The notes under the pieces: generated by a model
Databases searched by the model: none
The model's input: the letters and a program-made list of their open reading frames with translations, nothing else
What the model was told of the DNA's origin: nothing
Program-made: the position numbers and the translations under genes
Shown: piece after piece, positions 1 through 41,170 of the stretch
Position numbering within the stretch: the first letter of the stretch is position 1
Layout of the letters: every line of letters starts with the position of its first letter
From: Rhodothermales bacterium
GTDB taxonomy: Bacteria; Bacteroidota; Rhodothermia; Rhodothermales; JAHQVL01
Reading direction: 5' to 3'
Length of the DNA stretch: 41,170 nucleotides
Assembly: GCA_034439735.1 (NCBI GenBank)
Contig: JAWXAX010000075.1
Coordinates: forward strand, 1-41,170

Positions 1-268
1 AGGCTGGGTACAGGCCGAAGGCGGTAGCTGCGACCATGACCGACGCGGTGAGCCAACGCGCTGCCGCGGTTTTTCGAAGCCGCCCCGCTCCGGTTTTCCG
101 GGCGGCTTTAGGGGCGGATGGTCTGGATCTGGCGGTGCTCACGGTAATTGGAATGGGGAAACAGGGCGAGGCTGTGGCAGCCGGAGGGGAGATCATCCGG
201 GCCGGCGTTGCAGGGACGGCATCGTCTCGTTGCTTTGCAGCCGCTCTTTACGCAACGCTCGGTAATAT
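1..268. other. left-edge stretch without a supported gene
   Basis: No convincing gene is visible. A minus-strand frame stays open off the left edge and ends in a hydrophobic stretch (around WLTASVMVAATAFGLYP) that could be a membrane segment, but its upstream part looks non-coding and no start can be chosen. It could be the remnant or edge of a membrane protein gene. The sequence left of the window would decide this. Confidence 0.3.
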
Positions 269-481
269 ATGAATCGGACATACATTCGCCTGATAGGCGC
301 GTTTTACTCCGTTCTACTCGTTTCGGCCCCGCCGCGGCACGTAGACGCGCAATCACCCGCCGCCTCGTCCCTCCTCTCCCCGGCCGAGTTTCTCGGGTAC
401 GAACCGGGGGATCGGTTCACCCTGCATCACCGCATGGTGGCTTATTTCGAACACGTCGCCGCCCACTCGCCGAGGGTATGG
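269..481 (+). pseudogene. truncated M14 zinc carboxypeptidase, N-terminal remnant
   Basis: The frame opens with ATG, encodes a signal-peptide-like start (a short hydrophobic stretch and an Ala/Gln-rich junction near residue 28), and then carries a segment around SPAEFLGYEPGDRF followed by HHRMVAYFEHVAAHSPRV. From memory this matches the first part of the mature domain of Bacteroidota M14 metallocarboxypeptidases. The similarity stops at Val-70 or so, exactly where a perfect palindrome begins (482-503). Everything after it in this frame is antisense to the next gene, so the metal-binding HxxE region and the catalytic part are missing. The remnant is probably non-functional. It is inferred to result from a deletion or rearrangement with an endpoint at the palindrome. 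The family call rests on about 35 residues and is moderately sure. Confidence 0.6.
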
Positions 482-503
482 GGGACACGATGTATCGTGT
501 CCC
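482..503. repeat. perfect palindrome, REP-like, 3' of barrel gene
   Basis: Two 10-nt arms (GGGACACGAT and its exact complement) flank a GT centre. The right arm is followed by CTAC, so on the minus strand the element begins GTAG then GGGACACG. A GTAG head before a palindrome is a known hallmark of REP elements mobilised by RAYT transposases. The element lies 2 nt beyond the stop codon of the minus-strand barrel gene and at the break of the M14 remnant. It could also act as a transcription-ending hairpin. A related GGACACG palindrome occurs at 20125-20144. Confidence 0.75.
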
Positions 504-505
504 TA

Positions 506-1465
506 CTAGAACCACGTGGCGGCGAGGCCAATCTGGGCGAACCCCGGGTTCTGTGGACCGGTGACTATGGCGCCGGCGACACGCGTCTGCCCACCCTCCG
601 CGATGACCGCCAACAGATTGGCGAAGGGGCTGAGCGCGAACCGTTTGCCCTGGCCGAGGCGGATGTCGTAGCCCAGGCCCAGCTGAACGCTTATGCCGCC
701 GGTGTCGATGCGAACGGACTCACCTTCCAGCGCCAGGCCGCCGAGGCCGAGTCCTCCTTTCAGGAAAAAATCTGTCGTTGCGGTCGGATAAAACCGGATG
801 ATGGCCGAAAGCGAGCTGATGGCGGCAGAGCGGGGGTTGTCGTCGACGGAACGGCCCCAGTGGTTGAACTCGCCGCCGATCAATAGGCGGTCGTTCAGCG
901 AGCCGCCCATGGCGATGGCCAGGCCGGCGCCGTTGCCGCCACGCCAGGGGTCGCCTTCGGGCAACAGGTCGCAGGCGCGGCAGGTCAGTTCGTTGCCAGC
1001 CGGACCAATCCCGGCGCTCACCCAGAAGCCCGACCGGTGGGCTGCGCTTCGTGGCGCGGGGATGGGGGCCGGGATGGGAGCCGGCTGAAGCTCGCTCCGC
1101 ACCTCGGAAAACAGGTCCACAAATCCGGGTTTGAAGTTTTCCTCGGGCACCAGCTCGACGGAGGGGTCGTTTTTCAGCAGGTTGCGGAGCGAGTCGCGCG
1201 CCTGTTCAATCTGCAGATTGGCGTAATAAATCATACCCAGAAGCAGGTACGCCTGCCGGGCTTCTTCTTTCGAGAACTCTCCGCGTTCGAGGCAGACAGA
1301 GATACGCTGGCTGGAGCGCTCGAACAGGCCGGCGTCGAACTCGGTCTGCGCCATTTCCAGGGCGCGCGGGCAGGGGCTGCTATCCTGGGCACGAGCCGGC
1401 AGGATAGTGAGAGCGCCTGCCAGGAACAGGAGGGCGAAGAGGCGAGAAACGGACGAAGGGTTCAT
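506..1465 (-). CDS. predicted outer-membrane beta-barrel protein with helical N-terminal region
   Basis: The product is 319 residues with a clear Sec signal peptide (hydrophobic 9-22, cleavage near ARA-QD at 26). Residues 30-120 form a helical region resembling tetratricopeptide-type pairs (ALEMAQTEFDAGLFE, then QAYLLLGMIYYANLQIEQARDSLRNLL). This is followed by a Pro/Ala linker (about 128-140) containing two copies of PIPAP. Residues 145-319 alternate hydrophobic and polar positions and end in Trp-Phe, as expected for an eight-stranded outer-membrane barrel recognised by the Bam machinery. Two cysteines in CRACDLLPEG may form a loop disulfide. No enzymatic motif is seen. The gene is convergent with the M14 remnant and lies just downstream of the Ser/Thr kinase gene on the same strand (79 nt gap), so the two may be co-transcribed. 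The function is unknown and the barrel prediction is inference. Confidence 0.8.
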   Translation of the reverse strand: MNPSSVSRLFALLFLAGALTILPARAQDSSPCPRALEMAQTEFDAGLFERSSQRISVCLERGEFSKEEARQAYLLLGMIYYANLQIEQARDSLRNLLKNDPSVELVPEENFKPGFVDLFSEVRSELQPAPIPAPIPAPRSAAHRSGFWVSAGIGPAGNELTCRACDLLPEGDPWRGGNGAGLAIAMGGSLNDRLLIGGEFNHWGRSVDDNPRSAAISSLSAIIRFYPTATTDFFLKGGLGLGGLALEGESVRIDTGGISVQLGLGYDIRLGQGKRFALSPFANLLAVIAEGGQTRVAGAIVTGPQNPGFAQIGLAATWF

Positions 1466-1544
1466 GGGATACGCTATAGCTAAATGACGTTCAGAGAGGG
1501 CGAACGACAGGTAATGCGCAGACGCCGGACAAAACTATCCCGGA

Positions 1545-3527
1545 TCACCCCTCTTTTTTTAGATGGACCACCACGCGCGCCCGCTCCCCGAAGGCGTAGC
1601 GGTCGAGATTGACGGTGTCTCGGCCCAGACGCTGATAACAGCCGGCGGGGCTCTCGGGCTGGATATCTACCTGGCGGTACCCCGGCAGGCTGGCCTCGAT
1701 CCGACGGACGCCTGGCGGCAATCGCAGGGTCTGTGGGGTGGTGTCCGGGGTATTTACGCCATCGATTGTGATGGCGGCGTTGGCAAGGGGCCGGCCCGTG
1801 TCCGCGTCTTCGGCGGCGACGATGACGAAGACGGGCGTCAAGAAGTCAACAGCGAGCGGGAGCGGCGTGTCGGGGGATAGGGTGATGGCACAACGCCATT
1901 CGCCGTACGCGGCGTTGACGACCCGGGCGGTGTAGTCGCCAGCTTCCACCGCGACATCCTCCATCGCCGCGCCGCTTGCGGTGGGGGTATCGTCCAAGAA
2001 CAGGTCTCCCGATGGGCTGAAAGCCAGCCGGAGCAGGGATCGCGGCGCAATGGATACAGGCGCACCGGTGGTGTCAGCCACGGAAGCGGACGTATCGGGC
2101 GTGCCGGCCAGGTCGATGCCGGGCGTGGTGGGATCCAGCTCTGTCACCGGATGCGTGGCCGGCGGCTCAATTCCGCGGTCATCCGTCTGTGAATCCGTCG
2201 ACACACTGGATGGATCCGGCAGGGAGATGGCCACGGCGCCATCGGATCGGCTGCCTGGTATGTTTGAAAGCGTCTCTAGCGGTGATTCGGGGGTCGGCAA
2301 TTGCGTGGAATCGGCAGCGAGCAGCGACGAAGCCGGGATGTCCGAAAGGGCGGGCGGCCGATTCAGAACATAGATCAGGCCGCCGATCGCACCGATGGCC
2401 CCGATCGCGCCCCACAGGAGAGGTTTTTGACTGGATGGAGGCGGCGGAAGCGGTGGTTGAAGGGGCGGCGGAGGGGGCTCCCGTCGGGGCTGGTCAAGCG
2501 CCTGGATAGCGCGCAGCATCTCCTCGGCGGTGGCGAATCGGTCGTCCGGGCCTTTGGCCATGGCGCGTTCCACCACGGCGGAGAGAGCGACCGGAATCTC
2601 AAGTAGCCGGGGATAGAGTGGCTCGATGGGGCCTTCGACGATTTGCCGGCGAAGGGAGTATTCGTCGGAGCGGCGATCGTAGGGCAGCTCGCCGGCAAGC
2701 ATCTCATACAGCATAACGCCCAGCGCGTAGAGATCGGCGCGGCCATCGATGTCGCGTGCGCCGCGGACTTGCTCCGGAGCCATGTACAGCAGGGTGCCGA
2801 TGGCGCCGTGGGTCATCGTCTGCGCCGCGCCGCCGAGTTGTTTGGCAATGCCGAAGTCGAGCACCTTGACGAGAGGCCGGCCCTCGTCGTCGCGGGCGAG
2901 CATGACGTTCGCCGGCTTGAGGTCGCGATGGACGATGGCTAACCGGTGGGCCTTGCTCAGCGCCGTGAGCAGCTGGCGGGTGAGGAACAGCGCCTCTTTT
3001 GGCGAGAGCCGCCCGCGTCGGCGGAGGTATTCGGCCAGGGTCGGACCCTGGACGTATTCCATGACGATAAAGGTATCCGGCCCTTCATCCTGCAATGCAT
3101 GAATACGCACCACATGGGGGTCCTCGAGCCGGGCGAGCGTCCGCGCCTCCTGTTCGAAGCGCTGGCGGACGGTGGGGTTGCGCGCCAGCTGAGGCGTCAT
3201 GGTCTTCAGGGCGACCACCTTGTCGAGCCGCACGTCGCGCGCCTCGTAGACCACGCCCATCCCGCCGCGCGCGATCACCCGGACCACCTCGTACGGGCCG
3301 ATCCGCCTGCCCTCGGGCAGGTCGTCATTCTCCGTCGCGGCCTCGGCGACAGCCGGCGACTCGAGGAAGGCCTCGTCGCGGTCCTGCTCGCGCAGCAACT
3401 GCAACACGCGGTCGCGCACGCCGGCGTCGTCCGGGCAGGCCGTGGCGAGGTACTGTACCCATTCGGATGGATCCAACTCGTTGGCCGCCCGAAAGAGATG
3501 TCTGATGCGTGTCCAGCTATCGGTCAT
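1545..3527 (-). CDS. membrane-anchored Ser/Thr protein kinase with PEGA-like tail
   Basis: The 660-residue product is a Hanks-type kinase. An N-terminal helical region (1-65) precedes the kinase domain at about 77-345: Gly-rich loop ARGGMGVVYE (86-95), ATP-binding Lys108, catalytic HRDLKPAN (200-207, Asp202), DFG (224-226) and the activation-segment GTLLYMAPEQ (244-253). All key residues are present, so it should be active. A proline-rich stretch (350-365) leads to one membrane helix (371-388). A low-complexity Ser/Thr/Asp linker follows, then two beta-rich extracytoplasmic units, the second with a PEGA-like core (LRLPPGVRRIEASLPGY). The kinase faces the cytoplasm and the tail presumably senses the envelope. 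Many Bacteroidota kinases of this build sit beside an ECF sigma factor, and none is here. The gene diverges from the lipoprotein at 3703. Its substrate is unknown. Confidence 0.93.
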   Translation of the reverse strand: MTDSWTRIRHLFRAANELDPSEWVQYLATACPDDAGVRDRVLQLLREQDRDEAFLESPAVAEAATENDDLPEGRRIGPYEVVRVIARGGMGVVYEARDVRLDKVVALKTMTPQLARNPTVRQRFEQEARTLARLEDPHVVRIHALQDEGPDTFIVMEYVQGPTLAEYLRRRGRLSPKEALFLTRQLLTALSKAHRLAIVHRDLKPANVMLARDDEGRPLVKVLDFGIAKQLGGAAQTMTHGAIGTLLYMAPEQVRGARDIDGRADLYALGVMLYEMLAGELPYDRRSDEYSLRRQIVEGPIEPLYPRLLEIPVALSAVVERAMAKGPDDRFATAEEMLRAIQALDQPRREPPPPPLQPPLPPPPSSQKPLLWGAIGAIGAIGGLIYVLNRPPALSDIPASSLLAADSTQLPTPESPLETLSNIPGSRSDGAVAISLPDPSSVSTDSQTDDRGIEPPATHPVTELDPTTPGIDLAGTPDTSASVADTTGAPVSIAPRSLLRLAFSPSGDLFLDDTPTASGAAMEDVAVEAGDYTARVVNAAYGEWRCAITLSPDTPLPLAVDFLTPVFVIVAAEDADTGRPLANAAITIDGVNTPDTTPQTLRLPPGVRRIEASLPGYRQVDIQPESPAGCYQRLGRDTVNLDRYAFGERARVVVHLKKEG

Positions 3528-3702
3528 GGCGCCGGTTTCCTACGGCCGTTTCGGTCGAATGCCTGCCGCGGCAAATCTACGGCATGCGCTCGATACCGAT
3601 CGAGGGAAGTTTCGTTTCGCTTCTGCGCATTGGGAGATGTGAACAGGAATCGGGGTGCGACTCCGATTCGACTCGATCAACCACATCTTTATCGCTACGC
3701 CA

Positions 3703-4521
3703 ATGAAAACCTATATCACTTCGTTCCGCTTCGCCCTTCTTGCTGCTTTACTCCTCTTCGTCGCGGCGTGCGACAGTGTGGAATCACAGCCGGAACCCGT
3801 CGCGCCCGCGGCCTTGCCCGAGGCAGCGTTTGGCATGGACATCAGCTTGTTCAACGCCGGCGCCTCCAAAGAAGGTAGCCAGGGCACGAACTTTCTCTCC
3901 GCCGCCATCCGGGTACTCATCGTCAATACCGGCATCTACAGTGCTTTGTATATCCCGGCGCAAGTGACGGCCGCCGCACAGGTTGTCGAGCCCATATGGG
4001 ACGGAGAAGCCTTCATCTGGGCCGCCGATACCCTGGTGAACGGACAGAAAGAAGGCTTCCAACTGACCGCCCGGCCGGATGGGGACGCCATCCTCTGGGA
4101 AATGGAGGTTTCTGGGTACGACGATCGCAACGACGTTCGCTTCGAAGACTTTCTCCTCTACGAAGCCCGCACCGGGCTTACTTCCAACGAAGGCACGTTC
4201 AGCATCATCTATCCGACGGAACAGGGCCCTGTTCGACTGCTCGACGGGACCTACGCGATCATCGACGAGGCTTCGGACAGCACGGTGCGTTTCTCAGTGC
4301 CGGCGGACGTCCCGGAGATCGGCGGCATGAAGGCCACCTACCGGCAGGACGGTGTGTGGTTTACGCTGGACTTCACCGAGCCCGATCCCGCCAAACGCCA
4401 TGTCATGCGCTGGAACACGGAAACCAACGAGGGCTCCGTCACGGCCTACGACTACAACACCGGGGAAGAAGCCTGCTGGGACGCGGCGCTTCAGAACGTG
4501 GAATGCCCTGTGGGCAGCTGA
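3703..4521 (+). CDS. SPII lipoprotein of unknown function
   Basis: The start is the ATG that gives a compact lipoprotein signal: positively charged n-region, hydrophobic 10-20 and lipobox FVAAC with Cys23. An upstream in-frame start at 3655 would bury it. The 272-residue product has a beta-rich mature part rich in Asp, Trp and Tyr, with no motif I recognise. The C-terminal part (about 215-265: YRQDGVWFTLDF, HVMRWNTETNEGSVTAYDYN) resembles short repeated strands of a beta-sandwich or lipocalin-like fold. The two C-terminal cysteines (CWDAALQNVEC) may bridge. It stands alone, divergent from the kinase gene and followed by a repeat-bearing gap. It is a hypothetical periplasmic or outer-membrane-anchored protein. 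Confidence 0.8.
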   Translation: MKTYITSFRFALLAALLLFVAACDSVESQPEPVAPAALPEAAFGMDISLFNAGASKEGSQGTNFLSAAIRVLIVNTGIYSALYIPAQVTAAAQVVEPIWDGEAFIWAADTLVNGQKEGFQLTARPDGDAILWEMEVSGYDDRNDVRFEDFLLYEARTGLTSNEGTFSIIYPTEQGPVRLLDGTYAIIDEASDSTVRFSVPADVPEIGGMKATYRQDGVWFTLDFTEPDPAKRHVMRWNTETNEGSVTAYDYNTGEEACWDAALQNVECPVGS

Positions 4522-4783
4522 AGAATGGGCTCTGACCCCGGTCATGAGGTTTCTTCCGCCCGCGGTGGGGTGGCCTCTGGCCGGGGTCATGAAGCTCGCT
4601 TCACTCGCGGTCATTAGATTTTAGGAAACACCGGAGGCGGGCAGCCGTTGCGGATTCCTTCGGCCGTTGCGTCGTTTCACTGGACAAACCTGCCAACCTG
4701 CAATCCTTCGGGCGCGTCGGCTTCGCCGCCGTCCCTCAGGACAGGCCTGCCAACCTGTAACCTGCCAACCTGCAACCATTCCC
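4522..4783. repeat. intergenic direct repeats upstream of comB
   Basis: CCTGCCAACCTG occurs exactly at 4689-4700, 4746-4757 and 4761-4772. The last two are separated by 3 nt and end 11 nt before the comB start. The left part (about 4530-4620) holds three degenerate repeats of a GGTCATGA core in a GC-rich setting (around 4542, 4590 and 4610). No ORF here looks coding. The repeats may be slippage products or a dispersed element. No operator can be claimed. Confidence 0.6.
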
Positions 4784-5470
4784 ATGGAAATCCGAATTGA
4801 AAGCCTCTTAGTTGGCGCGCGTCGCGCGGCGGGGGTTGTTGTGGTCATCGATGTGTTTCGCGCGTTCACCACGGCGTCCGTTGCGTTCACGCGGGGGGTG
4901 GATCGGATCGTGATGGTGGCCGAGCCGCCCGAGGCGCTGGCGCTTCGGGCGCGGGGGGTGGGATCGATCTGTGTAGGTGAGGTGGATGGCAAGATGCCGG
5001 CCGGCTTCGATTTTGGCAACTCGCCGCATGAGCTGTGGGACGCCGACATTGCGGGGAAGACGCTTATCCAGTCCACCCGCGCCGGCACTGTGGGTGTTAC
5101 GACCGTGGCGGCCAACGCGGAGGCCATCTTTGCCGCCGCCCTGATCAACGCCCGCGCCACGGCCGAAGCGATCCGCGCGATGGCGCCGCCGCTCGTCACC
5201 CTGGTGGCGATGGGTTACCAGGGGCGGTTTCGCGCGGATGAGGACGAGCAGTGCGCGCTTTACCTGAGGGCATTGCTCGAGGGCCGGCAGCCCGACCGCG
5301 ACGCCGTCCGCTCGCTGGTTCTATCGGGAAACGAAACCGACAAATTCCGCGACCCCTCGAAACCCTACCTGCACTGGGAAGATGTCGAACATGCTCTTCG
5401 CATCGACGAGGCGCCGGTGGTGATCCGGGTTCGGGAAGAGAGCGGCGTGCTTGTGGCAAGAAAGCTGTAG
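4784..5470 (+). CDS. comB: probable 2-phosphosulfolactate phosphatase (ComB family)
   Basis: The 228-residue product matches the ComB family in length and layout. ComB hydrolyses 2-phosphosulfolactate to sulfolactate with Mg2+, a step of coenzyme M synthesis in methanogens that also occurs in many bacteria without coenzyme M. Family-like segments are VVVIDVFRAFTTA near residue 20, GEVDGKMPAGFDFGNSP near 66-82, and the QSTRAGTVGV segment near 96-105. A polar segment around YQGRFRADEDEQCALYL follows. The chosen ATG follows the repeats; the frame extends upstream only through repeat DNA. No other coenzyme M or sulfolactate gene is nearby, so the physiological substrate here is open. The family call is good; the exact substrate is inferred from the family. 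Confidence 0.85.
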   Translation: MEIRIESLLVGARRAAGVVVVIDVFRAFTTASVAFTRGVDRIVMVAEPPEALALRARGVGSICVGEVDGKMPAGFDFGNSPHELWDADIAGKTLIQSTRAGTVGVTTVAANAEAIFAAALINARATAEAIRAMAPPLVTLVAMGYQGRFRADEDEQCALYLRALLEGRQPDRDAVRSLVLSGNETDKFRDPSKPYLHWEDVEHALRIDEAPVVIRVREESGVLVARKL

Positions 5471-5519
5471 GATCAGATTTCCTTAAACCCTGCAACCGCG
5501 GAGCCGCAGTCATCCGTCG

Positions 5520-6638
5520 TCAGGGGGTGAAGGCGTAGTGCGGATACGTCTGCGCCAGGACCGAATCCACCAGCACACGGTGGAATTGGTCGGGCTTCTC
5601 GAACTCCGGCATATGAGCGGCGTCCTCGAACCAGATGATGTGTTTTCCTGCTGGCGCTTCGAGCTGTTCGTAGTATTTTTTGACCAGCTCGGACGGCGTG
5701 TTAAAATCATGCCGGCCTGCGATGAAATAGACGGGCACCTGGATGCGGGGCACGGTCTCGAACAGGTTGATCTGGCCGAGGTCGGTCCACAGGTTGCGCA
5801 CAGCAAAGTTGGGATCAGCGCTGATTTCGAGGATCTCGAGCAGGGTATACTCCGGGCTAAGCAGCATTTTACCCATGAAGTCGGACAAAAAGCTGCCGGC
5901 GGCCTCTCGTTCTTCGTAGATCGTCCCGCCAAACCGACGCAGCCACTTGCGCTGCTTGTTCATCGTCAGGTAATTCCATGGCGGGGGGCCCATCTCGTTC
6001 AGTTCGCGCAACGCTTCCCTGTTATTGGTGTTGCGCGCCTCGCGGAGCGTAAACTCGTACGAGAGCGATTCGGCGCGGGCCGTGTTCACCAGCTGACCCG
6101 TTCCTATGACGGCATAAAACGATTCGGGATACCGCTCGGCTACCATCATACCCAGCGCCGAACCCCACGAATTGCCGGCGAGGTAGATTTTGGGCACATT
6201 AAATCGACGCTTCAGGACGTCCACCAGTTCTTTGGTGTCGCTGACAAACCGGTCGACATTCATCTCGTTGGGTGTCAGACCGGGGCGGTACGATTTGCCG
6301 GATCCGAGCTGATCCCAGTAGACGACGACAAAATCTTCCTCGAGCTTCAGCCCGAAATCGCGCGCACGCGGAATGACAAATGACCCCGGTCCCCCGTGCA
6401 GATACAGCAATACGGGATTGGTCTGCCTCTGGCCGCGGATCAATACCCACTGCTCCTCGCCGCCTAGCGGGACGTTGCCGAGCAGATCGATGCCCCCCGG
6501 TGTGGTGATCTTGGTCAGATCCACCACTCGGTTTTGCTCGTACATACGGTAGAGCAACCCTGTGGAAAGAAGCGCAACCAACGCCAGCAGCGACAGGAAA
6601 AAAAACTTCAGTACGGAAGTTATTGGATGTTCTTCCAT
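5520..6638 (-). CDS. alpha/beta hydrolase, proline iminopeptidase-like (S33), membrane-anchored
   Basis: The 372-residue product begins with one hydrophobic helix (about 9-30) that should anchor it in the inner membrane with the catalytic domain outside. The domain carries the S33 hallmarks: oxyanion motif HGGPG (81-85), WDQLGSG (108-114), nucleophile elbow GNSWGS with Ser157, an acid in GRHD (Asp311) and His342 in DAAHMPEFEKPDQF. A helical cap lies at about 185-270. Proline iminopeptidases release N-terminal proline or similar residues from peptides. Many relatives act on other small substrates, so this is a class call. The gene stands alone and is convergent with comB. Confidence 0.88.
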   Translation of the reverse strand: MEEHPITSVLKFFFLSLLALVALLSTGLLYRMYEQNRVVDLTKITTPGGIDLLGNVPLGGEEQWVLIRGQRQTNPVLLYLHGGPGSFVIPRARDFGLKLEEDFVVVYWDQLGSGKSYRPGLTPNEMNVDRFVSDTKELVDVLKRRFNVPKIYLAGNSWGSALGMMVAERYPESFYAVIGTGQLVNTARAESLSYEFTLREARNTNNREALRELNEMGPPPWNYLTMNKQRKWLRRFGGTIYEEREAAGSFLSDFMGKMLLSPEYTLLEILEISADPNFAVRNLWTDLGQINLFETVPRIQVPVYFIAGRHDFNTPSELVKKYYEQLEAPAGKHIIWFEDAAHMPEFEKPDQFHRVLVDSVLAQTYPHYAFTP

Positions 6639-7097
6639 GGCCTGCGCGCGAACTACCTGTGCGCTATTGGGGCTTGGGCTGTTGGGGGAATCGGGGAGCT
6701 CACCATGGCCGATGTTCGCTACGGGTGTGTTGCCGCTCTGAGAACGGACGTTATTTCATTTTTCGTGACAGAGCAGAAGGTAACGGACTGTCAACGGCCG
6801 ATTAGGATCTACGCAGGACGCGTCGCCGGGAACGGTTTCAAGGGAGGCGCTACTTCCGCCTCTTGATAGTTAACCGCCTAAAATGTTCCTGATTACTTAA
6901 AAATGCACGGCGATCATGCACCAACAAACGTGCAAAAACAGTGCCTTGTTGCTGGTCTCGCGCCATGGCCGGCCTTTCTCGTATCGTCCACCTTATCCTC
7001 CGCCGTATCGGAGAATGCCGCATCGGAATCGTTCGATCGCTTCCGGCGTTGCAGCCCTTCACGACGCTATCACCCACCTCACTGAACGTCCACAGCC
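6639..7097. other. intergenic stretch between divergent genes
   Basis: This 459-nt gap lies between the divergent hydrolase and DinB-like genes. The short frames in it have no coding character. One small hairpin is visible at 6844-6862 (GAGGCG and CGCCTC around a 7-nt loop), without a T run. Promoters for both flanking genes must lie here, but I cannot place them. Confidence 0.4.
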
Positions 7098-7631
7098 ATG
7101 AACCGTTTGATTCGTCCCGCCCTTTTTGCACTCCTTCTGGTTGCGCCGGCCATGGCCCATGCGCAGCAAGCCCCGGCCCATTTTGCCGAGGCCTTTCTGC
7201 CCAAATTTACCTATTCGGCGGAGCGGCTCGTCGCGCTCGCCGAAGCCACGCCGGCCGAGCTGTTTTCATGGCGTCCCGGCGAGGGCACGATGACGATGGA
7301 GCACGTCTATATGCACATTGCCCATTACAATTACATGTACCCGGTCGAAAATATGGGCGCGGCGGCTCCGGCCGGTTTGGATATGAGCGCGATTGAGGCG
7401 ATCACTGGGAAGGAAGCGGTGCTGGAGACGCTTCGCGCTTCGATTGCCTTCACGCAGGCGCTGGCCGAGTCGATGACTGCCGAAGAGCTGGCGGCTTCCA
7501 CGACGCTGTATGGTCAATCCACCCAGAAATGGGACGTGCTTTTCCAGCTTCAATCCCACCTCAGCGAACACATGGGCCAGCTCATCGCCTACGCCCGGAT
7601 GAACGACATCGTCCCGCCGTGGTCACGGTAA
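7098..7631 (+). CDS. exported DinB-like (YfiT/DinB superfamily) protein
   Basis: The 177-residue product has a signal peptide (hydrophobic 6-20, cleavage near AHA-QQ) followed by a four-helix-bundle protein of the DinB-like superfamily. The characteristic histidines are visible: His69, His73 and His76 in the HVYMHIAH segment and His153 and His157 in SHLSEHMGQLIAYARMN, with the usual closing IVPPWS. In this superfamily such histidines bind a divalent metal, and members often act as thiol-dependent transferases. The role of exported members is not known. It is convergent with the ACT-domain gene, 10 nt away. Nothing suggests an operon. Confidence 0.85.
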   Translation: MNRLIRPALFALLLVAPAMAHAQQAPAHFAEAFLPKFTYSAERLVALAEATPAELFSWRPGEGTMTMEHVYMHIAHYNYMYPVENMGAAAPAGLDMSAIEAITGKEAVLETLRASIAFTQALAESMTAEELAASTTLYGQSTQKWDVLFQLQSHLSEHMGQLIAYARMNDIVPPWSR

Positions 7632-7641
7632 TGATTCAAGC

Positions 7642-8049
7642 TTACCCGATTAAGGGGTACAAATTTTCACTTTTCACTCTTTCCACCTCATGCCCGGCTT
7701 CGCGAAGCGTGGCGACAGCAGCGTCTAGCCGGTCGGTGCGGACGAGCAGGTAGTCGGTGTCGAAGGTAGAGACTACAAAAACGGGGAGTCCGGCGGCGGC
7801 CAGGGGAGCCGTCAGGCCGGCGACGATCCCGGTCAGCTCAAAATCCAGGGGACCCCTTGCCTGGAGCATCCGCCAGCCGGTTTCGGTCTTCCAGCCGATC
7901 TGCGCCCGATCGGCGGGTAGGACGATCGAAAGCTCCTCCGGCGTCCGCGTGACGCTGCAAAACCCTGCGTCCAGAATGTCCGGCGGCAGAGCGGCATCCG
8001 CGGGGAGCCGGCAGACGGCCATGGGGTCTGGAAGGAGGGTGAGGTGCAT
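7642..8049 (-). CDS. ACT domain-containing protein (CASTOR-like)
   Basis: The 135-residue product has two ACT-like halves. The N-terminal half ends in TRTPEELSIVLPAD. The C-terminal half runs GPLDFELTGIVAGLTAPLAAAGLPVFVVSTFDTDYLLVRTDRLDAAVATLREAGHEV, the pattern of small free-standing ACT/CASTOR-type proteins. These bind amino acids at domain interfaces and usually regulate rather than catalyse. No partner enzyme is adjacent. Upstream it diverges from the DUF1080-like lipoprotein gene; downstream it is convergent with the DinB-like gene. Its ligand is unknown. Confidence 0.85.
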   Translation of the reverse strand: MHLTLLPDPMAVCRLPADAALPPDILDAGFCSVTRTPEELSIVLPADRAQIGWKTETGWRMLQARGPLDFELTGIVAGLTAPLAAAGLPVFVVSTFDTDYLLVRTDRLDAAVATLREAGHEVERVKSENLYPLIG

Positions 8050-8161
8050 AACGGCATCGTTTTTATCGGTTGATGGTGAATTCCCCGGGATTCCATTAAC
8101 TTACACGTACGCGGGGTATAAAGAACCGCTTCCTGCCTCAGGGCACATTTCCACGAACGAC

Positions 8162-8854
8162 ATGAGTACGATCTCCATGAAATCCTGGATGACACTTTCC
8201 TGCCTGGCGGCGCTTGTCCTCGCCGGCTGCCAGCCGCAAGCCACCCCCGAGGCCGCCGACGCGGCGCCCATGACGACAGCTGCCGCGGGCGAATGGATCA
8301 GCCTGTTCGACGGCGCCACCCTCGAGGGCTGGACCTTCAACGAAGATACGGGCACGTTCCGGGTTGAGAATGGGGTCCTCATCGTCGATGGACCGCGTTC
8401 CCACCTGTTCTACACTGGCCCGGTGGGCGATCACAATTTCAAGAACTTCGAGTGGAAGGCGGACATCATGACGATGCCCGGCGCCAACTCGGGGATGTAC
8501 ATCCACACCGAGTTTCAGCCGGACGGCTGGCCCGCGAAGGGCTACGAGATCCAGGTGAACAACTCGCACAGCGACTGGCGCCGGAGCGCCGGCCTTTACG
8601 GGATCGACGACGTACGCGAGGCGCCGGCGAAGGATAACGAGTGGTTCACGCAGCACATTGTCGTAAACGGTAGCCAGATCGTTACGATGGTGAACGGCGA
8701 TACGATGATCACCTACAACGAGCCGCCGAACGCCGAACGCCCGGAAGACATGGCCGGCCGCCGGCTCTCCAGCGGCACCATCGCCATCCAGGGCCACGAC
8801 CCGGAGAGCGTGATCCACTATAAGAACATCATGGTCAGGCTACTGCCGGATTGA
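8162..8854 (+). CDS. DUF1080/3-keto-disaccharide hydrolase-like lipoprotein
   Basis: The mature part opens with the family signature EWISLFDGATLEGW and runs through FKNFEWKADIMTMPGANSGM, YEIQVNNSHSDWR and a closing IAIQGHDPESVIHYKNIMVR. This is the full concanavalin-like jelly-roll of the DUF1080 family at its usual length. Some members cleave 3-keto-glycosides formed by GFO/IDH-type oxidoreductases, and many act on plant or algal glycans. The start is ambiguous between 8162 and 8177. Both give a lipobox VLAGC, with Cys23 or Cys18; the shorter signal is the more classical. No sugar oxidoreductase is adjacent. Lipid-anchored envelope enzyme; the substrate is not deducible. Confidence 0.87.
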   Translation: MSTISMKSWMTLSCLAALVLAGCQPQATPEAADAAPMTTAAAGEWISLFDGATLEGWTFNEDTGTFRVENGVLIVDGPRSHLFYTGPVGDHNFKNFEWKADIMTMPGANSGMYIHTEFQPDGWPAKGYEIQVNNSHSDWRRSAGLYGIDDVREAPAKDNEWFTQHIVVNGSQIVTMVNGDTMITYNEPPNAERPEDMAGRRLSSGTIAIQGHDPESVIHYKNIMVRLLPD

Positions 8855-8896
8855 GGTTGTTCCCCCCTGGCCCCGAGCATCGTTAGTTGATCTTCA

Positions 8897-8923
8897 GGAG
8901 AGTACGCCGGGGGCGTTCTCTCC
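8897..8923. terminator. hairpin between convergent lipoprotein and ferritin genes
   Basis: Arms GGAGAG-T-ACGCC and GGCGT-T-CTCTCC surround a GGG loop with a single T-T mismatch. It is placed between two convergent stop codons (8854 and 8932) and would fold on either strand. There is no T run, so an intrinsic terminator is likely only if it is non-canonical. mRNA 3'-end protection is the alternative. Confidence 0.45.
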
Positions 8924-8931
8924 CGGAGAGC

Positions 8932-9465
8932 CTACACCGCCTGATCCGCTGGCCGTGCGCCCATCTCACGGTCGAGCAGGTAGAGATTGGCGCCGTCGTT
9001 CCCGATGAGCGTGAGGGTGTCGATGATCGAGCGCGCGTTATCCTCCTCCTCTACCTGCTCATTGATGAACCAGTGGAGGAGCATTTCGAGCGGGTAGTCC
9101 TTGTGTTCCCGGGCGACATCGTACAGGCTGTTGATGCGACCGGTGATATAGCGTTCGTGTTCGAGGACCTGTTCGAAGGCCTCGCCGGGCGTTTTGAACT
9201 TGCTTTTCGGCTTACCGATAGCGTCCAGAGTGATGTTGCCATTACGCTGCAAGACAAAGTCGAAAAACTTCATGGCATGCATCGTCTCTTCTTCCCACTG
9301 GAGGCGTAGCCAGTGCGCGAAGCCTTTCAGGTTCATCGATTCAAACTGAGCCGACATCTGGAGGTAGAGGTAGGCGGATTCAAACTCGGCCTGGATCTGC
9401 TCGTTGAGTGCTTTTTCGACGGCCGGCGCCATATGGTTTCGGCTGGAGGAGGCGGCTTTTGACAT
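8932..9465 (-). CDS. ftnA: non-heme ferritin
   Basis: The 177-residue product (start at the MSKAAS methionine; 12 further in-frame residues upstream look non-coding) is a FtnA-type ferritin. Helix A has the QIQAEFESAYLYLQMSAQ segment with the ferroxidase glutamate. Helix B has GFAHWLRLQWEEETMHAMKFFDFV, giving the paired Glu and His ligands. Helix C carries HERYITGRINSLYDVAREHKDYP and helix D the HWFINEQVEEEDNARSI glutamates. The full ferroxidase centre seems present, so the 24-mer should oxidise Fe2+ and store it as mineral in the cytoplasm. No iron-box palindrome like that at 23596 is seen upstream. It is divergent from porX. Confidence 0.93.
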   Translation of the reverse strand: MSKAASSSRNHMAPAVEKALNEQIQAEFESAYLYLQMSAQFESMNLKGFAHWLRLQWEEETMHAMKFFDFVLQRNGNITLDAIGKPKSKFKTPGEAFEQVLEHERYITGRINSLYDVAREHKDYPLEMLLHWFINEQVEEEDNARSIIDTLTLIGNDGANLYLLDREMGARPADQAV

Positions 9466-9610
9466 GGGTGTAGCCCTGGCGTGGTGATTGGGTTCGCGCA
9501 AATGGAACGTTCGGTTCTGGAACCGATTAACTTTCCCGCTCTTCTAGCCGGGAAGCGGAGGAGACGTTCCTCAACCATCTTCAGTTACGCGCTAGGCTAT
9601 CCGGGTACCT

Positions 9611-11182
9611 ATGCCAGCACCACATATTCTCTGGGCCGACGACGAGATCGATCTTCTCAGGCCGCATATCCTGTTCCTGGAGTCCAGGGGCTACCGGGTC
9701 TCGAGTGCCACAAATGGTGCCGATGCCGTGGAACGGGTTCGCCGGGAGCGATTCGAAGTCGTATTGCTGGACGAGCAGATGCCGGGCATGGGCGGTCTGG
9801 AAGCGCTGGCCGCGATCAAGCGGATCGCGCCGGATCTGCCGGTCGTGATCGTCACGAAGAGCGAGGAAGAAGATTTGATGGAGCAGGCGCTGGGCGACCA
9901 GATCAGCGACTATCTCACCAAGCCGGTGAATCCGAGCCAGATCCTGCTGACGATCAAGCGGCTGCTGGAGAGCTCCCGGCTGCTCAACGAGAAAGCGTCC
10001 CAGCAGTATCTACAATCGTTCGGTCAGATCAGTTCGATGCTGGCCGCACCGTTATCTCACTCGGAATGGGTCGACTTATATTTGCGGCTGATCGCCTACG
10101 ACCTTTCCCTGGGCGACGACAACGGCGTGCGGCAGGTGCTCGAAGATCAGTATCAGGAAGCGAACCGGGAGTTCGGACGGTTCATCGAGGAGTCCTACCG
10201 GGCCTGGGTCGCCGGCCTGGATCGCCCGCCCGACGCCAGCCGGCCCCTGCTGTCGCACGAGGTGGTGCCGCGGGTCGTGCTCCCGGAAGTCGGCGATGGC
10301 CGGCCGGTGATCTTTTTTGTGATCGATTGCATGCGGCACGATCAGTGGCTCGAATTCGAGTCCATGCTCGCGCCCCTTTTCGCCATCGAAAAGTCGTTTT
10401 ATTACTCTATCCTGCCTACCGCCACTCCGTACGCCCGGAATGCCATTTTTAGCGGACTGATGCCGAACGACCTCGAGCGTCGTTACCCCGCGCTGTGGTC
10501 CGAGGGGGAGGAGGACGAGCACAGCCGCAACCGCAACGAAGAGGCTTTCCTGGGCGACATGATCGCGCGCCAGAAGCCGGGGATCCGGATGCGGTACGAG
10601 AAACTCGTGACCACCCAACACGGCCGGGACTTCGCGCAGAATATTGTCGCGTTTACCCAGAGCGATCTCAGCGCCATCGTTGTCAACTTCGTCGACATCC
10701 TGGCGCACAGCCGGTCGGACTCCGCGGTGCTCAAGGAGCTGGCGCCGGACGTGCCGGCGTACCGCTCCCTCACGCGCACCTGGTTCCAGCATTCCTGGCT
10801 CTACCAGGCCTTTCAGACGCTGGCCGAAAAAGACTGCACGATTATCGTCACCAGCGACCACGGGGCCGTCCGCAGTCTCCGCCCGACGCGCGTCATCGGG
10901 GATCGCGAGACGTCCACGGCGCTGCGTTATAAGTACGGCCGTAACCTCAAGTGCGATAGCAAGCACGCGATATTCGTCAAGAACCCACAGGAGTTTGGCC
11001 TGCCGGGGCGGGGCATCCACACGAATTATATCATCGCGAAGGAAGATTATTACTTTGTCTACCCGACGAACTTCCACCACTACGTGAATCTCTACCGCGA
11101 CACGATGCAGCACGGCGGCGCCTCGATGGAGGAGATGATCCTGCCGATCGTGAAGCTCAAGCCGCGGCGGCGGAACGATTAG
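9611..11182 (+). CDS. porX: PorX: response regulator with PglZ-type phosphatase-fold effector
   Basis: The 523-residue product begins with a receiver domain (1-120: acidic DDE at 10-12, phospho-acceptor Asp54 in LLDEQMPG, Thr82, Lys104 in LTKPVNP). A helical linker (120-200) and an alkaline-phosphatase-superfamily PglZ domain (about 230-515) follow. Metal-site residues are recognisable: Asp239 in VIDCMRHD, Thr272 in LPTATPYAR, Asp362 and His366 in VDILAHSRSD, Asp416-His417 in TSDHGA, and His501 in MQHGG. This is the PorX architecture; PorX works with PorY and the sigma factor SigP to control type IX secretion in Porphyromonas, and its effector hydrolyses oligonucleotides in studied cases. It is the first gene of a same-strand run with the SpoIIE-type phosphatase. 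PorY and SigP are not in the window. Confidence 0.95.
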   Translation: MPAPHILWADDEIDLLRPHILFLESRGYRVSSATNGADAVERVRRERFEVVLLDEQMPGMGGLEALAAIKRIAPDLPVVIVTKSEEEDLMEQALGDQISDYLTKPVNPSQILLTIKRLLESSRLLNEKASQQYLQSFGQISSMLAAPLSHSEWVDLYLRLIAYDLSLGDDNGVRQVLEDQYQEANREFGRFIEESYRAWVAGLDRPPDASRPLLSHEVVPRVVLPEVGDGRPVIFFVIDCMRHDQWLEFESMLAPLFAIEKSFYYSILPTATPYARNAIFSGLMPNDLERRYPALWSEGEEDEHSRNRNEEAFLGDMIARQKPGIRMRYEKLVTTQHGRDFAQNIVAFTQSDLSAIVVNFVDILAHSRSDSAVLKELAPDVPAYRSLTRTWFQHSWLYQAFQTLAEKDCTIIVTSDHGAVRSLRPTRVIGDRETSTALRYKYGRNLKCDSKHAIFVKNPQEFGLPGRGIHTNYIIAKEDYYFVYPTNFHHYVNLYRDTMQHGGASMEEMILPIVKLKPRRRND

Positions 11183-11254
11183 CGATTAACCATTATAGAT
11201 TGGTAAAGAGAACGTTTAACGTCGAAAACGTTGCTCGACCATGTCCCCCTCTTT

Positions 11255-12520
11255 ATGTCCATGCTCCCTCCCGAGGTAGAATCGCCTTTTGACGGGCTTG
11301 ATGCCATCGACACGATCGGCGAGTTGATGCTGGCGTCCCATTACGATCCCGAAGCGTTGTTGCAGGCGATCACCGATATCACCGTTCGCAAGATGGGCGT
11401 GAAGGGATGTGTATTGCGCATGCTGAACCCCGAGACGGGAGAACTCGGCATTCGATCCGTGACCGGTTTGAGTGAACGATTTCTGTTTTCAGCGCCCGTA
11501 ATCGATGCAAAGAACCGATTTCAAACAGTGATCGAGGAGCAGGGCGTCTACCGATTGCTGGATGTGCGCGCCGGCCAGGAGTTACAGTTCTCCGCAGCCG
11601 CGCTGGAAGAAGGCATCGCCTCGTTGCTGGCGGTAGGGCTCTTCAAGGACAAGAAAGTCATCGGCAGCCTGTCGGTCTACACCGCGCATCCGGTGTCGTT
11701 TTCGCATTACCACGAGCGGACGTTGCGCGTGCTGGCCCGATATGCGGTGATGGCCATCGAACTCGCGCGTCTCTATCGACAGGAATTGCAGGCGAAGCTC
11801 CAATCCCGCGACCTCTCCATCGCCGCCGGCATCCAGCATCGCATGCTCCCCGCGGTGATCCCGACAATCGAGGGATTTGATCTGGCCGCACGCCTGAACC
11901 CCTGGTACGAAGTGGGCGGGGATTTCTACGACATCGCGCGTATGGATGAGGAGTTACTGGGACTGGCGATGGGCGACGTGGCCGGCAAGGGGATGCCGGC
12001 GGCCCTCCTGATGTCGGGCGCACTCATGGCGCTGCGATCCCAGATGGGCAACAGCCGCCGCCTGCCCGAGATCGTCTCAGCGGTCAACGAGTTGCTCACG
12101 CGCGATACCCGAGCCGAAGAATACGCCAGCCTTATTTGCTGCCGGCTGGATCTTGAAGAATATGTTCTCTGTTACGTGAACGCCGGTCACCCCCCGCCCC
12201 TGTTGTTGCGAAATGGACGATTTACCATCCTCGACACCGGTGGCATGCCGCTGGGCATCCGGACGGGCATGACGTTCGACGAAGGCGTTATTCCACTGGA
12301 ATCGGGTGACCTGATCGTCTTCCGTACCGATGGCTGTACGACGGCGACCGATTCGCGTGGCCGTCTATTTGGTGAGCGGCGTTTCCGTAGTGCCATCCGT
12401 GCAAACGCAGGCGAACGTTCGTCCAGAATCGCCGACGCCATTCTGGCGGCGCTACGCCGGTTCGTGGGCGCCGCCGGCATGCGCGATGATCAAACCCTCA
12501 TGGTCCTTCGTATAGAATAA
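11255..12520 (+). CDS. GAF domain-SpoIIE/PP2C-type serine phosphatase
   Basis: The product (421 residues from the chosen ATG) has a GAF-type sensory domain at about 20-175 (IGELMLASHYDPEALLQAI at its start, ending in the long helix RTLRVLARYAVMAIELARLY). A short coiled linker (QAKLQSRDLSIAAGIQHRMLP) and a SpoIIE-type PP2M phosphatase (about 195-421) follow. Metal-binding acids are in YEVGGDFYD, MGDVAGKGMPAALLMS and MRDDQTLMVLRIE, all conserved. Such enzymes dephosphorylate Ser/Thr-phosphorylated proteins, typically anti-sigma-factor antagonists. A TTG start 24 nt upstream is possible but lies in an inverted repeat. It follows porX by 72 nt and precedes the antiporter by 8 nt, so co-transcription is likely. 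No STAS or anti-sigma partner is nearby. Confidence 0.9.
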   Translation: MSMLPPEVESPFDGLDAIDTIGELMLASHYDPEALLQAITDITVRKMGVKGCVLRMLNPETGELGIRSVTGLSERFLFSAPVIDAKNRFQTVIEEQGVYRLLDVRAGQELQFSAAALEEGIASLLAVGLFKDKKVIGSLSVYTAHPVSFSHYHERTLRVLARYAVMAIELARLYRQELQAKLQSRDLSIAAGIQHRMLPAVIPTIEGFDLAARLNPWYEVGGDFYDIARMDEELLGLAMGDVAGKGMPAALLMSGALMALRSQMGNSRRLPEIVSAVNELLTRDTRAEEYASLICCRLDLEEYVLCYVNAGHPPPLLLRNGRFTILDTGGMPLGIRTGMTFDEGVIPLESGDLIVFRTDGCTTATDSRGRLFGERRFRSAIRANAGERSSRIADAILAALRRFVGAAGMRDDQTLMVLRIE

Positions 12521-12528
12521 CCTCAGAT

Positions 12529-13470
12529 ATGACGACGGCTCTGTTTCTTGTTGGTGGACTCATTCTGCTCTATTTTGGCGCTGAAGCGCTCGTGCGTGGC
12601 GGCGCCGCGCTGGCGCTTCGTCTCGGGATCGCTCCTCTTATCGTCGGACTAACCGTGGTGGCGTTTGGCACCAGCGCCCCGGAGATGGTCGTAAGTGTGA
12701 GCGCGGCGACGACGGGGGCCGGCGGCATCGCCCTCGGCAACGTGATTGGATCGAACATTTGCAACATCGCGCTGATTCTGGGGCTGGCGGCGGTGATCCG
12801 CCCGATGAATGTGCAAGTCCAGCTGATCCGACTGGACATCCCGATCATGATCGGCGCGTCGGTGGCCCTTGTGGTGCTCCTGGCCGATGGAAGCCTCGGC
12901 CGGCTCGATGGCGCGTTGCTCGCCGGCACGATGGCGGTCTATCTCTGGTTCCTGATCGCAATGGCCCGACGCGACCGGAACGCGCTCGCCGGCGCCATGG
13001 AGGATACGGTCCACGCAACGTCGATTCCGACTGGGCGCGGGATCGTGATGGTCGTGGTCGGGCTCGCGCTGCTCATACTTGGCGGCATGTTCTTCGTCGA
13101 CGGCGCCGTGGCGTTGGCGGAAGGCCTCGGGGTGAGCGAGCGGGTGATCGGCCTAACGGTAATCGCTATTGGCACCAGCTTGCCCGAACTTGCCACATCG
13201 GTGGTGGCGTCGATCAAAAACGAAGGCGACATGTCGATCGGCAACGTGATCGGCTCGAATATCTTCAACATTCTCGCCATTCTGGGCATCAGCGCCCTCG
13301 TTGCGCCGCTTACCGCGACGGCGTTTTCGCTGCTCGATTTTGGCGTCATGCTGGGCGTGGCCATCTGCCTGTTTCCATTGGTCCGCTCCGGATTCCGCAT
13401 AAGCCGACTGGAAGGCGCGTTTTTGCTGGTGGTGTACGTCGTGTATGTCACCGTTGTCATCGTGCGCTGA
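12529..13470 (+). CDS. CaCA-family calcium/sodium antiporter (YrbG-like)
   Basis: The 313-residue product has about ten membrane helices arranged as two inverted halves. Each half carries an alpha-repeat: VVAFGTSAPEMVVSVSA with GNVIGSNICNIAL (about 44-82) and VIAIGTSLPELATSVVAS with GNVIGSNIFNILAI (about 210-252). The paired acidic residues (Glu in APE and in PEL) and the GSN motifs form the cation site. It should exchange Ca2+ for Na+ or H+ at the inner membrane. It starts 8 nt after the phosphatase gene, pointing to one transcript, and is convergent with the sulfur operon. Confidence 0.93.
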   Translation: MTTALFLVGGLILLYFGAEALVRGGAALALRLGIAPLIVGLTVVAFGTSAPEMVVSVSAATTGAGGIALGNVIGSNICNIALILGLAAVIRPMNVQVQLIRLDIPIMIGASVALVVLLADGSLGRLDGALLAGTMAVYLWFLIAMARRDRNALAGAMEDTVHATSIPTGRGIVMVVVGLALLILGGMFFVDGAVALAEGLGVSERVIGLTVIAIGTSLPELATSVVASIKNEGDMSIGNVIGSNIFNILAILGISALVAPLTATAFSLLDFGVMLGVAICLFPLVRSGFRISRLEGAFLLVVYVVYVTVVIVR

Positions 13471-13493
13471 CCGTGCCGCGGGCCGATCATCCG

Positions 13494-14021
13494 TTAAATA
13501 AAGATGATCTGCGTGTTGGCGCCTTCGGCCAGGGCGTACATCTCACCCACGGTGATGATGTCCTCCAGTTCGTCGATGAAGTCTTCCCGTTTCAGCTTGA
13601 ACATGTCGACGGCCAGCCGGCAGGCGTGGATCTTCCCACCGCTTTCCGAGATGATCTGCAGGAATTCGGAGACGGGCGGGATATCCAACTTCTCCATCTC
13701 CTTCTTCATCATCGTAGACACCAGCGCCTCGAAGCCCGGCAGGCCGGCGAGGATCGTGGGCATCTGTCGCATCATGGCCGGGTTACCGACGGTGGCGGTG
13801 TGCAGATGGTCCTGCGTGTCTTTCTTGATCGCCTCAAGCCCGAAAAACGTGAAGAAGAGTTCGGCCTGGATGCCCTCCATGAGGGCGCCGTTGGCCATGA
13901 TGAGGCCGGCGTAGACATCCTCCAGCGTCCCCTTCGAGACGATGACGAGCACTTTCTTGACGGGGTGTTTTTCCGGCCGGGGCACCGTAGCCGTTCCGGC
14001 GAGTTCAGCGGTGGCTTCCAT
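13494..14021 (-). CDS. DsrE/DsrF-like sulfur-carrier protein
   Basis: The 175-residue product has an N-terminal extension of about 20 residues, then KKVLVIVSKGTLEDVYAGLIMANGALMEGIQAELFFTFFGLEAI, the opening of the DsrE/DsrF/DrsH-like fold. Cys134 in GGKIHACRLAVDMF occupies the place of the family's active persulfide cysteine and is the only cysteine. Met-rich segments (residues 83-108) are also typical of the DsrE2 branch. Members pass sulfane sulfur to TusA or TusE/DsrC-type carriers. It is the last gene of the operon with the TusE-like and SQR-like genes (57 nt after the former), so it probably relays sulfur from sulfide oxidation. The precise partner is inferred. Confidence 0.88.
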   Translation of the reverse strand: MEATAELAGTATVPRPEKHPVKKVLVIVSKGTLEDVYAGLIMANGALMEGIQAELFFTFFGLEAIKKDTQDHLHTATVGNPAMMRQMPTILAGLPGFEALVSTMMKKEMEKLDIPPVSEFLQIISESGGKIHACRLAVDMFKLKREDFIDELEDIITVGEMYALAEGANTQIIFI

Positions 14022-14078
14022 GAGCGTGTCCGTGTGTGGGAGTATGGGTGTGAAGCGAAACGTTCAACGCATCAACGT

Positions 14079-14390
14079 TCAAACACAACTCACCGGCTTC
14101 GGAATGCCGGCGATGCGGCTGGCTTTTTTGAGTGGACCGCCGGGGAAGAGGTCGTAGAACTCCTTGATCGTGGTCACGTCGGACTTTCCAACGCGGCGAA
14201 TCGTTAGCTTTTCGCCGGCCGCGTCCTGCGCTCGGAGATAGTTGAGCACATCGAAGTGGCGATCGGTGAGCGCGATGCCTTCTTCGCGAGCGATTTCCTG
14301 GGCCAGATCGGGCGTCCATTCCGCGGGATCGGTGAAGTAGCCTTCGGCGTCGAGGTGGACCGGTGTGCCGGCGAGCAGGGTGCTTGTCAT
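14079..14390 (-). CDS. TusE/DsrC-family sulfur relay protein with a single cysteine
   Basis: The 103-residue product has full DsrC/TusE layout, with the C-terminal arm RIAGIPKPVSCV ending in the conserved penultimate Cys102. The second DsrC cysteine, 11 residues upstream in dissimilatory DsrC proteins, is replaced by Ser91. This places it with single-cysteine TusE-like proteins, not the two-cysteine DsrC that forms a trisulfide with sulfite reductase. Consistently, no dsrAB is present. It should carry a persulfide on Cys102. It lies 18 nt downstream of the SQR-like gene on the same strand. In tRNA thiolation TusE works with TusBCD, but here only a DsrE-like partner is adjacent, so a role in sulfide oxidation or sulfur trafficking is inferred. 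Confidence 0.9.
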   Translation of the reverse strand: MTSTLLAGTPVHLDAEGYFTDPAEWTPDLAQEIAREEGIALTDRHFDVLNYLRAQDAAGEKLTIRRVGKSDVTTIKEFYDLFPGGPLKKASRIAGIPKPVSCV

Positions 14391-14408
14391 GGTCGTGTCA
14401 GGTTGATT

Positions 14409-15662
14409 TCAGGAGACGGCTTCTTCTTCGAGTTCCTTGCCGGCGATGGACATATGCGCCGGCACGGGGAGTTCTTTCCCGGTCAGTAGCATGTGCCAGT
14501 AGACCCAGCGGAAGAAGAGCTTGCCCATGTGGTTGATTCTGGATTCCTTCAGCAGACTCATCGGGCCGAGGTGCGGCAGCGGGAATTTGCCCGGCAGCGG
14601 CTCGGTGACGTAGTTGAAGTCGATGAGCGTCGCTTTCCCGAACCCGGTTTCGATGAAACAGTTGGCGTGGCCGTCGAAGGAGGCCGTGAGCGGTTCGCCG
14701 GCTATGTAGTGGAGCACGTTTTCGATGAGCGTTTCGCTCATGAAATGGGCCACGGAGCCGGCCTTGGACGTCGGGACATTGGTAGCATCCCCGATGACGA
14801 ACATATTCGGGAATGCTTTCGACTGGAGCGTGTGTTTATCGGTCGGGATGTAGTTGAGGTCGTCGTCGTCGCTCAGGTCGCTGGCCTCGACGAAGTCTGC
14901 CCCCATGTTAACCGGCACGGAGACGAGCAGGTCGAACGGGACTTCCTTGCCGTCGTAGGAGACGAGCTTTTTCTCGGCCTCGTCGACACGTTCCAGGTAA
15001 AAGTCCGGCACGACGTTGATGCCCTTCTTCTCGAGCAGGCCGGAGAGCACTTCGGTGGCTTTGGGCTTGGTGAAGGCGCCGGCGAGGGGGGTGACGTAGA
15101 AGATATCCACCTTATCCCGCATGCCCTTCTCGGTGAAGTAGGCGTCGGCCAGGAAGGCGAATTCGAGGGGCGCGACGGGGCACTTGATGATGGTTTCGGC
15201 CAGGTTGATAACGAGCCGGCCGCCTTCCCAGTCCTCCAGCTTTCGCGCCAGACGGCTGGCGCCGTCGTGCGTGTAGAAGTCGAAGATGTCGGTATACCAG
15301 AGATCCCCTTTCAGGCCCGGGGTTTCTTCCGGCCGCGGCGAGGTGCCGGTGGCGACGATCAGCACATCGTACGAGAGCATGTCGCCGCTGGCGAGGCGGA
15401 CCTGGCTGGTGTCGCCCAGCACTTCCTCCACCTCATCCCAGATTACGTTGACGCCCTCGGGGAAGAAGTCGGTCTTGGCGCGCATGACTTCCTCCGGTTG
15501 GTAGATGCCGAACGGGATGAAGAGGAAGCCTGGTTGGTAGTAGTGGACGCGCTCTTTATCGACAATGGTCAGCTGCCATGCCGAAAGGTCGAGCCGGCGG
15601 TGCAACTTGTTGAGCATCATCGTGCCGGCTGTGCCGGCGCCCAGGATCAGCAGCTTTTTCAT
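14409..15662 (-). CDS. sulfide:quinone oxidoreductase-like FAD flavoprotein
   Basis: The 417-residue product starts with a dinucleotide-binding motif (LGAGTAG, residues 7-13). A second one-turn region lies near VLIVATGTSPRPEETPG (100-116), and the FAD-ending motif MFVIGDATNVPTSKAGSVAHF spans 287-307. Two cysteines occur, Cys161 in IIKCPVAPLEF and Cys335 in HANCFIE, at places where SQR-type enzymes hold redox or persulfide cysteines. A C-terminal amphipathic or hydrophobic tail (about 375-395, LFFRWVYWHMLLTG) fits monotopic membrane binding. SQR oxidises sulfide to sulfane sulfur with electrons going to quinone. It is first in the operon ahead of the TusE-like and DsrE-like genes. A related NADH-type flavoprotein cannot be fully excluded. 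Confidence 0.87.
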   Translation of the reverse strand: MKKLLILGAGTAGTMMLNKLHRRLDLSAWQLTIVDKERVHYYQPGFLFIPFGIYQPEEVMRAKTDFFPEGVNVIWDEVEEVLGDTSQVRLASGDMLSYDVLIVATGTSPRPEETPGLKGDLWYTDIFDFYTHDGASRLARKLEDWEGGRLVINLAETIIKCPVAPLEFAFLADAYFTEKGMRDKVDIFYVTPLAGAFTKPKATEVLSGLLEKKGINVVPDFYLERVDEAEKKLVSYDGKEVPFDLLVSVPVNMGADFVEASDLSDDDDLNYIPTDKHTLQSKAFPNMFVIGDATNVPTSKAGSVAHFMSETLIENVLHYIAGEPLTASFDGHANCFIETGFGKATLIDFNYVTEPLPGKFPLPHLGPMSLLKESRINHMGKLFFRWVYWHMLLTGKELPVPAHMSIAGKELEEEAVS

Positions 15663-15928
15663 ACCCGTTACCTGTTAAAGAGAAGGCCAATCTGCCGTGA
15701 AACTGTCACCGGGCAAAATAGCTGATGGCGCCTCCCAGGATTGCCGGGCGTCAGTCAATGGACGGGTAGTGCATGCGCTGTAGGGGTTGACGGGGAATAC
15801 ACTACACCCTTGTGGGTGCGTAAAAACGGTTCAAGGTTCGAGGGTTAAGGTTCAAAGGACCGCGCATCCTTGAACATTAAACCCCGAACCTTGAACCTTA
15901 ATCCTTGAACCTTAAACCTTAAACCGTT
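15663..15928. repeat. intergenic repeat tract with inverted GAACCTTGAACC copies
   Basis: Between the SQR-like gene and the heme lipoprotein lies a tract built from short units of the type TTCAAGGTT and its complement. CGGTTCAAGGTTCG (about 15827-15840) is answered by CGAACCTTGAACC in the right half (about 15885-15900), and the unit ACCTTAA or similar recurs four times up to 15923. Both orientations could fold into a long imperfect hairpin 3' of the lipoprotein gene. No gene is visible. The tract may be a transcript end for the minus-strand lipoprotein gene or a dispersed simple repeat. Confidence 0.6.
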
Positions 15929-18064
15929 CTAGCGTGCCAGCGGGTCGGGGCGGAGCTGGAATTTCATCACCTTGCTGGGCGTCCCTTTGCCGCCTTCCAT
16001 GTGAAACGGCGCGCGGGTGCTGATGGTGGTCCAGATACCGCGGCCTTTCCAGCCGGCGTCGGCGTCGTCGATACGGCCATCCATCCATTTTGTATAATAC
16101 CCGAGCGGATAGGGTACGCGCATGACGACCCATTCACCGTCCTTGAGGGCGAGCAGGCCTTCGGAGGCGTTGCCCGTGTTGATGGGGACGTTTTCGCCGA
16201 GGCCGAGGGTATTAAACTGGTCGACCCACGTATAGTAGCTCGCTTCGGCGCTGCCGGCGTAGTCGACCCCGCCGATCTGCGGCAACGGTTCGGCAAAGAA
16301 CTCCCAGCCTTCAGGGCAATGCTGGCCGGTAGCGGTGGGGCCGTTGAGCGCGCCGGTGCACTTGCGGCGGTCGAAGCTGGCGAGATGCCCACTGGCCAGC
16401 GCCACCCAGGCGACGCCGTTGCGGTCGACGTCCATCCCACGGGGCGACCATCCCACGACGGGCTCTCCGTTGTCATCCAGTGGCAGTTCAAAGCGTTCGG
16501 CCAGGGCCGTGTGCGTCGGGTCGGTGCCGGGGTTGAGGCGAACGACAGAGCCGGGGTAGCCCAGCGACGAGGCCCAGACGGAGCCGTCGGTGGCCGGCGA
16601 GACGGCGTAAAAGCCCGACGTGATCCGCATGTCCTTGTTCGGATCCACGGGCTGGTTGGGTTCTATCCAGGCATCCCGCTGTCCGTTGCCGTTGGTATCC
16701 AGGATGAGGGGTGTCCATCCCTGGGCGGCCATTTCGTCACCCGTTTCGTCGAACAACTTTCGGTTGAGCCAGCCCACGACCTGCCCTCCGCCGCTTGTCC
16801 ACAACGTGTGGTTTTCGTCCTCGGCGAACATCAGGTGGTGGGTGCTGAAGCAGGTGCCCACGTGCGTGAGTTGCTCGGTGGCGGGGTCGTACACGGCCAG
16901 GTGCCGGCCGGCGCGATTCACCGGAAACACCTTCGCGGAGGGGTGATCCGAGCCCTCTTTGCAGACGTCCGGGTTATCGGGCGGGCGGACGGTGGCGGTG
17001 AGCCACACGCGGCCGCGTTCGTCGAGCATCGGGTTGTGGACGTTGGTCTTGCTGTCCCACAACACGTCATCTTCCCAATAGGGTGAGGGTTCGAGCATCT
17101 CCGGGCCGGAGGAAGGCATCGTGGCGGGGTCGCGGACGGTGAGGGGGATTCGGCTGGCCGCGTTGGTCATCGGGTCGACGACCGGGATATAATCCGAGCT
17201 CAACTCCAATGCGCCGTAGACCGGTCCGTTGGCGTTGACCGTCGGGTCCCGCCGGTCAGTGGAGACGACGTCGTGGAGGTAGTGCTTCGGGTCAGCCCAG
17301 TCCCACTGAGTAATAACGATGTTGCGTTCGACGCCCTCCGGGCGGGGCGGCGTCTCCGGGACATCGCCGGCGGCGATCCGGTCGGTCCAGTCGGCAAACA
17401 TCTCCAACACTCGGTCGCTACCCAGGGAAGCGACGGTGCTCGTCATCTGGCCACCGGCCTGGCCGGACTTGAGCCGGCGTTCCCAGGCCTGTTCAGTCGT
17501 CGGGTGCTCCGGAAATGCAGGGTGGAAGGACCGCGTCCCGATGCTGCCCAGGGCGTGGCAGGCCGTGCAGGTGCCGGACTTGACGGTGCGCAGGAAGTCG
17601 GCCTGCGTTTTTAGATTCGGCGACAGGCCGTTACCCTCTGGCCCGGTGCCCGGGAAGTCGGTTCTGGGGGGTACTTCCAGCAACGAGAGCCAGTAGCCGG
17701 CCGGGTAATAGTGTGCGGCAGCGCGCTCGTCCGGCGCGGGCACCGCCTGGAGGTCGAGCGCCCGGCCCGGCTGCGCCTGGACCTTCGGGGAGTCGGTCAA
17801 TCCGTAACCACGGACCCATACGTCGTACGTGGCGGCCGGCAGCTCGGGCAGCACGTACCGCCCCTCATCGTCCGTGACGACGATCTTGGCGAAGGTAGTA
17901 GCCAACTCCTCCGTTTCGGCGATCACCCATACGCCGGCTTCGGGACCGTTCGGCCCGGTGACGACGCCTTCGATCACGTCATCCGGATGCTCGGGCGCAC
18001 AGCCGCCCAGAGCCAATAGGGTGAGAAGAAGGTAGGGGAGAAGCGGATGTGATCGGATCTGCAT
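15929..18064 (-). CDS. lipoprotein with carboxypeptidase-regulatory-like domain, c-type heme motif and propeller-like region
   Basis: The start is the ATG before a lipoprotein signal (hydrophobic 8-20, lipobox ALGGC with Cys22), giving 711 residues; an upstream in-frame start lacks such a signal directly after it. Residues 28-105 form a carboxypeptidase-regulatory-like Ig sandwich (GVVTGPNGPEAGVWVIAE, YVLPELPAATYDVWVRGYGL). CTACH at 166-170 is a single c-type heme-binding motif inside a small helical domain (to about 245). The remaining 450 residues carry recurrent strands with Trp/Gly/Asp (for example RVWLTATV, GSVWASSLG, GVAWVALASG), as in a six- or seven-bladed propeller. It may be an extracytoplasmic electron-transfer or oxidase subunit. 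No dehydrogenase or cytochrome partner is adjacent. Function is inferred from domains only. Confidence 0.85.
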   Translation of the reverse strand: MQIRSHPLLPYLLLTLLALGGCAPEHPDDVIEGVVTGPNGPEAGVWVIAETEELATTFAKIVVTDDEGRYVLPELPAATYDVWVRGYGLTDSPKVQAQPGRALDLQAVPAPDERAAAHYYPAGYWLSLLEVPPRTDFPGTGPEGNGLSPNLKTQADFLRTVKSGTCTACHALGSIGTRSFHPAFPEHPTTEQAWERRLKSGQAGGQMTSTVASLGSDRVLEMFADWTDRIAAGDVPETPPRPEGVERNIVITQWDWADPKHYLHDVVSTDRRDPTVNANGPVYGALELSSDYIPVVDPMTNAASRIPLTVRDPATMPSSGPEMLEPSPYWEDDVLWDSKTNVHNPMLDERGRVWLTATVRPPDNPDVCKEGSDHPSAKVFPVNRAGRHLAVYDPATEQLTHVGTCFSTHHLMFAEDENHTLWTSGGGQVVGWLNRKLFDETGDEMAAQGWTPLILDTNGNGQRDAWIEPNQPVDPNKDMRITSGFYAVSPATDGSVWASSLGYPGSVVRLNPGTDPTHTALAERFELPLDDNGEPVVGWSPRGMDVDRNGVAWVALASGHLASFDRRKCTGALNGPTATGQHCPEGWEFFAEPLPQIGGVDYAGSAEASYYTWVDQFNTLGLGENVPINTGNASEGLLALKDGEWVVMRVPYPLGYYTKWMDGRIDDADAGWKGRGIWTTISTRAPFHMEGGKGTPSKVMKFQLRPDPLAR

Positions 18065-18264
18065 GGCGTTAAGGCGCACAAACGGGCCGAAGTAGGTGGA
18101 TGGGAGGGGCGGAATCGCACGGATTTCGCGCGATGTTTGACAAAATGGACGATCCAGACTATACCTGAAGGTAGCCGCAGGGCGGATGAGTAACAAGCGT
18201 CTTCGCCCCGCCGGCTCGTCGATATCCTCGCCCATTCTATTTCCAAGTAATCGCTGTACCTGGC
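18065..18264. other. divergent intergenic region
   Basis: This 200-nt gap lies between the heme lipoprotein gene and the PAS remnant. It has a non-coding-looking frame antisense to the PAS gene start. No hairpin or repeat stands out, and no promoter can be placed. Confidence 0.35.
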
Positions 18265-19162
18265 ATGGCCCGTCCTACCATCTCTCCGCTCAACAAAGCC
18301 CGCGACTTCTTCTTCTCTGAACTTTTATTCTCGGTTACGGATAAACGCGGCATCATCGAGTTCGGCAACGATGTCTTCGCACGGATCGCCGGCTATTCGC
18401 TGAAGGAGATGGTGGGTGAGCCTCATAACATCATCCGTCATTCGGACATGCCACGGGCGGTGTTCAAGGTGTTATGGGACTACCTGGAGGCCGGCCAGAC
18501 GATCGTCGCTCAATGCCGAGATCGCCTCCAACCACCTCGGTGAGCGGGGGCTAGCGCTGGCGGAGATTGCCGGCCAGATGAGCGCCCAGACCGCTGCCAG
18601 GATTGGTTTGATCGGCTCGCTCCACAGCTCGATTTTCGACCTCCAGGGGCCGCTGCTCCGGTTGGTGTTCGACGTGCTCGTCGCCACCCTCGACATTGAA
18701 ATGGCCAACCTGTTCCTCGACGAAGTAACGGCCGTTGGAGACGGTGTGGAAGAAATCCTGGAGGAAGACGATCAGATGACGGGGTACATCACGATGCTCG
18801 TCCATCTATTTGATGTACGGGCGGAAACGCTTATCCCCAACCTGATCGATATCAGCGGCCGGCTGCAAACGATTCGCGACCTTCTCTCCCGCCTCCAGCG
18901 GTATATGCGGATGCTGAGCGTCGTCCAGATTTCGGGCCAGGTCGAGGCCGCGCGTATCCCGGATTCGTTAAACTTCTCCGCCATCTTCGAGGAAGTACTC
19001 AGCCAGCTCAACCAGGCCAACCGGCAGGTGAACGGCTTTGGTAAACTCGTGTCCGATCGGCTACGGGAGAATGCGGCCGTGCCGGAATCCGCCCAGGGGC
19101 TGGGAACGCTGCTCGTCCATACGCGCGAAACTACCGCGGCGCTAACACCGGCTCCGGCGTGA
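18265..19162 (+). pseudogene. PAS-domain sensor broken by an out-of-frame internal deletion
   Basis: The first frame encodes an Aer-like PAS domain (SVTDKRGIIEFGNDVFARIAGYSLKEMVGEPHNIIRHSDMPRAVF, then VLWDYLEAGQTIVA) and ends within about 14 residues in nonsense (QCRDRLQPPR) at 18543. The next frame resumes at about 18512 with LNAEIASNHLGERGLALAEIA and continues as a helical, coiled-coil-rich C-terminal half to 19162, with hydrophobic heptads and long leucine-rich helices. The PAS fold's second half and linker, which would normally follow QTIVA, are missing. The junction therefore joins the two halves one frame apart. The parent would have been a PAS sensor with a helical signalling domain of methyl-accepting type. 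It is judged inactive; re-initiation of the second half is possible but untested. Confidence 0.75.
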
Positions 19163-19263
19163 AGCCGTCCTACCCGGGCCTCAACGGCTCCACCGCTACC
19201 CGCCCAACGCACCCCTCCGCCCCGCCGCATGTCTCGGTCCCCTAGAGGTATTTTGAGTCGCCG

Positions 19264-19283
19264 GCAGACAATAACGTGTCTGC
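19264..19283 (+). promoter_or_regulatory. hairpin in the cold-shock gene leader
   Basis: Arms GCAGACA and TGTCTGC enclose a 6-nt loop, about 150 nt upstream of the cold-shock start. Cold-shock mRNAs often carry long structured leaders, and the 268-nt gap from 19163 to 19430 would allow one. No Bacteroidota-type promoter (TTTG and TAnnTTTG) could be placed with confidence. Confidence 0.4.
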
Positions 19284-19430
19284 GCCGAACTTTGCTAAGT
19301 GATGTGGGTTGATAGGTCCGAGTTATACCAACAACACTTCGCTGGCACGACACATTAGGACCCCTCGTAAGGCTTACTTCAGGACTCTCTTGTTAAACGC
19401 GCTCAGTGACGAAACGAAACAAACACGACA

Positions 19431-19640
19431 ATGGCAGACGGTAAAGTAAAGTGGTTCAACACCGAAAAAGGTTTCGGATTCATCGAACCGAGCGACGGGA
19501 GCAAGGACATCTTCGTTCACCGTAACAACGTGGAAGGCCTCGGCTGGGACGACGGCCTTCGCGATGGCGAAGAAGTAACCTACGAAGTGGAGCGCACGCC
19601 GAAAGGCCTCAGCGCAGCCAACGTAAAGCGTGTACGTTAA
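19431..19640 (+). CDS. cold-shock protein, single CSD
   Basis: The 69-residue product is a CspA-type cold-shock domain. RNP1 is KGFGFIEP (13-20) and RNP2 is DIFVHRNNV (26-34), with the start GKVKWFNTEKG. It binds single-stranded RNA or DNA and melts structure at low temperature or during growth shifts. The first codons follow an A-rich stretch (aacaaacacgaca) instead of a Shine-Dalgarno sequence, typical of this phylum. A strong terminator follows 44 nt after the stop. Whether it is cold-induced or constitutive cannot be read. Confidence 0.95.
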   Translation: MADGKVKWFNTEKGFGFIEPSDGSKDIFVHRNNVEGLGWDDGLRDGEEVTYEVERTPKGLSAANVKRVR

Positions 19641-19683
19641 CACGACCCGTTGGCGGGGTTAACGCCTCGCATTTCTGGTTTCC

Positions 19684-19717
19684 AAAAAAGCCTGGCCGAT
19701 TCGGTCAGGCTTTTTTT
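19684..19717 (+). terminator. intrinsic terminator of the cold-shock gene
   Basis: The stem GCCTGGCCGA/TCGGTCAGGC (one G-T pair) is followed by seven T. A run of six A precedes the stem, so it could also stop transcription from the opposite direction. Confidence 0.9.
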
Positions 19718-19794
19718 GTGTGCATCCGGCAAAATCTGTATGAGGGTCGCCGCCATAGACCACCTACGCTGTTACCCGAAACGGCAGAGATCGG

Positions 19795-20013
19795 CGCGGC
19801 ACGCAGGACATACTCATCCGGGATAGGCCGGTAAAAGAATTTGTCGACGCCCTCGTAAAAGCCGGCCAACGGGTGCAGTACGTGCAGGTGGGCGGCGGCG
19901 GCCATGCTTTTTTCGATTGGAAGCTGGACCAGCGAACGAAGGATACCTTCCACCAGTACGGCGTTTACTACGCGGCGGGGATGAAGGCGTTTTTTGCGTC
20001 GGTGCTGCTGTAG
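19795..20013 (+). pseudogene. C-terminal remnant of an alpha/beta hydrolase
   Basis: Reading the plus strand gives RRGTQDILIRDRPVKEFV, then DALVKAGQRVQYVQVGGGGHAF, FDWKLDQRTKDTF and HQYGVYYAAGMKAFFASVLL before a TAG stop at 20011. This is the C-terminal third of a dienelactone-hydrolase/S9-like enzyme: the GTxD segment that would hold the catalytic acid and the GGGHAFFDW histidine. No start or nucleophile Ser region precedes it; upstream is the cold-shock terminator and DNA without coding character. It is therefore a 5'-truncated gene fragment, next to a palindrome island. Confidence 0.7.
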
Positions 20014-20543
20014 CTGCAGGAGTAGTTCCGAAAGCACGTATCAGACGCAAAAACCCTCCAGATGATCGTCTGCCATCGGCATGACCCTATGTGTCGGGCG
20101 TACTGGCTTGGTTTGGGTCCGTACGGACACGCCATGGCGTGTCCCTTCCACGCTCCGAAGCATTGTCATGACCGATAGGAATGCCTCAAAAGCCTGTCAT
20201 GGTGAGCCTTCGATCGATATCGATCGAAGTGTCGAACCACCTCAAGGAGCGACCGCGCTTCGATCCATTCGTGGTGCTGCCGCGTCAGTAAGTCTCCCCG
20301 CCTCCGAGGGGGCAGATTTTCGATAACTTGCGATTGCCATCCAGTAGAGACGCTCCTGTGGAGCGTATCAGCGAGGTTTACGCATTCCAGAACGGGTTCC
20401 GGTAACCTTCAGTAGACGCTCCACAGGAGCGTCTCTACGACCTTTATATTAACAGACGCCCCACTGGGGGCGTCTACATGTATCCTGTGGCGACCGCCCA
20501 GAGTAGACGCTTCACCCTTCTACCTTGCGAAGGCGTTTTGCCG
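20014..20543. repeat. island of palindromes with GTAG heads, REP-like
   Basis: Five near-perfect palindromes lie within about 350 nt. 20125-20144 has arms GGACACGCCA; 20208-20229 has arms CTTCGATCGAT; 20350-20366 has arms ACGCTCC with loop TGT; 20414-20434 has arms AGACGCTCC with loop ACA; 20454-20475 has arms AGACGCCCC with loop ACTG. GTAG precedes the third and fourth (20344, 20412) and is found reversed as CTAC after the fifth (20474-20477). A further GTAGACGC starts at 20503. The 21 nt at 20345-20365 and 20417-20437 are exact inverse complements of each other. GTAG-headed palindromes in inverted pairs match REP/BIME elements; no RAYT transposase is in the window. No gene is seen. Confidence 0.75.
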
Positions 20544-21359
20544 TCAGTCGCGTCGCAGCAGGAACAGCCGGAATTCGGATTCCGGTAGCACTTGCTGCTG
20601 GATGGCGCCCACCGTTCCATACGAGTCGTACAGACCGGCTTCATCCGTGAAGGCCCTCCCGATGATTTCCATGATGCCTGGAAACGTCGTACCGTCCGTT
20701 CGCCAGACCACCGTGCGTTGCGCGATCAGGCCAGGGAAGATGGAGGCGTCGATAAGGTCACCATTCATCTGGATGATGAGGCCCGGCGTCTCGGGCAACA
20801 GGTCGAAATCGGCGCCATGTCGGACAAGCTGCTCATCCAGGGAGATGGTGTGTTGGGAGGGGTCGAGGACAAAGCGGGCTGCAGTGTCGTCTACACTGAA
20901 ATCGACGACGATTTCCTCCGGGTAAGTGAGTTCCTGGCGCTGGACTATGATGGCGTACACCGTGAGGTTTACGCTGTCCTCGGGCGTGCTTGAGTGCTTT
21001 TCAGCTGTTGGCCGCAGAAAGGGATTGGGGCTACCCAGTGATGGCCAATAGGGCGATTCTGGAACCTGCAGGAGGTAAACCGTGGCCGTTAAGTCCTCGT
21101 CCACGAGCTGTTCGGTCGACGAACCATACCCTTTGGCTGAAATCCTGAATCGTTGGGATGGAAATCGACTCAGTGGAACGGCCAATTCCTGGTCGATGCT
21201 CAGGCGAGCGAACGGCGTGGGGGCTGCCGTAGAATCAAGGAGCACCGCCTCGTCGTAGGGACTGAGCGAGACGACGACTTGGGCCGGCGGTTTGTCAATG
21301 GCCGTGTCGCAGGAGGTCAAGACGAGCACCAGGCACGCGAGCAAACAAAATGATTTCAT
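20544..21359 (-). CDS. SPII lipoprotein of unknown function
   Basis: The 271-residue product has a short lipoprotein signal (MKSF then a hydrophobic stretch, lipobox VLTSC with Cys17) and a beta-rich mature part. Residues 27-85 look like an Ig-type or PEGA-like strand set (VVVSLSPYDEAVLL, RFRISAKGYGSSTEQLVDEDLTATVYLLQVP). A segment SLGSPNPFLRPTAE near 103-116 resembles the PNPF turn found in beta-sandwich modules of this phylum. It ends FRLFLLRRD. I do not recognise the family. The gene is flanked by the palindrome island and the RelB/YafQ remnant, so it may be accessory. It stands alone on its strand. Confidence 0.75.
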   Translation of the reverse strand: MKSFCLLACLVLVLTSCDTAIDKPPAQVVVSLSPYDEAVLLDSTAAPTPFARLSIDQELAVPLSRFPSQRFRISAKGYGSSTEQLVDEDLTATVYLLQVPESPYWPSLGSPNPFLRPTAEKHSSTPEDSVNLTVYAIIVQRQELTYPEEIVVDFSVDDTAARFVLDPSQHTISLDEQLVRHGADFDLLPETPGLIIQMNGDLIDASIFPGLIAQRTVVWRTDGTTFPGIMEIIGRAFTDEAGLYDSYGTVGAIQQQVLPESEFRLFLLRRD

Positions 21360-21633
21360 GATGTTGACCGGTTTATGGAGGAGTTTCAGAAACCCGTATC
21401 AACGATCATGGAAAATGTGTAAAGTTAATGGGATATGCTGGCCGATAACACAGGGAGTTTCAACGTTGTTTCCGGACGCGTCATCGCAGAGACTCTCGGC
21501 CAATACCCTGGGTGGCGCAGTGTGCGTAGGGTTCAGATAACGTACGGTAGGAAGAAAACAGAGCCATGAAAGAAGGGAACCTTAAGGAGCATGCTGTATA
21601 TGCATTGTACGCACAAAGAAACGCACATGTACG
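21360..21633. other. intergenic region with a possible RelB operator
   Basis: This 274-nt gap separates the lipoprotein from the antitoxin gene. Its right end holds CATTGTAC (21603-21610) and GTACGATG (21629-21636), an 8-nt inverted pair with one mismatch around an 18-nt spacer; the right half overlaps the antitoxin ATG. RelB-type antitoxins autoregulate through palindromes near their start, so this is a candidate operator. The rest shows no gene or repeat. Confidence 0.4.
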
Positions 21634-21891
21634 ATGAGCAAGACCAGCACCATTTCAGCCCGAATCAATACGGACGACAAGCAGCGGGCAGAGGCCATAT
21701 TCAGCCAACTCGGAATTTCGGCTTCACAGGCTATTGCCATGTTCTACAAGCAAGTACATCTTCGAAATGGCATCCCTTTTCCTGTTGAGATTCCGAACAA
21801 GAAGACAAAGAAGGGGATTGCTGATGCGAAAACGGGCAAAGGGGATGTTTTTGATTCGACGGAAGCGTTGTTCGACGATCTGGGCTTGTAG
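21634..21891 (+). CDS. RelB/DinJ-family antitoxin
   Basis: The 85-residue product has the RelB/DinJ layout. An N-terminal ribbon-helix-helix (about 1-45: STISARINTDDKQRAEAIFSQLGISASQAIAMFYKQV) binds DNA as a dimer, and a basic then acidic C-terminal tail would wrap the toxin (PFPVEIPNKKTKKG, then FDSTEALFDDLGL). It is immediately followed by the YafQ-type gene, whose ATG directly adjoins the stop codon. The family pairs with YafQ. The antitoxin reads intact, but its toxin is frameshifted. Confidence 0.9.
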   Translation: MSKTSTISARINTDDKQRAEAIFSQLGISASQAIAMFYKQVHLRNGIPFPVEIPNKKTKKGIADAKTGKGDVFDSTEALFDDLGL

Positions 21892-22162
21892 ATGAAATCG
21901 ATTTGTCGCACCAATCAGTTTAAGAAAGACGTCCGTAAAGCCGAACGACGCGGCAAGAATTTGGAGAAGCTTAAAGAGGTTATTGTGCGGCTGTCTCAGG
22001 ACGAGGGATTGCCGATAGCCTGGCGCGACCACGAATTGACCGGCGAATGTAAAAGGAGTCCGCGACCTCCATATCGAGCCGGACTGGCTGGTGTTGTATG
22101 AAAATTCCTCAGAAGAATTGGTCTTGATCAGAACGGGGAGCCACGCAGATCTATTCGAATAG
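21892..22162 (+). pseudogene. YafQ-type mRNA interferase, frameshifted
   Basis: The first 55 or so codons give a normal YafQ start (TNQFKKDVRKAERRGKN, then LEKLKEVIVRLSQDEGLPIAWRDHELTGE). At the A4 run 22051-22054 the frame is lost, and the original frame ends at 22101. Skipping one base there restores the expected GVRDLHIEPDWLVLYENSSE, then ELVLIRTGSHADLFE, ending with a stop at 22160. This carries the conserved DLHIEPDW and RTGSHADLF motifs with the catalytic histidine. The codon before the run (TGT) stands where the family usually has Trp. A one-base insertion or a sequencing slip is likely; programmed frameshifting is a remote alternative. In its current form the toxin lacks its active site and is probably dead. 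Confidence 0.85.
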
Positions 22163-22225
22163 CTCGGATGGCAAAGATTGTGGTGTAAGGGGGGATATGC
22201 TCTCGTAGGACAATGGCTTCAATCC

Positions 22226-22261
22226 AAAAAAATGCCCTCCGAAAACATCGGAAGGCATTTT
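22226..22261 (-). terminator. intrinsic terminator of tRNA-Glu
   Basis: On the minus strand the stem AAAATGCC...GGCATTTT, with inner TCCGA/TCGGA pairs, ends in a run of seven T. It sits 8 nt beyond the tRNA 3' end. Confidence 0.9.
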
Positions 22262-22269
22262 GAACCGGG

Positions 22270-22342
22270 TACCGCGTACGGGATTCGAACCCGTGTTACC
22301 AGCGTGAGAGGCTAGCGTCCTGGACCCCTAGACGAACGCGGC
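22270..22342 (-). tRNA. tRNA-Glu (anticodon CTC)
   Basis: The minus strand folds as a 73-nt cloverleaf. Acceptor GCCGCGT pairs with ACGCGGT (first pair G-U). The D arm is GTCT...AGGAC, the anticodon stem CTAGC/GCTGG has the loop CTCTCAC giving anticodon CTC, and the T arm is ACGGG-TTCGAAT-CCCGT. It closely follows the E. coli tRNA-Glu pattern. It decodes GAG. CCA is not encoded. Its own intrinsic terminator follows, so it is probably a single transcription unit. Confidence 0.96.
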
Positions 22343-22388
22343 AAGTACTCCCCCACAACGCCGGCCCCGTCGCCATGTTTCGCGGGCC

Positions 22389-23456
22389 TCAGGGTATCGC
22401 GAGGGGTTCGAAAAACGCGACCACGCGGTCGAAGCTGCCAGTCATCTCCAGCGGATTGTGGCCCGCCCCGGGATAGATGTAGGACTCAAACGCCGGCGCC
22501 GTCCGCCCCAGCGCGGCCATCGCGTCGATCAGCGCCACGGCCTGGCTCACGTTGACCGTCACGTCCGCATCGCCGTGGTGGAGTTGGAGGCGGGGGAGGC
22601 GCTCGGCGAAGAGGACGGCAGAGCGACGAACCAGCTCGGGGCGCACGTCGGCGATGGTTATCTGTCCGTCCTTCAGCGGCTGGATGTAGGTCTCGTTGAG
22701 ATAGTCGAATCCCGGCAGATCGCGCGGGATGTCGAGCAGGGCGTCCGCCACGATCTCCTGCACGTACGGCCCGAAGAAGTCGGTCGGCCCGAAAAACGCC
22801 ACGATGCCGTCCAACCCGGGCCGGCGCGCGCCTAATAACAGCGCCACGCCGGCGCCTCGACTCAGGCCAAGAACGTTGATCTGACTGGTGTCGGCCAGTG
22901 GCGTGATGGCAGGCAGCGCCTCCAGCAGCGCCAGCGTGTCGTCCACGTCGCGATCGAGTGGGCTTGGCGGAGCGGTGGACAGGTACGTCACGCCGTTGAC
23001 GCCAAGTGGCTCGCTCCGGAACGACGGGGCGACGAACACGAACCGGTTGACCACCTGGTCGACCCCCACGGTCAGCAGTGCCAGCGTTTCGTCGATGTCC
23101 ACGCCGCCGTCCCCGGGATGGGTGTATAGGAAGACGGGCAGCGGACCTGTCGCGCCCAGGGGGACGGCTACGGCCGAATAGTGGATGCCCTGGTCGACCG
23201 TCTGGGCTACTACGTACAGGACGCTGAACGTGAACGGGGCCACCAGTACGGTGTCCTGCCGGACGATGGTCGCCTCTCCCGAAGAAACCGTTCTCCCGGC
23301 CCATTCCACTGATACCGCATCGATCTCCGCGCGTGTGGGCGGAGCAAAGAGTACATCCAGGTCCACCCCCTCGATCACGCGCTCGTCGCCCGGCGACATG
23401 GAGTCGCAGCCGGCCCAGATCAGAACAAGAAGAACGAGGCCGATTCGAAGGATCAT
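22389..23456 (-). CDS. alpha/beta hydrolase lipoprotein
   Basis: The start was chosen as the ATG of a lipoprotein signal (MILRIGLVLLVLIWAGC, Cys17), giving 355 residues; 14 further codons upstream add nothing typical. The catalytic domain has the S9/esterase-type pattern: oxyanion region PVFLYTHPGDGG (about 107-118), nucleophile elbow GLSRGAG with Ser199, an acid in HHGDADVTV (Asp296 or Asp298) and His333 in PGAGHNPLE. It should hydrolyse esters or peptides at the cell envelope, with unknown substrate. It is upstream of the tRNA on the same strand and diverges from the FecA-like receptor. Confidence 0.87.
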   Translation of the reverse strand: MILRIGLVLLVLIWAGCDSMSPGDERVIEGVDLDVLFAPPTRAEIDAVSVEWAGRTVSSGEATIVRQDTVLVAPFTFSVLYVVAQTVDQGIHYSAVAVPLGATGPLPVFLYTHPGDGGVDIDETLALLTVGVDQVVNRFVFVAPSFRSEPLGVNGVTYLSTAPPSPLDRDVDDTLALLEALPAITPLADTSQINVLGLSRGAGVALLLGARRPGLDGIVAFFGPTDFFGPYVQEIVADALLDIPRDLPGFDYLNETYIQPLKDGQITIADVRPELVRRSAVLFAERLPRLQLHHGDADVTVNVSQAVALIDAMAALGRTAPAFESYIYPGAGHNPLEMTGSFDRVVAFFEPLAIP

Positions 23457-23595
23457 GGGCGTTGAAAATGGCAGGCGATGACGATGGATCCTGTTCAATG
23501 GCCTTCCGACCGTCCCGTTCCGCGAAGACGAACACGGTACTCTTAACGATTATTTCGCGATTCGGCACTCCATAGGGCTGGACATCTGGCTTTTG

Positions 23596-23620
23596 TTTAT
23601 TTAGATTCGGTCTAAGTAAG
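23596..23620. promoter_or_regulatory. palindromic operator candidate upstream of the FecA-like receptor
   Basis: TTTATTTAGA and TCTAAGTAAG are inverted halves (8 of 10 positions match) around TTCGG, giving a TTAG-N7-CTAA core 19 nt before the receptor's ATG. DtxR/IdeR/MntR-type metalloregulators bind TTAG...CTAA palindromes, and iron repression would suit a FecA-like receptor. The regulator is not in the window, so the assignment is inferred. Confidence 0.5.
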
Positions 23621-23638
23621 CATAGCATATCCAAATCA

Positions 23639-26131
23639 ATGACGCCGATGGTTCTCCGCTTTCTACGCCGGCCTGGAGCCGTGCTCGGTATACTCCTTAT
23701 GTTTCCCTTCGCCGCACATGCGCAGCGTGCCGGTCTTGGCGGGGTTATCGTGTCGCACGAAACCGGAGCGCCACTGCCCGGGATCAACGTATACCTGGAC
23801 GGCGCTGGCGTGGGCGACATCAGCGGTCGAAATGGGGCCTATGCCATCGACGGGGCGCTGGCAGGCCGGTACCTGCTGGTGGCTCACGGCTTGGGATTCG
23901 AGACCTTTCGCGACTCGATCTCACTGTCGCCAGGCGAAACCCGGGTGCAGGACATCCGGTTGGCGGAGCGACCGGTGGACCTCGATGAGATTGTCGTCGA
24001 GCGTCTGAGCATGACGGGTGGATATGGTGGCGTGCTGGACATCCCGGGCGCGGCGCATTACATCGGGCCACGCGAGTTGGAGACCTTTTCGTTTAACGAC
24101 ATCCACCGCATCCTGCGCCAGGTGCCAGGGGTGCACGTGCAGGATGAAGACGGGTTCGGGCTCCGGCCGAACATCGGCATGCGGGGAACGGGGTCCGAGC
24201 GGAGTTCTAAAATCACCGTCATGGAGGATGGCATCCTGATGGCGCCGGCGCCCTACGCCGCGCCGGCCGCCTACTACTTCCCCACCGCCGGCCGCATGGA
24301 GGGCGTGGAAGTGCGCAAAGGGTCGAGCCAGATCAAATACGGCCCCTATACCACCGGCGGCGCGATCAATTTGATTTCGACCCAGATCCCCGACCGGTTC
24401 GTTGGCCGGCTCGATGCCCTCGCCGGCACCCGCGACGACCGGACGCTCCACGCGACGATCGGGCACACGATAGGCCGTGTCGGCTTCCTGGTGGAGACCT
24501 ACCAGGCGCAGTCGGACGGCTTCAAATCCCTCGAAACGGGTGGCTCGACAGGATTCGACAAGAAGGACCTTATCGCGAAGCTCCGCTTCACCTCCGCGCC
24601 CCGGGCGCGGGTCTACCAGTCCCTTACCCTGAAAGCCGGCCTGACCGACGAGCGGTCCGACGAGACCTACCTCGGCCTTACCGAAGCCGACTTCGCGCAG
24701 CAGCCGTATCTGCGCTACGCCGGGTCGCAGGAGGATGTGATGGATGCCGCGCATTCGCACTTCACGGCGCGCCACGTGATCCGACCTACCGACAAGATCG
24801 ACCTCACGACCACGCTGTACCGCACAAACTTCGAGCGTAACTGGTACAAGCTGGATCGTGTACAGACGGCGGCAGACGGGTTCGTGTCGATCACGGATGT
24901 GCTGGATACCCCGGAGGCGTATGGCGATGCCTACAACGCCCTGCGCGGCACGCCGGCCGCCGACGATCATCTGCTCGAGGTCAAAAACAACAATCGGACG
25001 TATTACGGCCAGGGCGTGCAGAGCATCCTGGGCATAACCCTCCCGGGCGGGCGGGCGTTGCACGAAGTGGAAGTCGGACTTCGGTTTCACCAGGACGAAG
25101 AGGATCGCTTCCAGTGGTCGGATCTGTATCGGATGGAGGCCGGCGTGGCCGGCGGCCCCGGGCAGATGGTGCTTACGGAGGCTGGCACACCCGGCACTGA
25201 AAGCAACCGAATCAGCCAGGCGCGGGCACTGGCGGCGCACGTTCAATACCGGCTCAGCGCCGGCCGGCTCACCGTGACGCCAGGCGCTCGGCTCGAGCAC
25301 ATCGAGCTCTCGCGGGACGACTACGGCCGGGCAGATCCCCAGAGGACAGGTTCCGCGCTCACCGCCCGCACGAACCGGGTCGACGCCTTTATGCCAGGAA
25401 TTGGCATCGACAGGCAGATCGGCGTCAATGGCCATCTGTTCGCGGGCATCCACAAAGGGTTTGCGCCGCCGGATTCGCGCGAGGGCACCCGGCCAGAGCA
25501 GAGCGTCAACTACGAGTTCGGCGGCCGCTATCGCCGCGGCGTTACCGGAGCCGAGGCGGTGGTGTACTTCAGCGACTATAGTAACCTGTTGGGGGTAGAT
25601 CTGGCGGCGGCCGGCGGGCAGGGCACGATCGATCAATTCAATGGCGGCGAAGTGAATGCCTACGGACTGGAGGTGTCGGCGGAGCATCCGATTGCCCCGG
25701 AGGGATCGGTGGTGCATTTCCCCATCCGGATCAGCTATACCCTCAGCCGGGCGGTTTTCCAGAACAGCTTTGACAGCGACTTCGAGGCCTGGGGGGGAGT
25801 GGCCAAAGGCGATGAATTGCCCTACCTCCCGCGTCACCGCGTGTCGTTGATCGTGGCGGCCTCCATGGACCGGGCCACGGTGAGTCTGGGGGCGGCCTAT
25901 GCCGATCGAATGCGGACCCGCGCCGGCCAGAGCGCCTTTATCGACCGCGAAAGCACCGATGCGCACCTGGTGCTGGATGTGTCGGGCGAGTTTACCGTGA
26001 GCCCGAATTTGCGCTTGTTCGCCTCTGTGCGGAACGTGACAGATCAGGCGTACATCGTGGCGCGCCGGCCGGCTGGCATCCGTCCGGGGTTGCCGCGAAC
26101 GGCGATCGTGGGGTTAAAAACAACCTTCTGA
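23639..26131 (+). CDS. TonB-dependent receptor, FecA-like (iron chelate uptake)
   Basis: The 830-residue product has a signal peptide (hydrophobic 14-25, cleavage near AHA-QR), a carboxypeptidase-regulatory-like domain (about 32-110) and a plug. The plug includes IHRILRQVPGVHVQDEDGFGLRPNIGMRG, IGMRGTGSERSSKITVMEDG, and VEVRKGSSQIKYGPYTTGGAINL to about 250. The rest is a 22-stranded-type barrel ending in Thr-Thr-Phe. The plug closely follows FecA-type receptors, so ferric citrate or another iron chelate is the likely cargo. No FecIR-type sigma signalling domain precedes the plug. It carries a TTAG-N7-CTAA palindrome just upstream. It is convergent with the MFS gene, 7 nt away. Confidence 0.93.
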   Translation: MTPMVLRFLRRPGAVLGILLMFPFAAHAQRAGLGGVIVSHETGAPLPGINVYLDGAGVGDISGRNGAYAIDGALAGRYLLVAHGLGFETFRDSISLSPGETRVQDIRLAERPVDLDEIVVERLSMTGGYGGVLDIPGAAHYIGPRELETFSFNDIHRILRQVPGVHVQDEDGFGLRPNIGMRGTGSERSSKITVMEDGILMAPAPYAAPAAYYFPTAGRMEGVEVRKGSSQIKYGPYTTGGAINLISTQIPDRFVGRLDALAGTRDDRTLHATIGHTIGRVGFLVETYQAQSDGFKSLETGGSTGFDKKDLIAKLRFTSAPRARVYQSLTLKAGLTDERSDETYLGLTEADFAQQPYLRYAGSQEDVMDAAHSHFTARHVIRPTDKIDLTTTLYRTNFERNWYKLDRVQTAADGFVSITDVLDTPEAYGDAYNALRGTPAADDHLLEVKNNNRTYYGQGVQSILGITLPGGRALHEVEVGLRFHQDEEDRFQWSDLYRMEAGVAGGPGQMVLTEAGTPGTESNRISQARALAAHVQYRLSAGRLTVTPGARLEHIELSRDDYGRADPQRTGSALTARTNRVDAFMPGIGIDRQIGVNGHLFAGIHKGFAPPDSREGTRPEQSVNYEFGGRYRRGVTGAEAVVYFSDYSNLLGVDLAAAGGQGTIDQFNGGEVNAYGLEVSAEHPIAPEGSVVHFPIRISYTLSRAVFQNSFDSDFEAWGGVAKGDELPYLPRHRVSLIVAASMDRATVSLGAAYADRMRTRAGQSAFIDRESTDAHLVLDVSGEFTVSPNLRLFASVRNVTDQAYIVARRPAGIRPGLPRTAIVGLKTTF

Positions 26132-26138
26132 CCGGTTG

Positions 26139-27359
26139 TTATCCGGGTGCGGGTGCGGCGGCGGCGGATGTGTCCGTGGGCTCCGGAAGATAAAAATGGA
26201 CGATGGCGGCCATGGCCAGCATCGCGACCGAAGCCATGATCGTGTTACTCGCGTAGCCGTAGTTCGTGTAGGCCGCGCCGGCCAGGCCGCTACCGAGGCC
26301 CATACCGATCTGGCCGATGGCGATCGTGAGGCTCATGAGACTGCCGCGGCGTTCCGCCGGCACCAGCGCCGTGATGAGCGACTGGAACGGGCTGATACGC
26401 ATTGCGATCATGATCATCGAGAACGCAAAAAAAGCGAACGCCATCCAGCGGCCCGAGACGAGGAACGTCGTCAGCAGCATGACGAGCCCCAGCCCGATGC
26501 ACGACGACACGATGAGCGGTTTACGTCCAATCCGATCCGAAAGCTGGCCGGCCATCGGCCCCGTCGCCACGTTCATGATCCCCCCGATAAAAAAGAGGAG
26601 CACGATGTCGTTGTTCTGGAGCCCGATATAGTGTTCGAGCCACGTGGGGAGGTAGACGAGGTACATGCCGACGCTGGCGAACATGAGCACGTAGGCGAGC
26701 GTGGCGGCCGAGATTTTCGGGTCGCGGAGAAGGATTCCGTAGTTGGTGATGGCGCGGCCGATCGTCAGGCGATCCGTATTCCGGGCGACATTCGGCTGGG
26801 GGACAAATCGCCACACCAGCGCCACCGCGACCACCATCGTGAGGCCGAACACGACAAACGGCCAGCGAAAGCTATACAGGCCGGCAATGAACTTCCCGAG
26901 CGGGATGCCGGCGATCTGGCCGGCCGCCACCGCGCTCATCACCCAGCCGTTGGCCCACCCTCGCTTCTCATAGGGAAAGTAGTCGCCCACATACGACACC
27001 GCCGCTCCGCTGAGCATCCCGCCGGCGATGCCCGAGAGTCCGCGAACGGTCAGGAGCGCGAAGAAGGTGTTGGCCGCGGCGTGAAGCAGGAGCGTGATCG
27101 ACATCGCGCTGCATCCGATGAGCAGGATGCGCCGCCGGCCGACCTTATCCGAAATCGGCCCGATCACCAGGGCGAATATGCCCAGCATCGCCGCGTAGAT
27201 CGTTACCAGCCATCCCAGGTTGGCTTCGGGGATACCCAGTTCGCGACTGATGTTGGGTAAGATGGGGGAGACAATGATCACCTGGCTGCTGGCGGAGAAC
27301 ATCATGAGCCACAATGCGGCGAGCACAACACGAGGACTGGAGGATGAAGCGTCTCGCAT
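26139..27359 (-). CDS. MFS transporter, DHA1-type exporter
   Basis: The 406-residue product has 12 predicted helices. Motif A follows helix 2 as GPISDKVGRRR (about 67-77), with a second copy GQLSDRIGRK in the C-terminal half. Helix 4-5 has RGLSGIAGGMLSGAAVSYVGDYFP. This is a drug:H+ antiporter (DHA1) pattern, exporting small hydrophobic or amphipathic compounds in exchange for protons. The substrate is unknown. It ends 7 nt from the FecA-like receptor on the opposite strand and diverges from the second receptor. A siderophore or metabolite export role beside a receptor is possible but not shown. Confidence 0.92.
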   Translation of the reverse strand: MRDASSSSPRVVLAALWLMMFSASSQVIIVSPILPNISRELGIPEANLGWLVTIYAAMLGIFALVIGPISDKVGRRRILLIGCSAMSITLLLHAAANTFFALLTVRGLSGIAGGMLSGAAVSYVGDYFPYEKRGWANGWVMSAVAAGQIAGIPLGKFIAGLYSFRWPFVVFGLTMVVAVALVWRFVPQPNVARNTDRLTIGRAITNYGILLRDPKISAATLAYVLMFASVGMYLVYLPTWLEHYIGLQNNDIVLLFFIGGIMNVATGPMAGQLSDRIGRKPLIVSSCIGLGLVMLLTTFLVSGRWMAFAFFAFSMIMIAMRISPFQSLITALVPAERRGSLMSLTIAIGQIGMGLGSGLAGAAYTNYGYASNTIMASVAMLAMAAIVHFYLPEPTDTSAAAAPAPG

Positions 27360-27628
27360 AACTACAGATCAAGAGGGCGGCGGCAGGAGTGCATGGCCGG
27401 CATAATAAGAAGTGAGCGGGTAGCGGCGAAACGCATCACGTGCCGCGGATGTTGCGGGCGCGCCATCATTCTGCCATGTCAATGGTACGAGCCCGGGCGC
27501 TCCAGGGCCGGGGCGCCATGTTACGGAGGCTTAATACTGGGATAACATAATGGTAACACATGGAGGCTACACTGGCGTCCAAACCCACCGTTGGTTCTCC
27601 CGGTATCGATAGCAACGCTCTGAACATA
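27360..27628. other. divergent intergenic region before the second receptor
   Basis: The gap of 269 nt precedes two divergent genes. It holds a GC-rich imperfect hairpin around 27493-27520 and no clear operator. No TTAG/CTAA palindrome like that at 23596 is seen, so regulation differs from the first receptor. A frame open upstream of 27629 is not supported as coding. Confidence 0.35.
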
Positions 27629-30490
27629 ATGAAATCGCGCCCATCCGGACGACTTTTCCTGTTGATTTTTGGAAGTCTGCTGTTCTTCTCCACGCCCCTT
27701 TTCGCTCAAAAAGGCGCCATCACCGGCGTCGTCGTCGATGCCGAGACGGGCGAAACCCTTATTGGGGCAAACGTGCTGATTGAAGGCACGGCGACGGGTA
27801 CCACAACCGATTTCGACGGCCGCTACGCCATTCACGCGCTCGATGCCGGCATGTATTCGGTCGTGTTCTCGTATATCGGCTATAACTCGGTCACTGTCTC
27901 CGGCGTAGAGGTCGTCGCGGATGAGACCGTTCGCGTGGACATCACACTAAGCGCCGAGGCCATCGGGCTGGGCGAGGTGATCGTCGAGGCGCGTGCCGTG
28001 CAAAACACGGAGGCTTCGCTGCTCCGCGAACGCCAGAAATCGATTTCCGTCAGCGACGCCATCAGCGCCGAGGCCATCTCCCGCTCCGGCAGCGGCGACG
28101 CCGCCGGCGCGATGACCAAAGTGACAGGCGCCTCGGTGGTCGGGGGCAAATACGTCTACATCCGCGGCCTCGGCGAGCGGTACTCGAGCACCCAGCTCAA
28201 TGGCGCCACGCTTCCGAGCGCCGACCCGGACAAGCAGGCGTTCCAGCTGGACCTCTTCCCGACGAGCCTGCTCGACAACATCGTCACGACCAAGACCTTC
28301 ACGCCGGACAAGCCGGGTTCGTTCACGGGCGGCCTCGTCAACGTCGGCACGAAGAACTTCCCGGATACGTTCACACTCCAGTTTACCACGTCCTCCTCGT
28401 ACAACGACCAGTCCAGCCTCTCAAATAGCTTCCTGAGCTACGACCTTGGCGACCTCGACTGGCTCGGCTACGACGACGGCAACCGGGACATCCCGGCGAT
28501 CTTCCAGGATCCGAATCTCCAGATCCCCACCGAGGTCGAGGCCCGTTTCGATCCCACCAAGGCCCAACTGCTCGACAACGTCTCCCGCGCCTTCCGGCCG
28601 GAGATGGAGCCCACCGTGGCCCGCGCGCCGGTCAATAGCGGCTTCTCTATGGCGTTCGGCAATCAGATTCCTTTCCTCGGCCGGCCGCTCGGCGTCATCG
28701 CCAGCCTGACGTATAATCGCGCGACATCGTTCTACGACAACGGCGCCGCTGGCCGCTACGAACTCGTCGGTGGCACCGTCCAGCAGATCGACCAGTTGAC
28801 TCCGCTGCGCAACCTGGTCGATACCCGCGGATCCCAGGAAGCCAACTGGGGTGGCGTGGCCACGCTGTCCTATAAGCCGCACCCGAATCACGAACTGTCC
28901 ACGACATTTCTGCGGACCCAGAACGGCACTTCGGATACCCGCTACCTCGAAGGGTTCTGGCAGGACCTGTCGGGTAATTCGACCTTTCAGACCCGCGTAC
29001 TGGGCTACCAGGAACGCAGCCTGAATTCGCTGCAGTTTAAAGGCGAACATGCCGTGCGGACCGTGACAGCCGAGTGGCGCGCCTCGTTTGCGACCAGCGT
29101 GCAGGACGAGCCTGATCTTCGCTACTTCTCGAACCACTTCACCCTTGTTGACGCCGATACGGTATACCAGAAGCCGGCCTCGCTCTACCCCTCGCCGGCG
29201 CGGTTCTTCCGCAACCTGGAGGAGCAGAACCAGGAGTATGGATTGGACCTCTCGGTGCCGTTTAAACTCGCCGGCAAAAGCAGCAAGGTCATGTTCGGCG
29301 GCAATTATATCGACGTACATCGCGACTTTAACGAGCGCCGGTTCGAGTACCGCCAGGGCGCAGGGTTCTCCTACAGCGCCTTCGGCGGCGACAACGACGC
29401 GTTTTTTGCTTCCACCGGCATCATCGGCACCGGCACGGCCGGCCGGCCGACCTTCGGCAACTACATCATCGACGCGTCGTCCCTCAAGAGCAACTACACA
29501 GGCGACCAGACGATCTCGGCCGGCTATGCCATGGCCGACTTACTCCTCACACGGAAGCTGCGCCTCATTGGCGGCGTGCGCCTCGAAGCGACCCGCATGA
29601 CCACCCAGAGCGCCGACAGCGCCCTCGTCGCCGGCCGGCTGGAGAACGACGATTATCTGCCCTCTGTCAACCTGGTCTATGCACTCACCGACAACATGAA
29701 CCTGCGCGCCGCGGCCACGCAGACGCTGGCTCGCCCCACGTTCCGCGAGCTGGCGCCCTACGCAACGTTCGACTTCGTGGGCGACTTCGTTTTCTCGGGT
29801 AGCTCGAACCTCAAGCGGACGCTCGTCACGAACTACGACCTTCGGTGGGAGTGGTTTGTGCGCCCCGGTGAGATCCTCGCCGTCAGCGGATTCTACAAGG
29901 GCTTCGAAAACCCGATCGAGCGCGTGATCCAGACCAGCGTCGGCAACAACACGATGTCGATCCAGAACGTGGCGACCGGTCGGGTCGTCGGGGCCGAGTT
30001 CGAGTTCCGCCGCCGGCTCGACGCCTTCGCGTCGATCCTGGAGAATTTCGATGTCGGCGGCAACCTCGCCCTGGTGCATTCCGAGGTGGACATCCCCGAG
30101 GAAGAACTCATGGTCATCCGCTCGGCGGATGCCGAGGCGGCCACGAGCCGTCCGCTCGAAGGCCAGTCGCCCTTCGTCGTCAACTTCGACCTCACCTACC
30201 AGAAGCCCGAATGGGGCTCGATAGCCAGCATCTACTACAACGCCTTCGGCGATCGCCTCCGCGTGGTGTCCGAAGGCGCTGCGCCGGACATCTACGAGCG
30301 CGCCCGCGGGACGGTGGATATCATCTACTCCCAGCGGATCTGGCGTAGCGTGAGCCTCAAGTTCGCCGTCAAGAACATCACGGACAGCGATGCGACGCTG
30401 AGCCAGTCGTTTAAAGACATCGACTACGTCTACCAGCAGTTCGAAGCGGGCAGAACGTACTCGCTCAGCTTTACCTACAAAGTTGAATAG
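27629..30490 (+). CDS. TonB-dependent receptor with N-terminal carboxypeptidase-regulatory-like domain
   Basis: The start at 27629 is the ATG that begins a signal peptide (MKSRPSGRLFLLIFGSLLFF, cleavage near LFA-QK); 23 upstream in-frame codons look like leader. The 953-residue product has the regulatory-like domain (about 28-105: ITGVVVDAETGETLIGANVLI, then YAIHALDAGMYSVVFSYIGY). The plug includes DAISAEAISRSGSGDAAGAMTKV, VYIRGLGERYSSTQLNGATLPS, and DNIVTTKTFTPDKPGSFTGG, and a large barrel follows. Its GxYSxxxGGLxNV-type plug differs from the FecA type. The next gene, 184 nt on, encodes a type IX cargo protein. Such receptor-partner pairs occur in Bacteroidota, suggesting joint capture of one ligand, which is unknown. 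Confidence 0.9.
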   Translation: MKSRPSGRLFLLIFGSLLFFSTPLFAQKGAITGVVVDAETGETLIGANVLIEGTATGTTTDFDGRYAIHALDAGMYSVVFSYIGYNSVTVSGVEVVADETVRVDITLSAEAIGLGEVIVEARAVQNTEASLLRERQKSISVSDAISAEAISRSGSGDAAGAMTKVTGASVVGGKYVYIRGLGERYSSTQLNGATLPSADPDKQAFQLDLFPTSLLDNIVTTKTFTPDKPGSFTGGLVNVGTKNFPDTFTLQFTTSSSYNDQSSLSNSFLSYDLGDLDWLGYDDGNRDIPAIFQDPNLQIPTEVEARFDPTKAQLLDNVSRAFRPEMEPTVARAPVNSGFSMAFGNQIPFLGRPLGVIASLTYNRATSFYDNGAAGRYELVGGTVQQIDQLTPLRNLVDTRGSQEANWGGVATLSYKPHPNHELSTTFLRTQNGTSDTRYLEGFWQDLSGNSTFQTRVLGYQERSLNSLQFKGEHAVRTVTAEWRASFATSVQDEPDLRYFSNHFTLVDADTVYQKPASLYPSPARFFRNLEEQNQEYGLDLSVPFKLAGKSSKVMFGGNYIDVHRDFNERRFEYRQGAGFSYSAFGGDNDAFFASTGIIGTGTAGRPTFGNYIIDASSLKSNYTGDQTISAGYAMADLLLTRKLRLIGGVRLEATRMTTQSADSALVAGRLENDDYLPSVNLVYALTDNMNLRAAATQTLARPTFRELAPYATFDFVGDFVFSGSSNLKRTLVTNYDLRWEWFVRPGEILAVSGFYKGFENPIERVIQTSVGNNTMSIQNVATGRVVGAEFEFRRRLDAFASILENFDVGGNLALVHSEVDIPEEELMVIRSADAEAATSRPLEGQSPFVVNFDLTYQKPEWGSIASIYYNAFGDRLRVVSEGAAPDIYERARGTVDIIYSQRIWRSVSLKFAVKNITDSDATLSQSFKDIDYVYQQFEAGRTYSLSFTYKVE

Positions 30491-30532
30491 CGGCGAACGC
30501 GGCTTGATGGCCTGTTCCAGCGAACAGCGCGC

Positions 30533-30556
30533 GGGGTGGCTCAGATGAGCCACCCC
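30533..30556 (+). other. perfect hairpin between receptor and partner
   Basis: An 11-nt perfect inverted repeat (GGGGTGGCTCA) encloses a 2-nt centre, 43 nt after the receptor stop. There is no T run, so it may be an attenuator, a processing site setting the ratio of the two products, or a 3' stabiliser. Confidence 0.6.
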
Positions 30557-30674
30557 GACGTGTTTCTGGGAGGTGTTAAGCCATCGTTACCGAATCGTTG
30601 CGGTACTATGACCAACTCGTCTGCCGCCGCACTCAAACCCACCACGGCTATACTCACCAACACATAAGAGCATC

Positions 30675-32342
30675 ATGCAACGGCTACTACTTCTTGCGTT
30701 TACGATTATCGCGCTGCCTATGGCCGCGTTTGCACAACCGGAGATCCGCGTGACGGACGCGGACATTGCTCCAGGTTCGGTGACGACGTGGACGTCGGCG
30801 AACACGTACATCCTGGACGGTGTGGTGTTCGTGGAAGACGGCGCGACGCTGATCATCGAGCCGGGTACGGTGATCAAGGCGGAATCGGGCCAGGGCAACG
30901 AGGCCTCGGCGCTGGTTGTGACGAAGGACGCGACGATCCTGGCGGAAGGGACGGCTTCGACCCCGATCGTGTTCACGTCGGTGCTGGACAACGGGAGCCT
31001 GACGTTCCAGGACCGCGGCCTGTGGGGCGGCGTGGTGATCCTGGGCCAGGCCTCGACAAACAACCCGACGGACGGCGGCGTGAAGGAGGTAGAGGGAATC
31101 AATGAGATCGTGGCCGAGGGAGACGACCGGGCAGAGTACGGTGGCACGGACGACGCGCACAACTCGGGCATCTTCCGGTACGTTTCGATCCGCCACTCGG
31201 GAATCGCGGTGGGCGACCAGGCCGGCAACGAGATCCAGGGCCTGACCCTCGGCGGCGTGGGCTCGGGCACGGTGATCGAATACGTGGAGTCGTTCGCAAG
31301 CGCGGACGACGGGTTCGAGTGGTTCGGGGGTACGGTGAACACGAAGTACCTGGTGTCGGCGTTCAACGAAGACGACGCGTTCGACTGGGACGAAGGGTAC
31401 CGCGGCAAGGGCCAGTTCTGGTTCGCGATCCAGGGGAACGACGTGGGTGGCCGTACGGCGGAGCAGGACGGCGCGCTGGGGAACGAGTTTTTCGAGCCGT
31501 ATTCGATCCCTCAGCTCTCGAACGTGACGTACATCGGCCCGGACGCCGGCACGGCGGAAGGGGACGGCGCGGAGATGCTGATCTTCCGTGACAACAGCGG
31601 CGGCAAGTACTGGAATTCGATCTTCACGGAGTACAGCGCATTGACCGGCGGGAACGGGATTCTGGTGGAAGTGGTGGCGGGCGATGCGAACAAGCCGGCG
31701 GACAGCGAGGACCGGATGGCGAACGGCGATCTGGTGCTGGCGAACAACCTGTGGTGGGGCTTCGGGGACAACTCGATCGGAGCGATCGCGCCGCAGGACT
31801 TTGTTCAGACCCACCTGCTGGCGAACGCAAACCGGATCGCGAACCCGCAGCTTCGGGGGGTGAGTCGTGAGGCGGACGGCGGCCTGGACCCTCGGCCGGC
31901 GGTGGGCAGCCCGGCACTCGACGCCACCCAGGTGGCCGACCCGGGCGATGCGTTTTTTACGACGGTCCCCTACGTGGGGGCCTTTGGCGATGAAAATTGG
32001 TTGGTGGGATGGACCGCTCTGGGCGCACTAGGCTTCACGACCGGCGTCGCCATCGAGCCGATCTCCAGCGAAGTGCCGTCGTTCTTCGCGCTGAAGCAGA
32101 ACTACCCGAATCCGTTTAACCCGACGACGACGATCGAATTCCAGCTGGTCAGCGCCGGCGCGATCCGCCTCGCGGTGTACGACGTGCTGGGCCGCGAAGT
32201 GGCCCTGCTCGCCGACGGCGTCCAGCCTGCCGGCACGTACAGCGTCCGCTTCGACGCGCGGGACATGGCTTCGGGTCTTTACTTCTACACGCTGGAGGGT
32301 AACGGGGTTAACAGCACCCGCAAGATGCTGCTGATCAAGTAA
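30675..32342 (+). CDS. secreted type IX cargo protein paired with the TonB receptor
   Basis: The 555-residue product has a signal peptide (LLLLAFTIIALPMAAFA-QP) and a long region of beta-helix-like repeats. Examples are NTYILDGVVFVEDGATLIIEPGT, the WGGVVILGQ segment, SIRHSGIAVG and the SFASADDGFEWFGG segment. It ends in a type IX sorting domain of about 85 residues (FALKQNYPNPFNPTTTIEFQ, then GREVALLADGVQPAGTYSVRFD, then GLYFYTLE, ending MLLIK). From memory, similar proteins with WGGxVILG segments sit beside TonB receptors in this phylum, with no proven substrate. It follows the receptor by 184 nt with a hairpin between, and a strong terminator follows. Its interior uses codons unlike its ends. 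Confidence 0.87.
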   Translation: MQRLLLLAFTIIALPMAAFAQPEIRVTDADIAPGSVTTWTSANTYILDGVVFVEDGATLIIEPGTVIKAESGQGNEASALVVTKDATILAEGTASTPIVFTSVLDNGSLTFQDRGLWGGVVILGQASTNNPTDGGVKEVEGINEIVAEGDDRAEYGGTDDAHNSGIFRYVSIRHSGIAVGDQAGNEIQGLTLGGVGSGTVIEYVESFASADDGFEWFGGTVNTKYLVSAFNEDDAFDWDEGYRGKGQFWFAIQGNDVGGRTAEQDGALGNEFFEPYSIPQLSNVTYIGPDAGTAEGDGAEMLIFRDNSGGKYWNSIFTEYSALTGGNGILVEVVAGDANKPADSEDRMANGDLVLANNLWWGFGDNSIGAIAPQDFVQTHLLANANRIANPQLRGVSREADGGLDPRPAVGSPALDATQVADPGDAFFTTVPYVGAFGDENWLVGWTALGALGFTTGVAIEPISSEVPSFFALKQNYPNPFNPTTTIEFQLVSAGAIRLAVYDVLGREVALLADGVQPAGTYSVRFDARDMASGLYFYTLEGNGVNSTRKMLLIK

Positions 32343-32363
32343 AGACGCTATAGCATCGGTTTC

Positions 32364-32400
32364 GGGGGGACGCTGGCGATCGCCGGCGTCCCCCCTTTTT
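32364..32400 (+). terminator. intrinsic terminator after the receptor-partner unit
   Basis: The stem GGGGGGACGC, with inner GGCG/CGCC pairs, is completed by GCGTCCCCCC and followed by five T. It ends the transcript of the sorted protein. Confidence 0.92.
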
Positions 32401-32531
32401 GTATCCACCAGGACGGCACCATAATTTGCTAATCCGGCGATCATCATCCGGTAATCCCGTTCTCGTATCCTCTCCTATCAGGACACACGCCCGATCTGGG
32501 CTCATTCTGGCTAGAACACGGCTTACGGGCT

Positions 32532-33371
32532 ATGGGGAACGGCGGACCCAATCGATACCGTACGATCTGGATCTCGGATTTTCACCTCGGCACCCGCCAC
32601 ATGAAGGCGGAGGCCCTGCTCGACTTTCTCCGCTGCAATGAATCGGAATACCTCTACCTCGTCGGCGATATCTTCGACGGCTGGGCACTCGGGAAAGCCT
32701 GGTACTGGCCGCAGGCTCACAACGATATCATCCAGAAGATTCTTCGAAAGGCCCGAAAAGGCACGCGGGTGACCTACATCCCCGGCAATCATGACGAGTT
32801 TGCGCGCGGCTTCGTGGATCAGCAATTCGGGGGGATCGTAACACGGTTGAATGCCATGCACACCACCTGTGACGGCAGGCAATTCATCGTCTTGCATGGC
32901 GACGAGTTTGACGGGGTCGTCCAGTACGCGCAGTGGCTGTCGGTCCTCGGCGCGCGCGCCTATCAGTTGACACTCAGCGCCAATTACTGGTACAACCGGC
33001 TACGAAAACGCCTGAACCTGCCGTACTGGTCGCTTTCCGCGTATGTGAAGTATAAGACGAAGCGGGCGGTGCAGCACATCGCTCATTTTGAACGGTTTGT
33101 AGCGCAAGAAGCCCGCAAATACGAAGTGGATGGGGTGATCTGTGGCCACATCCACCACGCGGAGATGCGAACGATCGATGGCGTGCAGTATGGCAACTCC
33201 GGCGATTGGGTGGAGAGTTGCACGGCGCTCGTCGAACACGTGGACGGTACGCTCGAGATCATTCGCTGGGACGGTTCTACCGATGCCGGTGAAAATTCGG
33301 GCAATGAATCGGGCCACGATGAACTAGAGCTTCCCCTGCGATTCGCCATGAACGGCTTACATCCTCACTGA
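32532..33371 (+). CDS. UDP-2,3-diacylglucosamine diphosphatase-like (LpxH family) metallophosphoesterase
   Basis: The 279-residue product has the complete calcineurin-like site: Asp16 and His18 in ISDFHLG, Asp46 in VGDIFDGW, Asn86-His87 in IPGNHDEF, His122 in VLHGDEFD, and His206 with His208 in CGHIHHAEM. The GDEFDG segment and helices (NYWYNRLRKRLNLP) match the LpxH-like branch common in Bacteroidota. LpxH removes UMP from UDP-diacylglucosamine in lipid A synthesis. Neither lpxA/D nor lpxB lies nearby. A glycosyltransferase follows 42 nt later on the same strand, and the pair may act on an envelope glycolipid. An orthologue with another diphosphate substrate cannot be excluded. Confidence 0.9.
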   Translation: MGNGGPNRYRTIWISDFHLGTRHMKAEALLDFLRCNESEYLYLVGDIFDGWALGKAWYWPQAHNDIIQKILRKARKGTRVTYIPGNHDEFARGFVDQQFGGIVTRLNAMHTTCDGRQFIVLHGDEFDGVVQYAQWLSVLGARAYQLTLSANYWYNRLRKRLNLPYWSLSAYVKYKTKRAVQHIAHFERFVAQEARKYEVDGVICGHIHHAEMRTIDGVQYGNSGDWVESCTALVEHVDGTLEIIRWDGSTDAGENSGNESGHDELELPLRFAMNGLHPH

Positions 33372-33413
33372 ACTGGTGCGATCTCGGTTGTTTCGCCGGC
33401 GTACCGAGCTCGT

Positions 33414-34538
33414 ATGCCCATGACTCCACTGAACTGCCTGTTTATCGTCCAGGGTGAAGGGCGCGGTCACATGACCCAGGCCCTCGCCCTCAAGGCTATC
33501 CTCGAAGACGCCGGCCACCGAGTCGCCGGCGTGCTGATGGGAAAAAGCAGCGGCCGGCGGGTGCCCACGTTTTTTACCGAGAAAATTGGCACACCGGTCA
33601 CCTATTTCGATAGCCCCAACTTCGCGTTGGACGCCACGCAGAAATCGGTCGATATGGGCGCCACTATCGTCCAGAACGTACGCATGGGCGGCGCCTTTCG
33701 AGCGAGCATCGACACGATCCACACCGCGATCGAAGCCACGCGACCAGACGTCATTGTCAACTTCTTCGAGCCGCTGTTTGGGGCGTATGTGCTGCTGTAC
33801 CGGCCGACGGCGCCGGTGGTGTGCATCGGGCATCAGTACATGTACCACCACCCCGTCTATCCTTTTCCGCCGGGCATGTGGGCCCAGCGGTTCGGCGCCA
33901 AAAATTTCACCCGGCTCTCATCGTTTGGGGCGTCGCGCCGGCTGGCGCTCTCCTATTACCCCGCGCCGTCGCGTCCGCGCCTCGCTGTCCTCCCCCCGCT
34001 CCTGCGCCCCGAAGTGTTCGAGCAGCCCCTGGATGCCACGATAGAAGAGCCGTTTTATCTGATGTACCTGCTCAACCAGGGGTACGCCGACGAAGTCATC
34101 GCCTGGCACCGGCATCATCCGGAGCGCCGGTTGCACTGCTTCTGGGACAACCCGCAGACTCCCGAGCCGTGGGATTATTCGCCGACCCTCACGTTTCATC
34201 CGCTGAGCGATCGGAAATTTCTGGAGATGATGGCCCGATGCAGCGGGCTTGTCTGCACGGCCGGCTTCGAATCCACCTGCGAAGCCATGTACTATGGCAA
34301 GACGATCCTCGCCGTGCCGGTCCGCGGACACGCGGAGCAATACTGGAACGCGCTCGACCTCGCCGGCTTCGGCGGCGGCGTCTATGCCGCGTCGTTTGAG
34401 ATCGAGCGTCTGGAAGAAGCCCGCAACGTCCTCCTGCCTCCCACGCAGATCTTCCGCGCCTGGGTGGACCAGGCCCCCGAACGGTATCTCCGCGAAATCG
34501 AAGGGGTCGTTGCCAGCAGAAACCTCTCGATTCGATGA
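33414..34538 (+). CDS. glycosyltransferase, GT-B fold (MurG-like)
   Basis: The 374-residue product opens with the GT-B N-terminal motif IVQGEGRGHMTQALAL (about 11-26), the loop that binds acceptor and phosphate in MurG-like enzymes. The C-terminal half has the nucleotide-sugar-binding pattern CSGLVCTAGFESTCEAMYYGKTILAVPVRGHAEQYWNA. No membrane helix is clear. It most resembles family-28-type enzymes without a defined acceptor. It follows the LpxH-like gene by 42 nt, so both probably belong to one transcript for a glycolipid. The ATG at 33414 and the ATG two codons on are equally possible. Confidence 0.87.
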   Translation: MPMTPLNCLFIVQGEGRGHMTQALALKAILEDAGHRVAGVLMGKSSGRRVPTFFTEKIGTPVTYFDSPNFALDATQKSVDMGATIVQNVRMGGAFRASIDTIHTAIEATRPDVIVNFFEPLFGAYVLLYRPTAPVVCIGHQYMYHHPVYPFPPGMWAQRFGAKNFTRLSSFGASRRLALSYYPAPSRPRLAVLPPLLRPEVFEQPLDATIEEPFYLMYLLNQGYADEVIAWHRHHPERRLHCFWDNPQTPEPWDYSPTLTFHPLSDRKFLEMMARCSGLVCTAGFESTCEAMYYGKTILAVPVRGHAEQYWNALDLAGFGGGVYAASFEIERLEEARNVLLPPTQIFRAWVDQAPERYLREIEGVVASRNLSIR

Positions 34539-34577
34539 AAAAAGCCCGACTCCTTACGGGGAGCCGGGCTCTTGCTT
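34537..34577. terminator. bidirectional hairpin terminator, strongest on the minus strand
   Basis: The inverted repeat AGCCCGACTCC/GGGGAGCCGGGCT around a 4-nt loop directly follows the glycosyltransferase stop. On the minus strand it ends in six T; on the plus strand the tail is the weaker CTTGCTT. It can end the glycosyltransferase transcript and also stop transcription from the right. Confidence 0.75.
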
Positions 34578-34688
34578 CGAATGCTACGCATCAGCATCCC
34601 TAACCGATGGTCAAGGTACGACCGCCCTGCCGGCCTCGCTGAAAGGAACTGTTAAGAAACGAGTGTAAGGGTTTCGCCGACGTCTCGA

Positions 34689-34787
34689 CTAGCCAGTAGC
34701 CTGTGAAAAGACGCGTAGCGGGATGCCGTACTTGCCGGGGAAGCCATCAGGGGCACCCGTCACGGCAATCCACAGAGATGACGTCAT
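34689..34787 (-). CDS. possible small ORF (32 aa) with a strong Shine-Dalgarno sequence
   Basis: The minus strand reads AAAGGAGG then five nt then ATG, encoding a 32-residue peptide (MTSSLWIAVTGAPDGF, then PGKYGIPLRVFSQATG) and TAG. The minus-strand-strong terminator at 34537-34577 lies about 110 nt downstream. Shine-Dalgarno sequences are rare at this organism's starts, which makes it notable. However, the purine run is also antisense to the Ser-Ser-Phe codons of tonB, and the ORF's ATG overlaps the proposed tonB ATG by 2 nt in the palindrome ATGACGTCAT. The peptide has no homology I recognise. It may be fortuitous. Confidence 0.3.
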   Translation of the reverse strand: MTSSLWIAVTGAPDGFPGKYGIPLRVFSQATG

Positions 34788-35589
34788 GAGATCCTCCTTT
34801 CTGAATGAATCGTCCCAGCCTGGCCACGCGACCGGGCACCCGTCGAATCCCCCGCCCGTCCGCTGGGCGCCCAGGCACGCCGTCAATGAGCTGAGTAAGC
34901 GATTCGCGCAACGCGTGGATCGGTTCACGGCGTGCGACCTCAGCTATGGCCTGGCGTTGCCCGCCGGCCTGGTGCTGGCGCTGGGGGTCGTCGTTCTGGC
35001 ATTCCACATCCCCGTTTCGAGCCACTCGGACTACACGATCGTGGAGGTGCGGCAGGAGTTGGTGACGCTCGAGGAGATCCTTCAAACGCGCCAGGAGTTG
35101 CCGCCGCCGGCACCACCCCGCCCGCCGGTGCCCATCGAAGTACCGAACGACCAGGTGCTCGACGAAAGCGTCGAACTGCAATTCGATGCCTCCCTTGATC
35201 TGGATGAAGCCCTTGTGGACGTAAAACCTCCTCCTCCTCCGCCGACGGTGGAAGAAGAGGAGGAAGTGTCGAACGAAATCTTCGTGGCCGTCGAAGACAT
35301 GCCTGTCCTGATCGGTGGGTTGTCCAGCCTTACATCGGCCATCGAATACCCGGAGATGGCGCGTAAGGCCGGGGTCGAGGGAAGGGTGATCGTGCAGATC
35401 ATCATTGACGAACAGGGGATTCCGCGAGACCCCATCATCGTCCGCTCGGTGAGCGGTCTCTTGGACGAAGAGGCCATGCGGGCCGTGATGTTACAGCGGT
35501 TCACGCCGGGCCGGCAACGCGGACGCGCCGTGAAAGTAAAGCTGGCCATTCCCGTGATGTTCAGGCTGCGTAACGTCAGTGCCAACTAA
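34786..35589 (+). CDS. tonB: TonB energy transducer
   Basis: The 267-residue product (start ATG at 34786; 34723 is an alternative adding 21 residues) has a cytoplasmic N-terminus and one membrane helix at about 55-74 (GLALPAGLVLALGVVVLAFH). A proline-rich spacer follows (106-118), with a second Pro run PPPPPP at 148-153 and acidic residues. The TonB C-terminal domain (about 165-260) contains YPEMARKAGVEGRVIVQIII, then DEQGIPRDPIIVRS and FTPGRQRGRAVKVKLAIPV. It couples ExbBD proton-motive energy to outer-membrane receptors, here plausibly those at 23639 and 27629. ExbB and ExbD are not nearby. It is followed by a strong hairpin and then recJ. Confidence 0.92.
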   Translation: MRSSFLNESSQPGHATGHPSNPPPVRWAPRHAVNELSKRFAQRVDRFTACDLSYGLALPAGLVLALGVVVLAFHIPVSSHSDYTIVEVRQELVTLEEILQTRQELPPPAPPRPPVPIEVPNDQVLDESVELQFDASLDLDEALVDVKPPPPPPTVEEEEEVSNEIFVAVEDMPVLIGGLSSLTSAIEYPEMARKAGVEGRVIVQIIIDEQGIPRDPIIVRSVSGLLDEEAMRAVMLQRFTPGRQRGRAVKVKLAIPVMFRLRNVSAN

Positions 35590-35668
35590 ATCGGCAACGA
35601 AACGCTTGAAATGGGTATACACGGCAGGCCCCAAACGTCTAGGTAAATAAGAGCGGCTCGAGGAGCCA

Positions 35669-35699
35669 GGCGCGCCGTTTCATCCCGAGACGGCGCGCC
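35669..35699. other. strong stem-loop between tonB and recJ
   Basis: GGCGCGCCGTTTC and GAGACGGCGCGCC pair over 13 positions (one G-T) with a 5-nt loop, 44 nt before the recJ start. There is no T run. It could be a terminator of tonB of a non-canonical type or a leader structure of recJ. Confidence 0.6.
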
Positions 35700-35743
35700 G
35701 TATCTTCGCCGACCCCTATGACGTCTTTGCACCCCGTTTCTGC

Positions 35744-37519
35744 ATGAAATACCGCTGGGTCCTGCGCCCCTACGAAAAGCCGGAGATCACCGCCCGGCTT
35801 CAGTGCGACCTCAACAACCTGCCGGAAGCCCTGGTGCGCGCTCTGGTGCTCCGTGGCATCGAGGACTTCGACCAGGCGAAGCACTATTTCCGGCCATCCC
35901 TCGCGCATCTCCATGATCCCTTTTTGATGAAGGATATGGACGTCGCGGCCGACCGCATCGTTCGGGCCATCGAGGCCGGCGAGTCCATCCTGGTGTTTGG
36001 CGACTACGACGTGGACGGTACGACGGCCGCCGCCCTCATGACCCGCTTCCTCCGTGAACAGGGCGCCGATGCCCAGTTTTTTATCCCGGACCGGATCGAG
36101 CACGGGTATGGGCTCAACACCACCGCCATCGACCGCGCCGCCGACGCCGGCCGCTCGCTGATGATCGCGCTCGACTGCGGCATCACGGCTCATGCCGAGG
36201 CTTCGCACGCCCGCGCTCGCGGCGTCGACCTCGTGATCTGCGACCATCACAAGGCGCTCGACACCGTGCCGGACGCCGTCGCCGTGCTGGACCCCAAACG
36301 CAACGACTGCAGCTACCCGTTCAAAGAGCTCTCCGGCTGCGGTATCGGCTTCAAGGTGATCCAGGCCGTTCTCGCGCGCCGCGGCCAGCCTGCCGAGGAC
36401 GCCTTTGCTTACCTCGACCTCGTTGCGATCTCGACGGCCAGCGACATCGTCCCCCTGGAGGGCGAAAACCGGGTGTTGATGATCGAAGGGTTGAAGCGGC
36501 TACAAGAAAAACCGAGCCTCGGCGTCCGGGTGCTCGCCCGAACGGCCGGCGTGGACCTGGCGGCCTGCACGACCTCCGACATCGTGTTCGGCCTCGGGCC
36601 CCGCATCAACGCGGCCGGCCGGCTCGGCGACGCCAGCCGGGCCGTCGAACTCCTCCTGGCGGAGGATGAGGACGTGGCCAGCTCGCTGGCCGAGGCGCTC
36701 GAGAAGGTCAACCTGGAACGGCGCACGCTCGATCAGGAAACGGTGCGCGAGGCGACGGTGCTCGCCGAGCGTCAGCTGGGGAGCCGGTATCCCCACGCCG
36801 TCGTCGTCCACCGCGACACGTGGCACCCCGGCGTGATCGGCATCGTCGCGAGCCGGCTCGTCGAGCGGTTTTATCGCCCCACCGTCATGCTGGCCACCGT
36901 CAACAACCAGATCAAAGGCTCGGCGCGCTCGATCAGCGGTATCAATATCTACGACGCCCTGAAGGGGTGTTCGGATCTGCTCAAAACCTTTGGAGGGCAC
37001 GATTTTGCCGCAGGCCTCGCGCTCGAGCGCTCCAACCTCGAAGCATTCCAGGCGCGGTTCAACGAGGTCGTGGGGTCCATGATCACGGCCGACATGCTCA
37101 GTCCGTCCATCTCCGTCGACTCCACCGTGGACCTCGCCCAGGTCGACGGCATCCAGGGGCGGTTCTGGAAAGTGCTCAAGCAGTTCGCTCCGTTCGGGCC
37201 GGCGAATCACAAGCCCGTGTTCCATGCCCGCGACGTCGTCCTCGCCGGCGATCCCCGCCTCATCGGGAAGGACGGCAGCCACATCAAGTTCAGCGTCCGC
37301 GGGCAGGGTGCGGCCGCGTTGCCGCTGGACGCCATCGGGTTTGATATGAAGGACCACTTCGACGCCCTCCTGGCGAGCCGCCGGCAGGGCCGGCCTATCG
37401 AACTGTTGTTTTCGATCGAAGAAAATACCTGGAACGGATCGACCACCCTCCAGCTCAAAACGCGTGATCTCCGGTTACAGGGCGAGGCCCCCACGTTCGG
37501 CGAATCGGCGGCCGCTTAA
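35744..37519 (+). CDS. recJ: single-stranded-DNA-specific exonuclease RecJ
   Basis: The 591-residue product contains the DHH phosphoesterase motifs: DYDVDG (87-92), IALDCG (141-146), ICDHH (165-169), then GFGLGPRINAAGRLGDA in the middle and GGHDFAAGL in the DHHA1 part. The C-terminal OB-like region (about 450-575: FWKVLKQFAPFGPANHKPVF) is complete, and length matches the family. RecJ degrades single-stranded DNA 5'-3' in recombination and mismatch or base-excision repair, using Mn2+ or Mg2+. Divergence from neighbours is not evident, and the strong hairpin upstream lies in its leader. Confidence 0.97.
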   Translation: MKYRWVLRPYEKPEITARLQCDLNNLPEALVRALVLRGIEDFDQAKHYFRPSLAHLHDPFLMKDMDVAADRIVRAIEAGESILVFGDYDVDGTTAAALMTRFLREQGADAQFFIPDRIEHGYGLNTTAIDRAADAGRSLMIALDCGITAHAEASHARARGVDLVICDHHKALDTVPDAVAVLDPKRNDCSYPFKELSGCGIGFKVIQAVLARRGQPAEDAFAYLDLVAISTASDIVPLEGENRVLMIEGLKRLQEKPSLGVRVLARTAGVDLAACTTSDIVFGLGPRINAAGRLGDASRAVELLLAEDEDVASSLAEALEKVNLERRTLDQETVREATVLAERQLGSRYPHAVVVHRDTWHPGVIGIVASRLVERFYRPTVMLATVNNQIKGSARSISGINIYDALKGCSDLLKTFGGHDFAAGLALERSNLEAFQARFNEVVGSMITADMLSPSISVDSTVDLAQVDGIQGRFWKVLKQFAPFGPANHKPVFHARDVVLAGDPRLIGKDGSHIKFSVRGQGAAALPLDAIGFDMKDHFDALLASRRQGRPIELLFSIEENTWNGSTTLQLKTRDLRLQGEAPTFGESAAA

Positions 37520-37797
37520 CCCGCTCCTCCGGCCGGCCGATACCCTCACCTCACCGGCCGCATACGCCCCATCGCCCCACGATCTCCGGCCGATTTCGAA
37601 AACGCTTACGCAGCCGCCCGTGGCCGCGTGCCCGCGCAACGACGTACTAGATGACGTCTGATCGCGCACGGCATGCCTCCAGAGCGGCGCCCCCGGCCGG
37701 CCCGGGCATGCGGCTTTCGCCACCAGACATCCCCCTCTCGATGGCGGTTCGCCCCCTCCCGCTGTACCCTCCTCCATTTACGACGACAGGACCAGCC
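37520..37797. other. intergenic, proline-rich-looking antisense frames only
   Basis: Nothing clear is seen in these 278 nt. A frame from 37651 leads into the next gene, but its first 49 codons are arginine- and proline-rich and precede the signal peptide, so they are treated as non-coding. Confidence 0.4.
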
Positions 37798-39558
37798 ATG
37801 GCTACTCCGATCGCTACGATCCGTGGGCGGCGGTGTGTGTGTTGGATCCGGGACCACGCCGCCGGCGTGACGCTGCCCGGGATCGTTTTGTTAGGTGTCC
37901 TCATCACCTGGCCCGCCAGCGGCCAGGTGGCTCCTTCCTTCGAAAAAAGGACAGTGGATGCCGATTTCGACGGGATGCACGCCGTCGAAGCCGCCGATAT
38001 GGACGGCGACGGCGACATCGATCTGCTCGGCGCCGCGATGAACGCCAGCGACATCGTCTGGTGGGAAAACGGCGATGGAGCCGGCGGCGCATGGACCAAG
38101 CACATCGTCGCGGACGCCTTTGCTAGCGCCCGCTATGTCGTCGCCGCCGACCTCGACGGCGACGGCGACCATGACCTCGTCGGCGCGGCGGCGGTCGCCG
38201 ACGCGATCGTCTGGTGGGAAAACGCCGACGGAGCGGCCGGCGCCTGGAATGCCCATACCGTCACCGATTCGTTCGACTTCGCCATGCACGTCCGCGTGGC
38301 CGACCTCGACGGAGACGGCGACCCGGACCTCGTAGGCGCTGCCCTCAAGGCCGACGCCATTCTCTGGTGGGAAAACGCCGACGGAGCGGCTGGCGCCTGG
38401 ACGGAACACACCGTCGACGCCGCCTTCGACGGCGCCCGGCAGGTGGCGCTGGTCGACCTCGATGGGGATGGCGACACCGATATCCTCGGCGCCGCGGATG
38501 TGGGCGACGAGATGGCCTGGTGGGAAAATGCCAACGCGGCTTCCGCATGGACGAAACACCCGATCGACCCCAATTTCGACGGTGCCAACTCCGTACATGC
38601 GATCGACCTCGACGGCGACGGCGACCTCGACGTGCTCGGCTCCGCCGACGCGGCCGATCAGGTGGCCTGGTGGCAGAACGATGGCACGGCCCTGAACTGG
38701 ACGCGTCGGGCCGTCGACGCCTCATTCGACGGCGCCTTCTCCACGTTTCCGTCTGATCTCGATGGCGACGGCGATCTGGATGTTGTTGCCGCGGCCGCCG
38801 AAGGAGACCTCGTCGCCTGGTGGGAAAACGTACAGGGCGATGGCGTGACCTGGCGCGAGCATCCAGTAGAGGATTTCTTCGAATTCGCGACCCATGTCTG
38901 CGCCGCGGATGTAGATGGGGATGGGGATCAGGACCTGATTGGCGGACGCTTCGGCGGAGAAGTAGCGTGGTGGGAAAACACGCCCGACCATCCCGTGCTA
39001 CCCGTCGACCTGGTGACGTTCGATCTGATGGCATCCGGCGGCGAAGTGACGCTCCGGTGGGAGACCGCCTCCGAGACCAACAACGCCGGCTTCGAGGTGC
39101 AGCGCGCCGTGGAGGGCCGCTTTTATCCGCTCGCGTTTGTGACGGGGGCCGGCACGACGGCCTCCCCGCAGAGCTATCGGTTCACCGTGAGCGGCATCGG
39201 CGCGGGTCGGCAGCTGTTTCGGCTCAAGCAGGTCGACTTCGACGGGCGCTTTTCCTACAGCCCGGAGCGCACTGTCGCCGTACCCATGGCCGGAACCCAC
39301 GAACAGACAACCGTCTACCCAAACCCGTTTAACCCGCGAGCGCAGTTCACCCTTACGCTCGGGGCGTCGCAACAGGTGCGGCTGGAAGTGTTTGATATGA
39401 TGGGCCGCCGCGTGGCCGTGTTGCACGATGGGGCGCTGGAGGCCGAGCGGCCGTATGGGTTTATGTTCGACGCCGGCGGGCTTCCAGGAGGGCTTTACCT
39501 GTTCCAGGCGACGGGGGACCTCTTCACCACTACCGAATCCGCTCTACTGGTCAAGTAA
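37798..39558 (+). CDS. FG-GAP/VCBS seven-repeat protein with type IX sorting domain
   Basis: The start at 37798 gives 586 residues with a signal peptide (hydrophobic 24-40, cleavage near SGQ). Seven tandem units of about 51 residues follow, each with a DxDGDGDxD calcium-binding loop (for example ADLDGDGDHD and VDLDGDGDTD) and a VWWEN strand, making a seven-bladed beta-propeller of the FG-GAP/VCBS class. An Ig-like linker (LMASGGEVTLRWETASETNNAGFEVQ) precedes the sorting domain (TTVYPNPFNPRAQFTLTL, ending SALLVK). The unit repeats at about 153 nt in DNA. It should be exported to the surface by type IX secretion and bind Ca2+. Adhesion or ligand binding is inferred, and no enzyme domain is seen. 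Confidence 0.92.
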   Translation: MATPIATIRGRRCVCWIRDHAAGVTLPGIVLLGVLITWPASGQVAPSFEKRTVDADFDGMHAVEAADMDGDGDIDLLGAAMNASDIVWWENGDGAGGAWTKHIVADAFASARYVVAADLDGDGDHDLVGAAAVADAIVWWENADGAAGAWNAHTVTDSFDFAMHVRVADLDGDGDPDLVGAALKADAILWWENADGAAGAWTEHTVDAAFDGARQVALVDLDGDGDTDILGAADVGDEMAWWENANAASAWTKHPIDPNFDGANSVHAIDLDGDGDLDVLGSADAADQVAWWQNDGTALNWTRRAVDASFDGAFSTFPSDLDGDGDLDVVAAAAEGDLVAWWENVQGDGVTWREHPVEDFFEFATHVCAADVDGDGDQDLIGGRFGGEVAWWENTPDHPVLPVDLVTFDLMASGGEVTLRWETASETNNAGFEVQRAVEGRFYPLAFVTGAGTTASPQSYRFTVSGIGAGRQLFRLKQVDFDGRFSYSPERTVAVPMAGTHEQTTVYPNPFNPRAQFTLTLGASQQVRLEVFDMMGRRVAVLHDGALEAERPYGFMFDAGGLPGGLYLFQATGDLFTTTESALLVK

Positions 39559-39576
39559 CTGTCGTTCAGGCAGCCG

Positions 39577-40311
39577 TCAGGAGACCGGCACGATGAAGCA
39601 GCGGCAGAGGAGGATGTTCTCGAACGAGCCCTTCGGGTCGCCAGGGTAATCGATTTTTTCGTCGGAGACGAGGAACGAGTCGTAAAGCCCCACTTCCTGG
39701 CGTTCGACGAGTTGGTGGGCGCGGCGGACTTTTTCGTCGCGCTGCGTGATCCAGCATTTGCGGTCGACCTTACCTGTGCTCTTGAAGTTTTCCACGCGCG
39801 TTTTATTCTCGGCCGTGTGGAGGAACGTGTCCGTCACGAGCCAGGCGAGCACGAACGCCTCGAGCCGGCTGTAGCCACGGCACGTGGAGGCGATGCCGTC
39901 GGTGATGCGGTCGATCGTCGGGCCGTAGTCCAGCATCCGGGTCTGGGCGTAGGGGCCGAGGTGGGCGGGGTCGATTTTAGGCGGGCGGTTCAGAAAGCGC
40001 GTGGTGCGTTTGAGGAACCCGAGCGAGTCTTCGTCTTCTCCTTCGTTTTCCTCGTTGGGGTCGTAGTCCAGCGGCAGGCAACGCGCGAGCACGCGGTGTA
40101 CGTCCATCTTCACGATCAGCTTGAACTTTTCGAGCAGCTGACGCAGCGCTTCTTCATTGCCGCGGTTGATGACGATCTTGACGTTGTAAACCTCCGTGTA
40201 AATGCTATAGTCGAACGCACCGGTCTCCATGCCGTTAAGCAAAAACGCGCTGATCTGGGGGTCGATTTTATCGCCCAGGCCACGTAGCAACAGAGAGAGT
40301 TCGTGACGCAT
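39577..40311 (-). CDS. conserved-looking protein of unknown family
   Basis: The 244-residue product has no signal peptide or membrane helix. Its N-terminal half is helical (RHELSLLLRGLGDKIDPQISAFLL, EALRQLLEKFKLIVKMDVHRVL). A strongly acidic stretch (NEENEGEDEDS, about 86-96) sits between that half and a second with Tyr/Arg-rich motifs (RMLDYGPTIDRITDGIASTCRGYSRLEAFVLAWLVTDTFLHTAENKTRV). Cysteines lie near the C-terminus (ILLCRCFIV). I do not recognise it. It is convergent with the VCBS protein gene (18 nt between stops) and divergent from the symporter. Codon use looks normal, which supports it as real. Confidence 0.7.
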   Translation of the reverse strand: MRHELSLLLRGLGDKIDPQISAFLLNGMETGAFDYSIYTEVYNVKIVINRGNEEALRQLLEKFKLIVKMDVHRVLARCLPLDYDPNEENEGEDEDSLGFLKRTTRFLNRPPKIDPAHLGPYAQTRMLDYGPTIDRITDGIASTCRGYSRLEAFVLAWLVTDTFLHTAENKTRVENFKSTGKVDRKCWITQRDEKVRRAHQLVERQEVGLYDSFLVSDEKIDYPGDPKGSFENILLCRCFIVPVS

Positions 40312-40750
40312 AGGCGTCTGTTTAGCGGGCTATTAGACAGTGGTACCGGATAGCGACGTGGCCGGCGAGATGTGGGTCAGTATGAAGCAGCGTCGTCAAT
40401 CGTGTAGCGCACGGGTTGTGCGCAGGATTTGCCGAGAGTGGCGAAAGGTAATGTATCGCCAGGAATGCATAAACGGTAAGGACATACTTTATCGTAATCT
40501 TTACGAAATACAGGCGTCACGGACGAATTTTTACGGCCTGAATGTAATTAGTAGGTATAGGCTGTCTTGCAGAGCCCCTGCTGTCCCCACCGGAGCGGTT
40601 GGGCGCGTTGCTTATCGCCAAAATAATTTGTAAATCAGGGGAGTTTTTCGCGACCGCCTCGTCTGGACCGCCCGCTTCCCTCCGGAACACGGGTGGCTTA
40701 ACGACGGAGGGCGTGCTTCCACTCGCTGTGTCTGGCAGGCTCTGACCGTA
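40312..40750. other. divergent intergenic region
   Basis: No gene is supported in these 439 nt; a plus-strand frame of about 97 codons has no coding character. AT-richer DNA at 40610-40640 (caaaataatttgtaaatc) resembles a promoter-like segment about 115 nt ahead of the symporter start. No repeats stand out. Confidence 0.35.
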
Positions 40751-41170
40751 ATGAACGTAGTCTTCACCTGGCTCGATTGGTTCTGGGTCGTCATGTTTCT
40801 GGTGCTGATGATCGGTAGCGGGGTATTGTTTTACCGATTGGGTAAGCGGTCGGAGTCCGACTTCTTCCTTGCCGGCCGCGGCCTGCCGTGGTGGCTGCCG
40901 GCGTCATCCGTCTATGCCACCCACACTGCCACCGACACCCCCATGTGGATCACGGGCGTGATCTATAAATACGGGATGGTCGGGATCTGGTACACGTTTT
41001 TCTCCGCCTGGGCCGCCATCAGCGCGTTTGTCTCCACGCGGATTTTCAGGCGTTCGCTGGCCTACACGCAGGCGGAGTGGAACGTGATCCGGTTTACCGG
41101 GCTCGGGGCGGAAATGATGCGGGGGTGGATGGCCGGCTGGCAGGTGTTCATGAACATGTTCATCCTGGGC
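40751..41170 (+). CDS. sodium:solute symporter (SSS family), 5' part
   Basis: The first 140 codons start at ATG 40751 and run off the right edge. The opening has a membrane helix (FWVVMFLVLMIGSGVLFY) and the SSS-family loop GKRSESDFFLAGRGLPWWL. A discontinuous helix-1 segment follows (SSVYATHTATDTPMWITGVIY), then a third helix (YTFFSAWAAISAFVSTRIF). This matches sodium-coupled symporters of sugars, vitamins or carboxylates. The substrate is not deducible. About three quarters of the gene should lie beyond the window. Confidence 0.9.
   Translation, partial: MNVVFTWLDWFWVVMFLVLMIGSGVLFYRLGKRSESDFFLAGRGLPWWLPASSVYATHTATDTPMWITGVIYKYGMVGIWYTFFSAWAAISAFVSTRIFRRSLAYTQAEWNVIRFTGLGAEMMRGWMAGWQVFMNMFILG

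Follow-up and report, generated by a model that had tools for sequence, protein, structure and literature searches.

A conserved operon of a type III sulfide:quinone oxidoreductase, a single-cysteine DsrC/TusE-family carrier and a DsrE2-like protein as a candidate persulfide relay

DsrC-family carriers are usually taken as marks of either dissimilatory sulfur metabolism or tRNA thiolation. In Allochromatium vinosum, DsrC receives sulfur from the sulfurtransferase DsrEFH and, in the portions of PMC3397948 used here, binds it solely at its penultimate cysteine: transfer from DsrEFH-Cys78 to DsrC-Cys111 needs this penultimate residue only, working without DsrC-Cys100, and transfer in the reverse direction was not detected. 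According to the same portions, settings without DsrAB nearly always have Ala, Ser or Thr in place of the second DsrC cysteine (PMC3397948).

The three genes studied here look like a variation on sulfur relays of the kinds already known, and not like a system new in every part. Like DsrEFH-DsrC of A. vinosum, as described in those portions of PMC3397948, they combine a DsrE-family sulfurtransferase with a DsrC-family carrier that has a penultimate cysteine; as in the E. coli TusA-TusBCD-TusE-MnmA system, their DsrC-family carrier has just one cysteine; and like the DsrE3A-DsrE2B-TusA system of Metallosphaera cuprina, they place a DsrE2-type protein in a sulfur-trafficking cluster (PMC4175335, excerpt). 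Unlike A. vinosum, however, our locus has one DsrE2-like protein rather than three subunits, lacks the second DsrC cysteine, comes without any DsrA over cut-off and holds a sulfide:quinone oxidoreductase (SQR) within the same operon, while the M. cuprina cluster, in the excerpt of PMC4175335, joins TusA to heterodisulfide-reductase-like genes in place of the SQR and DsrC-family carrier, without TusA, seen here.

The window, i.e. the whole stretch of DNA analysed, is a contig in its entire length of 41,170 bases, and the assembly to which it belongs has 5.13 Mb and is 98.1% complete. Transcribed in this order on its minus strand are genes for the SQR (14409-15662, 417 aa), the carrier (14079-14390, 103 aa) and the DsrE2-like sulfurtransferase (13494-14021, 175 aa), which bears out the earlier note in that open reading frames for three sulfur genes lie head to tail with short gaps of 18 bases (14391-14408, SQR to carrier, where many relatives but not the window have a DUF1641 gene) and 57 bases (carrier to DsrE2-like gene). 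A 768-aa protein encoded on the same strand ends at 15929, 266 bases upstream of SQR, and downstream of the trio lies a convergent Na/Ca exchanger gene; G+C of the trio is 0.599 vs 0.616 for the window, and no Rfam match to an RNA element was found in 12400-18300. Short units (for example ggttcaagg, ccttgaacctt), some of them inverted, are repeated at 15820-15930, between the start of SQR and the gene upstream.

Our phylum sample comprised 296 genomes, 124 of them with any SQR-like match at E 1e-20. In all 27 other genomes whose SQR homologue reaches at least 54% identity, carrier and DsrE2-like genes follow SQR downstream with or without one extra gene between (27/27), a recurrence which argues that the arrangement is not due to chance. 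Among named loci, which are the best 80 of at least 586 confirmed relatives and thus biased towards close ones, the carrier was found in 78/80 and the DsrE2-like gene, hence both partners, in 74/80, so that the conservation the earlier note had left to be checked is borne out in both sets. Both carrier misses in these best 80 of at least 586 relatives lie at contig ends, and five of the six DsrE2-like misses are no more than about 1 kb from one; the sixth is locus L064, where the carrier is broken and no DsrE2-like gene was found within 6 kb. At least one locus is shared by the 27 of the sample and the 80 named ones (the SQRs of L040 and L126 are identical), and our counts keep this overlap. 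DUF1641 matches occur in 71/107 loci (best 80 of at least 586 included), in many between SQR and carrier, with the L041 protein, for example, exceeding the PF07849 cut-off (37.4 > 21 bits). Pairwise distances of the three proteins correlate across 99 loci (r 0.66-0.80; best 80 of at least 586 included), and 0/999 SQR-carrier permutations reached the observed correlation in a test that ignores shared species history and from which, as from the tree below, the broken L064 carrier was excluded. Together, we regard the trio as well supported as a genetic unit: a conserved operon for sulfide oxidation that also encodes two sulfur carriers, each with a cysteine.

Record titles among the matches listed name Bacteroidota, Rhodothermia, Ignavibacteria, Calditrichota, KSB1, Opitutales and Chloroflexota, and species among them include Marivirga sericea, Lutimonas halocynthiae and Draconibacterium sediminis. 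The order of the genes in M. sericea DSM 4125 (L065) matches that of the window. Close to home the trio is patchy, being present in 2/29 other genomes of the same order and in 0/1 of the same family. Outside family f23, 28 of the 30 genomes with a DsrC-family match in the 296-genome sample have the trio, so their carrier sits in an SQR operon and in neither of the settings for which DsrC-family proteins usually serve as marks. Our search of open-access literature gave no account of this operon, which does not make it unpublished. Family f23 probably corresponds to green-sulfur bacteria, judging from its dsr genes, and contains the next SQR group (about 42-47% identity), whose partner genes are absent downstream at the two loci examined. 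In one f23 genome (G201) an SQR homologue lies, by eye, beside dsrN, dsrC, dsrA and dsrB, and SQR homologue and DsrC are within 12.5 kb of each other in 10 of the 39 f23 genomes holding both, the remainder having them far apart or on separate contigs. This proximity weakly suggests that a link between SQR and DsrC predates the trio.

As for the first gene, its product passes the NF049943 model for type III SQR (632 bits vs a cut-off of 525). An HxxU motif typifies the selenoprotein form of this type (table in PMC13188914) and matches H332-A-N-C335 here; unlike that form, our SQR has Cys rather than selenocysteine at 335, as do 108/108 aligned SQRs (best 80 of at least 586 included), and on these grounds we file it under the cysteine form alone. 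In an alignment with human SQR (8dhk), C161 and C335 fall on the cysteines of KCAGAP and TSCPL, which we take to be the redox pair of that enzyme, and together with H332 they are invariant in 108/108 sequences (window, 27 sample genomes and the best 80 of at least 586 relatives). An AlphaFold2 model (27-row alignment, pLDDT 90.3) has human SQR 6oi6 as its top structural match (Z 46.2, 2.5 A over 396 residues), followed by other SQRs (Z about 39-40) and flavocytochrome c (37-39); type 2 NADH dehydrogenase, considered as a better fold, scored Z 35-36 vs 46 for human SQR and was rejected. The structural alignment shows only 26% identity with human SQR, which we count against the relay reading put forward below. 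From family, residues and predicted fold, we infer that the protein would oxidise sulfide at the membrane and pass electrons to quinone.

The carrier exceeds superfamily cut-offs (PF04358, 89.1 > 24.9; TIGR03342, 76.1 > 53.5) and fits neither subtype of the DsrC/TusE superfamily, since unlike E. coli TusE it falls under the TusE equivalog cut-off (PRK11508, 59.5 < 191) and unlike dissimilatory DsrC it has no second cysteine. Its only cysteine, Cys102, is penultimate, and Ser stands 11 residues ahead, at the position of the second DsrC cysteine, as the earlier note had described. This Ser is nothing special: Ala, Ser or Thr is the published norm without DsrAB in the portions of PMC3397948 used here, which also disposes of the single cysteine as an anomaly. 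Across 107 loci (27 sample genomes and the best 80 of at least 586 relatives), 105 carriers were matched and 104 were complete, with L064 counted; the penultimate cysteine is kept in 102/104 and the second DsrC cysteine occurs in 0/104, its place being taken in the 102 cysteine-keeping carriers by Ser (49), Ala (30) or Thr (23). The two exceptions are L064, whose broken carrier runs into other sequence, and L033 in genome G239, and they may mean either that the carrier cysteine is dispensable in places or that assembly or sequencing was at fault. In L033 (6490-6783, minus strand) Tyr replaces the sole cysteine with the remaining operon intact, which may reflect either a sequencing error or true loss of the sulfur site. 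The closest records to the window's carrier in a tree are from Rhodothermales and Rhodothermia, and trio carriers group together (96/92), a second copy from G005 inside, and apart from E. coli TusE, with few columns and long branches making this grouping weak evidence.

Turning to partners, tblastn with nine related proteins as queries gave no match to rhodanese, dsrA, dsrB or tusA in the window. The earlier note had listed dsrAB, tusBCD and rhodanese genes as missing there; for dsrA and dsrB this agrees with the tblastn result, and our genome search found DsrA (TIGR02064) over cut-off in 0/28 trio genomes (f23 controls 2/2 positive), but the rhodanese part applies to the window alone, rhodaneses being present in 28/28 trio genomes with 8 matches in the window's own. 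For the Tus proteins, no PF01206, PF02635 or PF04077 match was obtained in the window's genome at E 0.001 (E. coli control positive in each), which contrasts with E. coli in the lack of any TusA, TusB or TusC/D match. TusA is found in 1/28 trio genomes (G188) and TusB in 0/28. PF02635 matches do occur in 20/28 trio genomes, no two of them within 2 kb, so that at this sensitivity there is no TusC/TusD pair (0/28); a complete TusBCD elsewhere in the genome, which the earlier note saw as speaking against its idea if accompanied by normal tRNA thiolation, was thus not found. In principle, the DsrE2-like protein might replace TusBCD and the carrier might feed MnmA in the manner of E. coli TusE with SQR as sulfur source for tRNA thiolation, a scenario that the single-cysteine TusE pattern and the presence of MnmA in 28/28 trio genomes would fit. 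MnmA is, however, also found in 20/20 genomes of the order or family that have no DsrC-family match at all, so MnmA in this group does not need the carrier and thiolation becomes less likely; with TusA and TusB as rare as stated above, the carrier under the TusE cut-off and its gene accompanying SQR, we consider this scenario very unlikely.

The third protein exceeds the PF13686 cut-off (108.7 > 25 bits) and is named DsrE2-like, not DsrE2, because it misses the DsrE2 equivalog cut-off (NF047629, 99.3 < 210). Its gene was found in 101/107 loci, 99 of them complete (27 sample genomes and the best 80 of at least 586), and its single cysteine, Cys134, is kept in 99/99 complete orthologues, 96 by pattern and three by eye (best 80 of at least 586 included). 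The structure model (pLDDT 88.9) best matches the DsrE-family structures 2qs7 (Z 17.9) and 3pnx (Z 17.8), and it also matches DsrEFH (Z 14.4) and TusBCD (Z 14.1). A. vinosum DsrE2 has two transmembrane helices in the excerpt of PMC12998232; by Kyte-Doolittle, no 19-residue window reaches 1.6 in 21/21 complete trio proteins, nor in 2/2 f23 proteins.

Our preferred reading, built on observations (presence of the genes, their linkage, conservation of the cysteines and lack of the partners), is that the trio is a persulfide relay starting from sulfide oxidation, to which we assign a probability of roughly 0.6 and of which we infer the activity, direction and acceptor. A DsrC-family carrier with a single C-terminal cysteine can hold a persulfide and cannot form the DsrC trisulfide; with one such cysteine, it should pass sulfur on, as TusE does. 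SQR would oxidise sulfide via Cys161/Cys335 at the membrane, with electrons going to quinone; sulfane sulfur may then reach Cys134 of the DsrE2-like protein, either directly or via a small persulfide, and move on to Cys102 of the carrier, a direction we adopt from the one-way DsrEFH to DsrC transfer described above; the carrier, finally, would hand it to an acceptor other than DsrAB and not via TusBCD. Linkage alone is no proof of sulfur transfer. The reduced persulfide relay of the earlier note is supported in part: it fits the nearly invariable trio and the lack in its genomes of TusB, a TusC/TusD pair, DsrA over cut-off and mostly TusA; rhodaneses are lacking in the window alone. More tentatively, and with the odds somewhat against it, the trio may form a third DsrC-family pathway beside Dsr and Tus, in which SQR is coupled to a dedicated relay of DsrE2-like protein and single-cysteine carrier, often with DUF1641, and to an undescribed acceptor; with the same reserve, such a pathway might span Bacteroidota, Rhodothermota, Ignavibacteriota, Calditrichota, Verrucomicrobiota and Chloroflexota. 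If the relay is real, many uncultured Bacteroidota may route sulfur from sulfide into a pathway to which present marker sets are blind; the named strains among our loci make it testable.

No acceptor gene that accompanies the trio everywhere was found. Sox as partner was rejected, SoxY being present in only 1/28 trio genomes (G005, where it adjoins the operon). Sulfide detoxification, in which a persulfide dioxygenase-rhodanese would receive the carriers' sulfur and make sulfite, draws on a 480-aa metallo-beta-lactamase-rhodanese in the window's genome (best PDB match 3tp9, E 1.2e-116) that adjoins a sulfate permease-family gene (L142, G000:C53, 113-3303), the two forming a possible sulfide-detoxification pair. 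Homologues of the dioxygenase-rhodanese are present in 16/28 trio genomes vs 96/268 others (Fisher p 0.039, kinship ignored), yet 12/28 trio genomes lack one at the threshold used, and in most order-mates one occurs in the absence of the trio. This excludes the protein as a universal acceptor and leaves us to judge detoxification unlikely as an account of the trio.

That the trio serves respiration of sulfur or polysulfide, partnered by a Psr/Phs/Soe-like molybdoenzyme, seems highly improbable. Such a role would suit L111, whose operon lies, by eye, beside part of a molybdoenzyme, a ferredoxin subunit, an NrfD-like protein, two YeeE-like proteins and two rhodaneses, and also the FNR/CRP-like gene seen by eye in 41/108 loci (best 80 of at least 586 included), mostly divergent upstream, but molybdoenzyme neighbourhoods are confined to few loci (clusters of 3-4/108, best 80 of at least 586 included) and do not include the window. 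The sulfur-related block of L111 spans positions -5875 to 3834, counted from the start of SQR, and, again by eye, also contains TatC. The FNR/CRP-type regulators have N-terminal cysteines by eye, and their genes, absent from the window, are nearly always divergent and upstream of SQR. Elsewhere in the window, 9611-11182 encodes a response regulator fused to a PglZ domain, an arrangement we take to be PorX of type 9 secretion, and 30675-32342 a Por secretion tail protein.
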